From assembly GCA_022824495.1 (NCBI GenBank), contig JAJDZU010000011.1, forward strand, positions 1 to 64,000: DNA of 64,000 nt, in the 5' to 3' direction. The notes below the pieces were generated by a model, which searched no databases, was not told where the DNA came from, and was given only the letters and a program-made list of their open reading frames with translations. This stretch comes from Chloroflexota bacterium (GTDB taxonomy: Bacteria; Chloroflexota; UBA11872). Of this stretch, positions 1 through 64,000 are shown piece by piece (positions within the stretch are counted from its first letter, which is position 1; each line of letters opens with the position of its first letter). A program made the translations under genes and the position numbers.

Positions 1-906
1 ACAGCGCCAGCCGTCGCCGGCCGCATCAAGGCCTCCCCGCTGGCCAAACGCGTGGCCCGCGAACTGGGCGTTGACCTTGCACGCGTCGTCGGCTCGGGCC
101 CAGGCGGTCGAATCATCGAGAAGGACGTATCGGCCGCAGCCGCCGCCCCGGCGGTCGCGCCCATGCCGGTCGCCGCGGCCCCGCCGCTGGCTCCGGCCGC
201 CGCCGCGCCCGACGTGGCCGCCGGCCAGGTCATTCCGTTGGAAGGCGTGCGCCGCGTCATCGCCGAGCGCATGCAGCAAAGCTTGCAGGGCAGCGCCCAG
301 GTCACCCTGGTCGCCGAGGCCGACGCCCGGCGCTTCCACGAACTGCGCACCGAGTTGGCCAGCCGTCATGAGTCGACCCTTGGCTTCCGCATCAGCTACA
401 ACGACCTGCTGATCCGCATCTGCGCCCACGCGCTGCGCGAACACCCGCGCGCCAACTCCAGCCTGGAAGGCGACGCCATTCGCCTGCACGACGTGGTCAA
501 CGTGGGCCTGGCCATCGAGGCCGGCGGCGACCTGGTGGTCGCGAACGTCAAGCAGGCCGACCGCAAGTCGCTGGTGGAGATAGCCTCCGACCTGCGCGGC
601 CTGGTTGACCGTGCCCAAGGCAATCGCCTGGACCTGGACGACATCACCGGCGGCACGTTCACCATTTCCAACCTCGGCGTCTACGGCATCGACGCCTTCA
701 CGCCGGTGCTCAACCCGCCCGAGTCGGCCATCCTCGGCGTTGGCTCCCTGCGTGAGAAGGCCGTCGCCCGCGACGGCGAGGTGAGCGCCGAACTCTCCAT
801 GACCCTCAGCCTCACCTTCGACCACCGCATCATCGACGGCGCCCCCGCCGCCCGCTTCCTGGCCCGAATCCGGGAGTTGATCGAACAGCCGTACCTCTTG
901 CTGTAG
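1..906 (+). CDS. Dihydrolipoamide acyltransferase (E2), C-terminal part, cut by window edge
   Basis: E2 core of a 2-oxoacid dehydrogenase complex, moving an acyl group from lipoyl-lysine to CoA. The frame is open from base 1, so the lipoyl domain lies outside the window. The first residues form the E3-binding peripheral subunit domain (ASPLAKRVARELGVDL, then GSGPGGRIIEKDV). An Ala/Pro-rich linker of about 45 residues follows, then the catalytic domain with the active-site signature DHRIIDGAPAARFL near the C-terminus. Whether the substrate is pyruvate, 2-oxoglutarate or a branched-chain oxoacid cannot be told from this part. No partner E1 or E3 gene is visible downstream. Confidence 0.92.
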   Translation, partial: TAPAVAGRIKASPLAKRVARELGVDLARVVGSGPGGRIIEKDVSAAAAAPAVAPMPVAAAPPLAPAAAAPDVAAGQVIPLEGVRRVIAERMQQSLQGSAQVTLVAEADARRFHELRTELASRHESTLGFRISYNDLLIRICAHALREHPRANSSLEGDAIRLHDVVNVGLAIEAGGDLVVANVKQADRKSLVEIASDLRGLVDRAQGNRLDLDDITGGTFTISNLGVYGIDAFTPVLNPPESAILGVGSLREKAVARDGEVSAELSMTLSLTFDHRIIDGAPAARFLARIRELIEQPYLLL

Positions 907-953
907 CGGGTTATTGGGGCCGGGGCCTTAGTGAATGTAGTAAGTGCGAACGT

Positions 954-1208
954 TCAATTTGCTCGCGCTACTAGATGCACCTCAGTCAACGTGGCCGTCA
1001 GCCGACCAGACTCACTGATCCGCACCTGCATTCTGCAGTCGGCTAGATCCAACTCCTCGACGAGATCCTCGAGAACCGACGACGTCACAACCTCGCCACG
1101 CTTGAGTTTCGATAGGGACGGCTGGCTAACGCCGAGTTCGGACGCTACGCCCGCAAGTGTTTTCAGTGCATGACGAATTACAAAGAAGTCAAGGAATGAC
1201 CAAAGAGA
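954..1208 (-). pseudogene. XRE-type helix-turn-helix (antitoxin-like) remnant without a start codon
   Basis: An 84-codon open stretch on the minus strand reads as a compact helix-turn-helix protein: the core LAGVASELGVSQPSLSKLK is a standard HTH, followed by LEDLVEELDLADCRMQVRIS, as in short XRE/HigA-like antitoxins. The stretch is bounded upstream by TGA (1209-1211) and holds no ATG, GTG or TTG before the HTH, so the start has been lost or an unusual codon is used. No toxin gene is adjacent. I read it as a decayed antitoxin; a functional gene with a non-canonical start remains possible. Confidence 0.5.
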
Positions 1209-1211
1209 TCA

Positions 1212-1473
1212 GTCTCGTATAGCGCCTGCAACGGTGCGGGGGCCTTAGGGGGCGAAGTCATTGTGCTCCGGCGCCAGCCTATGCCGCTGCGTTCCTAGCC
1301 ATCAGGCACCAGGTCCACGATCTCGTCGGTCGTCAGGTTGATGTCAACAACTTTGAGGTCAAGCGGGGAGCGTCTAGTGCTATTGCCCCTGCGTGGATTC
1401 AGGCGGGAACGCCGGGATGCCGAGGGAGTAGTCTGGGGTTGGCGGCAGGGGTTGTAGCGAAGGATCGTGGAGC
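1212..1473. other. Intergenic stretch before the toxin-antitoxin pair
   Basis: No convincing gene. A short minus-strand stretch ending at 1295 reads LKVVDINLTTDEIVDLVPDG, which looks protein-like and may be the tail of another decayed small gene, but its upstream part is low-complexity and unconvincing. Confidence 0.3.
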
Positions 1474-2208
1474 GTGGTGTCAGTCTCGGACCAGCCGCGC
1501 GTGGCGGCGTCTCTGGATCGACCACCTGGGTTGCTGGAGGGGTCAGACCTCTGGCGCAGGCGGCTCACGCTTCCCACCTATACCGTGGCTGAGGCGGGGC
1601 GCTACGCGCAGGCCAAGCCGCAGACCGTTGGCTCCTGGTTTCGGGGTGGTGCGACGCACGGGCCGGCACTGCCTGGCCGTAAGGCCGGGGAACGGCTGAA
1701 CTACTTCGAGGCTGTGGAAGTGGCATTCGTCGCCGCGTTTCGGAGCTATGGCGTCCGACTGCGGAATCTGAGGGAGGCGCGCGCATACTTCCAAGTGCTG
1801 CTCCAGACGGAATATCCGTTCGCCACCCAGCAGTTCTTCACGGAAGGCACCCGGGTTCTGCGGGAATGGGGCGCCCGACAGGAGCTTGCGGACTTCACGG
1901 AGGTCGTCATCGGCGATAAGCACGGGCAACTGGCCTGGGCCGGTCTGCTTGGCGAGAAGTTCCATACATTCGACTACGAGCACGGTCTGGCGCTCCGCTG
2001 GCATGTGGCGGGCCGGAATTCGCCGGTGCAAATTGATCCGCGCATCTCATTTGGGGCCCCGAGCGTGCACGGGATTCCGACGTGGGCTATCCGTGGGCGA
2101 GTGCTGGCTGGCGAGTCAGTTTCTGAGATCGGCGACGACTTTGGCCTTGAGGAGCACGAAGTAATCGCCGGTCTGGAGTTCGAGGATCTGAAACTCAGGG
2201 CTGCGTGA
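1474..2208 (+). CDS. DUF433-type antitoxin with N-terminal MerR-like helix-turn-helix
   Basis: Probable antitoxin of a type II toxin-antitoxin pair. The conserved part begins near residue 32 (TLPTYTVAEAGRYAQAKPQTVGSWFRGG), a winged-helix region resembling MerR/DUF433 antitoxins; the last 65 residues (PRISFGAPSVHGIPTWAIRGR...GESVSEIGDDFGLEEHEVIAGLEFE) are the DUF433 DNA-binding module. The GTG start is tentative because the first 30 residues are poorly conserved-looking. Its stop overlaps the start of the next gene (GTGA), so the two are translationally coupled, as usual for antitoxin-toxin pairs. It would repress its own promoter and neutralise the downstream PIN-like protein. Confidence 0.7.
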   Translation: MVSVSDQPRVAASLDRPPGLLEGSDLWRRRLTLPTYTVAEAGRYAQAKPQTVGSWFRGGATHGPALPGRKAGERLNYFEAVEVAFVAAFRSYGVRLRNLREARAYFQVLLQTEYPFATQQFFTEGTRVLREWGARQELADFTEVVIGDKHGQLAWAGLLGEKFHTFDYEHGLALRWHVAGRNSPVQIDPRISFGAPSVHGIPTWAIRGRVLAGESVSEIGDDFGLEEHEVIAGLEFEDLKLRAA

Positions 2209-2600
2209 CCTTTTTCTTCGATCGCTGCGTGGGCATACAAGTCCCTCGGACCTTGCGGGCGTTCAAGCGCTTCCCCGTCGAGATTCGCTATCACCAGGAG
2301 GTCTTTGGCCTGGACCGGGCGACGCTGCTGGATGATCAGTGGATGCGGCCTGTGGCGCAGGACGGCTGGATCGTGGTCACGCAGGACTACCGCTTTCTTC
2401 GCGTGGCGGCCACGCAGGAGGCGATTCGCCAGCACAAGGCCGCCGTCTTCTATCTCTGGGGAGCGAATGCGCTGGCCTGGCAGACAGCCCGGGTGTTCCT
2501 GTGGGCGCTTCCCCGGATGATCAAGTGCGTTCAGGACACGGATCCGCCCTACGTGTATCGAGTCGAGAGAGGCAGCAGGATCCGCGCCGTTTCTCTGTGA
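2205..2600 (+). CDS. PIN-like (DUF5615/VapC45-type) toxin
   Basis: Predicted small ribonuclease toxin paired with the upstream DUF433 protein. The N-terminus FFFDRCVGIQVPRTLRAF has the acidic residue and layout of PIN-like DUF5615/VapC45 proteins, and the second acidic cluster lies in WIVVTQDYRFLR, typical of the second PIN strand. Length, 131 residues, fits the family. It starts inside the stop codon of the antitoxin gene. RNA target unknown. Assignment rests on context and these motifs, not on an alignment. Confidence 0.65.
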   Translation: MTFFFDRCVGIQVPRTLRAFKRFPVEIRYHQEVFGLDRATLLDDQWMRPVAQDGWIVVTQDYRFLRVAATQEAIRQHKAAVFYLWGANALAWQTARVFLWALPRMIKCVQDTDPPYVYRVERGSRIRAVSL

Positions 2601-2665
2601 CTGCCTGGCGATACGCACCGGCAGGGCTGGCATGATGCCGGGAGTTCGCTGGAGTGGGGTGGGTT

Positions 2666-3490
2666 ATGGATTTGGTTGAGTCGCACGTACACATTTGGAC
2701 GATCCGGGACCCGAGGTTCGGACGTCATCCGGAGTCCGATTTCACGCCGGACATCGAGGCGGCTCCGGCGGACCTGTTTGGGGCCCAGGACGAGATTGGC
2801 GGCGTGGCCTGGACGGTGTTGATCCAGCCGCGCTACTACCTGTGGGATAACTCGTACCTGATCCAGGCGGCGGAGGCATATCCGGACCGGCTGGTGGTGG
2901 CTGGCCGGGTTGATCCGCTAGTGCCGGACGCGCCCGACGCCTTGCGCGAGCTGATGGGGCACCCGCAGCTCCGCGGGATCCGTCTGGCACCGAACACCGA
3001 TCCGGAGGTCCGCTGGCTGGACGATCCTTCCCAGGATGCGCTGTGGGAGACGGCGGCCGCCACGGACGCCACTATCGGTCTCCTGATCAACTGGCGGCAG
3101 CTCCCGCAGGCAAACGCGATGGCTGCGCGGCATCCCGACGTGACGGTCGTCATCGACCACCTCGGCTCGCCGGATTACCGCGACCCGGACTCACTGACCA
3201 ACCTGTTGGCGCTGTCCGAGCGGCCGAACGTGTTCGTCAAGCTTTCGGGCTATCCCAACGGCAGCCGCGCCGCCTATCCATACCGCGAGGCCCATCCCCT
3301 CATCGAGCGCGTCTACCGGGCCTTTGGTCCCCAGCGACTCATGTGGGGCACCGACTGGCCCGTGTGCCTGACCAGCGCGACGTACAAGGAGGCGTTCGAT
3401 TCGGCGTGGAACCTGCCGTTCCTCAGCGAAGCCGACCGAAAATGGATTTTTGCTCACACCGCCAGGCGTGCGTGGGGAATCGGCGAGTAG
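2666..3490 (+). CDS. Amidohydrolase-2 family metal-dependent hydrolase
   Basis: TIM-barrel hydrolase of the amidohydrolase_2 group, which includes L-fuconolactonase, 4-sulfomuconolactonase and related lactonases or decarboxylases. Metal motifs are visible: HVH in the first strand (ESHVHIW), VIDHLG in the middle, and GTDWPV near the end, whose Asp is the catalytic or metal residue. I chose the ATG at 2666 because a GGAG-rich ribosome site (2651-2659) precedes it and the first strand begins immediately after; an in-frame start at 2654 is also possible. It stands alone between the toxin-antitoxin pair and decayed sequence, so the substrate is not indicated. Confidence 0.85.
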   Translation: MDLVESHVHIWTIRDPRFGRHPESDFTPDIEAAPADLFGAQDEIGGVAWTVLIQPRYYLWDNSYLIQAAEAYPDRLVVAGRVDPLVPDAPDALRELMGHPQLRGIRLAPNTDPEVRWLDDPSQDALWETAAATDATIGLLINWRQLPQANAMAARHPDVTVVIDHLGSPDYRDPDSLTNLLALSERPNVFVKLSGYPNGSRAAYPYREAHPLIERVYRAFGPQRLMWGTDWPVCLTSATYKEAFDSAWNLPFLSEADRKWIFAHTARRAWGIGE

Positions 3491-3885
3491 CGGCCGGTGG
3501 ACAGTGGCTGGATTCGAGCGTTGATCGAGCGGTTGAGTCCGCTAAGCGTCCGAGAGACTTCAGCCGCGTGCGTAAGCAGAGGGGTTGCTTGGTCAGGTGA
3601 GACCATTCCTAAGCATTGCGCCAGGATTAAGGTGGTTTCCATTTCTGCCGGAGAACTGCTGGCTTTCCCGAGAATGTGAAGGAAATCTCTTGACCCGCGT
3701 CGGCCTGCGCCTTCCGCGCTAATGGCCGCAACCGACACCGCCGCCCGGCGAACTTGACCTGTCATCCCAGTCCGCTCGTCTGTTGGAATTCGGGCGCGTG
3801 CCTGGTAAACCACTTTCGCCAGCTCGAGCGTTCGTTTTCAGACCGCTAAGTCCTGATGACTCCTGACCGCGCTCAACACTCCCAC
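3454..3885 (-). pseudogene. Four-helix-bundle protein (S23/TIGR02436-like) interrupted by an in-frame stop
   Basis: Reading the minus strand from a GTG at 3885 gives HQDLAV-stop-KRTLELAKVVYQ, then GMTGQVRRAAVSVAA and AEGAGRR, the unmistakable pattern of the small four-helix-bundle family once called 23S intervening-sequence proteins. The TGA at 3838-3840 stands exactly where the family carries its conserved Trp (YQDLxVW), so a TGG to TGA change is likely. The 3' end runs into the tail of the convergent amidohydrolase gene. Either a decayed gene or a sequencing error. Confidence 0.65.
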
Positions 3886-3976
3886 TTCCTACCTCGTAAC
3901 AACCAACACCACCCCCGACCCATCACCTCGTCAGCACCCACGCACCACAGGCCACCCGCCTCAGCTTAAAAGAGTT

Positions 3977-4011
3977 CCGGGTGCAAAGCCGGGCGGGGGC
4001 CTTGCACCCGG
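3977..4011. repeat. Perfect 10-bp inverted repeat (hairpin)
   Basis: CCGGGTGCAA (3977-3986) is answered exactly by TTGCACCCGG (4002-4011) across a 15-base G/C-rich loop. There is no T-run on either side, so it is not an ordinary intrinsic terminator. It ends five bases before the GTGCG that may be the 5' end of a group II intron fragment; class C introns favour insertion just after such stem-loops. Confidence 0.6.
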
Positions 4012-4016
4012 ATGAG

Positions 4017-4380
4017 GTGCGTGAAGCGACCCTATGCAGCCCGGAGATGCTGCTCCATGTCAGGGCAACTGCCGGCCGCCGAAGAGCCAACGGCCCGTGC
4101 AGTGGGTGAGTAAACGACAGGAAGGACGTAAACGGCCGTAAACCCGCGCGCACAGAAACTGCTGAGCGTGTGCGAGTTCGCGTCCGCAGCGTGCTTCGCG
4201 AACCTCAACCTGCCTTCGAACGCAGGAGGTTGCTCGAAGACCGGCGCAAGCCTGCCTATTGGCTCACACCCTTCCGCCCAGGAGTCACGGACCGTGACGT
4301 GATGTTCCAAATTGCCCAATTGGAACGATGAGCCCGCCACGCGAATGCCACGGCCCGTCACCGGATGAACACCTTTGAAC
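4017..4380 (+). mobile_element. Probable 5' fragment of a group II intron (domain I only)
   Basis: The stretch opens with GTGCG, the group II 5' end consensus, and is rich in nested stem-loops and unpaired purine tracts such as TAAACGACAGGAAGGACG, which resembles conserved domain I segments of bacterial introns. No open reading frame fits it. No reverse-transcriptase/maturase gene and no recognisable domain V hairpin follow before 4656, so it would be a dead 5' remnant. The 3' limit is a guess. Recognition is by pattern memory only; a covariance-model search is needed. Confidence 0.4.
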
Positions 4381-4582
4381 TCCGCGCGTCATGCGCGTAG
4401 AGATCCGTTGCGTTCGCCCGAGGCGCAGCGGCTGTAACTTCGGCGCCACGGTATGGCCTGCGGAATGAGACAACCGTCACATTGCTTACAGACGCACCAG
4501 TCCGATTGGCCTACGCGAGAGCGCGCTTGCCGGCCCCGGGCCCCAAGCACCGCGGGCCGCGGTCCAGGCCGGGTTAAGCGAC
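4381..4582. other. Non-coding stretch between intron-like fragment and hairpin
   Basis: No credible gene on either strand. One imperfect hairpin (CCGTTGCG pairing with CGCAGCGG, beginning near 4405) is present. It may be the remainder of the intron-like element or plain spacer. Confidence 0.3.
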
Positions 4583-4614
4583 CAGCCCGGCCGGAGATTC
4601 CTCCGGCCGGGCTG
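4583..4614. terminator. Strong 14-bp hairpin downstream of the solute-binding protein gene
   Basis: CAGCCCGGCCGGAG and CTCCGGCCGGGCTG pair perfectly around the loop ATTC. It lies about 40 bases past the 3' end of the minus-strand solute-binding protein gene, the right place for its transcription end. There is no T-tract in either direction, so its strength as an intrinsic terminator is uncertain; it may instead protect the mRNA 3' end. Confidence 0.5.
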
Positions 4615-4655
4615 GGCCACTTCGGCGACGCTAATGCGCCGCAGGGTTTACGCCG

Positions 4656-6182
4656 CTATGGGTAAACCGGAGAGCTGACGAACGGCGCGGGGCCGTCGTA
4701 CGAGGACAGGTGCCGAACACCCCAGTCCTGGGCGGCCTGCAGGGACTCGGCCGGCGACTGGTCGCCAACCCAACCCTTCTGGCCGAGGGCTCGGTGCTGC
4801 AGCCACCACTCCCGCCACGTGTTGAACGGGTAGAGGCTGCGGTTGTCCGGTCGGTCCGCGTAGACCTTCAGCCACTTCATCCCCTCCGGCGGCGGAGCCA
4901 CCGAAGTCGGGGCGCCGATGGCGTCCCGGTGAACCGGCATGTGACCGCGGTCGATACCAACCCGGCCCTGGTACTCCTCACCTGCGAGGAACACCGCCAG
5001 CGCCGTGGACTGCTCGATCGAGCCGTCGCGCGTGGCACTGTTGGTCACCAGGTCCGGCTGGTCGTTGGTGCTGTGACCCGGCGGCCCGCCGCGACCGGCG
5101 ATAACTTCCGGCAGCAGCGTCCAGGTGAACCGGTCCTTGATTCGCGGAACCGCGAATCCGGTCGAGTACACCCGGCCCGACGGCCAGATGCCGATCTTGC
5201 CGGCGGCAAACGGGTTGCCGTATTCACCGCCGAGCTCATTGACCTGGTCAGCCGGCGGCGACGTCTGATGCACGAAGATCTTGTTGATCAGGTATTCCCA
5301 GGCCTCGCCGGCCTCGGGCAGGTCGTACATCGTCTTGGACAACGTGTCGTTGAACGGCTTGGCCATGCCGTTTGAGTACATTTGCGGCATGTACTGGAAC
5401 TCGTAGTCGTCGCGCGCCCAGGTGCCGAATTCCCCATTCTCGGGGTTCGTCATCATGGCGTCCCACTCCGTCCAGTCGTCCCAGGTCCACGCACCCTCGC
5501 TGTCCGGCAGGGTGACGCCGGCAGCCTCGGCCAGCGAGATGTTCGCCACGAACCCGCTGATCGCGAACTGGAAGGGCATCCCGAATTGGGGGCCCGTCAT
5601 TTCGGTCGGCTGCGGGAACGAGTGGTCGATGTTGTTGAACGTGTACGCGTCCGGCAGGAAGTAGTAGTCCAGCGGATCGAAGTCGTCACGCTTGGCCAAC
5701 TCGCCCGAGATCTCGGTGAAGGCGTCCTCTTCGTGGAAGCGCAGGAAGTCCGACTGCGAGAGCAGCGCCACGTGCGGCGCCGTTCCGGCGGCGAACTGGA
5801 TCGCCAAGCTGTCGATCAGATTGGCGGCCGGTTCCAGCTTCACAAAGACGTCCGGTCGCTTCTCGGCGAAGCGTGCCAGGCCCCACTGCATGGCCGCGCC
5901 ACGCGGGCCGGCGGTGTGGTCCGTGACGAACCGGATCTCGACGTTCTCCCGCTCCATCATCGCTTCGGGGGCCGCTGTCGCAGCAGCAGGCGCGGCTGCC
6001 GCCGGAGCGGCCGTGGCTGGTGCCGCCGCGGCCGGAGCCGCCGTAGCCGCCGGGGCCGGAGCCTCTGCGGCTGCTGGCGCGGCGCTCTCACTCTCGCCGC
6101 AGGCGGCCAGCATGACCGCCGACGTTGCGCCAATCCCCATTCCGGCGACAAAGCGCCGACGGGTCAGGGCTGGAATATGCAT
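4656..6182 (-). CDS. Extracellular solute-binding protein of an ABC importer (Tat-exported lipoprotein)
   Basis: Binding protein that captures a solute, by family probably a sugar or oligosaccharide, outside the membrane. The N-terminus has a twin-arginine motif (TRRRFVAGMG) followed by a lipobox LAAC near residue 27, so it is likely Tat-exported and lipid-anchored. A low-complexity Ala/Pro/Thr tether of about 45 residues leads to the binding domain, starting VEIRFVTDHTAGPRG. Motifs GPQFGMPFQF and GGEYGNPFAAGK recur in the second solute-binding protein at 58.1 kb, so the two are paralogs. No permease or ATPase gene is near, so it is an orphan component. Confidence 0.88.
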   Translation of the reverse strand: MHIPALTRRRFVAGMGIGATSAVMLAACGESESAAPAAAEAPAPAATAAPAAAAPATAAPAAAAPAAATAAPEAMMERENVEIRFVTDHTAGPRGAAMQWGLARFAEKRPDVFVKLEPAANLIDSLAIQFAAGTAPHVALLSQSDFLRFHEEDAFTEISGELAKRDDFDPLDYYFLPDAYTFNNIDHSFPQPTEMTGPQFGMPFQFAISGFVANISLAEAAGVTLPDSEGAWTWDDWTEWDAMMTNPENGEFGTWARDDYEFQYMPQMYSNGMAKPFNDTLSKTMYDLPEAGEAWEYLINKIFVHQTSPPADQVNELGGEYGNPFAAGKIGIWPSGRVYSTGFAVPRIKDRFTWTLLPEVIAGRGGPPGHSTNDQPDLVTNSATRDGSIEQSTALAVFLAGEEYQGRVGIDRGHMPVHRDAIGAPTSVAPPPEGMKWLKVYADRPDNRSLYPFNTWREWWLQHRALGQKGWVGDQSPAESLQAAQDWGVRHLSSYDGPAPFVSSPVYP

Positions 6183-6413
6183 ACCCTTCTCCTCCGCCCC
6201 CGCCAGACGTGGTCCCCTGGGGGCCTAGCTGACCTCGCGCCACCTCCGGATTGTCCTGTGCACGTTACACAGCCCAAAAGCACGCAGGGGCCAGCGACAT
6301 TCGCTCGCGTACGGTGCGATATCCGGCCTAGTCGTGTCAAGTGATTCTTGGCCCGCCCTTGGTGGGCCAGCGAGCCGCCCCGACCTGGTCGCTGGCGACG
6401 CCTTCGGAAATAT

Positions 6414-6600
6414 CTACAGGTCGTCGGTGATTTCCGTGAACGCACCGTCTTCGTGGAAGCGCAGGAAGACCGACTGCGAGAGCAGCGCCACGTGCGGGGC
6501 CGTTCCGGCGGCGAAGCGGCTCGCCAGGCTGTCGATCTGGATGGCGGCCGGTTCCAGGTTCACGAAGACCCCGGTCGCTTCTCCGCGAAGCGCGCCGGGC
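6414..6600 (-). pseudogene. Broken partial copy of the neighbouring solute-binding protein gene
   Basis: About 60 codons read VFVNLEPAA...IDSLASRFAAGTAPHVALLSQS and FLRFHEDGAFTEI, matching closely the intact gene at roughly 5700-5880 in both protein and DNA. A base appears lost near the upstream end (EKRPDVFV in the intact gene becomes EATGVFV), a TAG ends it, and it lacks signal peptide and binding lobes. It is a degraded internal fragment left by duplication and deletion. Confidence 0.8.
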
Positions 6601-6607
6601 CGCCTAC

Positions 6608-6844
6608 TTAGGTGATGTCAATACGCTCCGACGTGCTGCTGGTCGCTCCGTCGTCTCGCTCGTCGACGGCCTGGATGCCGGCGTCCAGGACCTCTCGCAG
6701 GCTGATAAGAGCTTCCCGAACCGCGCCGCGCATGTGGCCGCCGGCCTTGCCCACGCCAACGCGCGGACGATCGATTTCGATCGTGATGCGAATTGGACCG
6801 GCATGAACGTGACCGCCGGCGCCGCCCTTGTCTTCGCTCGTCAT
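6608..6844 (-). CDS. Small hypothetical protein
   Basis: A 78-residue protein, not recognised. It starts with a Gly/His-rich segment (MTSEDKGGAGGHVHAG) and continues with a likely strand (PIRITIEIDRP) and amphipathic helix (GAVREALISLREVLDAGIQAV). The ATG at 6844 is preferred over the one at 6889 because an AGGA-type ribosome site lies just upstream and the first 15 residues of the longer form look random. No signal peptide or membrane segment. It stands alone between the broken solute-binding fragment and the zinc-ribbon regulator. Confidence 0.5.
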   Translation of the reverse strand: MTSEDKGGAGGHVHAGPIRITIEIDRPRVGVGKAGGHMRGAVREALISLREVLDAGIQAVDERDDGATSSTSERIDIT

Positions 6845-6990
6845 TCCGGGTCCTTGGCTCCAGGAAAGGTGAACTTTCAGTATATCCACGTCACGCTTGT
6901 GTCCAGGCGTTGTGGCGCACGACGCTTCTCCGGATGGTCAAGGCGGAACGAGAGGCCGTGGGACGCCCGTGACTCGAAAGTCACGGGCCG

Positions 6991-7479
6991 TCAGGACCGA
7001 GTCCGTGCCATCCGCGACGAGTCGGCGGCGAGGGCGCGACCGCAGTGCGTGCAGAAGTTTGCCGGCGAGTCGTTGGTCCGGCCACAGGCAGCGCACACCA
7101 CACTCATAGGGAACTGTGCGCCGCAGTTCGAACAATAGTTCGCATCGTCCGGATTGGAGTGACCGCAAGACTGACACGATCGTCGCCAGCGACCAGCGAC
7201 GGCGGGATTGCCCGGGCGTGACGGTGCGCCGTCACGGGCCGTGATGAGTTGCCGGGTATTCAGGTCAAGGGTCCGGGCCAACGCCCGAATGTCATCTTCC
7301 GGCACGAATGTGATCTTGCCCGTCTCGACATCACTCAGCCATGGCCGGTCCCGGCCGATTTCGGCGGCGACCTGAGACTGCGTGAAGCCGTGCAGTCGCC
7401 GCGCGGTGAAAATCAGACCGCCGAGCATTCCGCGATCAATGTCGTTGAATGCGCGCTTCTGTAGCTTGCGACGCGCCAT
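6991..7479 (-). CDS. XRE-family DNA-binding protein with C-terminal double zinc ribbon
   Basis: A two-part protein of 162 residues. Residues about 15-75 form an XRE/Cro helix-turn-helix (ARRLHGFTQSQVAAEIGRDR, LSDVETGK), likely binding DNA. The C-terminal half holds four CxxC pairs (CQSCGH, CSNCGA, CAACGR, CTHCGR), that is, two tandem zinc ribbons of the zinc-ribbon_2 type. The ATG at 7479 fits the domain start; an upstream in-frame ATG at 7560 would add a Cys/Ser-rich tail that looks non-coding. Target genes are unknown. The ribbon style resembles that on the three membrane proteins at 9.5-12.8 kb. Confidence 0.75.
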   Translation of the reverse strand: MARRKLQKRAFNDIDRGMLGGLIFTARRLHGFTQSQVAAEIGRDRPWLSDVETGKITFVPEDDIRALARTLDLNTRQLITARDGAPSRPGNPAVAGRWRRSCQSCGHSNPDDANYCSNCGAQFPMSVVCAACGRTNDSPANFCTHCGRALAADSSRMARTRS

Positions 7480-7670
7480 AGGCGACCGATTCAGTTGCCC
7501 GCAATCGCTGCGGCTATCCTGGCATGACGAGCTTGTCGAAGCTCGGCAATTTCGCAACAAACGTCCGGCATTCGGTAAAGCGTACCTGATAGCTGCCCGC
7601 TGGTATTCAGAATTGTCGCGACATTATGAACTGGGCGGCTAATGGTGCCCCGAGCCCGGGCGCGATTCCG

Positions 7671-8084
7671 TTAGGGAATGGTGATCTCCTGGCCAACCTG
7701 CAGGGCGTCGGGGTTCACGATGCGGTTGGCGTCCACCAGCTCATCCACGGTCACGTTAAAGCGTGCGGCAATGCCCGAGAGCGTATCGCCGGGCTGGACG
7801 ACGTAGACCGTCGCGGTTGGCGTTGGCGTGGGCCGAGGAATCGGTGTAGCCGTGGGGGTGGGTTCCGGCGTAGGCGTCGCAATTACGGTGTCAAAGGCCG
7901 CGTTGGGGGTATCGGGCGTCGGCGTGATTGCCGTGGCGGGCGTTGGTGTCGTCGCCACGACCGACGATTCGTCCTCACGCGGTCGAAGCAGCACCACCCA
8001 TAGCAGGAACACGATGAAAGCGACCACCAGCAGCCCGGCCAGCAACTCGCCGCCGCGGGCGAAGGTGCTCTCGGAGTCCTGCAT
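7671..8084 (-). CDS. Membrane-anchored LysM domain protein
   Basis: A 137-residue protein with one transmembrane helix near residues 14-33 (LLAGLLVVAFIVFLLWVVLL), a Thr/Pro-rich spacer of about 50 residues, and a single C-terminal LysM domain (YVVQPGDTLSGIAARFNVTV...NPDALQVGQEITIP). LysM modules bind the GlcNAc backbone of peptidoglycan or related glycans, so the protein probably sits on the outer face of the membrane. No catalytic domain. It follows the UDP-glucose dehydrogenase gene on the same strand with an 17-bp gap, and the two may be cotranscribed. Confidence 0.85.
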   Translation of the reverse strand: MQDSESTFARGGELLAGLLVVAFIVFLLWVVLLRPREDESSVVATTPTPATAITPTPDTPNAAFDTVIATPTPEPTPTATPIPRPTPTPTATVYVVQPGDTLSGIAARFNVTVDELVDANRIVNPDALQVGQEITIP

Positions 8085-8101
8085 GGCTGTGCCCGCCGCG
8101 C

Positions 8102-9442
8102 CTACTCGGCCAGCAGCTGCGCCGCCCGGCTTTCGGCGGCCTGCGCATGTCGGCCCATGCCGAAATATCGGAATCCAAACGCGTGCATTCGGGCGGGATC
8201 ATAAAGATTGCGGCCGTCCACCAGCACGTCCCCGCGCATGGCCTCGCGCACGGCTGCCCAGTCCAGTTCTCGAAACTCATTCCACTCGGTAGCCAGCACA
8301 ATCGCGTCCGCCCCGGTCGCCGCCTCGAGCGCCGAGGTGTTGAATGTCACCGAGCGCCCGAGCACGGCCCGCGCCTTTGGGGTGGCCACGGGGTCGTAGG
8401 CGCGGACGCTGGCGCCCTCGCCGGCCAGCAGGTGGGCGATCTCGATGGCCGGCGCGTCGCGTACGTCATCGGTATTCGGCTTGAACGAGAGGCCCAGCAG
8501 CGCGACCTCGCGGCCACGCAGGCCGCCAAGCGCTTCGCGCAGCTTGCGAACGGCCGACCGCCGGGCGTCGCGATTGATCTCAATCACGGCACGCAGCAAC
8601 TGCGGATGCGCCCCATGCACCGAGCCCATGTGTTCCAGCGCGCGGACGTCCTTTGGAAAGCAACTGCCGCCCCAACCCAGCCCGGCATTCAGGTAGGCGG
8701 GACCCACGCGGCCGTCCAGCCCCATGCCGTGCGCCACCACCTCCACGTCCGCGTCCAGCGCCTCGCAGATCGCCGCAATCTCGTTGATAAACGAAATTCG
8801 CGTGGCCAGGAATGCATTGGAGGCGTACTTGATCATCTCGGCCGTCCGCAGGTCCGTCACGATCACCGGACAGTCGAAGGATCGGTACAACTCAGCCACA
8901 CGCTCGGCGGCGTCGGCGTCAGAGGATCCAATCACCACCCGGTCAGGGTGTAGGAAGTCTTGAACCGCGGTGCCCTCGCGCTGAAATTCCGGATTGGATA
9001 CCACCGGGAACCGTGCGCCGTCCGCCCGGTGTTCGTGAATGATCCGCGAAATCAGGTCGCTGGTCCCAATGGGCACGGTGCTCTTCGTCACAATCAGCGC
9101 GCCCTCCGAAAGGACGGGCGCCAGCGCCACCGCGGCGCTGTCCACGGCCAGCAGGCTGGCCTCGCCGGCGGCGCCCGTGGGCGTATCCACCGCGATGAAC
9201 ACAAACTCCCGATCGGGAACCGCGGCGGAATAGTCCGTGGTAAACGTCAGGCGTCCGGCGGTGACGTTGCGCGAAACCAGCGATTCGAGTCCCGGCTCAT
9301 AGATCGGCACGCGCCCCGCGTGCAGCCCGGCGATCTTGGCCTCGTCGATATCCAGGCACGCCACGTCGTGCCCCAGGTCGGCGAAGCACGCGCCCACCGA
9401 GAGCCCCACATAGCCGGTTCCGACAATGCAGATCGCGCTCAT
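8102..9442 (-). CDS. UDP-glucose 6-dehydrogenase family nucleotide-sugar dehydrogenase
   Basis: Oxidises UDP-glucose (or a similar NDP-sugar) to the uronate with two NAD+, feeding capsule or cell-surface glycan synthesis. The ATG at 9442 places the Rossmann motif GTGYVG at residues 8-13; the catalytic Cys is in GGSCFPKD near residue 261, and the central TEMIKYASNAF-like helix reads AEMIKYASNAF. Length, 446 residues, is normal for the family. UDP-N-acetylmannosamine dehydrogenases share these motifs, so substrate is by family likelihood. It lies directly upstream of the LysM protein. Confidence 0.9.
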   Translation of the reverse strand: MSAICIVGTGYVGLSVGACFADLGHDVACLDIDEAKIAGLHAGRVPIYEPGLESLVSRNVTAGRLTFTTDYSAAVPDREFVFIAVDTPTGAAGEASLLAVDSAAVALAPVLSEGALIVTKSTVPIGTSDLISRIIHEHRADGARFPVVSNPEFQREGTAVQDFLHPDRVVIGSSDADAAERVAELYRSFDCPVIVTDLRTAEMIKYASNAFLATRISFINEIAAICEALDADVEVVAHGMGLDGRVGPAYLNAGLGWGGSCFPKDVRALEHMGSVHGAHPQLLRAVIEINRDARRSAVRKLREALGGLRGREVALLGLSFKPNTDDVRDAPAIEIAHLLAGEGASVRAYDPVATPKARAVLGRSVTFNTSALEAATGADAIVLATEWNEFRELDWAAVREAMRGDVLVDGRNLYDPARMHAFGFRYFGMGRHAQAAESRAAQLLAE

Positions 9443-9495
9443 GGACCGATCATCGCACGCGGCGTCCAGCGCGCGGGACAATCTCCCTCAATGGC

Positions 9496-10478
9496 CTACG
9501 GTCGGACAACCGAGCCGCCGCCATCTTGAATCGCGCACCCATAGGGTCGTTCGCCCGCACAGTTCTGGCAATACCGCAGCACAGTCTGGTTCATGACGTC
9601 GCAGGACCGGCACTGACACTGCGCGGCGCCGCGCCATGCGCACCAGATTCGAGTCCGTCGGATGGCGAAGTTGTCCGCACCACCTGGCGAAACAGTACGT
9701 CCTGCATCTCGTTGACGCGATACATGATCCGGATGATGCGTGCCGCCGCAACAACCAAGGCTGCCGTTGAAATCACCTGCAGCACACCGGCGGCATACAG
9801 CTGGGTGACACCGTCAAGGAAGCGATAGTAATCCCAACCCCCCGACATTACAGCCGGAGCGAAACCAAGCGTCATCCAGGCAATCTCAAGGGCAATCCAC
9901 CAGACCAGCACGGATCTCCAATCAAGCGGCAGGGTCCCGTTGGTGGAGCGTGCGCCGCTGGAAACCCACAGGCGACTGACGACGACAAAAGGTCCCACGA
10001 GGCTGGCGGCCGCCGCCGCATGGAGCGCGACGTGTAATTGCCAAGCGTTCGAATCGGTTTCGCGGACGACAACGTAGGTCACTGCCAACGCAGGGAACAG
10101 AACGAACAGGGAAAGGAGCAGCAATTCCGATCGTGGTCGCATGTCGGGCGCCGGGAGCACGCGCAGGTTTCCAATCGCCTGGAACAGCCAGATCAGGAAT
10201 GCGATACACGCCAGGACCAGGCCGAGCACCCCGAATCCGCCGACCACGGCCAGGACTTCAAACCAGATGTACACGGACAGCCGGAGCTCCTCGTAGGCCT
10301 CAGCGCCCTGATCTGCCAGCGCGGCGCCCTGCGCGATGAAGAACACGCTTGAAATCAGCAGCGCCGTCGCCAAGAGAGTCACTGAGATGCCGATTGTGCA
10401 ACTGGCAAACAGCGCCGGCTGTCGGTTCCGCCAATAGCCGCGGAGCGCTGTTTCGGCAGCGTGGCTCGAAGTCGACAT
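9496..10478 (-). pseudogene. DUF4328-like multi-pass membrane protein, copy A, frameshifted before its zinc ribbon
   Basis: First of three tandem paralogs. The uninterrupted frame (10478 down to 9591) has about six hydrophobic segments and the loop IGNLRVLPAPDMRPRSELLL, matching copy B (SVANLRVLPVSDLRLPSG). In this frame the protein ends before any zinc ribbon. The missing ribbon lies in a neighbouring frame downstream: CQCRSCDVMNQTVLRYCQNCAGER, ending at 9496. A single lost base around 9610-9640 would explain it. The membrane part may still be made; alternatively ribosomal slippage or a sequence error. Function unknown. Confidence 0.65.
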
Positions 10479-10730
10479 GATGCCCTCATGATGGCACTCG
10501 CGCATCCGATTCGGGGACTACTCGACGCGCCGCGGCCGCTGCATTCCCGACACCTGCGTTGGGCCAACTCGTTTCGTGATTCAATTCAGCGCCAATGCAC
10601 GAGAATGGTCCCGGACGGTGCGAGCCGGCGTGCGGCTTTCAATCCCGCCGGTCAACGTGGCTGAGCGTCACTCACCCTGCCGACCATGGCCTGAGGCGCC
10701 AACGGGCACCCCACGTGAGGCGGTTGCGGC

Positions 10731-11768
10731 CTATTGCCGTTCGCTCGCGCAGTTCTGGCAGAACCGCAGGGCGGTCGGGTTCAAGAAGTCGCACGACGCG
10801 CACTGCCACTGCGCGGCGGCGCGAGTCTCATGTGACGCGCCTCGGCGCTCTATCTTCGGCGTTGGCTCCGGAAGGTTACGCGCTAGCCCGTCCTGCATCG
10901 CGTTGATGCGGAACATGATGCGAATGATGAAAATTGCCGCTACCACAAGGGCTGTGGCCAGAGCTAGTTCGAGAAGGCCGCGAACAACATAGAAGCTCAA
11001 CACCCCCACATGGTTGTTCCAGGTAGGCGCTGGCAGCACCGTGTACAGAACCCAGGCAACCCACCCGGAGACGTAGGCCGACCACCAAACAAGAACGCCG
11101 CCCCATACTGGCGGCTCCGATCCCTCGGTTCCCTGCGTGCTGCTGGCTACCCAGAGGCGGCGAATGACAACAAACGGCAGAGTCAAGCTCATCGTCACCG
11201 CCACGGCCAGCGCGACTTTGAGCGCCGTGGCCTCCGGGTAAGTCAGGCGCAGCCAGGTGAAGGCCCAAACAAGCGCCGGAGTGAGCAGGACTGGCGGAGC
11301 GAGCAAGAGACCCGATGGCAAACGAAGGTCGGAAACTGGTAGCACGCGCAGATTTGCCACGGAGCGAGCAAGCCAGAACGTCAATGCAATGCCTGCGAGC
11401 GCTGTGGCGACAATCCCGGCGGCGGCGACCAACCCCACGTAGATCCTCCAACTGTTCACCGACGGCGACATCGCGCGGTATGCGTCGGTTCCCTGACTTG
11501 TCACGATCGCGCCAGCTGCGAAGTTGGAGATCGCGAGAGTCAGGAAAGGAGGCGCGAGCAGGACCGTGCCGAGAATGACCAGCGCCCTAGCAACAAGAGC
11601 GCGACGTCGGTTTGAGCGATAGGCGCGCATCAGTGATCGCGCAGCCCCGACGTCGCCCGGGTCACCAGTCGCCCTTTGGCTCGTCGGCGAGGCGCCCGCC
11701 GCGTGGGCAACGCGAAATCCGAAGCCTTCGGTTCCATGCTTGCGATCAGGCCGCCGGTCAGCTCCCAA
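10731..11768 (-). CDS. DUF4328-like multi-pass membrane protein with C-terminal zinc ribbon, copy B
   Basis: Second paralog. Membrane segments begin after RSNRRRALVARALV; the likely real start is the ATG at 11630 (MRAYRSNRRRAL), since the upstream extension looks unconserved. About six helices are seen, with the conserved cytoplasmic loop LARSVANLRVLPVSDL between the second and third. The C-terminus is a CxxC-CxxC ribbon, WQCASCDFLNPTALRFCQNC, probably binding one zinc in the cytoplasm. DUF4328 has no known function; a role in sensing or assembly is a guess. The gap to copy A is 225 bp with no other gene seen. Confidence 0.75.
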   Translation of the reverse strand: MGADRRPDRKHGTEGFGFRVAHAAGASPTSQRATGDPGDVGAARSLMRAYRSNRRRALVARALVILGTVLLAPPFLTLAISNFAAGAIVTSQGTDAYRAMSPSVNSWRIYVGLVAAAGIVATALAGIALTFWLARSVANLRVLPVSDLRLPSGLLLAPPVLLTPALVWAFTWLRLTYPEATALKVALAVAVTMSLTLPFVVIRRLWVASSTQGTEGSEPPVWGGVLVWWSAYVSGWVAWVLYTVLPAPTWNNHVGVLSFYVVRGLLELALATALVVAAIFIIRIMFRINAMQDGLARNLPEPTPKIERRGASHETRAAAQWQCASCDFLNPTALRFCQNCASERQ

Positions 11769-11804
11769 AACTCACCGTCGACTGCAGGCGAGAAGTACGT
11801 ACAG

Positions 11805-12806
11805 CTACCCCCGTTCGCCCGCGCAGTTCTGGCAGAACCGCAGGGCGGTCGGGTTCTGGAATTCGCAGTGTCGACACTGCCACCGGACGGGAGTCTGCCG
11901 CGCGGGCGGGACGACGGGCGCTGGCGGATCGGGGGAGGCTTCCGATGAGTTCACGGTCGCAACCGTTGGTTCCCCGATCTTCTCGCTGGTGTCAGGGGCA
12001 GGCGGCGTGGGAAGGGTGCGCGCCAGAAGTTCCTGCATGGCGTTGACGCGGGACATGATGCGAACGATGAGAACCGCGGCCGTTGCCAGCGAGACTCCGG
12101 CAACCAGTTCAAACACCCCGTTGGCCAGCGCCAACATCGTCCCTTCGAGGGGATGGGATACGGCGAGCCGCGACGAAATCCAGAAGACTGTGAAGGCGGC
12201 CCACCAGATCCTGACGCCCTCCCAAACAGGCCCGCGTGTGCCGTCGGGGCCGCCAAGGCCGCTCCCCGCCAGCCAAAGACGACGGACGACGTGGTAGGGC
12301 CCGACCATGCAGGCGACGACCACCGCGGTTGCAGCCAGCGGACGCGCCCAGCCGTCCAAGGCTTCGTGGACCGCGAACAGCGCTGGAAGCAGCACCACGA
12401 ATGAAGCCACGGCCCAGCTTGGCCGCGCACGCACACTCGGAGTTCCAAGCGCACGCAGGTTCGCCGCGGCTTGACCAAGCCAGTGCAGGAAGGCCAACCC
12501 GGCCACGAGCATGATTCCGTACCACACACTTCGGGTCGGAATCAAAACTCTCTCGATTTCAGCCAGCGGGCCGCGCCCCCAGTCATTTACGCGGGGATAG
12601 ACGTGTTGCAGCGGGAGCCAGTCGGGCGCCGCCAGCAACACCCCCGTGGCAACGTAGGCAGTGCCCCGCACAAGCATGTCGACCACACCGACGGCGGTGC
12701 ACAAGACAATCAGTCCGCAGGTCACGCGCGCGACGCGTCGTAGTGAGCGGAATTCTCCTGCCGGCTTTGGCGAAGCGGAAGCGGGCGGTGTGGCAGCCGC
12801 CGTCAT
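11805..12806 (-). CDS. DUF4328-like multi-pass membrane protein with C-terminal zinc ribbon, copy C
   Basis: Third paralog, 333 residues, with the same layout: about six hydrophobic segments, the loop LGQAAANLRALGTPSVRARPSW, a long Pro/Thr-rich spacer, and the ribbon WQCRHCEFQNPTALRFCQNC at the extreme C-terminus. It is more diverged from A and B than they are from one another. Its start overlaps by four bases the end of the TrkA-C fragment upstream on the same strand, suggesting co-translation. Function unknown. Confidence 0.75.
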   Translation of the reverse strand: MTAAATPPASASPKPAGEFRSLRRVARVTCGLIVLCTAVGVVDMLVRGTAYVATGVLLAAPDWLPLQHVYPRVNDWGRGPLAEIERVLIPTRSVWYGIMLVAGLAFLHWLGQAAANLRALGTPSVRARPSWAVASFVVLLPALFAVHEALDGWARPLAATAVVVACMVGPYHVVRRLWLAGSGLGGPDGTRGPVWEGVRIWWAAFTVFWISSRLAVSHPLEGTMLALANGVFELVAGVSLATAAVLIVRIMSRVNAMQELLARTLPTPPAPDTSEKIGEPTVATVNSSEASPDPPAPVVPPARQTPVRWQCRHCEFQNPTALRFCQNCAGERG

Positions 12807-13195
12807 TTGCCAGCCTGCTCCGCAAACCGCCGAACGTTGGGCGGCGGGCCGATCATGACCAGGACGTCGAGCGGACGAAGCGCCTCGTCTCGGGCCGGCA
12901 GGAATTGCTGTCCACCGTCACGCCCAATGCCCGTCACCTCGACACCGTGTCGACGCAGGCCAACGTCGCCGATAGTGCGGCCCATGTACGAACCGTCGGG
13001 CGCGATGGACACCTCTCGAATGGTCATGCCCTTGGACTTCTCATCCAGCAGCTCCGAGAGTGCCCCGGCCAAATTGGGCTTGAGCACATACGAGGCCATA
13101 GGTTGGGCGTTGGCCGTGCGCGTCGAGAACACCCGCGTGGCCCCGGCCACCGTCCGTCGATCAACGGTCTCGTTGGTGATTGCCCTGGCGATCAC
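12803..13195 (-). pseudogene. TrkA-C (RCK) fragment of a potassium channel/transporter regulator, N-terminally truncated
   Basis: The 130 residues align with the end of a TrkA-N/RCK domain (PVIARAITNE...DRRTVAGATRVFS) followed by a complete TrkA-C domain (MTIREVSIAPDGSYMGRTIGDVGLRRHGVEVTGI... RPLDVLVMIGPP). The NAD-binding GxGxxG half and any pore helices are missing. The reading frame is the same as that of arsA upstream and is separated from it only by the arsA stop, so the truncation junction lies near 13200-13220. It may be expressed from the GTG at 13195 as a lone ligand-binding domain, but is more likely a remnant. Confidence 0.65.
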
Positions 13196-13219
13196 GGGGA
13201 TAGGGGCGGCGGCGGCGCG

Positions 13220-14437
13220 CTAGTCGCTGGGGCTCCGGGCGGCCGACGCGGTTGGCTGGCGCGGCGAAAAGCGGATGCGGAGTTGACCGTCCTCCAGGCG
13301 GGCGCCGCTGTGGGTCATCCGGGCCAGCACGCGCGGCAGCACGATGTTGCGGCGGGCGGCGCCCATGCGGATGACCAATTCGTCCCCGCGACGAATAAGG
13401 GAAGCGTTTGACTTCTCCAGGAACGGCGCCGGGATGCGGAATTCAAAGCCGCCCTTCACTTCCGCAATCTCGTACGGCTTGTAGTCAATCAGCCGCTCGG
13501 CCGGTTCGGAGGTGGCGTGCATCTGGCCGCCCATGACGCGAAGGCGCTCGAGCCCAACCACTTCCTCGGCGAACTGATGGACCTGCAGAATCGGGATTGG
13601 GTCGAACATGGCGTGGATGTCACCCAGGTAGGGCGCCTGCATGGCACGGCGCTGCTCGGCGAAGCGCCCCTCGGCCTCCTCGGGCACTACGCGGTTCACA
13701 ATCACCGCGTCGGTGATGTGGTCGTACAGGGTCAGGTAGGTGTAGCTGCGCTGGGCCTCCCGGATCACCATGCGCTCGGGGTTAACCACCAGGCGCACGG
13801 TTGTCGTGTTTGAGGCGGTCAGGGTGTCGTGCAGCTGCTGCAATTCGTCCACCAAGTCGGTCATGGCCTCGAACACGTCGTCCTCGGGCAGCGGCAGGTC
13901 GGTGACGCGGCGGGCCATCGGCCGCACCATGCGGGCCAGGTGGCGGTTGATGGGCAGCAGTTTGTCCAGCCACCAGCGGCCGACTTCCGGGAACGCCAGC
14001 AACCGCAGGGTCTCGCCCGTGGGTGCGCAGTCCACCACCACCACGTCGTACTCGCCCGAGGAAGCGTGCCGGTTCACCCAGAGCAGGTTGGCCAGTTCCT
14101 CCATGCCCGGAAAGACGGCAATCTCATCGGCCAGCACGTTGTCCATGCCGCGCCAGGTCAGCACGGCTTCCACCCAGTTCTGCACCGTGCCCCAATACGT
14201 TTCAAGGTTGTAGTACACGTCGCATTCCTGCGCCCACAGGTTGTCAACCACGGGCTTGGGAACCGGTCCCAACGGGGTGTCCAGCGAGTCGCCCAGGCTA
14301 TGCGCGGTGTCGGTGCTGAGCACGACGGTTCGCAGGCCGGCGTCGGCGCAGCGCAGCGCCGCCGCCGCGGCCACGCTGGTCTTACCCACGCCCCCCTTGC
14401 CGGTATAGAGCAGGATGCGCGGCGAGCGCTTAGTCAT
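13220..14437 (-). CDS. ArsA/Get3-family anion-transporting-type ATPase
   Basis: A 405-residue SIMIBI-class ATPase. The deviant Walker A GKGGVGKT is at residues 13-20 with the first signature Lys; switch I shows STDTAHSLGDSLD, and switch II VDCAPTGETLRLL. The C-terminal 90 residues (GGFEFRIPAPFLEKSN...) form the HSP20-like domain found in many bacterial ArsA homologs. Family roles range from arsenite efflux to tail-anchored protein targeting; with no arsB, arsR or arsC nearby, arsenic resistance is not supported. It overlaps the 3' end of selD by eight bases, so the two are cotranscribed. Confidence 0.88.
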   Translation of the reverse strand: MTKRSPRILLYTGKGGVGKTSVAAAAALRCADAGLRTVVLSTDTAHSLGDSLDTPLGPVPKPVVDNLWAQECDVYYNLETYWGTVQNWVEAVLTWRGMDNVLADEIAVFPGMEELANLLWVNRHASSGEYDVVVVDCAPTGETLRLLAFPEVGRWWLDKLLPINRHLARMVRPMARRVTDLPLPEDDVFEAMTDLVDELQQLHDTLTASNTTTVRLVVNPERMVIREAQRSYTYLTLYDHITDAVIVNRVVPEEAEGRFAEQRRAMQAPYLGDIHAMFDPIPILQVHQFAEEVVGLERLRVMGGQMHATSEPAERLIDYKPYEIAEVKGGFEFRIPAPFLEKSNASLIRRGDELVIRMGAARRNIVLPRVLARMTHSGARLEDGQLRIRFSPRQPTASAARSPSD

Positions 14438-15509
14438 CGTTGTCGTCGAGGGTGTCCATCGGGCGAACGTACATCAAGTATGAGTCTCGTGCGGTAATCC
14501 GGCCCACGGTGGCCGCCGGTGCACCGGCGTGCTCAAGGGCATGCCGCAGCGCGGCTTCGTCCTCCGGCGGAATCGCAATCAGCAGCCCGCCGCTCGTTTG
14601 CGCATCGGCCAGCAGAAGACGCGCGGGCCGATCCACCGCCGCGTGCCAGCGAACATCGCCTTCCAGCGAGGCCAGGTTGCGCTCGGTCCCGCCGGGAACC
14701 TCATCGGCGGCAATCAGCGACCAGACCTCGGGCAGCGTTGGGATTCTGTCAGCGTAAACCTCAGCCGAGACGCCGCTGGCGTTCAGCATCTCGCGCAGGT
14801 GACCCAGCAGGCCGTAGCCCGTCACGTCGGTTACGGCGTGCGCGCCATGATCGCTGGCGGCCCTGGCCGCTGCCGCATTGAGTGTGGTCATGGACTCGAC
14901 CGCTGCATCCAGCGCGGCCTGGCTGGCGGCGTCGAACTTGCCTGCGGTTGTGATGATCCCGGTGCCCAGCGGCTTCGTCAGCACCAGCAGATCGTCCGGA
15001 CGCGCTCCCGCGTTCGTGCTGACGGCGTCCGGATCCACGGTTCCGAGCACCGCCAGGCCGAACTTGGGCTCGGGATCGTCGATCGAATGCCCGCCGCCAA
15101 TCACCGCCCCGGCTTCCCGCACCTTGTCAGCGGCGCCCTGCTGCACCTCGGCCAGCAGATCCAGCGGCAGCGTTCCGCGCGGCCAGCCGGCAATGTTGAG
15201 CGCCAGGATTGGCGTGGCGCCCATGGCGTAGAGGTCGCTCAGGGCGTTCGCGGCGGCGATGGCGCCAAAGCTATAGGCGTCATCCACGATCGGCGTAAAG
15301 ACGTCTGTCGTAAGGGCAACGGCCAGGTCGTCGCGAAGCCGGAACACGGCGGCGTCGTCCATGCCCTGCCCCCCGACCAGCAGGTCGGGCGACACCATCG
15401 GCGGCATCAGGCGCAGCACGTGCGCCAGCTCGTCAGGGCTGAGCTTGCAGGCTCAGCCGGCGCCGTGGGCGTACCGGGTAAGTTTGAGCGGCGTGTGTTC
15501 GCTATGCAT
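14430..15509 (-). CDS. selD: Selenide, water dikinase with selenocysteine at residue 19
   Basis: Makes selenophosphate from selenide and ATP, the selenium donor for tRNA-Sec. The naive frame begins at MLRLMPP, but the conserved N-terminus lies upstream: from ATG at 15507-15509 it reads MHSEHTPLKLTRYAHGAG-TGA-ACKLSP. The TGA (15453-15455) is exactly at the catalytic Cys/Sec of SelD (family GAGCACK), so it is read as selenocysteine. Downstream are GGGHSIDDPEPKFGLAVLG and DVTGYGLLGH, the normal ATP and substrate motifs; full length 359 residues. A hairpin follows the TGA at once. It is cotranscribed with arsA. Confidence 0.92.
15421..15449 (-). promoter_or_regulatory. Putative bacterial SECIS hairpin in selD
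   Basis: Starting four bases after the selD TGA, the mRNA can fold UGC-A-AGCUC, loop AGCCCUGAC, GAGCU-GGC-GCA. The AGCUC/GAGCU stem is perfect and the closing UGC/GCA pairs. Bacterial SECIS elements sit directly downstream of UGA and bind SelB through the apical loop. Size and distance fit; the loop sequence has not been tested. Confidence 0.5.
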
Positions 15510-15580
15510 CTCTGCACGGTAGCGTAACGCCGCCGCCCGGAATCTTCGTTCTTGCACTCGAAGGCCCCCAGGATTTAGCC

Positions 15581-16909
15581 GTGCCGTCACTGTCGCCGTG
15601 CGCCCGAGCCAGCCAGCGCGTTATTGCATTGGCCCTGGCGGTCGGGCTGCTGTTGGCGGGCGCCGGACAGGCCGCCGCCGCACCGCCGCCGAACGCCACG
15701 CCGGTGACGGGCGGCGCCTTCTTCCAGCCCGGGGATACGGACGGCCTTGGATTCGCACTCCGAAATTACGTCGACGGCCCGGCCTTCTACGATGCATTTC
15801 TTCGTTTCGGCGGCGCCCGGACGCTCGGACCCGCGGTGTCGCGGCCCTGGATTGACGACGGTGGCTTCGCCTATCAGCTGACACAGCGTGCCCTGCTTCA
15901 GTGGTCGCCCTCGGACGATCGGGTGGGGATTGCCAACCTCTTCGAGCTCCTCAACCGCAGTGGATTTGCCGCTGAACTCGAGGCGCGTCACATTCCCGCG
16001 GCCGAAGCACCACCGTCCCGTCCGCCCGAGTTTGCGAGACAGGCACGGCTGGCCTGGCTGACGGACCGAGCTATAGCCGAGACCTTTGCCAACAATCCGC
16101 TGGAGCTCGGAAACCTGGACGCCAGCATTGAGTTTCACGGCTTGCCGATGTCGCGTCCGGTGCGATTGGGACCGTTCGTGGTTCAACGCTTCCAACGGAC
16201 GGCGCTGCAGCACTGGGTGGAGGAGGTGGAGGGAGGGCAACCGGTTGGCTCGGTCGTGCTGGTGAACGCGGGCGATATCTACCGCGATCTCGCGTTGCCA
16301 GACGATCTGCTGGCGACGCCGCACGCCTCGGACCAGAGCGCGGTGCTGGATGTCCGTCTGGATCCGCCCGAGGCGGCCGGCCTCGTTCCGGCCAGGGTCG
16401 CGTTGCGCACGTACAACACGACCAACCACCTCCTGCGCACGGCGCTGGCGCTGCTGGAGAGCGTGGACGCCAACGCAGCCGCGCTAGAGCTGGCGGAACG
16501 TGATCAACTCGCCATTGAATTCGAATCGATGACCGAAGGGGTGCTGGCCTCGTTTAATCCCGCGCTGGGCATTCGGGTCAACGACGGCTTACGTGCTGAA
16601 GACCCGATCCCTCTCGCGGCGGTGCTGGCGCACGAACTTCGACACTTCGAGGACTACAAGCTCGGCCAGCTTGGCGACGACGCCCAGGATTGTCTGGAAG
16701 CGGAGGCACGCGCGCTGCAACGGGAGGCCGAGACCTGGACCGCACTGATTGCCGCCACCGATCAGTCGCTCCACGAGACCTTGCTCGTCCGCATCGAAAC
16801 CAGGCGCGCCGCGGTTGCCGGGGAGGGCACGGAGGCCATTGAACGTCTGGCCAGGCGCCTCTACCGCGAAGTCTGCGTGAAAAGGGCGATCCAGATCGCC
16901 AAGAGTTGA
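15581..16909 (+). CDS. Secreted putative zinc metallopeptidase with N-terminal repeat-like domain
   Basis: A 442-residue exported protein: signal peptide with hydrophobic core ALALAVGLLLAGAGQAAAA. Residues about 45-235 form a domain (FQPGDTDGLGFAL...GGARTLGPAVSRPW, GLPMSRPVRLGPFVVQRFQR) also seen at the front of the serine hydrolase at 24.9 kb. The C-terminal half carries HELRH at residues 351-355 within VLAHELRHFEDYK, the HExxH zinc motif, with downstream Glu residues (CLEAEARAL, 371-379) as candidate third ligand. Peptidase action is inferred from this motif only. Divergent from selD with a 71-bp gap. Confidence 0.7.
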   Translation: MPSLSPCARASQRVIALALAVGLLLAGAGQAAAAPPPNATPVTGGAFFQPGDTDGLGFALRNYVDGPAFYDAFLRFGGARTLGPAVSRPWIDDGGFAYQLTQRALLQWSPSDDRVGIANLFELLNRSGFAAELEARHIPAAEAPPSRPPEFARQARLAWLTDRAIAETFANNPLELGNLDASIEFHGLPMSRPVRLGPFVVQRFQRTALQHWVEEVEGGQPVGSVVLVNAGDIYRDLALPDDLLATPHASDQSAVLDVRLDPPEAAGLVPARVALRTYNTTNHLLRTALALLESVDANAAALELAERDQLAIEFESMTEGVLASFNPALGIRVNDGLRAEDPIPLAAVLAHELRHFEDYKLGQLGDDAQDCLEAEARALQREAETWTALIAATDQSLHETLLVRIETRRAAVAGEGTEAIERLARRLYREVCVKRAIQIAKS

Positions 16910-17105
16910 TCGTTGGCGCCACGGCAAGGCTCCGCGGCACGCCGGGAAGCGTTCGACGTCCCAACGACTCCGCGGCACGGCGGTTCGCTCGTCGTAAGCT
17001 ATTGGGGGCTCGGTCCCGGCGCACGGGTCCGGCCGCACCCGGTCCGATAGCCCGCAACGTCTGTCTGGCATCACAATCGATGCCACTCCCTCCTCGAACG
17101 GTCCC

Positions 17106-18344
17106 GTGGAAACTTCGCTCTACCAGACACTCGCCGACCGCGGGTTCATCCATTCGGTCTCGAGCGCCGATGGGTTGCGCGCCGCCCTAGATCGGCCCTG
17201 CGTGTTCTACGTGGGATTCGATCCGACGGCCCCGAGCTTGCACACCGGCCACCTGATCCCACTCGCGCTCGCGGCGCACCTGGCGCAGGCCGGCCACCAC
17301 CCGGTGCTGCTGGCGGGCGGCGGCACGGGACTGATCGGCGACCCGACCGACCGGGCCGAGACCCGTAATTTGCTCAGCGCCGAACTCGTGGCCGCCAACA
17401 CTCGGGCCGTCCGCCAACAGGTGGACCGAATCTTCGAGAACGAGCAGGCCGATGTCGCAATTGTCGATAACGCCGAGTGGCTGACCGAACTGCGCTACCT
17501 CGAGTTTCTACGCGACATCGGACGCTATTTCAGCGTCAACGAGATCCTGGCGACGGAGACGTACCGCGCGCGCCTGGAAAGCGGGCAGGGCCTGAATTTC
17601 GTCGAGATCAACTACCGCCTGCTGCAGGCCTACGACTTCCTGCACCTATTTCGGGAACATGGCTGCACCCTCCAGATTGGAGGCAGCGACCAGTGGGCCA
17701 ACATCCTGGCGGGGGTGGACCTGATCCGGCGGATCGAGGGCGAGGAAGCCTTCGGGCTGGTGACGCCGCTGCTCACGACCAGTTCGGGGCAGAAGATGGG
17801 CAAAACGGCCGACGGCGCACTGTGGCTGGACCCTCAGCTAACCTCGCCCTACGACTTCTTTCAGTACTGGATCAACATCGAGGATGCCTCGGTGGAGCGC
17901 ACGCTGGCGCTGCTGACGCCGCTGCCCATGGACGAGGTTCGCGCGCTGGCCGCGCTACCCGGCGCGAAGATTCGAACCGCCAAGGAGCGGCTGGCCTACG
18001 AGGTCACGGCCAGAGTCCACGGTCGAGAGGCCGCCGCCGCGGCCCGCGACAGTGCGCGGGCGCTATTCAGGCGTGACAGTGGGTCCACCGCGGCCGCGCC
18101 CCAGACACAAGTGACCGAGGAACAGCTGGCCGCGGGTCTGGGCATTGTGGAACTCCTGCTGACCACCGGCCTGGCGGCATCGCGTTCGGCGGCGCGGCGG
18201 CTGATTTCGCAAGGCGGCGCCTACGCCAACGACCGGCGCGTGGACAGCCCCGAGACGGTCTTTCACGCGGACGCGTTCCAGGACGGCGAGTTGTTGCTGC
18301 GCTCCGGTAAGAAGCGCTATCACCGAATCCTGATTGGCTCATGA
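17106..18344 (+). CDS. tyrS: Tyrosyl-tRNA synthetase
   Basis: Charges tRNA-Tyr. Class I synthetase of the bacterial TyrRS type: HIGH-like motif HTGH at residues 46-49, the tyrosine pocket (YVGFDPTAPSLHTGH), GGSDQWANI, and KMSKS-like KMGKT. The C-terminal S4 RNA-binding domain (LGIVELLLTTGLAASRSAARRLISQGGAYANDRRV) is complete. The GTG at 17106 gives a normal N-terminus and a 412-residue length. The 196-bp upstream region holds no recognisable T-box. It is followed by a GNAT gene after 16 bp. Confidence 0.95.
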   Translation: METSLYQTLADRGFIHSVSSADGLRAALDRPCVFYVGFDPTAPSLHTGHLIPLALAAHLAQAGHHPVLLAGGGTGLIGDPTDRAETRNLLSAELVAANTRAVRQQVDRIFENEQADVAIVDNAEWLTELRYLEFLRDIGRYFSVNEILATETYRARLESGQGLNFVEINYRLLQAYDFLHLFREHGCTLQIGGSDQWANILAGVDLIRRIEGEEAFGLVTPLLTTSSGQKMGKTADGALWLDPQLTSPYDFFQYWINIEDASVERTLALLTPLPMDEVRALAALPGAKIRTAKERLAYEVTARVHGREAAAAARDSARALFRRDSGSTAAAPQTQVTEEQLAAGLGIVELLLTTGLAASRSAARRLISQGGAYANDRRVDSPETVFHADAFQDGELLLRSGKKRYHRILIGS

Positions 18345-18360
18345 TGAGGAGTGGGTACCC

Positions 18361-18843
18361 GTGAACTGGTCGGCCAGTGAAATCCGGCGCGTGGACGCCC
18401 AAAGCTCCGGTGAGCTCTGGGAGCGCTTCCTCGCCGCCATGGTGGCGTACTGGAACGAGAGTTTCCCCAGCGAACTGAGCCACCTGGAATGGCACGAGTT
18501 GTATACCGAGCGCGTCCGACGACGGCTGAACGAACGGCCGACCTGGCTGTGGATGTACGAGCGCGACGGACGCACGCTGGCGCTCACAAACTTCCACCTG
18601 GACGGCGGCGTGGCGCATGTGGCCGAGGTCTGGGTGGCCCCCGATTCGCGCCGTCATGGGCTGGGCGCCTTCATGATCCGGCAGATGCGCCGGACCTTGC
18701 GCGAAGCCGGCGTGACGCGCATGGCCGTTACGGTTCCCGCCAACGCCACGGTGGCCGCCAGCATCGACTTCTGGCACGACCTCGGCTTCACCGAGGTCGC
18801 CGTGCACCTGGAAGCCACGACCTTCGGTCCCAACGGCGACTGA
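18361..18843 (+). CDS. GNAT-family N-acetyltransferase
   Basis: A 160-residue acetyl-CoA-dependent acyltransferase. The core motif is visible: VAEVWVAPDSRRHGLGAFMIRQM, the acetyl-CoA pyrophosphate-binding loop (R-x-x-G-x-G/A type), followed by TVPANATVAASIDFWHDLGF, the usual strand-helix with the Asn/Phe pair. The GTG at 18361 is chosen because GAGGAG at about 18347-18352 lies at proper spacing; an earlier in-frame start would overlap tyrS. Substrate unknown. The gene is followed by the parS site. Confidence 0.82.
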   Translation: MNWSASEIRRVDAQSSGELWERFLAAMVAYWNESFPSELSHLEWHELYTERVRRRLNERPTWLWMYERDGRTLALTNFHLDGGVAHVAEVWVAPDSRRHGLGAFMIRQMRRTLREAGVTRMAVTVPANATVAASIDFWHDLGFTEVAVHLEATTFGPNGD

Positions 18844-18891
18844 TTGGGGCCCGGCGCGGCGCATTCCAGGCGACGTCGCCGCGCGAACGAA

Positions 18892-18907
18892 TGTTTCACG
18901 TGAAACA
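18892..18907. promoter_or_regulatory. parS centromere site (ParB-binding palindrome)
   Basis: The 16-bp palindrome TGTTTCACGTGAAACA is identical to the consensus chromosomal parS site. ParB binds it as a dimer, spreads along DNA and works with ParA and SMC in chromosome segregation. It is intergenic, between the GNAT and tag genes. In characterised genomes most parS sites cluster near the replication origin. No parA, parB, dnaA or other origin gene is in the window. Confidence 0.92.
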
Positions 18908-18973
18908 TCGCGTTGGCACACATCGCCCGCGTCGCTACGCTCGGCGGTAACACGCCGAATCGAGGATCGCCAG

Positions 18974-19600
18974 ATGGCCAGTCCAACAGCGCCTCCCGGT
19001 CTCTCCGCGCGCCGCGTACCGCTGCGTAAGCCAATGACGCCGGAGGATCTCGCCGATGCACGAATCCGCGAGGCCCTTGGCGAAACCGGTCGCTGCGAAT
19101 GGGCACAGCGCCACGATGGGCTCCGCCAGTACCACGACGACATCTGGGGTGAGCGCCCGGCCGACGACGCCGAGTTCTTCGAGCGCATGCTGCTCGAAAT
19201 CTTCCACGCCGGCCTCAGTTGGACGCTGATCTGGAACAAGCATGAGGTCCTTCACGACGCCTACCACGGTTACGAGATCGATGCGGTGGCGGCGTACGGG
19301 TCCGCCGACATTGCCCGCCTGCTCGACGATCCCCGCGTGATTCGCAGCGAGCGGAAGATCGTCGCGGCCATCGAGAACGCACGGAGCGTGCAGGAGATCC
19401 AGGACCGCGACGGGTCCTTCGAGAGCTTTCTGCTCGGCTTGCCGACGAGCACGAATGCCAAGATCAACGCGCTGAAGAAGACGTTCAAGTTCATGGGGCC
19501 CGGCACGTCGCGCGCATTCCTGGAAGCCACCGGCCTGGTGGCGCCGCCGCATCACGAGTACTGCTTCAAGGCCGGACGCCCGGTCTGGTCCGCCGCCTGA
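18974..19600 (+). CDS. tag: DNA-3-methyladenine glycosylase I
   Basis: Base-excision repair enzyme removing 3-methyladenine from alkylated DNA. Tag hallmarks: RCEWAQ near residue 40 (first zinc Cys), YHDDIWG, FERMLLEIFHAGLSW with the catalytic region, and the C-terminal HHEYC carrying zinc His and Cys. Length 208 includes an N-terminal extension of some 20-40 residues. The ATG at 18974 has GAGGA at 18962-18966, which supports it. It lies just downstream of parS and 10 bp upstream of the Ldh-type gene. Confidence 0.93.
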   Translation: MASPTAPPGLSARRVPLRKPMTPEDLADARIREALGETGRCEWAQRHDGLRQYHDDIWGERPADDAEFFERMLLEIFHAGLSWTLIWNKHEVLHDAYHGYEIDAVAAYGSADIARLLDDPRVIRSERKIVAAIENARSVQEIQDRDGSFESFLLGLPTSTNAKINALKKTFKFMGPGTSRAFLEATGLVAPPHHEYCFKAGRPVWSAA

Positions 19601-19610
19601 GCCCCGCGCG

Positions 19611-20642
19611 GTGACCACCGTAGCGCTGGACGCCCTGCGGCGGTTCGGTCTCGCGGCACTGGCCACCCGCGGTGTCAGCGAGTCCGATGCCGCGCTAGTC
19701 ATTGACGTCATGCTCGAGCAGGATCTGCGCGGGCACGGCCACCACGGAATCGTGTTGCTGGCCCTGCGGATACGCGACCTGGACGCCGGACGGGCCCGGG
19801 CCGACGCGGAGGTCGAAGTGCTGGCCGACCTGCCGGCCTTTACCGCCCTGGATGCGCACGGGGCGCTGGGACCGGTGGGAGCCGTCCAGGCCATGGACGC
19901 TTGCATCGTCAAGGCGCAAACCCAGGGATCCGCGATGGCTTCGCTGCGCGACATGCCGCACTGGGTCATCCCGGCCTTCTACAGCATGCGCGCGGCGTCG
20001 GCCGGCTTAATTGGCTACTGCTGCTGTTACACCGATCCCTCGTTCGCCCCGGTAGGCGGCGCCTCGCGGGTGCTAGGTAACAATCCCCTGTCCTACGCGA
20101 TTCCCGCCGACCCGCGCCCGCCGATCGTCGTGGACTTTGGCGTCTCCGCCTCCACCGGACGGATGCGTGAATTGGTGGCGGACGGCCAGCCCCTGCCGGA
20201 CGGCTGGGCGGTTGACAGCAAGGGGCGTCCGCTCAGTGACCCGGCTCAGGCCATGGCCGAAGGAGTTTTCCTACCCATCGCCGAGCATCGCGGTTACGGC
20301 CTGGGCCTGGTTCACGAACTGCTGGGCGCCACACTCAACGCCATGCCCATGGCGCTTGAACACCCGCCTGGACGCTACGGCGGGTTCTTTTCGGCTTGCC
20401 GTGTCGACGCCTTTCGTCGGCGCGAAGAGTTCTTACGCGATGTCAATCACGCCCTCGATCGGGTCACAAGCAGCGCATCACTGGATCCGAATCGCCCCAT
20501 CCGCTACCCCGGCGAGCAGTCCGGCCTGGCCCTCCGCCGCAACCGCGCCCGAGGCCAGGTCGATCTCAGCCGCGCGTCGTGGGACCGAGTTCACGAGGTC
20601 GCCGAGCTAACCGGCGTCCCGGCGCCCGAGACGGTGGACTAG
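19611..20642 (+). CDS. Ldh/malate dehydrogenase-2 family NAD(P)-dependent oxidoreductase
   Basis: A member of the YlbC/ComC/AllD (type-2 malate/L-lactate dehydrogenase) superfamily, distinct from Rossmann dehydrogenases. Visible motifs: DLRGHGHHGI near residue 40 with the catalytic His, MPHWVIPAFYSMRAA, GNNPLSYAIPA, VVDFG, and EHRGYGLGLVHELL. The GTG start at 19611 follows the tag stop by 10 bp, so the two may share a transcript. Possible substrates include malate, sulfolactate, ureidoglycolate and 2,3-diketogulonate; the sequence does not say which. Confidence 0.88.
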   Translation: MTTVALDALRRFGLAALATRGVSESDAALVIDVMLEQDLRGHGHHGIVLLALRIRDLDAGRARADAEVEVLADLPAFTALDAHGALGPVGAVQAMDACIVKAQTQGSAMASLRDMPHWVIPAFYSMRAASAGLIGYCCCYTDPSFAPVGGASRVLGNNPLSYAIPADPRPPIVVDFGVSASTGRMRELVADGQPLPDGWAVDSKGRPLSDPAQAMAEGVFLPIAEHRGYGLGLVHELLGATLNAMPMALEHPPGRYGGFFSACRVDAFRRREEFLRDVNHALDRVTSSASLDPNRPIRYPGEQSGLALRRNRARGQVDLSRASWDRVHEVAELTGVPAPETVD

Positions 20643-20659
20643 AGTCCAGGTTCCGGCGC

Positions 20660-23600
20660 CTACCTGAAGCGCGAAACCACGACAGCGTTGGCCGGGAGCG
20701 GGTAGCGGCCGCCGCGTTTGAGGTCGCGGGGGACGGTGGCGCGGCCGCCGCGGCGGGCGGAGACGCCGGCGAATACGCGCAGCGGCGTGCCTCCGGCGCT
20801 CACGCGCTGCATCACGTGGGCCATGCCGACCTGGCGCTGGTTGGTGTCAAGAGCCGCGCTGGTGACGATGCCGACCCAGCCGCCTCGAGCGTCCACCACG
20901 GGATCGCCTTCGCGGGCGATCGGCACGCGCTCGTCGGTGATCGTGAAACGCACAATCTGGCTGGTGCGGCGCTGCTCGCGCGCGATGAAGCCGGAGCGCC
21001 CGATGAAGAACGGCTTGTAGAGCTTCACGAAGCCGCCGAAGCCCGCGTCGCCCGGCGTCAGGTCGAGGTCGCCGCCGAGTTCGTGGCCGTAGAGCGGCAG
21101 CCCGGCCTCGGTGCGGGTCGAGTCGCGAGAACCCAGGCCGGCCGGACGAACGCCGTCGTCGAAGCCCGCGTCCAGGATCGCGTGCCACAGGTCGTTGGCG
21201 GCGTCCGGATGCACCAGCAATTCAAAGCCCACGCGCTCTCCCGTGTATCCGGTGTGCGCGACTTCCAGATCGATTCCGGCCAGTGTGAACGACCCGACAT
21301 CGAACCCTCGCATGCGTCGCAAACGGCGTCGCGACTCGTCGTCGGGCGTCAAGCGGCCCAGCACGTCGCGTGATCGAGGACCCTGCAGCGCCAGGTCCAG
21401 TCGCCGCTCGTCGCCTTCGGCCTCGGCCTTCAGGTCGCGAAGCGTGACCTGAATCGGAGCCTGGGCCCACGGATCGTCCGGCTCGATTTCGTACTGACGC
21501 TCGTTCACACCGTTCAGCCAGACCCAGTTCTTTTCGGTGTTGGCCGCGTTGACCACGACCAGGAATCGCTCTCGTTCCATCCGGTAGATAATCAGGTCGT
21601 CCAGCGGATGGCCGGTGGGATCCAGCAGGTAGGTGTAGGCCGCGCGGCCGTTTGGCAGCCGCGAGGCGTTGGCCGTTGTCACCAGGTCCAGGAACTCGCC
21701 GGCGTGCTCGCCCTCGACGGCGAAGACCCCCATGTGTCCAACGTCGAACAGGCCGGCCGCCGTTCGAACCGCCGCATGCTCCTCGGCGATGCCGCCGTAG
21801 TAGACCGGCATGGACCAGCCGGCGAAGGGCACCATGCGGGCGCCCAGGTCGTTGCTGTGGACGTCGTGCAGCGGGGTCTGGCGCAGCGGGTCGCCTTCTT
21901 GCCACAGGCCGCCCAGCAACGCACCCCACACGGGGCCCCGCAATTGGACCTGGGCCAGCGGATCACTGGCCTCCTGCGACCAATCGAACCGAGGCCGGGC
22001 CTCGGACGGCTCCGTGGGCAACCTTGCTTGCCGTCCCAGGAAGAACGGGCGGCTCAGGTCAGGCGCGGGCGCTAGCGGCAGTCGTGTCCGCACGACGTTG
22101 CGTGCCTTCAATTCCGCTTCGACGACGGCCGCGTCGGCCGAGGGATACAGCAGCACGGCCGCACGGCCGTCGCGGGCCAGCAAGGCCGGCACCTCGGCCA
22201 CGTCGAGGGTGGTTACGCCCGCTTTCGCGCCGAGGCGGTCGGCGTCCGCCGCGCTGACGGTCATGCCGGTCATACCGAGACTGACGTGCGCCGCGTCGGC
22301 GACAGCGACTGGTCCCACGATCTTGCGACTCGGCTCGTCCGGGTCGATCAGCGCGTATCCGTCCGCGACTTCCTGCAGCCACTCGGTCGCGCATTCGCTG
22401 ATCGCGGGATCGAGCACTGCGAAGAGCCGGCGGTCGCGGGGCGACCGGTCCTCGTCAGGGCGCACGAACAACACCGGTTGGACATCGCCGGCGGGATCGG
22501 AAATGCCGGCGTGAATGGCCTGGCCAGGCTCCATATCGCGCACCCGCTGGTCCGAGATTTCGTCGGCGAAGGCCAGAACGCGGCGCCCGCGCAGTTCCAG
22601 TATTCCCGAGGGTGGGGTAGCGGCTGGCGCAGGCACGTCTTCCGCGCGTCCGCGCGCCGCGAACTCGGCAACGTCTTGGCGAAGTTGTAACTGCGTGAGG
22701 AAGTCGAGACGTCCGCGGAATCGCGGCGACCGGCGGCCGGGATAGGTCACGCCGACCATCGCCTTGAATGAACGGGCCAGAATGTCGGCCAGCACGTCCA
22801 TGTCGTCGGCGGTGTAGCCGCGCTGGGTCAGCCAGGGCGTGCCCAGGCGCACACCGGTGGGGGCCGCGAATCCCACGTCACCGGGCAGCGAATTGCGATT
22901 TGCCACGATGCCGATGCTGTCCAGCATGCGCACCGCCGGTTCGCCGCGCAGGTCGCCGCCGGCTCCGGTGCGTTTCAGGTCGAGCACCAGCAGGTGCGTG
23001 TCGGTGCCGCCGTAGGCGAGGCCGACGCCGCGAGCCGTCAGGGCGTCGGCCAGGGCCGTGGCATTCGCCCGGATTTGCCGCTGCGTGGCGCGAAACTCCG
23101 GAGAGTCGGCGATCTTGAAGGCGACGGCCATCGCCCCGATCTTGTTCAGGTGCGGGCCACCCTGTTCGCCCGGGAACACCGCCCGGTCGATGCGGCGCAT
23201 CAGGCGCCGCCGGTGCGAGAGGATGACCGCGCCGCGGGGTCCGAATAGCGTCTTGTGGGTCGTGAACGTGACCACGTCGGCCAGGCCCACCGGCGACGGA
23301 TACTCGCCCGCCACCACCATCCCGGCCGGATGCGAAATGTCTGCCAGCAGGTAGGCGCCGACCTCGTCGGCAATGGCGCGGAACCGCTCCCAGTCCGGCG
23401 CCCATGGGTACGAGGTATAGCCGGCCACAATGATGCGCGGGCGATCGCGCCGGGCGATTTCAGCGATCTGGTCGTAATCCAGCCGCCCGTCCACGTCGGC
23501 AATGCTGTAGCTGGAAGACTGGAATCGGCGTCCGCTGCGATTGACCGATGCCCCGTGGCTCAAGTGCCCGCCGTGGGCCAGGGCCAGGCCGAGGATGGTG

Positions 23601-24064
23601 TCGTCGGGCTCCAGCAGCGCTTCGTATACGGCGTTGTTGGCGGCCGCGCCGGAAAGCGCCTGCACGTTCACGTACAAGCCGTCGGCGGGAACGCGCGCGT
23701 TGGCAAACAGCGCCGCGCAGCGTCGTTGCGCCAGCGCTTCAACGAGGTTTGTGTAGTCGTTGCCGCGGTAGTAGCGGCGGTCCCCGTAGCGACGGAACCG
23801 CGCCAGCTGGGCCCCCGTATCCGCCAGTCGCTCCGGTAGGTCGCGACGCATCGGGCCCGACGGGTAGCCCTCGGCGTAGATGCTGGTCAGCGGTGAACCC
23901 AGCGCAGTCCGCACCGGGGCCGGCGTGAGGCTCTCCGAGGGAATCAGGATCAGCTTGTCGCGCTGCCGGCGGTGTTCCCGCGCGATGAGGTCCGCCACCA
24001 GCGGATCGACGTCGTCAAGGTCCTGGTCGAAGACGAGATCGGCGTAGGTCGAATTAGCGGTCAT
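20660..24064 (-). CDS. Fusion of serine hydroxymethyltransferase (GlyA) and glycine-cleavage T-protein (GcvT) with a middle domain
   Basis: One 1134-residue frame joins two folate enzymes. Residues about 1-455 are SHMT: IPSESLTPAP, YAEGYPSGP, DISHPAGMV, and VTFTTHKTLFGPRG with the PLP Lys near 271. Residues about 735-1125 are aminomethyltransferase: HSNDLGARMVPFAGWSMPVYY, EEHAAVRTAAGLFDVGHMG, AYTYLLDPTGHPLDDLIIYR, GYTGERVGFELLVHP. The roughly 260 residues between (ILELRGRRVLAFADEISDQRV...) I do not recognise. GcvT makes 5,10-methylene-THF from glycine and SHMT uses it, so channelling is plausible. No gcvP, gcvH or lpd nearby. The frame is uninterrupted. Confidence 0.9.
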   Translation of the reverse strand: MTANSTYADLVFDQDLDDVDPLVADLIAREHRRQRDKLILIPSESLTPAPVRTALGSPLTSIYAEGYPSGPMRRDLPERLADTGAQLARFRRYGDRRYYRGNDYTNLVEALAQRRCAALFANARVPADGLYVNVQALSGAAANNAVYEALLEPDDTILGLALAHGGHLSHGASVNRSGRRFQSSSYSIADVDGRLDYDQIAEIARRDRPRIIVAGYTSYPWAPDWERFRAIADEVGAYLLADISHPAGMVVAGEYPSPVGLADVVTFTTHKTLFGPRGAVILSHRRRLMRRIDRAVFPGEQGGPHLNKIGAMAVAFKIADSPEFRATQRQIRANATALADALTARGVGLAYGGTDTHLLVLDLKRTGAGGDLRGEPAVRMLDSIGIVANRNSLPGDVGFAAPTGVRLGTPWLTQRGYTADDMDVLADILARSFKAMVGVTYPGRRSPRFRGRLDFLTQLQLRQDVAEFAARGRAEDVPAPAATPPSGILELRGRRVLAFADEISDQRVRDMEPGQAIHAGISDPAGDVQPVLFVRPDEDRSPRDRRLFAVLDPAISECATEWLQEVADGYALIDPDEPSRKIVGPVAVADAAHVSLGMTGMTVSAADADRLGAKAGVTTLDVAEVPALLARDGRAAVLLYPSADAAVVEAELKARNVVRTRLPLAPAPDLSRPFFLGRQARLPTEPSEARPRFDWSQEASDPLAQVQLRGPVWGALLGGLWQEGDPLRQTPLHDVHSNDLGARMVPFAGWSMPVYYGGIAEEHAAVRTAAGLFDVGHMGVFAVEGEHAGEFLDLVTTANASRLPNGRAAYTYLLDPTGHPLDDLIIYRMERERFLVVVNAANTEKNWVWLNGVNERQYEIEPDDPWAQAPIQVTLRDLKAEAEGDERRLDLALQGPRSRDVLGRLTPDDESRRRLRRMRGFDVGSFTLAGIDLEVAHTGYTGERVGFELLVHPDAANDLWHAILDAGFDDGVRPAGLGSRDSTRTEAGLPLYGHELGGDLDLTPGDAGFGGFVKLYKPFFIGRSGFIAREQRRTSQIVRFTITDERVPIAREGDPVVDARGGWVGIVTSAALDTNQRQVGMAHVMQRVSAGGTPLRVFAGVSARRGGRATVPRDLKRGGRYPLPANAVVVSRFR

Positions 24065-24167
24065 GAGTTGGCCTGAGAGCCCAGCCCTTCCAGCTTAATG
24101 CCACGCCCGCGTACGGATGGTGACGCGGCCCGCGTATGGCGTGGTTGGCCTGGATGGATCCCGTCGG

Positions 24168-24872
24168 CTAGCGCTGGACCCGGCGGCCTTCGCGGAGGGC
24201 GCGGGAGCGGGCCTGCTGCATGGTCTCGCGGACCCTGCCGCCGAAGCGTTCTTCCAGCCAGGGGTCGCCGCGAACGTGGTAGCCGGCCCTTTCCCAGAAT
24301 CCAGGCTCTTCGTGGTCCATGAACTCCAGGCCGCGCACCCACTTGGCGCTCTTCCAGAAGTAGAGGCTGGGCAGCACCAGGCGCAGCGGGCCGCCGTGCT
24401 CATGGGTGAGCGGGGCGCCGTCGTGATCGAACGCGAACAGCACGTCGTCCTGGTCCAGTTCGGAAAGCGCCAGGTTGGCCGTGTAGTTCGGGTCGGCGTG
24501 GACCATGACGAACTGGGCTTCGGGCAGCGGCTTGACCCGCGACAGGATCTCGCGGACGTGGATGCCACGCCAGAGGTTGTCGTACTTACTCCAGTGCGTG
24601 ACGCAGTGGATGTCGGAGGTGATTTCAACCTGTGGAAGCGAGATGAATTCGTCCCAGGTCCAGCGCACGTCTTCTTCGACCAATCCCGTGATGCGGAAGT
24701 CCCACTTGGCCATGTCGTAAGGGCGCGGCTCCATGTAGTGGAGGACCGGCCACTTGTCGGTGAGGCGTTGGTCGGGCGGCAGGCGCGGCTCGCGCAGTTC
24801 GGGCGGGCGCGGCGTTACGTCTGGAACGTCGGCCACCGGCTTGGAGTTGCCGCGCAGGAATCGGTTGAACAT
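24168..24872 (-). CDS. Sulfite oxidase-like molybdopterin oxidoreductase
   Basis: A 234-residue Mo-cofactor protein of the sulfite oxidase fold, close to cytoplasmic YedY/MsrP-like sulfite-oxidase-like proteins. The Mo-ligating Cys is in SDIHCVTHWSKYDN; further motifs are WDFRITGLVEEDVRWTWDEF, HADPNYTANL, LTHEHGGPLRLVLPSLYFWKSAKWVRGLEF. There is no signal peptide or twin-arginine motif, unlike MsrP, so it should be cytoplasmic. The dimerisation domain of true sulfite oxidases is absent. Physiological substrate unknown. The gene stands on the same strand as the SHMT-GcvT fusion, 103 bp upstream. Confidence 0.88.
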   Translation of the reverse strand: MFNRFLRGNSKPVADVPDVTPRPPELREPRLPPDQRLTDKWPVLHYMEPRPYDMAKWDFRITGLVEEDVRWTWDEFISLPQVEITSDIHCVTHWSKYDNLWRGIHVREILSRVKPLPEAQFVMVHADPNYTANLALSELDQDDVLFAFDHDGAPLTHEHGGPLRLVLPSLYFWKSAKWVRGLEFMDHEEPGFWERAGYHVRGDPWLEERFGGRVRETMQQARSRALREGRRVQR

Positions 24873-24943
24873 TGGGTTTGCAACTGGGGACCTTCTGACT
24901 CGACCGTACGCGCGTCTCGGGTTCGGCGCAACCGTCGGCCGTC

Positions 24944-26518
24944 TCAGCCCACCGGCGTCGCACCGTCGAAGACCGGCGGGTCGACCGCGTCGACAATCAT
25001 GCGAGCCACGTCGGCGATCGCCGCCGCTGAACGTTCGCGGTCGGGCGTCCGATCCACCAGCAGCACCAGCGTGACCGGTCCCATGGCGGTGTAGACGACG
25101 CCGGCATCGTTACTGGCGTCGGGATAGTCGCCGGTTTTGTGAGCCACGGGGTGTTGCCTCAGCCAACGCGGGATCCGATTGGTCCGGCGCTCCCCTAGCA
25201 GCAGATCGCGCATGGATCGGATTTCGGTCAGCGTCGGCTGCCAGACGCCGGGTCGCAGACCGACCATGCGTTCCAGCACATCCGCCATTTCGCGCGCGGT
25301 TGTGACTGGCTCGTTTATGTTGACCGTGGTGACTTGCAGTCCTTCGCGCCGCAGGTCAAAGTCGATGTTCTGGTAGCCCACACGGTCCGCCAGCAGGATG
25401 GCGGAGGCGTTGTCGCTGACCGTGATCGCCTGCGTCAGTGCCGTGCCTACCTCAATCTGCTGACCCGGCTCGAGGCTCACCGGTGGGTCGGCGCGTTCCG
25501 CCACGGTTTCGTTCATCGTCAGCAGTTCGCCGAACGACAGCAGTCGCGCCGCCCGCTGGCGAAAGGCTTCGCGTAGCAGCAGCGCCTTCCAGACGCTGAG
25601 CGTGCGCATCTGTTTGTCGGCGTTGACGGCCACCAACGGACGGCTGGAGCCCGAGTTGGCGGCAAAGACGGCCCAGTGGCCAGGTTCCCGCCGAATGCGA
25701 GCGCGAACGGCCGCCGTCAAGCGCTCGTGGATCGTCCGCCCCGCGGATCCGAGCAACGCGTCCATGCTGGAAACCGGCCTGGCGCGGTCATGGGTCACGA
25801 GTTCCAGGTCGACCAAGAGCTGTCCCACGGGCCGCACCCGCACGGCTTGACTATCGAGGGGACGTTCCAGCACCCCGCGCTGGAAGCGCTGCACGATGGT
25901 CTGGCCGAATTGCTTTGGCTGTGACATGGGCAGGCCGAATCGCCGCAGCGCCCGGTTCCGGTCCCACTCAAGGAAGCGGGCCGGCGCGGGGTTTCCAAAG
26001 TAGGCGGCCCGAATGTGGTCGTCGGTCAGCCAGGCCAGCCGCGCATCAGCATTGGCGCCGGCGTTTATGGGCATCGGCACCTGGCGCCGGTCGTGCAGCC
26101 AGCGCGTGTAGCCAGCCGCGTCAAGTAGTTCCAGCACGTTGGCCGGGGCAAGGTTCACGTCGCGGAGCGGTGATTGGATCGCCCCGTGGGTGAAGGCCTG
26201 GATAGCCAGACCCTCTCTCCCGAAGGGGAGGCTGACCGGATAGCCGAGAACGTGAGGGCCGCCGGCTCTGCGATAGACGTCCCACCAGGGCCGGCGCCCG
26301 TTGAACACGGCGAATCCCGCGTCCGGCGCCGGCGACGCCTGGCGATAGTGGTGCCCATTCTCGATGGCGAAGTCCTGCGGCACGTCCTCGTCGGTCAGCC
26401 CCGGACCAACGAACGGCGCGGCAGCCAGCGTTCCGGCGACGACTCGTCCGAATGCGCGTCGTCCAATGGGCGGTGACCCGCCGTACCCGTGCCCGGACGG
26501 CGTGTCGTAGTCAGCCAC
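24944..26518 (-). CDS. Tat-exported serine hydrolase, class A beta-lactamase fold
   Basis: Active-site serine hydrolase of the beta-lactamase/transpeptidase superfamily. The three motifs are present in order: SVWK (residues 308-311, nucleophile Ser and Lys), SDN (368-370), KTG (461-463). The N-terminus has GRRAFGRVVAGTLAAA, a twin-arginine-like export signal. Residues about 65-240 form a domain shared with the metallopeptidase at 15.6 kb (GGPHVLGYPVSLPFG, GLPMSQPKQFGQTIVQRFQR). No class A Glu166-loop motif (ExxLN) is evident, so antibiotic hydrolysis cannot be claimed; a cell-wall role is as likely. Confidence 0.85.
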   Translation of the reverse strand: MADYDTPSGHGYGGSPPIGRRAFGRVVAGTLAAAPFVGPGLTDEDVPQDFAIENGHHYRQASPAPDAGFAVFNGRRPWWDVYRRAGGPHVLGYPVSLPFGREGLAIQAFTHGAIQSPLRDVNLAPANVLELLDAAGYTRWLHDRRQVPMPINAGANADARLAWLTDDHIRAAYFGNPAPARFLEWDRNRALRRFGLPMSQPKQFGQTIVQRFQRGVLERPLDSQAVRVRPVGQLLVDLELVTHDRARPVSSMDALLGSAGRTIHERLTAAVRARIRREPGHWAVFAANSGSSRPLVAVNADKQMRTLSVWKALLLREAFRQRAARLLSFGELLTMNETVAERADPPVSLEPGQQIEVGTALTQAITVSDNASAILLADRVGYQNIDFDLRREGLQVTTVNINEPVTTAREMADVLERMVGLRPGVWQPTLTEIRSMRDLLLGERRTNRIPRWLRQHPVAHKTGDYPDASNDAGVVYTAMGPVTLVLLVDRTPDRERSAAAIADVARMIVDAVDPPVFDGATPVG

Positions 26519-26523
26519 GCACG

Positions 26524-28374
26524 TCAGCCGACGGCCACTGGCAGATTGCCGAAGAACGTCAGCGATTGACCCAACCCCGGCGCGGCATCGGCCATGGAGG
26601 GACCTGCCGCGCCCAGCGGATCGCCGCGCTCGTGCACGAACGTCGTGACCCGGAACCGCAGCGAGGCCGGGTCGCGTTGAACTTCCAGCGCGGGAATCAG
26701 AAAGACGACGCGCGACCCGTCAACGAACGCGGCAGCGCCGGTAGGTGCGACGGCGGCGGGATTGATAGCTGTGCGCTTCTGCAGTCGCCAGGGTGGTGCG
26801 GCGTCGGGTCGGTAGATCAACTCGAACCACGTGTCGGTGTTCTGGAAGAGGTCGAAGTCGCCGACCTGCGGCCTCCAGTCGTCGCTGATGCTGTCGGTGG
26901 CCTGTAAGGCAAGGGCGATCTGGAAGCCGAGATTGCTGTCGGCGCGCGGCAGTCTGTCGGCCAGTTCAATCAGGAAGGCCACATAGGTCCCCTCGGCCAT
27001 TGACGGGGCCACGGGCTCCACGGTGAACCAGGCGCTTCGCAGGAGGTCCACGTCGGCACCCGTCAAGTCCGTGGTTCCGCTGGTGATGCGCCGAATATCG
27101 GCGAATGCGAAGCCGTTGACTGGCGAGAGGTCATGAATCGAGAAATAGTCCGCGCTGCGATCGACATGAAAGAGGGGCTGGTCGTCGGCGGGGACGATGG
27201 CCAGAGTGCGGTCGACGGCCCGGGCGCCCAGCACGACGGTCCCGTCGGCCACTTGGGCATCAAGCTGCTGGCCGGTCTGATAGCGCCACGTCCCCTCATC
27301 CGTACCTCGAATCAGCACCAGGGGAACGGTCTGTTCGGTTCCCGCGCGCAGGTCGAGCCTGCCGATACGGTCGGGAACCAGCGCGGCGGAACCCTTCGTC
27401 CGGGTGAGCCGCAATTCGGCCGCTCCGTCGCCGCCCAGGTTCACCAGCCGGCAGGCAGTGCGCCGCATCAGGGCACCGCTGGGAACGTCAACGCTGTCAG
27501 GACAAAGCGTGGCGACGAGGGGAGCCGCGACGGCGCTGACCCCGCCGGCGGCGCGCGGCAGCGCCAGTTGGTAATCCTCAATCTCACCCGCCTGCCAACG
27601 CCCGCCGCCATCCCAGGCGTCGCCCACAATGCGTTCCCGCGTCAGGGCCACCCGCATCCAGGCGCCGTCCGGCAGCCGAGTCGCGCTTCCGAGCGCGAAC
27701 GGAAGCGTGCGAACCGATCGGGATGTTCCCGGGGACAGGGATACCACGAGGTTTTGTACCGCCCACTCTGGCGTCTCGTGTTCGCCGATGCTCCAGCGGC
27801 CGTCTAGGTTCATGTCAATCAAGACGTTCAAGTAGCGGGGTCCCGGCGACGCGCCAGCCATCAGCGACACCATCACGCTCAGCGTGGCCTGGGCCGGCGC
27901 CTGGTCCAGGGCCAACGTCAACGACACCACGCCGTCATCGCCGCCATCGTTGTTGACCAAGTTGGGCACGCCATCAGGGTCAGCCCGGTCGTCCGCCCCG
28001 GCCTCGGCCGACACGGCATCGCCAAGCCGGTCAAAACCCGGTCGTAGAACATGGGCCCCCGGATTGGGACTACTTCGCGTATCGAGCCTGGTAGGGAAGC
28101 GGCCGATCACGCGCGTGCCTCGATAACCCGCGGGCGCACCGTCAGGCGCGTCGCCAAAGTCGGCGGCCAGCGGCGGCGGAGCCGTCGGACTGGTCGCCGC
28201 CCTGACGGCAGCAATCGGCGCTTGCGTGATTTCCGGTGCCGTGTTCACAGTCGGAGTGGCGGCCGGACCGGCTGCGGCCGGAACGGGGCCCGACTCCTCC
28301 GCAGGTTCGCAGCCCACCAGCGCCGCCGAGGCCAGCAGCAGTGCAACGGCGCAATTTCGAGCATTCGGGCGCAT
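26524..28374 (-). CDS. GEVED-domain lipoprotein
   Basis: Surface lipoprotein of 616 residues. A signal peptide ends in the lipobox LVGC near residue 22. After a Thr/Pro-rich tether comes DFGDAPDGAPAGY, the typical opening of secreted bacterial GEVED proteins; the domain runs to GGGRWQAGEIEDYQLALP. It includes acidic, possibly calcium-binding, segments (NNDGGDDGVVSL, NLDGRWSIGE). The rest (about 300-616) has beta-rich segments of unknown kind. No enzymatic motif is seen. The gene ends 5 bp before the serine hydrolase starts, so the two are probably cotranscribed, both acting outside the membrane. Confidence 0.82.
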   Translation of the reverse strand: MRPNARNCAVALLLASAALVGCEPAEESGPVPAAAGPAATPTVNTAPEITQAPIAAVRAATSPTAPPPLAADFGDAPDGAPAGYRGTRVIGRFPTRLDTRSSPNPGAHVLRPGFDRLGDAVSAEAGADDRADPDGVPNLVNNDGGDDGVVSLTLALDQAPAQATLSVMVSLMAGASPGPRYLNVLIDMNLDGRWSIGEHETPEWAVQNLVVSLSPGTSRSVRTLPFALGSATRLPDGAWMRVALTRERIVGDAWDGGGRWQAGEIEDYQLALPRAAGGVSAVAAPLVATLCPDSVDVPSGALMRRTACRLVNLGGDGAAELRLTRTKGSAALVPDRIGRLDLRAGTEQTVPLVLIRGTDEGTWRYQTGQQLDAQVADGTVVLGARAVDRTLAIVPADDQPLFHVDRSADYFSIHDLSPVNGFAFADIRRITSGTTDLTGADVDLLRSAWFTVEPVAPSMAEGTYVAFLIELADRLPRADSNLGFQIALALQATDSISDDWRPQVGDFDLFQNTDTWFELIYRPDAAPPWRLQKRTAINPAAVAPTGAAAFVDGSRVVFLIPALEVQRDPASLRFRVTTFVHERGDPLGAAGPSMADAAPGLGQSLTFFGNLPVAVG

Positions 28375-28430
28375 GAATCAAGGCCTATCCGGTGTTCGGT
28401 TCAGGCTATCCGACGATGCGCCGGCGTGGC

Positions 28431-28685
28431 TCAGCTGTGGGACTTGGAGCCGCTATCCGTCCGGGACCCGATCCAGCGAACGAATACGCCAACTGCTCCG
28501 GTCAAGCCAATCAGGAAACCCATGATCGCTGCTAGCCCAATGACGGAAGCAATCGTTGCTTGCCAGTCGGCATCCGTAGCCACCGCCCTGTGTTTCTTAC
28601 TGTCTGTGATCTGCGGTCTGGTGTCTCCCAGGCGCTCGGGTTCGCCACGATCCGCCCGTAGGCCCGGCATGCCGTCGGCTCGCAT
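28431..28685 (-). CDS. Small single-helix membrane protein, hypothetical
   Basis: An 84-residue frame with one clear transmembrane helix (IASVIGLAAIMGFLIGLTGAVGVFV, about residues 45-69) followed by a short basic/Ser tail. No family recognised. The first 35 residues are Arg/Asp-rich without features, so the true start may be further in. It lies alone between the GEVED lipoprotein and queD. The well-formed hydrophobic stretch is the only support. Confidence 0.4.
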   Translation of the reverse strand: MRADGMPGLRADRGEPERLGDTRPQITDSKKHRAVATDADWQATIASVIGLAAIMGFLIGLTGAVGVFVRWIGSRTDSGSKSHS

Positions 28686-28735
28686 TCAAGGTGGGTATAC
28701 GGTCAGCTGCTGTCGCTGGTTAGTGCGGCGTGGAC

Positions 28736-29197
28736 TTAGGTGCGAGTGACCGCCTGCTCGGTCGCGTTACGGCCGTTGACACCGTGGCTCACAGGTTCCG
28801 GGGCATACGTGGCGTAGGAGTCGGGGGTTTCCCAGAGAGTGACGGCGATGACGGGGAAGCCGAGGGCCTGGGTTTGCTCGAAAACGAGGCGGGCCAGGTT
28901 TTCGGTGGTGGGATTGTTGTCGATGAGGTAGGCGTGCTGGCCAAGGGCTTCGATGGCCTCCACGAGCGGGTCGTCGCGGCGCAGGATCATGCGGTGGTCG
29001 AGGTGTTCGTCGATCCAGGCCTGAATGCTGTGCCGCACGTCGCGGAAGTCGGCGACCATGCCCATGTCGTCGAGGGTGTCTGAGGCGAGGCGGATTTCGA
29101 CGCGTCCGTTGTGGCCGTGGGGCTGGTTGCACTTGCCCTGGTAGTCAATGAGACGGTGGCCGAAGCAAAAGTCGATGTGTTTGACGATTTCGTACAT
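28736..29197 (-). CDS. queD: 6-carboxytetrahydropterin synthase / PTPS family
   Basis: Converts dihydroneopterin triphosphate to 6-carboxy-5,6,7,8-tetrahydropterin in the preQ0/queuosine route; some relatives make 6-pyruvoyl-tetrahydropterin. Zinc His residues are in FGHRL and PHGHNGR; the catalytic Cys is in KCNQPHGHN; the Glu/Asp end region reads PTTENLARLVFEQ...VTLWETPDSYATY. Length, 153 residues, is slightly long owing to a C-terminal tail. It follows a pteridine-reductase-like SDR gene by 17 bp, with a QueC-like gene divergent, so a deazaguanine or pterin role is supported; queE is not in the window. Confidence 0.88.
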   Translation of the reverse strand: MYEIVKHIDFCFGHRLIDYQGKCNQPHGHNGRVEIRLASDTLDDMGMVADFRDVRHSIQAWIDEHLDHRMILRRDDPLVEAIEALGQHAYLIDNNPTTENLARLVFEQTQALGFPVIAVTLWETPDSYATYAPEPVSHGVNGRNATEQAVTRT

Positions 29198-29214
29198 GAC
29201 TGGGGTGGCTCCTG

Positions 29215-29949
29215 TCAGGAGACGGTGCGGCCGCCGTCGACGGGGATGACGGCGCCGGTGACGAAGTCGGTGGCTTCGGTGAGATAGAGAACGGTCTGGG
29301 CGATGTCTTCGGGATCGCCAATGCGGCCGAGCGGGGTGGCGGCGGCAACGGCGTCGATGGTTTCCTGGCTGAAGTCGGCGGGCATGAGGATTGGGCCGGG
29401 GGCAATGGCGTTGACCATGACGGTGGGGGCGAGTTCTTTCGCAAAGACGCGGGTGAGGGTGACGATGCCGCCCTTGGCCACGAAGTAGGGGGCGTAGTTG
29501 ACGTAGGGCCGGTCGACGGCCCAGTCGGCGATGTTGATGATCTTGCCGCGGCCGCGCTGGCGCATGTGCAGGCCAAAGAGCCAGCAGCCAAGGTAGGGGC
29601 CCTTGAGGTTGACGGCGATGTTGCGGTCGAAATCGGCCTCGGTGAGGTCGTCCAGCGGGGTCTCGAAGTAAATGGAGGCGTTGTTGAGGAGGACGTCGAC
29701 GCCGCCGAAGCGTTCGATAGCGGCGTCGCGGATGCGCTCGACGCCCTCCCTGGTCGACACGTCGGCCTGGACGGCCAGCGAGCCGACGCCGAGGGCGGTG
29801 AAGTCCTGGACTGCCTCGCGAGCTTCGTCGGCGGAGGTGCGGTAGTTGACGACGATGTTGGCCCCGCGCTCGGCCAGCCGGGTGGCGACGTGGCGTCCCA
29901 CGCGGCGCGCGCCGCCGGTGACGACGACGGTTGCGCCTTGGAGGTCCAT
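29215..29949 (-). CDS. Short-chain dehydrogenase, pteridine-reductase-like
   Basis: A 244-residue classical SDR. The cofactor motif is TGGARRVGRHVA, where the Arg after the Gly-rich turn is typical of NADPH-dependent pteridine reductases (PTR1/FolM-like TGxxRR). NNAS and the catalytic YxxxK (YAPYFVAKGGI) follow. A PTR1-like role would fit the QueD/PTPS neighbour 17 bp downstream on the same strand, but general 3-oxoacyl reductases also match, so the pterin link is inference. Confidence 0.78.
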   Translation of the reverse strand: MDLQGATVVVTGGARRVGRHVATRLAERGANIVVNYRTSADEAREAVQDFTALGVGSLAVQADVSTREGVERIRDAAIERFGGVDVLLNNASIYFETPLDDLTEADFDRNIAVNLKGPYLGCWLFGLHMRQRGRGKIINIADWAVDRPYVNYAPYFVAKGGIVTLTRVFAKELAPTVMVNAIAPGPILMPADFSQETIDAVAAATPLGRIGDPEDIAQTVLYLTEATDFVTGAVIPVDGGRTVS

Positions 29950-30055
29950 GAACTCCTGCCTTCGCTTCGATTGGCGGCTACCGGCCGACCACCCTCACGG
30001 TTACATCGTACGCTGCGACGGGCTGCCGGGATGTAGCGATTGTCACGGGGGATGG

Positions 30056-30736
30056 ATGGCTGAGCGAGCGGCGGTGGGGTCGCGAGTGGCGGCGCTGGTG
30101 AGCGGGCTGGACAGTTGCATCATGGCCGGGCTGCTGGCGCGTGAGTACGCGGAGGTGACGCCGCTGTTTGTGCGGGCCGGGCTGCGCTGGGAGGACGCGG
30201 AACTGGCGGCGCTGGGGCGATTTTTCGGCGCGCTGAATGCGCCGGCGGTGCGGCCGATCGTGGAACTGGCGTTCGATATCCGGTCGGTCTACGGGTCGCA
30301 TTGGAGCGTGGGCGGATCGGAGGTGCCCGACGCTCAGCAGCCGGATGAGGTGTGGTACCTGCCGGGGCGAAATTTGCTGCTGCTGGGGGCGGCGGCGCTG
30401 TACGGCGGGGTGCACGAGACGCCGAACCTGGCGATTGGACTGCTGGCGAGCAACCCGTTTCCGGACGCGACGACGGACTTTCTGCGCAGCCTGGAGCGGA
30501 CGGCGGGTCTGGCGATGGATACGAGCTTTACGGTGCTGACGCCGCTGGGCGAGATGCACAAGGACGACGTGATCCGGGCCGGGGCCGGCATGCCGGTGGA
30601 GGAGGCGCTGTCCTGCGCCAGTCCGGTGGACGGTCGGCACTGCGGGGTGTGCGGAAAGTGCGGCGAGCGGCGGCGCGGGTTTATCGACGCGGGAGTGCCG
30701 GACCCGACGGACTACGTTGAACTGGGTCCGCTCTAG
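30056..30736 (+). CDS. QueC-like 7-cyano-7-deazaguanine synthase, PP-loop shortened
   Basis: QueC makes preQ0 from 7-carboxy-7-deazaguanine with ATP and ammonia. The gene starts at the ATG at 30056, behind a GGGGGA ribosome site. The subfamily pattern is clear: TPLFVRAGLRWEDAEL, YLPGRNLLLLGAAAL, and the zinc-binding end CASPVDGRHCGVCGKCGERRRGF. However the PP-loop, normally SGGLDS, reads VSGLDS, one Gly short, so ATP binding may be weakened or lost. The gene is divergent from the queD-SDR pair, 106 bp away. Called QueC-like rather than queC for this reason. Confidence 0.78.
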   Translation: MAERAAVGSRVAALVSGLDSCIMAGLLAREYAEVTPLFVRAGLRWEDAELAALGRFFGALNAPAVRPIVELAFDIRSVYGSHWSVGGSEVPDAQQPDEVWYLPGRNLLLLGAAALYGGVHETPNLAIGLLASNPFPDATTDFLRSLERTAGLAMDTSFTVLTPLGEMHKDDVIRAGAGMPVEEALSCASPVDGRHCGVCGKCGERRRGFIDAGVPDPTDYVELGPL

Positions 30737-30869
30737 GCTCCCTTGCCGGTGGTTTCAGTAAGACAAGTGCGCCGCAGCATGGATTCTGACTGGCCGGTGC
30801 TAGCCTTGGGGGCCAGGACGGCGCGCGGATTGTGCGGCGCCGGATTACCACTCGACACCTAGCTTTGCC

Positions 30870-31964
30870 ATGACTTCGCTACCCCAGGCGCCCGCGGATC
30901 GGGTCGCCGAGATCACCCAGGCGCTGGCGCGCGTGATGGAGCCGGATTTGCAGCGCGGGCTGGTGGCGGCGCGACTGGTTCGTGACGTGCGCGTCAACGG
31001 CGACGATGTGTCGCTGACGGTGGTGTTGACCTCGCCCGCATCGCCGCATCGAGAAGCGCTCGAGCGCGAGGTGCGGGAAGCGATTGCCGGGTTGGGGTGG
31101 CCGCGCACGGTGGAGATCACCTGGACGGCCGAAGTCTCGACCAATACGGGTTTCGGTCAGGAGGGCGATGTCCTAGCCGGTGTCAAGAACACGCTGGCGG
31201 TGGCGAGCGGCAAGGGCGGCGTCGGGAAGTCCACGGTGGCCGTGAACCTGACGGTTGCGCTGCGTGAGCTTGGGGCGAAGGTGGGGTTGCTGGACGGGGA
31301 CATTTACGGCCCGAACGTGCCGGGGATGCTGGGGATCGACGGACGGCCGGTGCTGGAGAACGACAAGATCCAGCCGCTGTCGGCGTTTGGCGTGCCGGTG
31401 ATGTCGATGGGCTTCCTGACGGATCCCGGCCAGGCGGTGATCTGGCGGGGACCGATGGTGGCGCAGGCGCTGCGGCAACTGCTGCACGACGTGGCCTGGG
31501 GTGAGTTGGACTATCTAATCGTGGATCTGCCGCCGGGGACTGGGGACGCGCCGTTGTCGCTCTCGCAACTGCTGCCGCTGTCCGGCGCGGTGATCGTGAG
31601 CACGCCGCAGGAAGTGGCACTGCAGGACGTGCGGCGCGGGATTGCAATGTTCGAGAAGCTGCGGGTACCGGTGCTGGGAGTGATCGAGAACATGTCGTAC
31701 TTCATCAGTCCGGACACGGGCGCGCGGTTCGAGATATTCGACCACGGCGGGGCGCGGCGGGCAGCGGAGGAATTGGGCGTGCCGTTCCTGGGTGAGATTC
31801 CGCTGGACCCGGAGGTGCGGATTGCTTCGGACAACGGGCGGCCGGTGGCGTCGCAGGGGATGAATAGCCCGGTGGCGGGGCCCTACTTCGAGGCGGCGCG
31901 GGGGATTGCGTCGGAGATCACGAAGCTGAACGCGGCGCGGCCGGATCCGCTGCCGGTGCTCTAG
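30870..31964 (+). CDS. Mrp/ApbC-family iron-sulfur cluster carrier ATPase
   Basis: Cytosolic P-loop ATPase thought to carry and transfer Fe-S clusters. Residues about 10-95 are a MIP18/DUF59 domain; the deviant Walker A GKGGVGKS is at 114-121; then LLDGDIYGPNVPGMLG, VIWRGPMVAQALRQLL, VDLPPGTGDAPLSL and VIENMSYF follow as expected. After ENMSYF most relatives have a CxxC that binds the bridging cluster; here it reads ISPDTG, without Cys. A short G/C hairpin with TTTT follows the stop. The upstream 130 bp are featureless. Confidence 0.9.
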   Translation: MTSLPQAPADRVAEITQALARVMEPDLQRGLVAARLVRDVRVNGDDVSLTVVLTSPASPHREALEREVREAIAGLGWPRTVEITWTAEVSTNTGFGQEGDVLAGVKNTLAVASGKGGVGKSTVAVNLTVALRELGAKVGLLDGDIYGPNVPGMLGIDGRPVLENDKIQPLSAFGVPVMSMGFLTDPGQAVIWRGPMVAQALRQLLHDVAWGELDYLIVDLPPGTGDAPLSLSQLLPLSGAVIVSTPQEVALQDVRRGIAMFEKLRVPVLGVIENMSYFISPDTGARFEIFDHGGARRAAEELGVPFLGEIPLDPEVRIASDNGRPVASQGMNSPVAGPYFEAARGIASEITKLNAARPDPLPVL

Positions 31965-31982
31965 CGGGCGGTTGCCCGTTTT
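31965..31982 (+). terminator. Intrinsic terminator after mrp
   Basis: Directly after the stop codon, CGGGC-GGTT-GCCCG forms a five-pair G/C stem followed by TTTT. Short but properly placed at the end of the mrp gene, which converges on apt. Confidence 0.6.
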
Positions 31983-32039
31983 GCTGACGGGCGCTTTTGG
32001 CTTGTAACTGGCTGCCCTGTGTTGGCCCGTTGGCGCCCT

Positions 32040-32567
32040 TCAGTCCCCGTTGTAGGTGATGACTGTGTGGACGGGGTGGTCGCTGAGCCTGGCGCTGCCG
32101 CCAAGGAACGCGAGGTCGATGAGGAATGAGATGCCGACCAGGTCGCCGCCCAAGCTTTCGACTAACTCGACCGCCGCGACGGCGGTTCCACCGGTGGCGA
32201 TGACGTCGTCGATGACGGCGACGCGGTCGCCGGGGTGGATGGCGTCGACGTGGACCTCGATGGTGTCGGTGCCGTATTCAAGCTCGTAGGTGGCCGAGGT
32301 GGTTTCGGCCGGCAGCTTGTTGGGTTTTCGCAGGGGAACAAAGCCGCAGCCGAGTTCAACGGCAACGGCGGCGGCGAAGATGAAACCGCGGGACTCGATG
32401 GCGGCGACGGACGCGAGATTGGCGTGGCGATACGGCTCGGCAAGGGCCTGCACGGCGGTCTCCAAGGCGCCGGGATCCTTGAGCAGCGGGGTGATGTCCT
32501 TGAAGACGATGCCTGGCTTGGGGAAATCGGGGACGTCGCGGATGTAGGCGGTGAGGTCGAGGGGCAT
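32040..32567 (-). CDS. apt: Adenine phosphoribosyltransferase
   Basis: Purine salvage: adenine plus PRPP to AMP. The PRPP-binding signature is VAVIDDVIATGGTAVAAVEL; the N-terminal FPKPGIVFKDITPLL and the central ESRGFIFAAAVAVELGCGFVPLRKPNKLP are characteristic of Apt. I chose the ATG at 32567, giving 175 residues, the usual size; a longer frame from 32615 adds only a Pro/Ser-rich tail. Convergent with mrp. Confidence 0.94.
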   Translation of the reverse strand: MPLDLTAYIRDVPDFPKPGIVFKDITPLLKDPGALETAVQALAEPYRHANLASVAAIESRGFIFAAAVAVELGCGFVPLRKPNKLPAETTSATYELEYGTDTIEVHVDAIHPGDRVAVIDDVIATGGTAVAAVELVESLGGDLVGISFLIDLAFLGGSARLSDHPVHTVITYNGD

Positions 32568-32661
32568 TGAGGTGCTCGGCGGGGTTGAGGCCGGGTCATG
32601 GTAGGACGCAGGCACCGGATAGAATTCGGGCGAGACTGCCTGAACCGCGAGGGGTGTTCAG

Positions 32662-32904
32662 ATGCCGGCGTATACGTATGAATGCGAGACGTGCGGAGAC
32701 GTTTTTGACGTTAGGCGCTCGATGACGGATGAGAGCCCGGTGATCTGTACATCGTGCGCGAGCAGCCGGGTGCGGCAGGTGTATTACGCGCCGGCGATGG
32801 TGGGGCGGTCGTCGTCAGGTTCGGCCGGCCGGGCGCAGACGGCGAATGACGCGTACATGAACGGCGGGGGCGGGGGCTGCGGGAGCTCCTGCGGGTGTCA
32901 CTAG
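32662..32904 (+). CDS. FmdB-family zinc-ribbon protein
   Basis: An 80-residue protein of the FmdB/CxxC regulatory family. It begins MPAYTYECETCGDVFDV with the first CxxC, followed by CTSCAS as the second; the C-terminus is Gly-rich and ends in a Cys/His cluster (GGGGGCGSSCGCH) which could bind another metal ion. Family members are common next to housekeeping genes and are of poorly known function. Standalone between apt and a small membrane protein. Confidence 0.85.
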   Translation: MPAYTYECETCGDVFDVRRSMTDESPVICTSCASSRVRQVYYAPAMVGRSSSGSAGRAQTANDAYMNGGGGGCGSSCGCH

Positions 32905-32981
32905 AGGACACAGCCAGCTAAGTAGAACCGCCCGAAACGAATGTCGCGCCGCTGGACGTGGTGTCCCGGCTGCCGGGTGGG

Positions 32982-33299
32982 TTAGGCGGCGGGTTCGTGG
33001 CCGGTTTGCGCGTTACCGAAGACGGTGTAGAGACCCTCGACGGCACCGATGAGCCGCGCCTGACTCTGCTCTAGCCCCGCCACGCGGGTTTCAAGGGCCT
33101 TCGTATCCTCGCGGGCGGCGTCGATCTCCGCTTTCAATTCACTGCGCGAGGCGGCGATCTCCGCCTTTAGTTCACTGCGCATAGCCGTCATGTCGGACCG
33201 TAGACCACGGTAGAGCGCGACGTTGACGCTGACGACTCCGCCCAAGCCGATCAGCCCCGCCGCGCCTACGCTCAAGATTCCGATCAGTTCCGGGCTCAT
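32982..33299 (-). CDS. Small membrane protein with coiled-coil tail, hypothetical
   Basis: A 105-residue protein: N-terminal transmembrane helix (LIGILSVGAAGLIGLGGVVSVNVAL) followed by a heptad-patterned helix (SDMTAMRSELKAEIAASRSELKAEIDAAREDTKALETRV) containing a nearly exact internal repeat, SRSELKAEI. It probably anchors an oligomeric coiled coil on one membrane face. No known domain. Similar small proteins often accompany toxin or phage-like genes, but none are adjacent here. Confidence 0.65.
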   Translation of the reverse strand: MSPELIGILSVGAAGLIGLGGVVSVNVALYRGLRSDMTAMRSELKAEIAASRSELKAEIDAAREDTKALETRVAGLEQSQARLIGAVEGLYTVFGNAQTGHEPAA

Positions 33300-33337
33300 C
33301 CCGTCAACCTGTCGTGCGTTGGGCGGATACCAACACT

Positions 33338-35296
33338 TTACCGGGCGGTGTGCAGCCTGGTGTGCGGGTTTCTGGCCTGGAAGAAGTGCTGGACGTGGTC
33401 GAGGCGGTGGGTGAGAGGGGCCGGGGGGAGGGAGCGGAGTACGGTTTGGCCGTAGCGGCGACGGCGGAGGCGGCTGTCAAGGACGGCTACGACGCCGCGG
33501 TCGCTGGTGGAGCGGATGAGACGGCCGAAGCCCTGCTTGAGTAGGAGAGCGGCGCGAGGTAGGGCGAGTTCGGCGAACCAGTTGGCGCCCTGACTGCGCA
33601 GGTGGTCGGTGCGGGCGGCGACGACGGGGTCGTCGGGCACGGCAAACGGCAGGCGGGCGATGACGACGAGGCGGAGGGCATCGCCGCGGACGTCGACGCC
33701 TTCCCAGAAGGAGCGCAGACCGAAGAGGACGCCGTTGTTGGCTTCCCGGAAGCGTTGCAGGAGGTCGGCGGGAGCGGCGTCGCCCTGGCGGAAGCGGGGA
33801 TAGGGAAAGGCGTTGCGGGTTCGGCGCCAGGCGTCGTTCATGGCGCGGCGGCTGGTGAAGAGGAGGAACGCGCCGCCGCCGGAGGCGTCTACCAGATCGA
33901 TAAGGCGTTGGGCGAGGCCGGCGAGATAGGACTCGTCGTCGTGACCGGCGGTTGGAGGCGGCTGGAGGTCGGCGGGGGCGTAGATGAGGGCCTGGCGGCG
34001 GTAGTCGAAGGCGGGGTCGGTGATGAGCTCGGCGGCGCCGCCGAAGCCCAGGCGGGAGATGAGGTAGGCGAACGAGCGGTCGACGGTGAGGGTGGCGGAG
34101 GAGGCGATTACGGCGGGGCGATGGCGGGTGGCGCCGTGGATCAGACCGTCGACTTCGAGCGGGGCGGCGTGGGCCGTGAGCGAGCCGTCGCGGCCGCGCT
34201 CGGCGAAGTGGACCCAGGAAGGGTCGTCCAGGCGGAAGACGCGATCGGCGTCGGCGGCCAGTTCGTGGACGCGACGGGCGACCCAGGCGCGGGTGTCCGG
34301 GTCCGAAATCTCTTCGCAGGCTTCTAGCAGGGAATGGGCGGTTTCGGCGAGGGTGAGGCCGGGGCCGATTTCGTCGGTGATGGTGGTGCGGTTGAGGCCC
34401 ACGGTTCGGTTGAGGGCGGCGAAGGCGCGGGCGCTGGCGGCAACGACGGCGGACATGGCGCGGGTGTGCTCCGGGCCGAGGGAGTCGCGGACGCGGGGAG
34501 CGTTCATGATGCGGGCGGCGCGGCCGTCGTCCAGGTGGGCCGAGAATGAAGAGGTGGCGGCCTCGTCGAGCGTGTGGGCTTCGTCGAGGATGAGGACGCC
34601 GTCAGGCGGGAGGGGCATGCCGGCGGCCTCGCCTCCAGCGCCGCGGAGCTTGGCGTCGGCGAAGACGAGGTGGTGGTTGGTGACCACAACGTCGGCCTGT
34701 CCGGCGCGGGCGCGGGCTTTTTCGGCCCAGCACTCGCCGTGGAAGGGGCACAGGTTGCCTTCGCAGGTGTCGACGCCGCGGGTGAGGTTGGACATAACGT
34801 CGGGCGTTGCGTCGGCGCCGAGTTCGGCCATGTCGCCGGTGGCGGTGGTGGAGGCCCAGGCGCGGACCTTGGTCAGCCGTTCGCCGAGCAGGAGGTCGGG
34901 AGATTGGGCCTGTTCGTCGAGTGAGAGCAGGCACAGGTAGTTGGCGCGGCCCTTGAGGAGGGCGGTCTTGGGAGCGACGCCGGCCACGCGGGCGGCCAGC
35001 GGGAGGTCGTGTGTCCAGAGCTGGTCCTGGAGGGCCTTGGTGGAGGTGCTGACGATGGCGCGGTGTTTGGCCCGCAGCACCGGAACGAGGTAGGCGAGGG
35101 TCTTACCGGTGCCGGTGTCGGCTTCCACGACGCCGCGCCCGCCCTCATCGACGACGCCGTCGACGAACTCGGCCATCTGGATCTGGCAGGCGCGCGGCTC
35201 GTAGCCGGAGAGATGCTCGGCGAGGGGACCGCGTGGTCCGAAGAGCGCCCGCAGGTTGGCCGGCGCGCCGGGCGCCGGTGCGGGGCCGGCGGCTAT
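33338..35296 (-). CDS. DinG-like XPD-type ATP-dependent DNA helicase
   Basis: Superfamily 2 helicase with an Fe-S cluster. Walker A ADTGTGKTLAY, the DEAH box ILDEAHTLDEAATS, and the four Fe-S Cys (NYLC, then TCEGNLCPFHGEC) followed by VVTNHHLVFAD are seen, as are the late motifs SFWEGVDVRG and QGFGRLIRS. The exonuclease domain of some DinG proteins is absent. The start is a problem: the domain begins at LRALFGPRGPLAEHL, right after the stop of the PIG-L gene, and no ATG, GTG or TTG occurs between; the upstream in-frame extension is only an Arg/Pro-rich shadow of the PIG-L gene. The 5' limit given is therefore approximate. Confidence 0.88.
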   Translation of the reverse strand: MAAGPAPAPGAPANLRALFGPRGPLAEHLSGYEPRACQIQMAEFVDGVVDEGGRGVVEADTGTGKTLAYLVPVLRAKHRAIVSTSTKALQDQLWTHDLPLAARVAGVAPKTALLKGRANYLCLLSLDEQAQSPDLLLGERLTKVRAWASTTATGDMAELGADATPDVMSNLTRGVDTCEGNLCPFHGECWAEKARARAGQADVVVTNHHLVFADAKLRGAGGEAAGMPLPPDGVLILDEAHTLDEAATSSFSAHLDDGRAARIMNAPRVRDSLGPEHTRAMSAVVAASARAFAALNRTVGLNRTTITDEIGPGLTLAETAHSLLEACEEISDPDTRAWVARRVHELAADADRVFRLDDPSWVHFAERGRDGSLTAHAAPLEVDGLIHGATRHRPAVIASSATLTVDRSFAYLISRLGFGGAAELITDPAFDYRRQALIYAPADLQPPPTAGHDDESYLAGLAQRLIDLVDASGGGAFLLFTSRRAMNDAWRRTRNAFPYPRFRQGDAAPADLLQRFREANNGVLFGLRSFWEGVDVRGDALRLVVIARLPFAVPDDPVVAARTDHLRSQGANWFAELALPRAALLLKQGFGRLIRSTSDRGVVAVLDSRLRRRRYGQTVLRSLPPAPLTHRLDHVQHFFQARNPHTRLHTAR

Positions 35297-35994
35297 GGCA
35301 GCAGCCGGCGGGTTGGCAGGGGGCCCAGGCGCGGATCGCCGCGGAAGGCTTCGGCGAAGGCGACGCCGGCCTGGAGGCCGCGGTAGGCGGCCACGGTTTC
35401 GGCGGCCTCGCCGAGTTCGACGCTGTGGCTGGCGCGAGTTGCCGCGGCCAGGGAGACGTGGGCGTCGAGGGCGTGGTGCTTGGCGTCGAGGGTGTCGGAG
35501 ATGTCGACGAACTCGGAGGGGGTGAAGCCGGCGGTCCAGGCGCGTTCGTAGGCGAGGAGGGCGGGGGGCTCGGGCAGGGGGTCGCCTTCGCAAAGGACGT
35601 TGGGCGCGGCGGCCATTTCTATGGCGGCGCGGGCCAGGTCCCAGGCGCCCGCGGCATCGACGACGCCGCCAAGCGGAGCGGGGGCAAGGACGAGGTCGGG
35701 CTGACGGGCGCGGAAGATCTCGACGACCCTGACGCGGGTGACGGCGTCGGCCTGGACGGCGAAGTCGGAGTGGTCCATCCAGACGAGGTCAACGCCTAGG
35801 CGCTCGGCGGCGGTTTCGGCCTCGGCTCGGCGGCGGGTGGCCAGTTCGCGGGGCGGAACGCCGTCCAGGGCGGAGTTCCCGTTGGCGACGGTGACAATGG
35901 TCACGTCGTCGCCACGCTTGCGATGGCGCGCCAGGGTGCCGCCGACGGCGAACTCAGCGTCGCCGGGACGGGCGGCGAGGGTGATCACGCGCAA
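35293..35994 (-). CDS. PIG-L/LmbE-family protein with altered zinc motif
   Basis: A 233-residue Rossmann-like protein of the PIG-L N-deacetylase family (GlcNAc-type deacetylation in mycothiol, bacillithiol and glycolipid synthesis). The frame matches through IVTVANGN, LATRRRAEAETAAERLGV and the C-terminal AKHHALDAHVS. The signature AHPDD-x-E, whose His and Asp hold zinc, is replaced by ARPGDAE, so catalysis as usually understood is unlikely. The start is TTG at 35994 or GTG at 35988. It overlaps the beginning of the dinG-like gene, implying co-translation. Confidence 0.78.
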   Translation of the reverse strand: MRVITLAARPGDAEFAVGGTLARHRKRGDDVTIVTVANGNSALDGVPPRELATRRRAEAETAAERLGVDLVWMDHSDFAVQADAVTRVRVVEIFRARQPDLVLAPAPLGGVVDAAGAWDLARAAIEMAAAPNVLCEGDPLPEPPALLAYERAWTAGFTPSEFVDISDTLDAKHHALDAHVSLAAATRASHSVELGEAAETVAAYRGLQAGVAFAEAFRGDPRLGPLPTRRLLP

Positions 35995-36106
35995 CTGAGT
36001 GCCTCCAAGTGCTCTCGCGGGCTCCGAACGAGCTTCGAGTGTAGCGAGGAGCCACCGAGACTCAGCGCTGCGTCACAATGCGGGTGCAACCGATTGAGGT
36101 AATGGA

Positions 36107-37414
36107 ATGCCGCCAGAACGTGGCGCCGACCGTGGTTTCTTTGACGAGGCGCAAATTTACGTCCGGGCCGGGTCCGGTGGGGACGGGGTGTCGCACTTTC
36201 GGCGGGAGAAGTATGTGCCACGGGGAGGGCCGGACGGCGGGGACGGGGGGCGCGGGGGCGACGTGGTGTTGCGGGCGCGGGCGAACCTGCACGCGCTGAC
36301 GGCGTTCCGGTACAAACGACGGTTTATCGCCGCCAACGGCGGGAAGGGCGAGGGCAAGAAGCGGCACGGGGCCAACGGCGACAGCGTGACGGTGGACGTG
36401 CCGTGCGGGACGGTGGCATATGACGACCGGACCGGGGCGGTGCTGGCGGACCTGGTGGAGGAAGGCCAGACCGTGGTGGTTGCCGAGGGCGGCCGCGGCG
36501 GGCTTGGGAACGTGCATTTCAAGTCGGCGAGGTTTCAGACGCCGGAATTGGCCACGCGCGGTGGCGGCGGACAGGAACGGCAGGTGCGGCTGGAGCTGGA
36601 GTTGCTGGCGGACATCGGGCTGGTGGGGGCGCCGAACGCGGGGAAGTCGTCGTTGCTGGCAAGACTGAGTGCCGCGCGGCCCAAGGTGGCGCCCTATCCG
36701 TTCACGACGCTGGAGCCGGTGCTGGGGGTGGTGCAGGCGGGCGACTCGGGGGTGGTGTTTGCCGACTTGCCGGGACTCATCGAAGGGGCCAGCGGGGGCG
36801 CGGGGCTGGGGATCGCGTTTCTGCGTCACGTACGGCGGGCGCGGGTGCTGGTGCACGTGGTGGACGGATCGGGGCTGGAAGGGGATCCGTTCGAGGCCTT
36901 CCAGGCAATCGACGCGGAGTTGGGCGCCTTCAGCGAGGAATTGCTGAAGCGTCCGCGGATCGTGGCGTTCAACAAGATGGACCTGCTGGAAGCGCGGGAG
37001 CTGTGGCCGGATTTCGAGGCGCTGGTTTTGGCGGAGGGTTTCGAGGCGGTGGCGGTGTCGGCGGCGAGCGGAGTCGGGCTGCGGGAGCTGGTGGGTCGAA
37101 CGGTGGGGATGCTGGCGGAGGCGCCGCCGGCGCCACGGCCGGAGCCCGAGGAGACGGCCGTGCTGCGTCCGACGCCGGTGGACGAGCCGGCGCAGCTGTT
37201 CCGCAGGTCCGACGGCACCTACGTGGTGCGTGACGCGCGGCTGGAGGGCCTGGCGCGCAAGCTGAATTTCGATACGCCGGACGCGGCGGACTACTTCCAG
37301 CGTCAACTCGACCGCCGCGGGGTGACGGAACGGCTGGAGCGGGCCGGGACCGTGGCGGGCGACACGGTGGTGGTGGGCGAACTGGAGTTCGAGTGGATGG
37401 GTCCGGGGCTGTGA
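36107..37414 (+). CDS. obg: Obg/CgtA GTPase
   Basis: Ribosome-associated GTPase for 50S maturation and stress control. The Gly-rich Obg fold is at the N-terminus (FFDEAQIYVRAGSGGDGVSHFRREKYVPRGGPDGGDGGRGG); the G domain has G1 GAPNAGKSS, switch region YPFTTLEPVLG, G3 DLPGLIEGA and G4 FNKMDL; the C-terminal 75 residues are an OCT domain ending AGDTVVVGELEFEW, present in only some phyla. 435 residues, normal. Divergent from the PIG-L gene. Confidence 0.95.
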   Translation: MPPERGADRGFFDEAQIYVRAGSGGDGVSHFRREKYVPRGGPDGGDGGRGGDVVLRARANLHALTAFRYKRRFIAANGGKGEGKKRHGANGDSVTVDVPCGTVAYDDRTGAVLADLVEEGQTVVVAEGGRGGLGNVHFKSARFQTPELATRGGGGQERQVRLELELLADIGLVGAPNAGKSSLLARLSAARPKVAPYPFTTLEPVLGVVQAGDSGVVFADLPGLIEGASGGAGLGIAFLRHVRRARVLVHVVDGSGLEGDPFEAFQAIDAELGAFSEELLKRPRIVAFNKMDLLEARELWPDFEALVLAEGFEAVAVSAASGVGLRELVGRTVGMLAEAPPAPRPEPEETAVLRPTPVDEPAQLFRRSDGTYVVRDARLEGLARKLNFDTPDAADYFQRQLDRRGVTERLERAGTVAGDTVVVGELEFEWMGPGL

Positions 37415-37487
37415 TAGGTTTTTCCCGAGTGACCATGCGATATGCCAGCTGCGAGACGCCTCGCGCCACACGCACCGCCACTATCTA

Positions 37488-37538
37488 GCCCCTGCCGCGC
37501 GCCGGCGGGGGCCGAACCCGCGCAGAGTTCGCGGGTTT
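37488..37538 (+). promoter_or_regulatory. Tandem hairpins in the thrS leader
   Basis: Two consecutive stem-loops lie 47-97 bases before the thrS start. The first pairs GCCCCTGCCG with CGGCGGGGGC (one G-U). The second pairs GAACCCGCG with CGCGGGTTT across a seven-base loop and ends in TTT. The layout recalls an attenuator or a translational operator. The T-box consensus (GGTGGNACCGCG) is not present. Confidence 0.45.
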
Positions 37539-37584
37539 CCTCAGATAACGACTTTCCTTCCTCTTTCCGCGTGGAGCGCCTGCC

Positions 37585-39378
37585 ATGAATGACGACCAGA
37601 CGTACGACCGCCTCTATCGCGTGCGGCACTCGGCCGCGCACGTGCTGGCCACGGCGATGCTGGACCTGTTCCCGGATGCCCAGATGGGGATCGGACCGCC
37701 GACCGACGACGGGTTCTACTACGACTTCGAGCTGCCGCGCGCGCTGACGCCGGACGACCTGAAGGCGCTGCAGAAGCTGATGCTGAAGCACAAGAAGGCG
37801 AACTATCCGTTCGAGTACTCCGAGCACGACCGCGACGCGGCACTGGCCTACTTCAAGGAAACCGACCAGCCGTTCAAGGTCGAGTTGATCAACGACCTGC
37901 CGGACGACGAGACGATCAGCTACTACACGTCGGGGCCGTTCGTGGATCTCTGCCGCGGTCCGCACGTGGACAGCACGGGCCAAATCGGGGCGTTCAAGCT
38001 GCTGTCGATTGCCGGGGCCTACTGGCGGGGCGACGAGAAGCGGGCGCAGTTGCAGCGGGTCTACGGCACGGCCTTCGAGACGAAGGCGGAGCTTGCCGCG
38101 CACCTGAAGCGACTGGAAGAAGCGAAGCGCCGCGACCACCGCACGCTGGCGCGGGACCTGGACCTGTTCTCAATCAACCCGGAGATCGGCGCCGGGCTGG
38201 TGCTGTGGCACGCCAAGGGCTCGCTGTTGCGGGAACTGCTGGAGACGTTCTGGCGGGAGGAACACCGGCGGCGCGGCTACGACATGGTCTATTCGCCGCA
38301 CATCGGACGGCGCGAGCTGTGGGAGACCAGCGGGCACACGCAGTGGTTTTCCGAGGGGCTGTTCCCGGAGATGGAGCTGGAGCACCAGACGTTCATCAAC
38401 AAACCGATGAACTGCCCGTTCCACGTCAAGATCTTCGATTCGCAGACGCGCAGCTACCGCGACCTGCCGCTGCGATACGGGGAACTTGGGACCGTCTACC
38501 GGTTCGAGCGATCAGGCACGTTGCACGGGGCGCTGCGGGTTCGCGGGCTGACGCAGGACGACGCCCACATCTTTTGCCGCCGCGACCAGTTCACGGACGA
38601 GGTGGCGGGGGCGCTGGACCTGGCCAAGTTCATCTACGAGACGTTCGGTTTCAGCGAGTACATCGTGGAACTCAGCGTGCGCGACGCCTCCGGCTCCGAG
38701 AAGTACGCGGGCGACGACGACCTGTGGGAACTGGCCGAGCAAGGGCTGGTGGAGGCCCTGGAGCGGCACGAGATGGCCTATACGCGCGTGGAGGGCGAAG
38801 CCGCCTTCTACGGGCCCAAGATCGACATCCAGGTGGCGGACGCCATAGGGCGCCGCTGGCAGCTGACGACGGTGCAGGTGGACTTCAACCTGCCGGAACG
38901 CTTCGATATCACCTACGAGGATCAGGACGGTTCGCGCCAGCGGCCGGTGATGGTGCACCGGGCCATCTTCGGGGCGATGGAGCGATTCGTGGCGGTGCTG
39001 ATCGAGCACTTCGCGGGGGCGTTCCCGGTCTGGCTGGCGCCGGTGCAGGTGGCGGTGATTCCGATCGCCGACCGTCACGCCGACTATTGCGAAGCCGTGG
39101 CCGAACGGCTGCGAGAGGCCGGATTACGGGTGCAGGTGGACTCTCGCGCCGAGAGGATGAACCGGAAGATCCGCGACGCGCAGTTGCAGAAGACGCCGTA
39201 CATGCTGATCGCGGGGGACCGCGACATCAAGGCCGAAAAAGTCTCGGTGCGGTTGCGGACGGAGGAGGACCTGGGGGCGATGACGGTCGACGACTTCCTG
39301 GCGGGCGTGCTCCCCGCGGTGGAATCCCGCGCCCCGCACGACCTGGGTTTGGGCAGCGCGAGCGCCGGTAGTGGCTGA
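37585..39378 (+). CDS. thrS: Threonyl-tRNA synthetase without TGS domain
   Basis: Charges tRNA-Thr. The protein opens directly in the N2 editing-type domain (RHSAAHVLATAMLDLFP, GIGPPTDDGFYYDFELP) and lacks the N-terminal TGS domain of about 60 residues seen in E. coli ThrRS. Editing residues HxxxH (RHSAAH) and the later Cys/His (LCRGPHVDSTG) are present. Class II motif 2 (YRFERSGTLHGALRVRGLTQDDAHIFC), the zinc ligands and motif 3 (HRAIFGAMERF) are intact; the anticodon-binding domain ends it. At 597 residues it is short for the family. The ATG at 37585 is the only good start. Confidence 0.93.
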   Translation: MNDDQTYDRLYRVRHSAAHVLATAMLDLFPDAQMGIGPPTDDGFYYDFELPRALTPDDLKALQKLMLKHKKANYPFEYSEHDRDAALAYFKETDQPFKVELINDLPDDETISYYTSGPFVDLCRGPHVDSTGQIGAFKLLSIAGAYWRGDEKRAQLQRVYGTAFETKAELAAHLKRLEEAKRRDHRTLARDLDLFSINPEIGAGLVLWHAKGSLLRELLETFWREEHRRRGYDMVYSPHIGRRELWETSGHTQWFSEGLFPEMELEHQTFINKPMNCPFHVKIFDSQTRSYRDLPLRYGELGTVYRFERSGTLHGALRVRGLTQDDAHIFCRRDQFTDEVAGALDLAKFIYETFGFSEYIVELSVRDASGSEKYAGDDDLWELAEQGLVEALERHEMAYTRVEGEAAFYGPKIDIQVADAIGRRWQLTTVQVDFNLPERFDITYEDQDGSRQRPVMVHRAIFGAMERFVAVLIEHFAGAFPVWLAPVQVAVIPIADRHADYCEAVAERLREAGLRVQVDSRAERMNRKIRDAQLQKTPYMLIAGDRDIKAEKVSVRLRTEEDLGAMTVDDFLAGVLPAVESRAPHDLGLGSASAGSG

Positions 39379-39500
39379 GTGATCAACGCAAGATTAACCG
39401 CGGGCCCTCGTTCGCAAACTCGAAGGCCTGCGGCGGGTCAATTCGCGCGCCGCGCCGCTAGGATTGCGTGGATCTCGACGTGACCAACAGGACCTCCCCG

Positions 39501-40274
39501 ATGTCGCCAGTCAGCTACGACTTCAGCGGTTCGTCAGTGCTTATCACCGGGGGCACGCAGGGCATCGGGTTGGCGGTGGCGGAGGCCTACGCGCGGACCG
39601 GGGCCAACTTGGCCATCTGCGCGCGGACCGAAGGGGACGTGGCGGAGGGGGTGGAGGCGCTGGACGAGTTGGGGTTCGGTGCGGTCTGCGGAGTCACCGC
39701 GGACCTGGCCGAGCCGGACGACGTGGGCCGGCTGTTCGACGAAGTGGTAGCGAACCTCGGCGCGCCGGACATCCTGGTGAACAACGCGGCGGCGCAAGGG
39801 AACTTTCCGTTTCCGGAAATGGACAGCGAGCGCTGGCGCTGGATGGCGCAGGTGAACCTGGAGGCGCCGTTCGAACTGTCGCGACGCTTCGTGCTGGCGC
39901 GCGGGGAATCCGGCGGAGCCATTGTCAACGTGGTGACCAACCAGGTGATTCGACACGCCAGGGGGCGCGTGGGCTACGGGTCCACGAAAGTCGGCCTGGT
40001 GGGGTTGACCCGCACGATGGCGTTGGAACTGGCGCATTGCGGCATCCGGGTGAACGCCGTGGCGCCCGGTTTTGTGGACGTTCCGCGGATCTACCGCGAG
40101 TTCGACGATGTGGACGACCGGCTGGCGGCGATGCCGTCGGGACGATTCGTGACACCGGACGAAGTCGCACAGGCGATCCTCTTCCTGTCGTCCGAGGCGG
40201 CGTCCGCGATCAGCGGCGTGGTGCTGGCGGTGGACGGCGGGCACGCGCTGGACGGCACCTGGGTCCGCGAGTGA
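39501..40274 (+). CDS. Short-chain dehydrogenase/reductase
   Basis: Classical SDR oxidoreductase of 257 residues. Cofactor motif TGGTQGIG, then NNAAAQGNF and the active-site YGSTK; the usual catalytic Ser, 13 residues before the Tyr, is Thr here (NVVTNQ). It ends VVLAVDGGHALDGTW, as in 3-oxoacyl-ACP reductase-like and sugar/alcohol dehydrogenases. The ATG at 39501 is chosen; the GTG at 39468 would add 11 residues. Substrate unknown. Located between thrS and surE on the same strand. Confidence 0.85.
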   Translation: MSPVSYDFSGSSVLITGGTQGIGLAVAEAYARTGANLAICARTEGDVAEGVEALDELGFGAVCGVTADLAEPDDVGRLFDEVVANLGAPDILVNNAAAQGNFPFPEMDSERWRWMAQVNLEAPFELSRRFVLARGESGGAIVNVVTNQVIRHARGRVGYGSTKVGLVGLTRTMALELAHCGIRVNAVAPGFVDVPRIYREFDDVDDRLAAMPSGRFVTPDEVAQAILFLSSEAASAISGVVLAVDGGHALDGTWVRE

Positions 40275-40382
40275 GGTGCTCCGCACCTCTGCTATGGGCG
40301 CTTCGGATAGCGTCCAATCACCGTCTGATTTGAACCTCTATACTTCCGACCTTTTTTCAGGCCATTGGCCGTGGATGTACAA

Positions 40383-41174
40383 ATGAATTTTGTCGTAGCC
40401 AACGACGACGGCATCGAGGAGCCGGGGATTTGGGCCCTGGCGCGGGAGCTTTCGCAGCTGGGGCAGGTGGCGTTGTATGCGCCGACCCGCAACTACAGCG
40501 GCGCGGGGATGTCCATCACGCTGCAGCGGGAGATCCGGCTGGACCGCGCCGGGCCGCCGCCGGACGTTGACCTGGACGTTCCGGCCTACACGCTGGACGC
40601 GCCGCCGGCCTCGCTGGCGACCATCGGGGCAGCCCATGCTTTCGAAGGGCAGACGGATGCGCTGGTCTCCGGAATCAATCCGGGCTGGAATCCCGGCGAG
40701 GAGCCGTACAAGATTTCGGGGACCGCGGGCGCGGCGCGCGTGGCGGTGGAGCGCGGATTGCTGGGGGTGGCGGTATCAGCCGAGTACTTCGCCGCCGCCG
40801 GCCAGTATGCGGATATCGCCGCCGCGACGCGGCGGCTGATAGAGGCCATCCGCGCGGAGTTCGATCCGTTGCCCAACGTGCTTGTGAACGTGAACGTGCC
40901 GGTGGAATTCGGGAAGGATACGCCGGTGCAGTTGACTCGACCCAGCGTCCTGACGCTGTTTCGCGACAGCACGCTCGGCGACTGCAAGGCCGACGACGAT
41001 GGCGTCAACGTGCGGGTGACGTTTGGGGACTACTTTGACGAACCGCCGACGCCGGGCGACGAGATGCACGCCCTGGCGGAGGGCGCCGTGTCGATCAGCG
41101 TCACGGGTCTGAAGCCCGGTGACATCGTGCTTGATGGGCCGTGGCCGGACATCGTCCGAAACTTCAGGGCCTGA
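40383..41174 (+). CDS. surE: SurE-family 5'/3'-nucleotidase
   Basis: Metal-dependent phosphatase acting on nucleoside 5'- and 3'-monophosphates. The acid pair NDDGIEEPG at the N-terminus binds the metal; ALYAPTRNYSGAGMSIT and LVSGINPGWNPGEE (metal Asn) and YKISGTAGAARVA complete the active site. SGTVGAA in the family corresponds to SGTAGAA. The ATG at 40383 places NDDG at the usual position; a GTG at 40365 would add six residues. Length 263. Confidence 0.9.
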   Translation: MNFVVANDDGIEEPGIWALARELSQLGQVALYAPTRNYSGAGMSITLQREIRLDRAGPPPDVDLDVPAYTLDAPPASLATIGAAHAFEGQTDALVSGINPGWNPGEEPYKISGTAGAARVAVERGLLGVAVSAEYFAAAGQYADIAAATRRLIEAIRAEFDPLPNVLVNVNVPVEFGKDTPVQLTRPSVLTLFRDSTLGDCKADDDGVNVRVTFGDYFDEPPTPGDEMHALAEGAVSISVTGLKPGDIVLDGPWPDIVRNFRA

Positions 41175-41202
41175 GCGGCCGCCAACAGGAGATGCTAAGT
41201 CA

Positions 41203-42714
41203 ATGAGCGTTCAATCCGACTTGGGCGACCTGAAGTCTCGATTGCGCGAGGCGCGGGATATCTCGTCTTCGGCGGCGGTGCTGTATTGGGACCAGTCCAC
41301 CTACATGCCGACGGGCGGCGCGGCGGGGCGTGGGCGGCAGCTGGCGGTGCTGAGCCGGCTGGCGCATGAGAGCGCGACGGATCCGGAGATCGGACGGTTG
41401 CTGGACCGGCTGGGGCCGTATGCGGAGTCGTTGCCGCCGGAGCATGACGATGCCGCGCTGATTCGAGTGGCGCGTCATGACTACGAGCGGGTGACGCGCG
41501 TGCCGGCCGAGTACAGCGAGCGTGCGGCGAAGCATGCCTCGGCCACCTACGCCGCCTGGGTGGAGGCGCGGCCGAAGAACGACTTCGCGACGCTGCGTCC
41601 CATGCTGGAGACGACGCTGGACCTGAGCCGCGAGTACGCCGGGTTTTTTCCCGGCTACGAGCACATTGCCGATCCGCTGATCGACGACGCCGACGAGGGC
41701 ATGACGGTGGCTCGGATCCGGCCCGTGTTCGACGAATTGCGGGAAGGGCTGACGCCGCTGGTGGCGCGGATTGCGGCTGCCGACCAGGTGGACGACGGGC
41801 CGGTGCGCAAGCACTTTCCGCAGGCGCAGCAGTCGCGGTTCGCGGACAAGGTGATCCGGTCGATCGGGTTCGACTTCGAGCGTGGGCGGCTGGATCCGAC
41901 GGCGCATCCGTTCATGACGCGGTTCGGTCACGGCGACACGCGAATCACCACGCGTACGAACGAGAACTTCCTGGCCGAACAGCTCTTCAGCACCATCCAC
42001 GAAGCCGGGCACGCGCTGTACGAGCAGGGCACGAGGGTGGAGGACGACGGGCTGCCGCTGGGGAGCGGGACTTCGGCCGGGGTGCACGAGAGCCAGTCGA
42101 GGCTCTGGGAGAACATCGTGGGGCGCAGCCTGGGGTTCTGGTCCCACTGGTATCCGACGCTGCAGGAGGAGTTCCCCGAGCAGCTGGACAGCGTGGACCT
42201 GCGAGACTTCTACGCGGCCGTGAACCGGGTGGAGCCGTCGCTGATCCGGACCGACGCGGACGAGGTGACTTACAACCTGCACGTGATGATTCGGTTCGAC
42301 CTGGAGCTGCAACTGCTGGAGGGCGAACTGGCGGTGGCGGATCTGCCGGAGGCCTGGCACGCGCGCTACCAGTCGGACCTGGGCGTGCGCGCGCCGGACG
42401 ACCGCGACGGGGTGTTGCAAGACGTGCACTGGTACGCCGGGAGCATTGGCGGGGCGTTCCAGTGCTACACGCTGGGGAATATCATTGGGGCGCAGCTGTA
42501 CGAGTCGGCGCTGCGCGAGCTTCCGGATATTCCGGAGCAGATTGCGAGCGGGGATGCATCGTCGCTGCTGGAGTGGATGACGACGAACGTGTACCGCGTG
42601 GGACGCCGGCTCACGCCGGATCAGTTGATCGAGCGGACCTGCGGCGGGCCGCTGGACGCGCAGCCGCTGTTGCGGCGGCTGACGGCGAAGTTCGAGGACA
42701 TCTACGCCCTCTGA
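41203..42714 (+). CDS. M32-family metallocarboxypeptidase (Taq type)
   Basis: Zinc carboxypeptidase with a closed all-helical fold, releasing C-terminal residues. The zinc motif HEAGH is in FSTIHEAGHALYEQG with the downstream HESQSRLWEN giving the third ligand Glu; DVRITTRTNE-like region reads DTRITTRTNEN; the C-terminal IGGAFQCYTLGNIIGAQL is typical for M32. The start at 41203 is supported by an AGGAG site at 41185-41190. 503 residues, as normal. Confidence 0.93.
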   Translation: MSVQSDLGDLKSRLREARDISSSAAVLYWDQSTYMPTGGAAGRGRQLAVLSRLAHESATDPEIGRLLDRLGPYAESLPPEHDDAALIRVARHDYERVTRVPAEYSERAAKHASATYAAWVEARPKNDFATLRPMLETTLDLSREYAGFFPGYEHIADPLIDDADEGMTVARIRPVFDELREGLTPLVARIAAADQVDDGPVRKHFPQAQQSRFADKVIRSIGFDFERGRLDPTAHPFMTRFGHGDTRITTRTNENFLAEQLFSTIHEAGHALYEQGTRVEDDGLPLGSGTSAGVHESQSRLWENIVGRSLGFWSHWYPTLQEEFPEQLDSVDLRDFYAAVNRVEPSLIRTDADEVTYNLHVMIRFDLELQLLEGELAVADLPEAWHARYQSDLGVRAPDDRDGVLQDVHWYAGSIGGAFQCYTLGNIIGAQLYESALRELPDIPEQIASGDASSLLEWMTTNVYRVGRRLTPDQLIERTCGGPLDAQPLLRRLTAKFEDIYAL

Positions 42715-42751
42715 TCCGGGACGTCGGGCTCCGGCGGCCCGCGGGGGTGAC

Positions 42752-43858
42752 GTGACCGAGGACGGGCCGCGCACTCCGCGGGCGGACGAGTTCGATGAAC
42801 TGCTTGCCCAGGTCAACGGCGTCATGCGCGAAGAGGTGGCGGCCGCTCCCACCTACGGCGAGGAATGGCCGCGCATCTACTGCCTGGAGAACCTGGTGAA
42901 CATCCGGGTGATACGCGTGGATGGGCGGATCGTGTCGTCGGCGGCCATCTATCCGCACGAGGTCCGCTTTGGCGAGGCGCGGCTGCGGGTTGGCGGGATA
43001 ACCGGGGTTGCGACTGACGCGGCCTTCCGGCGGCGCGGCTATGGGACGCGGGTGATGCAGGCCTGCATCGAGCGCATGGCCGAACTGGGCTGCCATCTGA
43101 GCTTGCTGGGTTCGGGGGTGCCGAGCTGGTACCGGAAGTTGGGTTGGGAATACGCGGGGGTGGAGCGCAGCTACCAGTTCAGCCGGGGGAACCGACACTT
43201 GTTGCCGACTGATGCCGGGCTGGTGATGCGGGAGGCGGAGGACGGTGACTTCGAGGCGTTGGCGGCGATTCATGCGGCACGGGCGCTGGGTGGGGTGCGG
43301 TCGCCCGACCTGTTGCGCTCGATGTGGGGGCCAAAGCCCGGAGCGGCGGTGTGGGTTGCGCTACTGGACGGAAAGGTCCAGGCGTACCTGCGGGTGCGGG
43401 GGACGTCGGTGACCGAGTACGGCGGGCCGGCGGAACTGGTGCTGCCGATGCTGTCGCGACTCCTGGAGTCCTGGGACGATCCGGCGGTGTGGACCTCCAC
43501 CCGCTCGATCGAGGAGCGGCACGCCAACGTGAAGCCGACGGTGCATGCCAGCCTGGACGCGCCGTGGCGGCCAGACGACGTGACCGAGGCGCTGGACGCG
43601 CTGGGGATTCTGCAGTCGGCCGGCTACGTGCGCATGATCCGGATTGAGGATCCGCAGGCCCTGGTGCGGGCATACGGGCGCACGGATCTAGCGGCGCGAG
43701 CCGAAGGCGATCAGATAGTCGTACAGACCGGCGACCACGAGCTGCGGCTGAGCCGCACCGATGCGGTGAAGCTGTTATTCGGGCCGGAGCGGCCGATCAC
43801 GCCCGACGTGTCTGGGCTGCCGTTCGTGTTTCACGTGTGGACGGCAGATCGGGTGTGA
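42752..43858 (+). CDS. Eis-like GNAT acetyltransferase with tandem domains
   Basis: A 368-residue protein laid out like Eis-family acetyltransferases: N-terminal GNAT domain with the acetyl-CoA loop VATDAAFRRRGYGTRVM and GSGVPSWYRKLGWEYAG, a second degenerate GNAT module (residues about 150-260), and a C-terminal sterol-carrier-like region. Eis proteins acetylate aminoglycosides or peptides, but many homologs have unknown targets. The GTG start lies 37 bp past the M32 gene on the same strand. Confidence 0.82.
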   Translation: MTEDGPRTPRADEFDELLAQVNGVMREEVAAAPTYGEEWPRIYCLENLVNIRVIRVDGRIVSSAAIYPHEVRFGEARLRVGGITGVATDAAFRRRGYGTRVMQACIERMAELGCHLSLLGSGVPSWYRKLGWEYAGVERSYQFSRGNRHLLPTDAGLVMREAEDGDFEALAAIHAARALGGVRSPDLLRSMWGPKPGAAVWVALLDGKVQAYLRVRGTSVTEYGGPAELVLPMLSRLLESWDDPAVWTSTRSIEERHANVKPTVHASLDAPWRPDDVTEALDALGILQSAGYVRMIRIEDPQALVRAYGRTDLAARAEGDQIVVQTGDHELRLSRTDAVKLLFGPERPITPDVSGLPFVFHVWTADRV

Positions 43859-43988
43859 GATAGGCGACGGCCCGGAAAACCAACAATCGGCGCGCCGCCA
43901 GGGGCTTCACGTCGGGCGAGCCACGGTTGACATCCCACCCCACGTCGGCACGATTGACAAAGTCCGCATCCTGGAGCGTTTTTGATCC

Positions 43989-44849
43989 ATGTCCTACCGC
44001 CTTGCCGCCCTGACGATCCCCTATGCCCGCGACGGGCTCTCGCGTCAACGCGCCTACGCCGGTATCCAACGCGCCGGCTTCACCCACGTCGGCCTCTACG
44101 ACCGCCACGACGAAGGTCCGCTCTGGCCCGACGGCGCCGACGCGGCCGCGGCCCGCGCCGCCGTCCAGCCCGCTCTCGACGCCGGCCTCCAGGTCGACCA
44201 CAAGTCCCATGGTGGTGTCACCTCCGAGCCCGGCGAGCCCGAGCGCTTCCTCAAGGCCATCGAACTCGCCGCCGAAGCCGGCGTGCCCGCGCTGGTCTGC
44301 TGGGGCCCCTACGAATACCCGGCCGATGGTTTCCCGGACAATCCCAAGTCCGGTGCCGCCTGGCAGACCGAGGTCGACGGCTTCTACGCCGCCTTCGAAC
44401 CCGGCGTGCGCGCCGCCGAGGATGCGGGCGTCCTGCTGCTGCCCAAGCCCCACACGGGCGTCGGCAAGCACGGGGCCGCCCTGCGCGAGCTGCACGACCG
44501 GTTCGATTCACCGGCGGTCGGCGTCTGCTACGACACCGGTAACGTCCACTACTACGAGGGCCTGGATCCCGTTGAGGACATCGAGCCCGTGGCCGGCCTG
44601 TGCCGCCAGCTCATCATGAAGGACCACGTCGGCCCACGCGGCGCGCCCGTCTTCCGTACTCCCGGCGACGGCGATATCGACCACCAGGCCGTCATCGCCA
44701 GGCTCGCCGCCGCTGGCTTCGACGGCACCCTGACCAACGAACGTGTGGACGTTTCGGGCGCCGAGGCGATCGACGTCGAACTCGGTCGCGCCCGCCGTCA
44801 TATGCTGGCGGTGGCCGACGCCGCCTTCGGGGAGTCCACCAGTGCCTGA
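43989..44849 (+). CDS. Xylose-isomerase-like TIM-barrel (sugar phosphate isomerase/epimerase) protein
   Basis: A 286-residue AP-endonuclease-2/xylose isomerase-like barrel. Metal-site candidates are in LLLPKPHTGVGKHG, VGVCYDTGNVHYYEG (Asp/His) and LIMKDHVGPRG, and the final Glu in TLTNERVDVSG. Such proteins epimerise or isomerise free or phosphorylated sugars, inositols and keto acids; the exact reaction is not shown. A GGAG site (43973-43976) precedes the ATG. The end overlaps the following Gfo/Idh/MocA gene by eight bases, so they form one operon. Confidence 0.85.
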   Translation: MSYRLAALTIPYARDGLSRQRAYAGIQRAGFTHVGLYDRHDEGPLWPDGADAAAARAAVQPALDAGLQVDHKSHGGVTSEPGEPERFLKAIELAAEAGVPALVCWGPYEYPADGFPDNPKSGAAWQTEVDGFYAAFEPGVRAAEDAGVLLLPKPHTGVGKHGAALRELHDRFDSPAVGVCYDTGNVHYYEGLDPVEDIEPVAGLCRQLIMKDHVGPRGAPVFRTPGDGDIDHQAVIARLAAAGFDGTLTNERVDVSGAEAIDVELGRARRHMLAVADAAFGESTSA

Positions 44850-45927
44850 GACTGTCGGCGTCGGCATGCTCGGCTACGGCTTCATGGCCGCCGCCCACCT
44901 GTCCGGCCTCAGCCAGGTCGGCGGCGCGCGCGTCACCGCCATCGCGGGCCCCAACCGGGAACGCGCTTCGGCTGTGGCCGCCGCCCACGGCGTTCCGTCG
45001 GTCTACGCCGACGAGCAGGCGTTGCTGGCCGACCCGTCCGTTGACGCCGTCGTGATTACCTCACCCGACGACCAGCATTACGCGCAGACCATGGCCTGCA
45101 TCGAGGCCGGCAAGCATGTCTTCGTCGAGAAGCCGATCTCGCTGGACGCCATGCAGGCCCGCGAGATGTACATGGCCGCCATGTCGGCCGGCGTTCGCAC
45201 GGGAGTCGGCTTCACCCTGCGCTGGAACCCGCTGATCGAGCGGATTGCCGCCATGGTGCAGGCCGGCGAGTTGGGTCAGTTGGTCAGCGTGCACTGCCAG
45301 CGCTTCAACCGGCGCTTGCTGGGCGATGTTCCCGTCATGGAGTGGCGCTACGACCCGAGCCGCGGCCGCAGCGGCGTTCTGGGCGACCTGGGCAGCCACA
45401 TGATTGACCTGGCCCAGTTCCTGGCGGGGCCCATCACCGCGGTGGCCGCCGACCTGAACACCGTCCGGCCGCACGCCCTGGATCCCGAAACCGGGGCCGA
45501 AGTCCCGCTCACCTTGGACGACGACGCGGTCCTCAGCGTCCGCTTCGCCAGCGGCGCCCACGGCACCATTTCCACCAGCCGGGTCGGCGCCGTGGATTCC
45601 CACCTGCCGCTGGGCCGCAGCAGCTTCCTGATCAACGGCACCGAGGCCGGCGTGCTGACCGACTGCGTCTTGCAGGCGACGATCAACCGGGTTGGGCAGG
45701 AGCCCGAACTGGTCGATCCCGGCCTGCCGCTGGACGACGCCGATCACGCCGGCATCCTGGCCTTCTTCGGCGAGCGCATGATGCGCGGGTTCGTGGACTC
45801 GATCCGGGAGGACCGCGACGTGCCGCCGACCCTCATGGACGGGCTGCGCACCCAAGAAGTCATCGACTGCGCCCTGGAAGCCGCACGGACCCGCCGCTGG
45901 GTGGACGTACCCCCGACCCATGGCTGA
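44842..45927 (+). CDS. Gfo/Idh/MocA-family NAD(P)-dependent dehydrogenase
   Basis: Oxidoreductase for sugars, inositols or amino-sugars. The N-terminal Rossmann motif is VGMLGYGFMAAAH, followed by the hallmark EKP (VFVEKPISLD) with the catalytic Lys; the C-terminal domain includes the GDLGSHMIDLAQF segment with the catalytic His/Asp. The real start is the GTG at 44842, within the end of the upstream isomerase gene; the longer frame upstream is only a shadow. The end overlaps the aminotransferase start by eight bases. Confidence 0.92.
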   Translation: MPETVGVGMLGYGFMAAAHLSGLSQVGGARVTAIAGPNRERASAVAAAHGVPSVYADEQALLADPSVDAVVITSPDDQHYAQTMACIEAGKHVFVEKPISLDAMQAREMYMAAMSAGVRTGVGFTLRWNPLIERIAAMVQAGELGQLVSVHCQRFNRRLLGDVPVMEWRYDPSRGRSGVLGDLGSHMIDLAQFLAGPITAVAADLNTVRPHALDPETGAEVPLTLDDDAVLSVRFASGAHGTISTSRVGAVDSHLPLGRSSFLINGTEAGVLTDCVLQATINRVGQEPELVDPGLPLDDADHAGILAFFGERMMRGFVDSIREDRDVPPTLMDGLRTQEVIDCALEAARTRRWVDVPPTHG

Positions 45928-47089
45928 CCAGAGCGCCTTCATCGAGTTGCGGGAGTCGATCCCGTCCATCCGGCACTACGTTTCCCTGAACTCCGGCGGC
46001 GTCACCCCGACCCCGCAGGCCACGCTCGACCTTCAGCAGTCGTGGTACGACCGCGAAGCGGTGATGACCACGACGAACCCGGATCTGCGTGCGATCTACT
46101 ACGAGGAACTCGCAGCGCTTCGCAGCGAAATCGCCGCGCTGCTCAACGCCGAACCCGACGAGATCGCGCTCATTCGCGCCGTTTCCGAAGCCGTCTCATT
46201 TGTCGCCGCGGCCCTCGACTTGCAGCGCGGGGACCGCGTCATCCTCACCGCCGCCGAGCATCCCAGCGGTTACCTGGCCTGGCTGACCCTGCGGGATCGG
46301 CTTGGCCTGGAACTCGTGGCCGTCGAAGCCGACGGGGACGACGATGCCTTTGTGCGCGACGTGGAAGAAGCGATGACGCCCAACACCCGCGCGTTCTGCC
46401 TGAGCCACGTCACCACCGAGCGCGGAATCGTGTTGCCGGTCGACCGCGTCTCGACACTGGCCCGCGAGCGCGGCGTCGTCACCGTGGTGGACGCCGCCCA
46501 GTCGTTCGGCGCTCGGCCCACCGACATGCGGCGGCTGGGCTGCGACGTGTTTACCTTCCCTGCCTTCAAGTGGAGCATGGGTCCCTACGGCGTGGGGGCC
46601 ATGTACGTTCGCCGCGACGCCCAGGATCGGCTGCACCCCTGGGGCAGCGGGGCCGGGGCGGTGTCGCAGTCGAGCTTCCCGCCGGGCGAGGCCCATCTGC
46701 ACGAGAACGCGCAGCGCTACGAGTTCGGGGCCCGGCCCTACGCCCTCTACGCAGCCTGGCGCGCGTCGATCAAGATCCTTGGTGACCTGGGCCTGGAGAC
46801 CATTCAACAGCGCAGCGCCGAACTGGCGGCCGAGGCCCGGGCGGTATTCAGCGACCTGCCCGCCGCCAGCATCCGCACACCCGAGCAGGGCGACGCGCGT
46901 TCAGGCATCTTCACCGTCGGCCTTGAAGGCGCCGACGGCATGGCGCTGGCCGACCACTGCCTGAAAGCTCACCGCATCCTTTGCCGAGCGGCGGACCATC
47001 ACACGGCGGTGCGCCTCTCCTTCCACGCCTTCAACGACACGAGCGACATCCAGGCGGCCGCGCAGGCCTTCGAGGACTTTCCGGCCTAG
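45920..47089 (+). CDS. Class-V aminotransferase-fold PLP enzyme
   Basis: A 389-residue fold-type I PLP protein in the class V group (cysteine desulfurases, serine-glyoxylate aminotransferases, isopenicillin N epimerase-like). Seen: YVSLNSGGVTPTP at the start, AEHPSG (with the ring-stacking His), LSHVTTERGIVLPV, VVDAAQSFGARP with the pyridine-binding Asp, and TFPAFKWSMGPYGVG, whose Lys binds PLP. No Cys-loop as in cysteine desulfurases. Last gene of a three-gene overlapping operon; the trio could convert a sugar or polyol to a keto and amino form. Convergent with ribH, overlapping it by four bases. Confidence 0.87.
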   Translation: MADQSAFIELRESIPSIRHYVSLNSGGVTPTPQATLDLQQSWYDREAVMTTTNPDLRAIYYEELAALRSEIAALLNAEPDEIALIRAVSEAVSFVAAALDLQRGDRVILTAAEHPSGYLAWLTLRDRLGLELVAVEADGDDDAFVRDVEEAMTPNTRAFCLSHVTTERGIVLPVDRVSTLARERGVVTVVDAAQSFGARPTDMRRLGCDVFTFPAFKWSMGPYGVGAMYVRRDAQDRLHPWGSGAGAVSQSSFPPGEAHLHENAQRYEFGARPYALYAAWRASIKILGDLGLETIQQRSAELAAEARAVFSDLPAASIRTPEQGDARSGIFTVGLEGADGMALADHCLKAHRILCRAADHHTAVRLSFHAFNDTSDIQAAAQAFEDFPA

Positions 47090-47577
47090 ACGCCCCGGAT
47101 CTGTTCCAGGCTGCGGGCCATGGCGATGGCGGCGAGGGCGGCGTCGCCGCCGCGGTTGCCAAACTTGCCGCCGCAGCGGTTGATGGCCTGCTCGACCGTC
47201 TCGGCGGTCACGATCCCGTAGATCACCGGTGTCTTGGAGTTCAGCGCCACCTGCGCGATCCCGCGCGCCGACTCCTGCGCGACGTGGTCGTAGTGTGTCG
47301 TTTCCCCACGGATGATGCAGCCCAGGCAGATCACAACGTCAGGGTTTTCAGCCTCGATCAGGTCCCGCGCCGCGACCGGCAACTCGAACGAACCGGGAAC
47401 CCAGGCGATAGTCTGGTCGCTGTCGGCCACGCCGTGACGACGCAGTTCGCGCTGGCAGGCCTCCAGCAGGTGGCTCACGAAGAACTCGTTGAAGCGCGCG
47501 GCGGCGATGCTCACGCGCAGTCCCTCGCCGTCCAGCGGCGGATCGATCACTCGCGATTCGTTCGTTTGCTCGCTCAT
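47086..47577 (-). CDS. ribH: 6,7-dimethyl-8-ribityllumazine synthase
   Basis: Penultimate riboflavin step: condenses 5-amino-6-ribitylaminouracil with 3,4-dihydroxybutanone 4-phosphate. Visible are ARFNEFFVSHLLEAC, WVPGSFELPVAA (phosphate/uracil binding), IRGETTHYDHVAQES with the catalytic His, and the C-terminal NRGGDAALAAIAM. 163 residues, typical for the icosahedral or decameric enzyme. Last gene of the riboswitch-controlled operon; its start overlaps the end of ribBA by four bases. Confidence 0.95.
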   Translation of the reverse strand: MSEQTNESRVIDPPLDGEGLRVSIAAARFNEFFVSHLLEACQRELRRHGVADSDQTIAWVPGSFELPVAARDLIEAENPDVVICLGCIIRGETTHYDHVAQESARGIAQVALNSKTPVIYGIVTAETVEQAINRCGGKFGNRGGDAALAAIAMARSLEQIRGV

Positions 47578-48770
47578 AGCTCGTGCCCCATTCGTGCGCG
47601 CTTGGTTTCCAGGTAGCGCCGGTTGTGCGCGCCCGGCTCCACTGCCAATGGCAACTGTTCGACGACCTTAAGTCCGTAGGCCCGGAAGCCCGCGGTCTTT
47701 TTGGGGTTGTTGGTCAGCAGGCGCAGGCCGCTGATCCCAAGCTCGCGCAGAATCTGTGCGCCTACGCCGTAGTCGCGCAGGTCAGCGGCGAATCCCAGGT
47801 GTCGGTTGGCATCCACGGTATCGAGTCCCCGATCTTGTAGTTCGTAGGTCCGGAGCTTGTTCGCGAGACCGATTCCGCGGCCTTCCTGCCGCATGTACAG
47901 CACCACGCCGCGGCCTTCGTCGGCGATCCGCGCCAGTGCCGCGTTCAACTGGTCGCCGCAGTCGCAGCGCATCGAGCCGAACACGTCGCCGGTGAGGCAC
48001 TCGGAATGCACCCGAACCAGCGGCGGCGAGTCGCCGGCCAGTTCGCCCAGGGTCAGGGCCACGTGGTCTTCGCCGGTTGTCGTGTCATGGAAGGCCTGGG
48101 CCTTGTAGGGCCCGTGCGCGGTCGGCAGCTTGGCAGCAGCAACTTGGTAGACAACGCGTTCATTGACCCGCCGATGGTGGACGATCTGGCTGATGCGTAC
48201 CACCGGAATCGGCGGATCGCCGTGGCTGGCAGCCAAGATCGGTTGCTCGAATGCCGAGGCATCCGGCTCGTCGACGTGGCTGAGCACCGCCACCGGCGCG
48301 ACTCCCGCCAGCACGGCAAGGTCGACGGCCGCCTCCGTATGCCCCAGTCGCCGCAGTACACCACCCTCGCGCGCCCGGATGGGCGTCACGGGACCGGGTG
48401 AGTGGAAGTCGGCCCCGCCGTTGCGATCGGAGGCCAGGGCCCGGATCACCGCGGCCGTTGCTTCGTCGCCTGATTGGGGGGAAGCGCCGGCGAGTCCAAC
48501 GGATGCCGCGAGTGCCGGACGCCGTGCCAGGGGGTCGGCGGAGTCCGGCGGCTGTTCGGATAGCCCAAGATCGTCGAGCCGACGCGCGGCGGCAGGTGCG
48601 TAGACCTGGCCGTCACCGAGGTCTCGCAGACGTCGAAGGGTACCGGCGTCGACGTTCTGCGCGGCTGCTACAAGATCGAGGTCCGGCCGCGCCAGTCCGT
48701 CGTCCACCACGGCCACGATGCCGCCACGACCGATGCACTCAATGGCGGTCGACACCGCGTCACGGGTCAT
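47574..48770 (-). CDS. RibBA-like protein: intact GTP cyclohydrolase II, degenerate DHBP synthase domain
   Basis: The C-terminal half (about 205-398) is GTP cyclohydrolase II: VRVHSECLTGDVFGSMRCDCGDQL with the zinc Cys, RQEGRGIGLANKLRTY, LRLLTNNPKKT. The N-terminal half has the length and some blocks of DHBP synthase (GRGGIVAVVDD, GGVLRRLGHTEAAVDLAVLAG) but the catalytic residues are gone: the acidic DDEDRENEGD loop reads DDGLARPDLD, TGISAxDR reads SGDEATAA, and PGHxFPLRA reads PGPVTPIRA. It probably makes only the pyrimidine precursor; a separate ribB would be needed. Overlaps ribE and ribH by four bases each. Confidence 0.88.
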   Translation of the reverse strand: MTRDAVSTAIECIGRGGIVAVVDDGLARPDLDLVAAAQNVDAGTLRRLRDLGDGQVYAPAAARRLDDLGLSEQPPDSADPLARRPALAASVGLAGASPQSGDEATAAVIRALASDRNGGADFHSPGPVTPIRAREGGVLRRLGHTEAAVDLAVLAGVAPVAVLSHVDEPDASAFEQPILAASHGDPPIPVVRISQIVHHRRVNERVVYQVAAAKLPTAHGPYKAQAFHDTTTGEDHVALTLGELAGDSPPLVRVHSECLTGDVFGSMRCDCGDQLNAALARIADEGRGVVLYMRQEGRGIGLANKLRTYELQDRGLDTVDANRHLGFAADLRDYGVGAQILRELGISGLRLLTNNPKKTAGFRAYGLKVVEQLPLAVEPGAHNRRYLETKRARMGHEL

Positions 48771-49417
48771 CGCGTTTCGTCCAGCTTGTAGCCGGCGGCC
48801 CGCAGCTGGGCGATGGAGGGGCCGCTTTCGTCCTCCGGCTCCGGCACGCGTCCGTACTTGGCCAGAATGTCGATTTCCAGGTTTGCCAGGTAGCCGACGG
48901 GCGCCGCGCCCAGGGTGACTGAACGCAGGGTGTGGGGGATCAGGGCAACCGCGAATGTCGCATCGCGCGGTTCGACCACGGTCAGGCTCACGCCGTCGAG
49001 GGCGATGAAGCCCTTGGAGACGATGTAGCGCGTGAGGTTTGGCGGGACGGCAAAGCGGACGACTTCGGAGTCGCCGTCGGATTGGCGTTCGATCAATTCG
49101 GCGGTAGCGTCCACGTGCCCTTGTACGTAGTGCCCGCCCATGCGGTCGCCGTAGGCCAGCGGGCGTTCCAGGTTGACGGGACTGTCGACGGCCAGCTGAC
49201 CGAGGTTGGTAAGGCGCAGGGTCTCGGGGATTGCCTCAACCGAGATTTCGGCGGCCGAAACGTCCACCGCTGTCAGGCAGGCGCCGTTGACGGAGATTGA
49301 GTCGCCGACATGCACGCCGTCGGCGCAGACGTCCGACCGAAGCGTGAAGCGGCGCAGGCCTTCGGAGTCCTGTACGCGAACCACGCGTCCGAGGTCTTCG
49401 ACGATGCCGGTGAACAT
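48767..49417 (-). CDS. ribE: Riboflavin synthase, alpha chain
   Basis: Final riboflavin step: dismutates two molecules of ribityllumazine. Two lumazine-binding repeats are visible: MFTGIVEDLGRV...SVNGACLTAVDV...GGHYVQGHVDATAE and SKGFIALDGVSLTVVEPRD...NLEIDILAKYG. The MFTGI start codon is at 49417, one base inside the spacing from the ribD stop (49419-49421), so translation is coupled. The C-terminal tail of about 25 residues is acidic and longer than usual. 216 residues. Confidence 0.95.
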   Translation of the reverse strand: MFTGIVEDLGRVVRVQDSEGLRRFTLRSDVCADGVHVGDSISVNGACLTAVDVSAAEISVEAIPETLRLTNLGQLAVDSPVNLERPLAYGDRMGGHYVQGHVDATAELIERQSDGDSEVVRFAVPPNLTRYIVSKGFIALDGVSLTVVEPRDATFAVALIPHTLRSVTLGAAPVGYLANLEIDILAKYGRVPEPEDESGPSIAQLRAAGYKLDETR

Positions 49418-49418
49418 T

Positions 49419-50516
49419 TCAGGCCACCGCCGGTCCGTAGCGGTGCAGATCGGCTTCAAACAGGGAGTCCATACCGATCTCGCTGAAGCGCGGACGGTCC
49501 AGCATGCGACGCCGGAGATTGTCAATGTCGGCGGCGGCCGCCAGCCCGTTGCCCATGCGCCAGGGCGCGACGAAGACGGCGAGGCTGTCGATGGCGTCGG
49601 CGGCCAGGAAGGCACCGGTAAGCGTTGGGCCGGCCTCGAGCAGCACGGTCGAGAGACGAAGGTCGCCAAGGAGACCCAACGCCGCTTCGGTGTCAACGCG
49701 TCCGGCGGCGGTGGGTGTGCAGGTGCGCACTTCGGCGCCGGCCTTCTTGAGGCTGTGAACACGGTCGGGCGGCGCGGCTGCCGTCGTGAGAATCAGCACG
49801 CGAGCGTCCCGATCAACAACCCGGGATGCCGGTCTGGTACGCGCCTTCGAGTCAAAGACCACGCGCAGCGGCTGGCGGCCGTCGGCGGGCGGCGGGCGCA
49901 CGGTGAGGCGGGAGTCGTCGACAAGAATTGAATCGACGCCGGTGATGATGGCGTCGGCGGCATCGCGCATTTCGTGGACACGGCGCCAGGCTGCGTTGCC
50001 GGTGATCCGGCCGCCGCCGGTGGGTTTTGCCACCTTGCCGTCACTGGTCATGGCCCACTTGGCGGTGACGTGGGGGCGGCCGGTTTCAGTGAGCTTGAAG
50101 TGCCCCTGCGCGAGGTCGCTGGCCGCCCGTGCGCTGACGCCGGTTAGGACTTGCACTCCGTGTTTGCGCAGGTAGTCGAAGCCGCCGCCCCGGACTCCAG
50201 GGTTGGTGTCGGGAATCGCCGCCACCACGCGGCGAATGCCGGCTCGCAGAATGGCCTGTGTGCACGGCGGGGTGTGCCCGTGGTGATTGCAGGGTTCGAG
50301 CGTGACGGCCAGCGTGGCGCCGCGCGCCCGAAGGCCCGTCGCGCGCAAGGCCATGACCTCGGCGTGGTCGCCGCCGGCCGGCTGGGTGGCACCTTCGCCG
50401 AGGATAATTCCATCGTTGCCGACGACCACGGCGCCAACCGGGGGATTGGGATGCGTGCGGCCCCTCGCCCGGCGCGCCACATCAAGGGCGCGGGCCATGG
50501 CGGACTCGTGCGTCAC
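49419..50516 (-). CDS. ribD: Bifunctional riboflavin deaminase/reductase
   Basis: Second and third steps of riboflavin synthesis. The N-terminal deaminase has the zinc motifs HAE (GGDHAEVMAL) and PCNHHGHTPPC; the C-terminal reductase has KWAMTSDGKVA, GVDSILVDDSRLTVR, VVFDSKAR and EAGPTLTGAFL. 365 residues, normal. The start is a GTG at 50516; no ATG precedes the deaminase core in a better position. First gene of the operon, 108 bp downstream of the FMN riboswitch. Confidence 0.94.
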   Translation of the reverse strand: MTHESAMARALDVARRARGRTHPNPPVGAVVVGNDGIILGEGATQPAGGDHAEVMALRATGLRARGATLAVTLEPCNHHGHTPPCTQAILRAGIRRVVAAIPDTNPGVRGGGFDYLRKHGVQVLTGVSARAASDLAQGHFKLTETGRPHVTAKWAMTSDGKVAKPTGGGRITGNAAWRRVHEMRDAADAIITGVDSILVDDSRLTVRPPPADGRQPLRVVFDSKARTRPASRVVDRDARVLILTTAAAPPDRVHSLKKAGAEVRTCTPTAAGRVDTEAALGLLGDLRLSTVLLEAGPTLTGAFLAADAIDSLAVFVAPWRMGNGLAAAADIDNLRRRMLDRPRFSEIGMDSLFEADLHRYGPAVA

Positions 50517-50594
50517 CGCGGCGTTGGCGCAATGGCGTTCGCTCAGGGCGGTCGTCAGGTCGCGGTCCCCCGACGCGTCAAACCGCCGGGGCGC

Positions 50595-50617
50595 GGGCGT
50601 GCACGCGTAGCACGCCC
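50595..50617 (-). promoter_or_regulatory. Hairpin in the riboswitch expression platform
   Basis: GGGCGTG and CACGCCC pair perfectly around a nine-base loop, seven bases downstream of the FMN aptamer in transcript orientation. It lacks a U-tract, so control may act through Rho, through another fold, or at ribosome access for ribD. Confidence 0.5.
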
Positions 50618-50623
50618 ACGGCG

Positions 50624-50765
50624 CCTTCTCCCTTCCGGACTGTACCGTCGGCTCCGGATTCGCACCGGATCAGCCGGCGAAGGCCGGCTCGCGGGCTTGG
50701 CTCTGGGCCTCACCGCCGGTCGGGAATTGCCCGGCGCTGGCGCCGGGATCACCCTGCCCCGAAGG
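50624..50765 (-). promoter_or_regulatory. FMN riboswitch (RFN element)
   Basis: On the minus strand the conserved aptamer blocks occur in order: CCTTCGGGGCAGGGTGA, TTCCCGACCGGCGGT, AGCCCGCGAGC, GATCCGGTG-CGAA-TCCGGAGCCGACGGTACAG and TCCGGAAGGGAGAAGG. The closing helix CCTTC/GAAGG is formed by its two ends. FMN binding should switch off the downstream ribD-ribE-ribBA-ribH operon. The aptamer lies between ribD and the divergent coaE gene. Confidence 0.96.
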
Positions 50766-50868
50766 CACGTGTGTGCGTGGGTCAAGCATACGCCCGCGAG
50801 TCACGGCGTCCAATTGCGACCGTATGCTCCGCGTTGAAGGAATGGACCGTGGGCCGGAGCGAGGCGTG

Positions 50869-51498
50869 ATGATGCCGGACCGTCACACCGTGATCGGATT
50901 GACCGGAAACCTGGGCGCCGGCAAGTCGACCGTCGGGCGGCTTGCGGGCGACCTGGGCGCGCGGGTCATCGATTCCGACCAAACGGTGCGCGACTTGCTC
51001 TCGAACGATCCGGAGCTGGCGGGGAGCATCCGAAACGCGTTTGGCCCCGAGGTCATGGCGGGCGGCCGACCGGACCGGGCGGCGCTGGCGCGGATCGTGT
51101 TCAACGATTCGGACGCCCTCGCGCGCCTGGAAGAGCTCATCTTTCCGCGAGTCGGTGAGCGAACGGCGGAACTGCTGGCGGAACCGACCACGGCGCCCGC
51201 CACAATCATTGAGGCGATCAAGGTGGTGGAGGGTCCGAGCGTGCAACGGTTGGACGCGCTCTGGATCGTGGAATCGACGCCTGAACTCCAGGTCGAGCGA
51301 GCGGTAGCTACGGGTCGCATCAGGCCGGCCGAAGCACGCCGCCGCCTGGCCATACAATCCAGCGCCGACGACAAGGAACGCTTGTTCAGGGCCCGACGGC
51401 CAGGACGACCGGTGTGGCGCATTGATAACGTCGCCGATATGGACGCACTGGCATCGTGCGTCGCAGCAGTCTGGCGGGAAACGCTAGGACGCGACTAA
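50869..51498 (+). CDS. coaE: Dephospho-CoA kinase
   Basis: Last step of CoA synthesis: phosphorylates dephospho-CoA at the 3'-hydroxyl. P-loop GLTGNLGAGKSTVG at the N-terminus, DSDQTVRDLL with the catalytic Asp, and the lid-like EARRRLAIQSSADDKERLFRAR. About 210 residues, usual size. The tandem ATGs at 50869 and 50872 fit the domain; a frame open further upstream runs into the riboswitch region and is not credible. Divergent from the riboflavin operon. Confidence 0.9.
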   Translation: MMPDRHTVIGLTGNLGAGKSTVGRLAGDLGARVIDSDQTVRDLLSNDPELAGSIRNAFGPEVMAGGRPDRAALARIVFNDSDALARLEELIFPRVGERTAELLAEPTTAPATIIEAIKVVEGPSVQRLDALWIVESTPELQVERAVATGRIRPAEARRRLAIQSSADDKERLFRARRPGRPVWRIDNVADMDALASCVAAVWRETLGRD

Positions 51499-51571
51499 CG
51501 GCGTCCATAACTCAAACGCTGCGCTTGTCGAGAGCGAGTGGGGCTGGGGAGGCTTCGGTGCGATCGCGCTG

Positions 51572-51775
51572 TTAGGCGGCTGGCGGGTCACGTGGCGGTG
51601 TTCGCTCGGCTTTGACTTCCGCAACGTCGTACCCGAGCGCCCGCATGGCCCGCTCGAACTCGCGCATGTCCGCGCGGGATTCGCGCCAAAGAGCGAGCAT
51701 GAACCCGCCGATAGCGAGTTGCAGCAGACCCAGCGCCACACCGACGCTGATTACGGTGACAACCACTTCCGACAC
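51572..51775 (-). CDS. Small single-helix membrane protein, hypothetical
   Basis: A 67-residue protein with one N-terminal transmembrane helix (VVVTVISVGVALGLLQLAIGGFMLALW) and a charged cytoplasmic-type tail (RESRADMREFERAMRALGYDVAEVKAE). Layout is like the small membrane/coiled-coil protein at 33 kb though shorter. No family recognised. Isolated between coaE and the PhyH gene. Confidence 0.55.
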   Translation of the reverse strand: MSEVVVTVISVGVALGLLQLAIGGFMLALWRESRADMREFERAMRALGYDVAEVKAERTPPRDPPAA

Positions 51776-51864
51776 AACAAGCTCCCTATTCGCTCTCCGC
51801 AGCCTTCAGGGTACGACAGCGAACTGCGGGTCCGACGAGCGGCTCTAATCAGTGGCGCGGCGCG

Positions 51865-52851
51865 TCAGGCGCAGAGTTCGTGGCTGTTGTCCCAGCGGTG
51901 GGCGCGAAGCGGCACCGGGCTGTCCATGAGCCGATGCAACGTGTCCTCCCACGACTGCTTCCAGGCCGCCGCGTCGCGCAGTTCCGACTCGGGGTTCGCG
52001 CGGCTGCGCGCCACCCAACTGGGGAAGTAGGTGCGACCGGTGGACTGGCCGGTGGGGTTGTAGCGCAGGTCGAAGCTCCAGCGGACGTCATCGCTGTGGT
52101 TGGTCAGCGATGCGTGCATGCAGCCCTTGTGCATCAACAGCACGTCGCCCGGGGACATCGGCAACGGCTTGGCTCGTTCCTTGGGAATCAACTGCGTCGG
52201 AATCGTGGTGGCCTTGAGCCCTCGCTCGTTGGGCATCGTGCAGTGCACTTGCAGGCCGTCCCTGTAACTTCCGGGCACGACCATCAGGCAGCCGTTGCGC
52301 TCGGTGGCTTCGGTCAGCGGCAACCAGACCGTGAGCATGTTGGTGTCGTCGGCTTCCTCGTGGACCACGCCGTTGTCCTGGTGCCAGCCGGTGGTCGTGA
52401 CCAGGCCGGTTCCCTCGTTCTTGGTGACGTAGCGTTCCGGCGGCTTGATGCGCACGTGCTGGACCGGATTGGAGGTGATCTCGGGACCGATCAGGGACTC
52501 AACAGCGTCCAGCAAGCGCTCGTTGCGGAGCAGGGAAAAGACGGCCGGTCCAAAGTGGTACTTGGTGTCCGGATTCAGCAGGGCGGTGTTGATCGGAATC
52601 GTGATGTCGAACGGCTGCGGGTCCAGCAGCCCGGCCTCTCGGGTGATGGCGATCGTGCGGCGGTCAAAGGGCAACTCGGCGTAGGTGCTGGAGATTTCGC
52701 CGTCGCGAAACATGCGCTCGGCTTCCCGGTCGAGAATCTCGGCGTACTCGTCCATGACCGGCTGCAGGTCCTCTTTGGGGGACAAGATGCCGCGGGCGAT
52801 GACGTAGCCGTCGCGGTCGAAGTCGGCCAGTTGTTCGGCTGTGAGGTGCAT
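51865..52851 (-). CDS. Phytanoyl-CoA dioxygenase (PhyH) family oxygenase
   Basis: Fe(II)/2-oxoglutarate-dependent oxygenase of 328 residues. The iron-binding HxD is in TGWHQDNGVV, the distal His in KGCMHASLTNHSDDVRW, and the 2-oxoglutarate-binding Arg likely follows in RWSFDLRYNP. The N-terminal FDRDGYVIARGILS is characteristic of PhyH proteins. These enzymes act on lipids, alkaloids, ectoine or nucleosides; this one's substrate is unknown. Alone in its transcription unit. Confidence 0.9.
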   Translation of the reverse strand: MHLTAEQLADFDRDGYVIARGILSPKEDLQPVMDEYAEILDREAERMFRDGEISSTYAELPFDRRTIAITREAGLLDPQPFDITIPINTALLNPDTKYHFGPAVFSLLRNERLLDAVESLIGPEITSNPVQHVRIKPPERYVTKNEGTGLVTTTGWHQDNGVVHEEADDTNMLTVWLPLTEATERNGCLMVVPGSYRDGLQVHCTMPNERGLKATTIPTQLIPKERAKPLPMSPGDVLLMHKGCMHASLTNHSDDVRWSFDLRYNPTGQSTGRTYFPSWVARSRANPESELRDAAAWKQSWEDTLHRLMDSPVPLRAHRWDNSHELCA

Positions 52852-52941
52852 GGCGATATGTCGGGGTCGAAGTTCCCGGAAGTCTAGCCCAAACCGACGG
52901 GCATTTTGCGACTTTGGCCGGGTTTATACGGCACCTTATGA

Positions 52942-53241
52942 CTAGGTTCGGCTGAGGGCCACGAGCAGGATGGCCGCGGCGAATCCACCTACTCCAACGG
53001 CTATCGCCAGGGCGCTGCTAAACAGCAGCACCCCGATGGTCTGTCCGCGCTGCCCGCTGGGGTTCGGCGCGTGCAAGGCCAGGTAGGCGGCGAGGGCCAC
53101 AATCGCAGTCACGAGTATGGCGCCGCCGGCCCGCACGTTCTCGATGAGGAAGTACGTCCCGGCCAGCACGACTCCGAACGCCAGGGCACTGGCCGCCAGC
53201 GTGCGCCACCATTGGATTCTCAGGTTCACGAATTTGAGCAT
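52942..53241 (-). CDS. Small three-helix membrane protein, hypothetical
   Basis: A 99-residue protein with three hydrophobic helices (TLAASALAFGVVLAGTYFLI, AILVTAIVALAAYLAL, GVLLFSSALAIAVGVGGFAAAILLVAL). The ATG at 53241 (MLKFVNLRIQWWRT) gives a natural positive-inside N-terminus; the much longer open frame upstream is a shadow of the divergent TPP enzyme. No family recognised. Confidence 0.6.
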   Translation of the reverse strand: MLKFVNLRIQWWRTLAASALAFGVVLAGTYFLIENVRAGGAILVTAIVALAAYLALHAPNPSGQRGQTIGVLLFSSALAIAVGVGGFAAAILLVALSRT

Positions 53242-53349
53242 ACGGCAGCCAGGGCGTCTCATTCGGCGGCTCCGGTTGCCGTGCGGGGTACGGCGTGTCA
53301 CCGTAGGCGCACCACCGCTCGGACGCGCGTGCGCGGAAGGACGAACGAC

Positions 53350-55008
53350 GTGACTGGCGCCGATGCCCTGGTCCAGATCCTCAAAGCCGAAGGCGTGAAG
53401 CAGGTGTTCTGCTTTCCCTACACGCCGGTCATGGAAGCTATGGCCCGCGCCGACCTCCGCATCCTGCTGACCCGGCAGGAACGAGTGGCCGGCAACATGG
53501 CCGATGGCGTTTCCCGCTCGACGAACGGGCGCGAGATCGGCACCTGGACCGTGCAACAGTCGGCCGGCGTGGAAAACGCGTTTGCCGCGATTGCGCACTC
53601 CTACACGGACTCGACGCCGGTGCTGTTCGTGCCCGGCCACCCCGGCATGCCCAAGACCGGCGTTCCGCCGGCCTTCGAAGGCGTGCGGAATTACCAGGCC
53701 ACCATTCGCCATGGGGCGGTTGTGGGCTCGGCGGCCGAGGTGCCGCAGCGGGCGCGCATGGCGTTCACGGCCCTGCGGTCGGGCCGTCCCGGACCGGTGA
53801 TGTTGGAAATGCCGGTGGAGGTCTGCGCGGAGGAATTCACCGAGCAGCTGGACTATACGCCGATCCGCCCCGCCCGCTCGGCGGCCGATAGCGGCGCCGT
53901 GTCGGAAGCCGCTGACCTGCTGCTACGAGCCGGATCCATCCTCATCTGGGCGGGACAAGGCGTGCTCTACGCCGAGGCTTCAGACGAATTGCAGGAAGTC
54001 GCCGAGTTGCTGGGCGCGCCGGTCATGAGCACTTTGCAGGGCAAGAGCGCTATTCCAGAGACGCACGAACTATCGGCCGGCGTTGGCGCTTATGTGCGTA
54101 CGGCGATGGCCGCCCACTACCTGGAGACGGCGGACACCGTGCTGGTGGTCGGCTCGAGTCTCAGCCGCATGTCGTTCACGCCCGATCTGCCCGAAGGCAA
54201 GACCATCATTCACGCCACCAACGACTCGGTGGACCTGAACAAGAGCTACGAGACGGCGGTTCCCATCCTGGCCGACGCCAAGCTGTTCCTGCGCCAGTTG
54301 GCCGATGAGCTGCGCACGCGCGTTGGCGATGGTCGCGAAGCCCAGCGCCAGCAGACGGCGACGGACATCGCCACGATGAAGCGCAACTGGTTCGCGGACT
54401 ATGCCGCGCACTTCAACGACGACTCGGAGCCGATCAACGCCTACCGCATGCTGCGTGAACTCTGGAGCGTGCTGGACCCGGACACGAGCATGCTGACGCA
54501 CGAGTCCGGCGCGTCGCGCGACATCCAAAGCGTGTTCTACCAGTCGACGGTTCCCCGCAGCTATCTCGGCTGGGGGCAGTCGTCCCAGCTTGGGTTCTCG
54601 ATCGGCCTGGCGATGGGCGCCAAGATCGCCAATCCCGACAAGACGGTCGTCAACGTCATGGGCGATGGGGCGGTGGGCATGACCGGCATGGATTGGGAGA
54701 CGGCGGCGCGGGAGAACCTGCCCATCCTCAGCGTCATCAAGCACGACGCTATTTTCAGCGGCTACGACAAGAACATCCCGGAGTCGATCGAGAAATTCGG
54801 CTCGTCCACGCTGCACGGCGACTACGCTGGCGTGGCCGCGGCGCTGGGATGCCACGCGGAGTCGGTGTCCGCCATCGGCGACCTGCGACCGGCGCTTCTG
54901 CGCGGCTTGCGCGCGGTGAAGGAGGGACAGCCCGCCGTGGTGGATGTCTCCACCGCCGAAACGCGGGAGCTGTCAATGGCGCCAAAGGCCAGGCTGTACG
55001 ACCGGTAG
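53350..55008 (+). CDS. Thiamine-diphosphate-dependent enzyme, acetolactate-synthase-like
   Basis: A 552-residue enzyme with the three-domain layout of acetolactate synthase, glyoxylate carboligase and benzoylformate decarboxylase. The N-terminal domain carries the catalytic Glu in LLTRQERVAGNMADG; the middle domain starts near residue 180; the TPP domain has GDGAVGMTGMDWETAARENLPILSVIKHD. The motif normally ends in NN; here HD stands there, with the Asp a possible metal ligand. The GTG at 53350 fits the domain start. Reaction unknown; no small regulatory subunit gene nearby. Confidence 0.85.
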   Translation: MTGADALVQILKAEGVKQVFCFPYTPVMEAMARADLRILLTRQERVAGNMADGVSRSTNGREIGTWTVQQSAGVENAFAAIAHSYTDSTPVLFVPGHPGMPKTGVPPAFEGVRNYQATIRHGAVVGSAAEVPQRARMAFTALRSGRPGPVMLEMPVEVCAEEFTEQLDYTPIRPARSAADSGAVSEAADLLLRAGSILIWAGQGVLYAEASDELQEVAELLGAPVMSTLQGKSAIPETHELSAGVGAYVRTAMAAHYLETADTVLVVGSSLSRMSFTPDLPEGKTIIHATNDSVDLNKSYETAVPILADAKLFLRQLADELRTRVGDGREAQRQQTATDIATMKRNWFADYAAHFNDDSEPINAYRMLRELWSVLDPDTSMLTHESGASRDIQSVFYQSTVPRSYLGWGQSSQLGFSIGLAMGAKIANPDKTVVNVMGDGAVGMTGMDWETAARENLPILSVIKHDAIFSGYDKNIPESIEKFGSSTLHGDYAGVAAALGCHAESVSAIGDLRPALLRGLRAVKEGQPAVVDVSTAETRELSMAPKARLYDR

Positions 55009-55148
55009 CTCCGAAACGCGGCGCCTGTGACGCTTCCCTAGGGCGGCCGACCGGTTGGGTTTGCGTGGGTGTTTGGCGGGCCGAGCAGGTCTTGGCACCC
55101 TAGACTGCCGACGCCTTATACGCCTGCCTGCCGTCCCGGAGTGCCGCA

Positions 55149-55472
55149 ATGCCTGAAGTCACCGTGATCGCCACCATCCATCCCAAGCCCGGTCATACCG
55201 ACGCGCTGATCCGCAAAATGCAGGACAACGTGCGCAACGTGCACGAGGAGGACGGCTGCCTGCACTACACGTATCACCGGGGCATTGACGATCCCGATGC
55301 CCTGGTTGTGATCGAGCGGTGGGAGTCGGAGGAACACCTGGCCGCCCACGCGGCCGCGCCGCACATGAAGGCGTTTGGCGAACTGGCCGCCGAACACAGG
55401 GCCGCCCCGTCCGAGGTCGTTCGCTACCTCATGGTCGACACCGACGGCGATCCGGAGAAGTCGCACTTCTAG
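55149..55472 (+). CDS. Antibiotic biosynthesis monooxygenase (ABM) domain protein
   Basis: A 107-residue ferredoxin-like-fold protein of the ABM/YgiN group. The pattern VIATIHPKPGHTDALI, EEDGCLHYTYHRGIDDPDALVVIERWESEEHLAAHAAAPHMKAF is standard, with the His near the end of the last helix conserved. Members include quinol monooxygenases and heme-degrading enzymes, as well as proteins without proven activity. It lies 140 bp past the TPP enzyme and converges on a sialidase-like gene. Confidence 0.88.
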   Translation: MPEVTVIATIHPKPGHTDALIRKMQDNVRNVHEEDGCLHYTYHRGIDDPDALVVIERWESEEHLAAHAAAPHMKAFGELAAEHRAAPSEVVRYLMVDTDGDPEKSHF

Positions 55473-55476
55473 CCAG

Positions 55477-55491
55477 CCGAAGCAGCTTCGG
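55477..55491. terminator. Short hairpin between convergent genes
   Basis: CCGAAG and CTTCGG pair around CAG in the 26-bp gap between the convergent ABM and sialidase-like genes. It could serve both directions, but has no T-tract and is short. Confidence 0.3.
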
Positions 55492-55498
55492 GCCGGAT

Positions 55499-56824
55499 TC
55501 AGGTCTGGCTCGTGCCCGTACCTAGCTCCGGGACGGCCATCCCGTCGAGCATCTCGTCGGTGATGAAACGGCCCAGGCCGAACATCTTGCGGTCCGAATA
55601 CCAGAGGGTGCGCTCGCCGTTGTGCTCGGTGAGGCTGGCGTACATGGAGAGCCACGGGCGGTAGAAGGGCGGTACGCCGACGCCGTCCGTATCGAAGAGC
55701 AACAGAGGGTCGCTGAACCAGATCGGTTGGTGCGCTCCGGGGCGGTACTCGCCCACCGAGATGAATTGCGGCCGGCGGGCGCGGGAATTGTCGGTTGGAC
55801 CTCCAGCCCCATATCTCCAACCATCGTGATTCTGGAGGAATTGCAGGTAGCGGCCATCCCGAAGGCGGTAGAGCGGCGTGGGGGACACGGGGTTTTCCAT
55901 CGGCGCACCCCCGTCTGTGTAACGGAGAATCTCCGTGGGACGCCAGGAGTGTCCGTGGTCGTCGGACACCGTGTACCAGATTTGTCCGTTGCGCGTGCGC
56001 ATGACCGTGAACAGGCGGTCGTCCGGCAGCAGTGCGACTGCCGGTTCCTGGCAGAACGACAGGTCCGGCGGCGCGTCCGGATCGGTTGCGATGGGCACTG
56101 AAATCAGCTCGTCGCTGTCCGGCAGCCAGGTGATCCGGAGATCTCTCGGCTCGGGTCCCTCGTCGATGTTGTCGAAGCGCATGAACTGGCAGCGGCATTC
56201 GCTGTTGAAAATCTTGGCCGCGTCGTCCGGCTTGCGAATGACCAGCGGTCGCCCCGCCGCGGAGGAGGACCACTCGGTGTAGCCCACCAGTACGCGGTCG
56301 CGGGCGTCCCGGATCGGCTTCTGCCATACCAGGGCGTTGGTGCCCACACTCGGATCGGGGTGGCTCAGGATGGTTCGCCGGTAGGGAATGTCCACATTGC
56401 CGGGCGTCCAGGTGCGGCCGTCGTCATCGGAGTAGCTGCAGCGCATGAAGCTGGTCGTGTAGTCGGTCCCGACGGCCGTCGCCTTGTTATAGAAGACGTA
56501 AATGCGGCCCGTGCGGCTGATCACGGGAAATCCGAAACACGCGACCTGGCCGAAGTTGGGTCCCGGCTTATCGAACGCGCCGGGCTCGGACCAGGTACGA
56601 CCTCCGTCCTCGCTGCGCGCGTAAAGCACGGTCTGGTCCGAGGCGTCCGACCTGGCGCCGTAGGTCCAGACGGCCAGCAGAGCGCCTCCCGGTGTCACGT
56701 CCACCAACACGTGATCCACGGCCTCGACAAACCGCGGCGGCTGCTTGGGCAGGAACAGGACCAGATCCGGGTTGGTGCGGCGCCAGTCGTCGCTGAAGCA
56801 CTCGTAGTCGCCGGCGACCGGCAT
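55499..56824 (-). CDS. BNR-repeat sialidase-like protein, copy 1
   Basis: A 441-residue six-bladed propeller-type protein. Asp-box (S/T-x-D-x-G-x-T-W) repeats are SEDGGRTWSEP, SDDDGRTWTPG and SDDHGHSWRPT. No signal peptide at the chosen ATG (56824), so it looks cytoplasmic, unlike secreted sialidases. The first Met of the longer frame adds an unconvincing Arg-rich tail. The Arg triad of true exo-sialidases cannot be assigned by eye, so sialic acid cleavage is not claimed. It differs from copies 2 and 3 downstream, lacking their N-terminal PGxGxTLxQ motif. Confidence 0.8.
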   Translation of the reverse strand: MPVAGDYECFSDDWRRTNPDLVLFLPKQPPRFVEAVDHVLVDVTPGGALLAVWTYGARSDASDQTVLYARSEDGGRTWSEPGAFDKPGPNFGQVACFGFPVISRTGRIYVFYNKATAVGTDYTTSFMRCSYSDDDGRTWTPGNVDIPYRRTILSHPDPSVGTNALVWQKPIRDARDRVLVGYTEWSSSAAGRPLVIRKPDDAAKIFNSECRCQFMRFDNIDEGPEPRDLRITWLPDSDELISVPIATDPDAPPDLSFCQEPAVALLPDDRLFTVMRTRNGQIWYTVSDDHGHSWRPTEILRYTDGGAPMENPVSPTPLYRLRDGRYLQFLQNHDGWRYGAGGPTDNSRARRPQFISVGEYRPGAHQPIWFSDPLLLFDTDGVGVPPFYRPWLSMYASLTEHNGERTLWYSDRKMFGLGRFITDEMLDGMAVPELGTGTSQT

Positions 56825-57093
56825 GGGGCGCCTCGCTTGCCATCTCCCCGGACGCAATCCGCCCGGATGCCGGCAGCCTAGATTGTTGCCTCTCCCCAAG
56901 CGAACGGCGTGGGATGAGTGCGTCACCTGAAACATGCGGAGGCGCAAGCGACCTGGATGCTCGTTTCGACTCTGACCTACCCCACCCCTGTCGTGCGTTG
57001 GTCTGGGCCCGATCGCCCATCGGGCCTAAGCGCGTCCGGCGCCCTTCAGCCATCAAGACGCGCCCAAACCTGGTGAGTGAACAATTTATGCTC
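56825..57093. other. Intergenic region between sialidase-like gene and marR
   Basis: No gene seen. It holds the divergent control region; beyond the marR promoter nothing operator-like stands out. A clear palindrome GGGCCCGATCGCCCATCGGGCC (near 57006) can form a hairpin, GGCCCGAT/ATCGGGCC, and might be a regulator site or the terminator of an unseen RNA. Confidence 0.35.
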
Positions 57094-57122
57094 TTGACAA
57101 TGAGTGCTAAGGCAACTACCAT
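57094..57122 (+). promoter_or_regulatory. Predicted sigma-70-type promoter of the MarR gene
   Basis: TTGACA (57094-57099) and TACCAT (57117-57122) are separated by 17 bp, 48 bases before the GTG of the marR-like gene. The -35 is perfect. MarR proteins usually repress their own promoter. Confidence 0.65.
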
Positions 57123-57169
57123 CGTCTCGTTGAGTTGACAGCGAAGGGCGAAGGGGCCCGAGGCGCGTT

Positions 57170-57640
57170 GTGGCGGAAGGGCAGAAGGAACCGATCAGAC
57201 CGTTAGGTCTTGTGGCCAGCACGGTCGTCGCTGCTCACGCAAAGCTGGCGGGAGACGTGCTGGCACCCTTCAAGCTGGTACCAGTGCAGTGGGCCATCCT
57301 CGAGCAATGTGGCGCCACGAAGGGCACCACGGCCACGTTGCTGGCGCGGGTCATTCCAATTGACTCCGCCTCCATCAGCCGCAACGTAGAACGGCTGGTA
57401 CGGCTCGGCCTGCTGCAACGGCAGCGGCTCGAGCGTGACCGTCGCATCGTACGTTTGACACTCACGGACAACGGCCGAGCCATACTCCCGGAAATCATGG
57501 AGCGGATGAAGGTGGTCGACACCACGCTCTTGGCCGGGGTCACGGAGCAAGAACTCGACGGCTTTCTTCGAACTGTGCGCAAGGTCGCGGCCAACGTGGC
57601 ACGCTCCGCCGAGCTAGCCGATCCCGGCGGCCCCGGCTAA
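57170..57640 (+). CDS. MarR-family transcriptional regulator
   Basis: A 156-residue winged-helix regulator. The recognition region is TATLLARVIPIDSASISRNVERLVRLGLLQRQRLERDRRIVRLTLTDNGRAI, where the DRR-type wing (RDRRIV) is diagnostic of MarR. It is preceded by a good promoter and starts with GTG. It stands between the divergent sialidase-like gene and the solute-binding-protein gene, so either or both are plausible targets. Ligand unknown. Confidence 0.9.
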   Translation: MAEGQKEPIRPLGLVASTVVAAHAKLAGDVLAPFKLVPVQWAILEQCGATKGTTATLLARVIPIDSASISRNVERLVRLGLLQRQRLERDRRIVRLTLTDNGRAILPEIMERMKVVDTTLLAGVTEQELDGFLRTVRKVAANVARSAELADPGGPG

Positions 57641-57784
57641 TCCAGGCTGAGCGTCCCAAGACGCTTTGGCCGGTGATCCCGCTCTTGTCCAGCGTCCTTT
57701 GTACGTCAAGGAACATTGGCTGGAGCGTGTCTTGCGCCGGTAGCAGCGCTTCCTGACCCTCCCACGCTGAGGGTATCCCCGGGG

Positions 57785-57879
57785 CGGAGGTGCATGGGAG
57801 TCGAACCCACCTGGAACGCTCACCAGCGCCCCACAACGGTTTTGAAGACCGCGAGGACCACCCGGCCCCGTCCACCTCC
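57785..57879 (-). tRNA. selC: tRNA-Sec (anticodon TCA)
   Basis: Reading the minus strand, the RNA starts GGAGGTG, pairing with CACCTCC at the 3' end, with G as discriminator. Anticodon stem GCGGT/ACCGT closes the loop CTTCAAA with anticodon UCA (57843-57845), which reads UGA. The extra-long variable arm (GGGGCGCT/AGCGTTCC, eight pairs), six-pair D-stem and T-loop TTCGACT are typical of bacterial tRNA-Sec, and size, 95 nt, agrees. CCA is not encoded. The eighth acceptor pair is a G-G mismatch by my fold. With SelD it demonstrates selenocysteine insertion. Confidence 0.95.
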
Positions 57880-58075
57880 GCGTTCACGCTAGCAGGTCTG
57901 GCGGATTTATTCGGGAGGTTGGCGGCACGAGCCGGATCGTGCGTGAACGCGCAACGCTAGCGGAGTGCGCGATGCCCCGGCGAACGCATCAGTGGCCAAT
58001 CCTCGTGCTCTCGATCGGCATCATCGAGTTGTGGCCCAATACATGCCGCCACAGACGCTGTTGGTGCCCAAGCGA

Positions 58076-58104
58076 TTGTCAGCGACGAGCCGTCGAGCTA
58101 GACT
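58076..58104 (+). promoter_or_regulatory. Predicted promoter of the second solute-binding protein gene
   Basis: TTGTCA (58076-58081) and TAGACT (58099-58104), spaced by 17 bp, end 34 bases before the start codon at 58138. Both hexamers deviate by one or two bases from the consensus. Confidence 0.5.
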
Positions 58105-58137
58105 GATTCGTGACAGAATAATCGTAAGACGAAGGGC

Positions 58138-59733
58138 ATGGGCACGATGTCAAGAACGATGACGCGTCGCCGTCTGCTTGCCGGATCTGTGGGTGCCGTT
58201 GGCGCCACCGTAGTGGCGGCCTGTGGCGAAACCCAGGTCGTTGAGGTGGAGAAGATCGTTACCCAGGAGGTGATCAAGGAAGTCCCGGTTGAGAGGATCG
58301 TGACGCAGACGCAAATCAAGGAAGTCCAGGTCGAGAAGATTGTGACGCAGACGCAGATCAAGGAAGTAGCCGTCGACCGGATCGTAACCCAGGTCGTCGA
58401 GAAGATCGTCGAAGCGCCGCCAGAGGCCCGGACGGTGAAGTTCAACTTCGAGACGGACCATACGTCCGGTCCAAGAGGAAAATCGACGCAGTGGGCGATT
58501 GATCGCTACAACCAAATAAAACCGCACACGATCGTCAAGTTCATCGCGCAGCCGGACCAATTCAGCGAGAAGATCAATATCCAGGCGGTGGCGGGCACTC
58601 TTTCCGAGATCAGTCTGTTGAGCGACTCGACGTTTCAACAGTGGGTTGATGCCGGGACGTGGCTTCAGATCAACGATCTCCTGGCCAAGAACCCGGACTT
58701 CACGCCCGACGAATACCATTTCTCAGGTGAGGTGTATACGGACAATAAGGAGTCGCCGGGTCCGCTGCCCTACAACGACACGATGCGGGGACCGCAATAT
58801 GGGATGCCCTACCAGGGCGCCGGCATTGCGGCATTCATTTACAACGTCGATCTCCTGGATGCCGCGGGCGTCCCGGCGCCTGTTGATGGCTGGAGCTACG
58901 ACGACCTGCTCGAGGGCGCCATGAAGGTCCGCGACCAGGAGGCGGGCGTCTGGGGGCTCAATTCAGGCATCCTGGGCATGCAGCACCAGTGCTGGGGCTA
59001 TAACGGGCTCCAGAAATATGTCCTGGGTCCGGAAGGTCACCTAGTCCTGGGCAACTTCCAGGGTGCGGGAAGGGACTCACTGCAGCGAGCCTACGACTAC
59101 ATCTACACCTTCGATGTGCAGTTCAGATCGGAGCAGCGGCAGGAGATCGGCGGCGAGTACGGCAACCCGTTCAATGCCGGGTTGCAGGGCTTCGACCACG
59201 GAAGGGGACGCAGCACGGGCTTCAACCTGACTCGAATCGGAGATCGGTTCCGATGGGCGCAGGCCCCCAAACCGCGCGGGCCGCACCCAATGTCAACGGG
59301 CGACAACGAGTATGTCGATCAGCCACATCTCGTGGCTTCCACGGCCACGCTCACGGGCGTCGAAGAGCAGGTGGTCGATTTCGCGATTTTTATGTCAGGT
59401 CCCGAGGTCCAGGGGCGCAACGGCATTGACCGGGGCTTTTACCCCTGTCGCCGTGGTGTCCAAAACGATCCTGCCGCAGTCGCGCCGCCGCCGGAGCGCA
59501 TGGAGGAGCTGTACTTGATGTACGAGAAGTGCCTGATGCGCCCAGGCGGCATCTACGTACCCGGATCTCCCTCAGGGCGCGGCGAAGTCGAAGGGATGTG
59601 GGTACGGCCCGTTCAGAAGTTATTTGCCGGCGACATTTCGGTCGACGAGACGGTCGAGATCGCCGAGAAGGACGTGAGCGAGCAGATGGCCAAGTACAAG
59701 GCGGATCTGGACGCAGGTCGCGTCAGTCGCTAG
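58138..59733 (+). CDS. Extracellular solute-binding protein with valine-rich coiled stalk
   Basis: Orphan ABC importer binding protein, paralogous to the one at 4.7-6.2 kb. A twin-arginine signal (MTRRRLLAGSVG) leads to lipobox VAAC, so it is Tat-exported and lipid-anchored. Right after the Cys come about 65 residues of repeats (VEKIVTQ, IKEVPVERIVTQTQ, IKEVQVEKIVTQTQ...), likely a coiled or beta stalk raising the domain off the membrane. The binding domain shows TDHTSGPRGKSTQW, RGPQYGMPYQ, GGEYGNPFNAG and EVQGRNGIDRG, all shared with the first paralog. Sialidase-like genes follow, suggesting a glycan-derived ligand, but no permease is present. Confidence 0.88.
   Translation: MGTMSRTMTRRRLLAGSVGAVGATVVAACGETQVVEVEKIVTQEVIKEVPVERIVTQTQIKEVQVEKIVTQTQIKEVAVDRIVTQVVEKIVEAPPEARTVKFNFETDHTSGPRGKSTQWAIDRYNQIKPHTIVKFIAQPDQFSEKINIQAVAGTLSEISLLSDSTFQQWVDAGTWLQINDLLAKNPDFTPDEYHFSGEVYTDNKESPGPLPYNDTMRGPQYGMPYQGAGIAAFIYNVDLLDAAGVPAPVDGWSYDDLLEGAMKVRDQEAGVWGLNSGILGMQHQCWGYNGLQKYVLGPEGHLVLGNFQGAGRDSLQRAYDYIYTFDVQFRSEQRQEIGGEYGNPFNAGLQGFDHGRGRSTGFNLTRIGDRFRWAQAPKPRGPHPMSTGDNEYVDQPHLVASTATLTGVEEQVVDFAIFMSGPEVQGRNGIDRGFYPCRRGVQNDPAAVAPPPERMEELYLMYEKCLMRPGGIYVPGSPSGRGEVEGMWVRPVQKLFAGDISVDETVEIAEKDVSEQMAKYKADLDAGRVSR
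58224..58415 (+). repeat. Imperfect tandem repeat encoding the stalk of the solute-binding protein
   Basis: Four or so imperfect units of 42 bases encode the 14-residue pattern VEKIVTQTQIKEVQ with changes. At DNA level ATCAAGGAAGTC(C/G) and GATCGT(G/T)ACGCAG recur in register. It is protein-coding repetition, not a mobile or regulatory repeat. Confidence 0.8.
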
Positions 59734-59873
59734 CGCACGGCAGGCTGTCGTCGCGGTCCGGCCAATCTCCAGGATGCGCGGGGACCGCGTCGGCGGCCGT
59801 GGCGTTTGCCGGAAGAGCGGACGGACGGCTGGAGCCACTGCATGAACACCCCTCCGAGAAAGCGCGATGCCGG

Positions 59874-61238
59874 ATGAGTAAGCCATTCCTTGAGAACGTG
59901 GATGTGTTCTTTCCCGGTCAGGGCGACACATTGACTCAAGCGCCGGCGTATCACTGGGAGCGCAAAGCAGCGCCGGTGGAGGTTTCCGCCAAGGAAGGTC
60001 TGTCCGAGCAGACCGAACGCCGGTCTGACGCTCTGCACACGTTCGGCGTAACGGCCAACTTCTATACCAGCACCCGAGATCCCAATTCGGTGCTCGTGGC
60101 GGTGATTGGGACGGACCGCGAAGAACGAAGAAAGCTGGCGCGCGCCAAGATCACGATGGACTTCACGAACCTTCAATACCACGACTTCGATGGATTTGGG
60201 ATCCATCTGCCAGGAATGATCGTCACGGACGCCGGGAGCGTGGTCGCCGTATGCCAACGGCGCCACGGGGGAATGGGTGACGGCGGCCACGAGAATGATG
60301 TCCTCATGTCGCGCAGCGAGGACGCCGGCAAGACGTGGTCGCGACAGCGGGTGATCTATGCGGAGAAGGGTCAATACACCTTCCTCGGCGCCATTGTCGA
60401 GGACCGTATTTCGAGCACGCTCCTGGTTGTGGGTTGGAACATGCCGGCGGGCGTTGTGGATGACCTTGGCTACTTCAGCACGTATGCCGAGCAGGGCGGC
60501 GGGTTTTGGATCGTCCAGAGTGACGATGATGGAGTGACATGGTCAGAGGCGCGGAATGTCGACCCGAGGCCGAATCCCGATGGATGGACCGGCTGGCCGA
60601 ACAACAGCGTGCACGGGATTCAGCTAAGCGCGGGGCCGCATTGCGGGCGGCTGGTGATTCCGGGTTTTCTCTACAAAGAGGGCGAACCCGGGGAGGTGCC
60701 GGGTGTGCGCGGCGGGTTGCTGTACAGCGACGACCATGGCGAGACCTGGACGGTTGGCGCCGTGCTTCCCGAGGGATCGGACGAGGTGTCGCTGGTGGAG
60801 ACCGGGGGCGGCGAAATCTACGTCAGCTATCGCAGAAACACCTGCCGAAGGGACGGCCGCACGTTCGGCCGCAGCCGGGACGGTGGCCAGACCTTCTATG
60901 AGTTGGGCGAGCATGGGGACCTGAGCGGCCGGCCCGTACACGTTGGACTGGCCCGGCATGGCGCGGCTGCCAACAACCATCCGGAGGTGCTGCTTTTTTC
61001 GCACCCCACTGGCGTGAATCACCTGATCCCCGGCGGTGCGGACATGAAGATCTACGCCAGCCGTGACGGCGGACGTACCTGGCCGGTTTCGAAACTCATC
61101 GATCGGCGACCGTGTCGGTACTCAGACCTGGCCGTGACCGAGGATGGGACGGTGCTCTGCATCTATACCGTTGGCGAGATTCGCGACAGCGAAAAGCTCA
61201 CGGTCGCTCGCTTTAACCAGGAGTGGTTGTTTGCCTAG
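59874..61238 (+). CDS. BNR-repeat sialidase-like protein, copy 2
   Basis: A 454-residue propeller-type protein with Asp boxes SEDAGKTWSRQ, SDDDGVTWSEA, SDDHGETWTVG, SRDGGQTF and SRDGGRTWPVS. The ATG at 59874 opens with MSKPFLENVDVFFPGQGDTLTQAPAYHW; copy 3 begins similarly (VDVFLPGVGETLNQAAAAHW). There is no signal peptide. The long frame upstream of this ATG overlaps the solute-binding protein gene and is a shadow. It follows that gene by 140 bp and may share its transcript. Enzymatic activity not established by motif. Confidence 0.82.
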   Translation: MSKPFLENVDVFFPGQGDTLTQAPAYHWERKAAPVEVSAKEGLSEQTERRSDALHTFGVTANFYTSTRDPNSVLVAVIGTDREERRKLARAKITMDFTNLQYHDFDGFGIHLPGMIVTDAGSVVAVCQRRHGGMGDGGHENDVLMSRSEDAGKTWSRQRVIYAEKGQYTFLGAIVEDRISSTLLVVGWNMPAGVVDDLGYFSTYAEQGGGFWIVQSDDDGVTWSEARNVDPRPNPDGWTGWPNNSVHGIQLSAGPHCGRLVIPGFLYKEGEPGEVPGVRGGLLYSDDHGETWTVGAVLPEGSDEVSLVETGGGEIYVSYRRNTCRRDGRTFGRSRDGGQTFYELGEHGDLSGRPVHVGLARHGAAANNHPEVLLFSHPTGVNHLIPGGADMKIYASRDGGRTWPVSKLIDRRPCRYSDLAVTEDGTVLCIYTVGEIRDSEKLTVARFNQEWLFA

Positions 61239-61398
61239 CCAGCTAGAGAGCCACATCGACTTGTATGCCGCGAAGCCGGATGCCTTAGGGCACGCGTTGT
61301 TTCTGAACGACGCGGGTGCGCGAGCTTCACAGTCACCTGTGCGTGTCCGATACCCCTGATGTCAACCCAACGGTCAAAGACGATCTGCGAGGGACGAC

Positions 61399-61656
61399 GT
61401 GATTCGCTGGTCGAATAAGTCGAATAACCTGACCAGATACGTTATGCGCGCGGTGCTTGCGCTGTTGACGGCCTTGGTGGTCGTGGGCTGCGAAGCAAGC
61501 GATGAGTTTGAGTACATGAAGAGTGAGCGGCAGATGATGCGGCACGGTGAGTACGGCCCTGGAATGAGCGATGCCGATCGACAGAAGCTGCAGGAGAGCT
61601 ACGCGAGTAAGCAGCTGTCTAAAGCGACGCCGACCAGCGGTGGCGCGGCGCCTTAG
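61399..61656 (+). CDS. Small putative lipoprotein
   Basis: An 85-residue frame with a hydrophobic segment (MRAVLALLTALVVVGC) ending in a lipobox VVGC, followed by a short polar, Met-rich tail (YMKSERQMMRHGEYGPGMSDADRQKLQESY). The GTG at 61399 has a GAGGGA site six bases ahead; an internal ATG at 61444 would give a neater signal peptide but lacks a ribosome site. No family recognised. Between two sialidase-like genes, so perhaps a surface component of the same locus. Confidence 0.6.
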   Translation: MIRWSNKSNNLTRYVMRAVLALLTALVVVGCEASDEFEYMKSERQMMRHGEYGPGMSDADRQKLQESYASKQLSKATPTSGGAAP

Positions 61657-61830
61657 CGTCGGGCGCGGTGGCGAAGCGCTGTGCAAACACCGGACGACGT
61701 GCCCCGGGTGCTGCTCGTGCCCCTAGGGCGTTTGTCAATTGCATGCCCCTGCGCCCCGCTCGCCAGGTGCATCAGCAAACGCCAGCCCTGCCAGGCTACG
61801 AATTTCCTGGTCTGATGAAGGAGCCGAACT

Positions 61831-63111
61831 GTGCCCGCTGAGTTGTACGAGACGGTGGACGTGTTTCTGCCGGGAGTTGGCGAGACGCTCAACCAGGCCG
61901 CGGCCGCCCATTGGCAGGCGGGCGAGAGCCTGACGGCGCAGATCTATCTGGGGCAGCGTGGACAGGAGGAGGTCATGCTCCACCTGTCGGGCCTGACTGT
62001 CGATCAGCGGCGCCTCCTGACCGAACGACCCGTGATCGTCGATGCCGGGTGGGCGCATCACGTGATTGACGGATACGGGGTCCGCATACCCGGAATCCTC
62101 GTCACGCCTCGCGGCACGGTCATTGCGGTCTGCCAACAGCGTGTGGGCTCCCTGGCCGACGGCGGCCACGCGACGAATGTCATGGTGACGCGTAGCGAGG
62201 ACGGCGGCAGGAACTGGACGCGGCAGGAGGTGCTGTTTGCGGAAGCGGGAATCAATACGTTCCTTGGACCGATCCTTGCTGACCGCCAGACGAATGATGT
62301 GTTCGTGACCTTCTGGAAGCTGCCGCAGGCGGAGGGCAACGGCCTGGGCTACTTCGCTCGCTACGCCGAAATGGGCGGCGGGTTCTGGATGGTCCGAAGT
62401 TCGGACGAGGGCCAGAGCTGGTCCGAGCCGTACTTCGTCCGCCCGGCGCCGAACGCGGAGGGGTGGGTCGCCTGGGTGAACAACTCGTCGCGCGGGGTGC
62501 AGCTGGCGCGAGGCCCGCGGGCCGGGCGGCACGTGATCGCGGCGTTTCTCTTCAAGGCCGGCGAGGAAGGGCAGGCCCCCGGCGTTCGCGGCGGCCTGGT
62601 GTACAGCGACGACCACGGCGAGACCTGGCACGCGGGCGCCGTTCTACCCGCGGGTTCGGACGAACTCATCCTGGAGGAGACGGAAGACGGCGGAATCTAC
62701 GTGAATTACCGGAAGAATCGGCCCTACTACAACGGATTGCGCTGGTTTGCGCGCAGTTCGGACAGTGGCGAGAGCTTTGACGAGCACGGGCAGCACGAGG
62801 AACAGGTCACGCCCTGTTGTCACGCCGGTCTGATTCGCTATTCGTCCTCGGACGACGGTGAGAACGTGCTCCTGTTCAGCAATCCGAGAGGCCCGAGCCG
62901 AAGCAACCTGACGGTTCGGCTCAGCCGCGACGACGGCAGGACATGGCCGGTATCGCGAACCGTTACCAGCGATCTGGCCGGCTATTCGGACCTGGCGGTG
63001 TTGCCGGATAAGACGATTCTCTGCATCTGGGAAGGCGGCACGCAGCGCTACCACGACAAGATCAGCATGGCGCGCTTCAATCTGGACTGGGTGCTGGCGG
63101 GGGACACCTGA
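61831..63111 (+). CDS. BNR-repeat sialidase-like protein, copy 3
   Basis: A 426-residue paralog of copy 2, sharing the N-terminal VDVFLPGVGETLNQA motif, VQLARGPRAGRHVI...APGVRGGLVYSDDHGETWHAGAVLPAGSDEL and the ending YSDLAVLPDKTILCIWEGG. Asp boxes: SEDGGRNWTRQ, SSDEGQSWSEP, SDDHGETWHAG, SSDSGESFDEH, SRDDGRTWPVS. No signal peptide. The GTG start has an AAGGAG site at proper spacing. Copies 2 and 3 form a subfamily of their own. Cytoplasmic glycosidase or lyase action on imported glycans is conceivable, not proved. Confidence 0.82.
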   Translation: MPAELYETVDVFLPGVGETLNQAAAAHWQAGESLTAQIYLGQRGQEEVMLHLSGLTVDQRRLLTERPVIVDAGWAHHVIDGYGVRIPGILVTPRGTVIAVCQQRVGSLADGGHATNVMVTRSEDGGRNWTRQEVLFAEAGINTFLGPILADRQTNDVFVTFWKLPQAEGNGLGYFARYAEMGGGFWMVRSSDEGQSWSEPYFVRPAPNAEGWVAWVNNSSRGVQLARGPRAGRHVIAAFLFKAGEEGQAPGVRGGLVYSDDHGETWHAGAVLPAGSDELILEETEDGGIYVNYRKNRPYYNGLRWFARSSDSGESFDEHGQHEEQVTPCCHAGLIRYSSSDDGENVLLFSNPRGPSRSNLTVRLSRDDGRTWPVSRTVTSDLAGYSDLAVLPDKTILCIWEGGTQRYHDKISMARFNLDWVLAGDT

Positions 63112-63145
63112 GCGGGCTCGTGACGCAGTGCCGCGACCGGTGGGG

Positions 63146-64000
63146 CTACGGGAAGCGGACGCCGATCTTGATCGCGCGATCGGGGGCGGACAGGCCGTCG
63201 GTCAACGCCTTAGCCGCGTCAGAGAATTCGACGATGGGCGTGACGATGCCTTCTGCGGTGACCAGTCCTCGCCTGAACAGTTCAATGGCCGTTACGCGCG
63301 CGCGTTCTTCGTCCCAGAGCGGGTAGGAACGGTCAGGGTTCCGCCAGACGGCCTGGCTGCCGATGATGGTGGGGCGGTTGACGTGGAATTCCTCGTCCAG
63401 GTGCAGCGTCGAGGCGTCCCTTGGGCCGTAGGGCACGTGGACGACGGTTCCACACTGGCGAATGGCGCGGATAGCTTCGTGCAGGGCTGAAGCGTTGCCG
63501 GAGGTTTCGATGGCCACATCCACGCCGTGGTTGGCCGTTGCTCGCTTGATTCGAAGCCCTACGTCCTCGGCACTGGGATCTATAGCTAGATCAGCGCCAA
63601 GCGCCGATGCCCGGACCCGCCGGATTTCGATCGGGTCGACTGCGATGACCATTGTGGCTCCGCTGCAGGCGGCGATCTGGACGGTCATCAGGCCGATAGC
63701 GCCCATGCCGAACACGGCTACGGCGTCGCCTATTCGAACATTTCCGTCGCGCACGGCCACCAGGGCCACGTGCGCCGGATCGGAGCACACGGCGTCGGTC
63801 TCGGATAGACGGTCCAGCGCCCGCCAGGACTCTTCGGGTAGCTGATGTTCCTCGCAGATCGGTCCGTAACCAAAGACGCGGTCGCCCGGCGAGAAACGGG
63901 TGACATCCGATCCCACCTCGGTCACGGAGCCGACCAGCATGTTGCCCACGGCACGCTCGGTCAGCGGGAGCGGTTCGACCCGCGGGAGGTACAGACGCAA
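63146..64000 (-). CDS. Zinc-type alcohol dehydrogenase (MDR) family, cut by window edge
   Basis: Medium-chain dehydrogenase/reductase lacking its N-terminus, which lies beyond base 64000. The part present covers the end of the catalytic domain (NMLVGSVTEVGSDVTRFSPGDRVFGYG), the NAD(P)-binding Rossmann fold VAVFGMGAIGLMTVQIAACSGA with VIAVD, and ATANHGVDVAIETSGNASAL. Sugar-type MDR enzymes (sorbitol, L-threonine or galactitol dehydrogenases) are closest by pattern. It converges on the third sialidase-like gene and may belong to the same sugar-use locus. Confidence 0.85.
   Translation of the reverse strand: MRLYLPRVEPLPLTERAVGNMLVGSVTEVGSDVTRFSPGDRVFGYGPICEEHQLPEESWRALDRLSETDAVCSDPAHVALVAVRDGNVRIGDAVAVFGMGAIGLMTVQIAACSGATMVIAVDPIEIRRVRASALGADLAIDPSAEDVGLRIKRATANHGVDVAIETSGNASALHEAIRAIRQCGTVVHVPYGPRDASTLHLDEEFHVNRPTIIGSQAVWRNPDRSYPLWDEERARVTAIELFRRGLVTAEGIVTPIVEFSDAAKALTDGLSAPDRAIKIGVRFP

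Follow-up and report, generated by a model that had tools for sequence, protein, structure and literature searches.

Sequence evidence for the exchange of membrane bodies on a conserved ribbon tail in a tandem array of DUF4328-like proteins from one Chloroflexota genus

A 64,000-nucleotide stretch of a Chloroflexota contig (JAJDZU010000011.1, positions 1 to 64,000 of the forward strand; henceforth termed the window) carries a tandem array of membrane proteins, two of which end in a cysteine-rich ribbon. Comparison with related genomes indicates that the membrane bodies of these proteins have been exchanged and that the junctions of exchange are enriched at the ribbon-coding gene ends. We tentatively favor, with somewhat less than even confidence, a reading in which variable membrane bodies share one constant cytoplasmic zinc tail, and in which the DNA encoding this tail also serves as a hinge for recombination. 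Its main competitor is ordinary birth-and-death of paralogs with generic ribbons.

Layout of the array and its proteins

The initial annotation had described three tandem paralogs and a nearby XRE protein with two ribbons, and both descriptions hold. The three genes, here termed A, B, and C, all lie on the minus strand, and B matches A with an E-value of 1.1e-42 and C with 1.7e-21. The array and its surroundings comprise the following features, with G000 denoting the window genome and other G-numbers the genomes compared with it:

6991-7560, HTH (XRE) protein with two ribbons (HTH_31 2.2e-10; Zn_Ribbon_1 2.9e-12)
8102-9481, UDP-glucose dehydrogenase (UGD), the other flank of the array
9544..9621, minus strand, former ribbon of A, out of frame with the A body; CRSCDVMNQTVLRYCQNC at 9559-9612
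9591..10478, minus strand, gene A, DUF4328 membrane body truncated ahead of the ribbon by a one-base deletion
10731..11630, minus strand, gene B (type B1), DUF4328-like body with C-terminal ribbon, 299 aa from the likely ATG
10734..10811, minus strand, ribbon of B, QWQCASCDFLNPTALRFCQNCASERQ
11805..12806, minus strand, gene C (type C1), DUF4328-like membrane body with C-terminal ribbon, 333 aa
11808..11885, minus strand, ribbon of C, RWQCRHCEFQNPTALRFCQNCAGERG
11896..12682, minus strand, stretch of the C body with 2 mismatches in 787 nt to G010 (99.7% identity)
12803..13195, minus strand, TrkA_C remnant of a 2TM-RCK K+ channel, an open frame adjoining gene C

For gene B, the ATG at 11630 is the probable start codon; the TTG at 11768, which opens the listed reading frame, lies upstream of the conserved region. 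The ATG of gene C overlaps the stop codon of the channel remnant (ATGA). Beyond the TrkA_C frame follow ArsA and a SelD-like gene (14430-15419), and a tRNA-Sec is located at 57783 of the window.

B and C are intact six-helix, DUF4328-like proteins that end in a ribbon. Gene A, which had also been described as ending in one, does not: its membrane frame stops at 9591 (...SVSAGPATS*) with the ribbon left in another frame, and position 9496, the start initially given for the array, is the end of that ribbon frame. The view of a triplication with a conserved cytoplasmic metal site is therefore retained for the triplication itself, the DUF4328 relationship, and the predicted cytoplasmic ribbon, but not for A, with its ribbon out of frame.

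DUF4328 is a Pfam domain of unknown function. Among the three proteins, only A passes the cut-off of its profile (PF14219, 27.2 bits) with 30.9 bits (E 2.4e-7); B (12.0 bits) and C (17.2 bits) are under it and are called DUF4328-like because they are homologous to A, and it is by this homology that the previously noted sharing of DUF4328-like helices stands. The loop motif ANLRxLxxxDxR, attributed to all three, fits B and, except for its first letter (GNLR), A, but C has ANLRALGTPSVR at this position and B3-type copies in other genomes lack the motif. An AlphaFold model of B (14 sequences, pLDDT 77) contains six long helices followed by a low-confidence tail. From the six model helices and the basic N-terminus of B (MRAYRSNRRR), both ends of the protein, including the ribbon, are predicted to face the cytoplasm. 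For the membrane body, no solved fold stood out in Foldseek or VIA searches: the best Foldseek E-value against solved structures was 0.057, and the best VIA match (Z 10.1, rmsd 5.0, 208 residues aligned) was under the level trusted for helical bundles, the VIA matches being mostly rhodopsins at Z 9-10, a score common for such bundles.

The ribbons of B and C follow the pattern WxCxxCxxxN(x6)CxxC, and the proteins end in CASCDFLNPTALRFCQNCASERQ (B) and CRHCEFQNPTALRFCQNCAGERG (C). From the four conserved cysteines, the ribbon is predicted to bind zinc. In an alignment of 13 in-frame ribbons from the array genomes, 11/30 columns are invariant, and W, N, and the four C are kept in all 13. This alignment omitted two readable in-frame ribbons (those of A in G012 and of B3 in G004), whose addition would cut the invariant columns to 8/30, still including W, N, and the four C.

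The pairing of DUF4328 with a ribbon, for which the initial annotation had proposed a profile search as a check, recurs in other genera. Among 20 over-cut-off DUF4328 proteins listed from other genera, a count that omits four weaker matches, the ribbon is N-terminal in 8 and C-terminal in none. The array thus shares with these Chloroflexota proteins the membrane domain (with A over the cut-off) and its frequent combination with a ribbon, but differs in its C-terminal ribbons, tandem genes, exchanged bodies, and the sub-cut-off scores of B and C. A literature search gave no match for the word DUF4328, and the titles and abstract openings searched held nothing on this array family.

Body turnover and recombination at ribbon-coding ends

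Protein searches with B and with C over 61 genomes returned matches in 7, all belonging to one Chloroflexota genus represented by 13 genomes; the array was found in none of the other sampled genomes. A profile search over 400 genomes of the phylum matched 18, namely the 7 array genomes and 11 with short, weak matches that fall in the ribbon (7) or in the body (4, one of them crossing a stop codon). A distant solitary relative, a 375-codon frame with a C-terminal ribbon, is present in G012, and broken copies of it occur in G005 and in G017 (another genus).

Around the array, the gene order SelD-ArsA-channel-[array]-UGD-LysM-XRE is maintained. In the array-less genomes G005, G007, G009, and G011, the same genes are collinear with the array absent; in array-less G003, the channel is also missing at this place, and in G002, likewise array-less, the two flanks lie apart. 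The flanking genes of G009, without an array, and G012, with one, are 98% identical, and in G009 the channel stop codon is located about 36 nt before the likely ATG of UGD. The initial annotation had named two observations that would count against its proposal, a common, unrelated ribbon and an unconserved cluster, and these apply by half. As to the first, the ribbon type does occur on other proteins, by ORF reading a kinase, an FHA-like protein, and an SPFH-like protein. As to the second, the place of the cluster is kept in 7/13 genomes of the genus, but its gene content is not conserved and its bodies are swapped. The proposed link to the XRE protein did not survive: this gene is present in 13/13 genomes of the genus, the six array-less ones among them, and the XRE protein was rejected as a partner on this basis. 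It has weak PADLOC matches through its HTH part (best RmrA, E 4.8e-5). A defense system was rejected as a candidate on the basis that neither A, B, C, nor the solitary relative gave a PADLOC match up to E 0.1.

A tree of the bodies resolves the types A, B1, B2, B3, and C1-C3, which are 25-54% identical to each other. The membrane bodies change between close species: G000 and the pair G001/G006 have flanking genes that are 95% identical and A proteins that are 93-96% identical, yet their B proteins are of types B1 and B3, respectively (42-43% identity), and their C proteins of types C1 and C3 (42%). Turnover is seen from the body tree, the flank tree, and the array difference between G009 and G012. 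Support for the deeper nodes of the flank tree is weak (31-59), which leaves gains and losses without an inferable order.

Several junctions of high and low identity coincide with ribbons. Scanned in windows of 60 nt, the stretch from UGD through A up to the B ribbon is mostly 93-100% identical between G000 and G006, and identity then drops to about 60%. Compared base by base, they differ at 2 positions in 10561-10768 and show dense mismatches upstream, which locates the switch in homology at the B ribbon; two-state segmentation puts it at 10814. The two genomes have the 3' half of the B ribbon and the DNA beyond it in common, with different B bodies, and G001 shows the same switch at lower identity. 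Compared with G001 and G006, the C ribbon forms a window of 87% identity flanked by stretches of about 50-65%. The C body of G000 is nearly identical to that of G010 over 11896..12682, despite flanking genes that are only 88% identical; judged by this difference, the stretch is a horizontally exchanged segment. Two-state segmentation of 15 genome pairs gave 40 breakpoints, 16 of them within 40 nt of a ribbon where 5.2 would be expected if they were uniform; because genome pairs share history, no P value is assigned to this clustering. Some of the remaining 24, more than 40 nt from a ribbon, are alignment ends, and some are located at gene starts or at the array end. All junctions were read from assemblies and may include chimeras.

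Codon usage at identical residues provides a second line of evidence. Between different types within one genome, identical residues are encoded by identical codons at 75/101 ribbon positions (expected 0.54) and 187/454 body positions (expected 0.45), based on 15/22 array copies, 12 of them in frame (omitted were G010_B1, G008_C, G008_B1, G001_C, G004_B3, and the second and A copies of G012). Within the window, agreement between B and C was 17/18 in the ribbon (9.9 expected, P 0.0004) and 23/69 in the body (31 expected). Across six within-genome ribbon pairs, one had a P value of 0.0004, three were at 0.03-0.04 (uncorrected), and in the other two identical codons were not clearly in excess (P 0.41 and 0.67). 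Body codons are saturated between paralogs. The difference between ribbon and body agreement indicates that the sharing of ribbon DNA is, overall, of more recent date than that of the bodies. By these comparisons and the ribbon dN/dS values given below, the near-invariance of the ribbon is in part due to recombination and in part to constraint.

Decay, selection, and alternative readings

The ribbon described initially as nearly invariant is so among in-frame copies, but 9 of the 22 array copies in the 7 genomes are interrupted (the A copy of G012, split over two contigs, was counted once and as intact). In six of the nine, the body is whole and the ribbon alone is lost. The interruptions affect A in three genomes, where they go back to one event, B1 in two genomes, through a shared stop codon, C in both G001 and G008, the B3 copy of G004, and the second copy of G012; those that occur singly could be assembly errors. 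At this frequency of interruption, plain decay explains part of the locus.

Decay is also the basis of the chief rival, which we consider somewhat unlikely: the genes could be dispensable paralogs undergoing ordinary birth-and-death, with a generic zinc ribbon and without any special hinge or swapping function. Paralogs would then convert each other where they are most alike, and many copies would be on their way out. In line with the interrupted copies, no array was found in 6/13 genomes of the genus, ribbons of this type occur on other proteins, and the adjoining channel gene decays as well. The C1 bodies also look weakly constrained (dN/dS 0.46-0.76), and the ribbon-bearing pair G000/G010 is not distinguishable from neutral (0.76, P 0.40-0.56). 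This account is opposed by the invariant ribbon columns, by the exchange of a C body between species at an identity far above that of the flanks, and by ribbon-less B1 bodies that remain open and constrained: in G010 and G008, both stopped ahead of the ribbon, they differ with a dN/dS of 0.39 (simulated P 0.005 or less). By this measure, at least one ribbon-less body type is kept under purifying selection. The body of A gave dN/dS values of 0.35-0.36 for G000 against G001 or G006 (P 0.01-0.06) and 0.39 for G001 against G006 (not significant, P 0.11-0.21), while comparisons of truncated A with the intact A of G004 are neutral-like (0.66-0.77; P 0.40-0.68 for the one pair simulated). Ribbons have dN/dS values of 0.13-0.25 in types B3 and C3 and of 0.55-0.67 in C1. 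Diversifying selection focused on outer loops was also considered and gave no clear pattern: variation is not clearly concentrated in the predicted outer loops, although conservation between types is lowest in loop 5 (19%).

The position next to a channel gene raises another possibility, namely that the array proteins are accessory subunits of the 2TM-RCK K+ channel, with C translated in coupling and its relatives varying the membrane surroundings or regulation of the channel. A channel or its remnant adjoins C in 7/7 arrays, and the channel stop codon overlaps the start of C (ATGA or GTGA) in 5/5 genomes with C1 or C2 types, with the qualification that in G004 the remnant frame appears shifted just ahead of the overlap. 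A full-length or almost full-length channel is present in G001, G008, G012, G009, and G002, and in G005, G007, and G011 the gene has an internal deletion or is broken. However, only the C-terminal TrkA_C piece is left in G000, G004, G006, and G010, i.e., in 4/7 array genomes in which the array persists, and G009 and G002 have intact-looking channels without an array. We therefore regard a role as channel subunits as improbable.

A further possibility is that the ribbon is a zinc finger of the Npl4 type (NZF), with ubiquitin or a ubiquitin-like protein as its ligand. The RanBP2/NZF family (PF00641) has the pattern W-x-C-x(2-4)-C-x3-N-x6-C-x2-C, which all 13 aligned in-frame ribbons satisfy, and in its W-x-C-x2-C-x3-N-x6-C-x2-C spacing the array ribbon equals both this finger and generic zinc ribbons (PF13240, PF24463). 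Profile scores are weak, however, with B and C below the curated cut-offs (for PF00641, 10.1 and 16.4 bits, respectively, against 27 bits), and the array ribbon sits on a membrane protein. When the ribbon profile was compared with solved sequences, NZF fingers of TAB2/3, NPL4, and RNF31 were among the best matches, but at weak E-values of 0.04-0.1 and with rubredoxin ranking first (all E 0.04 and above). The ubiquitin-contact pair of NZF fingers is a Thr-Phe dipeptide after the second Cys; B and C have Asp/Glu-Phe at this position and the other 11 aligned ribbons Asp/Glu-Val or -Tyr. The spacing is also that of the generic ribbons of the XRE protein. Overall, we regard a ubiquitin-binding NZF finger as very improbable.

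Equally remote is a programmed ribosomal frameshift that would complete A and provide all three proteins with a ribbon: the out-of-frame ribbon keeps its Cys positions in G000, G001, and G006, but these carry one inherited single-base deletion relative to the in-frame A gene of G004, the Trp codon now reads Cys, no slippery heptamer was found by eye in the sequence examined, and the downstream frame, with a dN/dS of about 1, gives no sign of constraint, although on a small number of changes (for G000/G001, 1 synonymous and 5 nonsynonymous; for G000/G006, 0 and 1); the idea was rejected on this last ground. Reading of TGA codons as selenocysteine, considered in view of the SelD-like gene and tRNA-Sec in the window, was ruled out by ribbons that are otherwise damaged around or after the TGA (C in G008, B1 in G008 and G010).

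A possible constant plug under variable bodies

In our preferred reading, the locus would be a tandem array with fast turnover, made up of six-helix DUF4328-like membrane proteins whose N- and C-termini both lie in the cytoplasm. Its constant part would be the roughly 80-nt ribbon-coding 3' end and its variable part the membrane bodies. Homologous recombination at or beside the ribbon-coding ends would exchange, add, or delete bodies between paralogs and between species; the exchange itself is supported by the sequence, while homologous recombination is its putative agent, acting at an inferred rate. Each body may recognize something at or in the membrane, while the ribbon would provide an unchanging cytoplasmic plug at which a shared partner docks. 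Ribbon-less bodies, A among them, might join a mixed assembly as additional subunits. The identity of a body could then change without any rewiring on the cytoplasmic side. We think it unlikely that swapping is a built-in function, i.e., that the conserved ribbon-coding ends act both as cytoplasmic adaptor and as homology hinge for exchanging whole bodies within and between species, with diversified membrane receptors or channels on one constant signaling plug as the result.

Surface-antigen gene-conversion arrays such as pilin, vls, and Msp2 (e.g., PMC4534519) are similar in that variable segments recombine beside constant ends. Here, in contrast, the exchanged units are entire genes, each with its own start, a predicted cytoplasmic tail rich in cysteine forms the constant end, and no single expression site was found.

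If the ribbon is indeed a constant plug under swapped bodies, it could be used as bait for the common partner, and the bodies as variants for testing ligands. More generally, a protein tail of this kind can look highly conserved partly through recombination that reuses its DNA, beyond selection on the protein alone.

Possible gene conversion and observed channel gene loss at the array

Comparison of the out-of-frame ribbon of gene A between two genomes of the genus, G001 and G006, revealed clustered changes that resemble the ribbons of other paralogs (locus L042, G001:C18:41778-41855), which suggests that gene conversion acts even on the non-translated A ribbon of G001. Beside the array, the gene for a 2TM-RCK K+ channel has been lost repeatedly in the genus (window 12803-13195; loci L136-L141). 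It is truncated in 4 of the 13 genomes, internally deleted or broken in a further 3, and was not found at the array locus of G003.

The solitary relative in two genera

G005 and G017, genomes from two genera, share 97% DNA identity at the locus of a broken solitary relative of the array proteins, a similarity suggestive of horizontal transfer. CRISPR-like repeats occur on both sides of the broken gene (L144 on G005:C48 and L145 on G017:C34; wider loci L155 and L156), with 2 copies around it in G005 and 6 in G017, four of the latter lying on one side at a spacing of about 61 nt. Close to the solitary relative in G017 is also an ORF interpreted as a type I restriction-like HsdR gene.

Further genes of the window

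6991-7560, HTH protein carrying a pair of zinc ribbons
14430-15419, AIR-synthase family gene, read as SelD
15581-16909, protein matching DUF6782, a putative metallopeptidase family, below threshold (21.3 bits, cut-off 27)
57783-57879, tRNA-Sec

The two-ribbon HTH protein is present in all 13 genomes of the genus, and its gene adjoins those for a LysM protein and UDP-glucose dehydrogenase at every locus read. Given the SelD-like gene and tRNA-Sec, the organism may produce selenoproteins.
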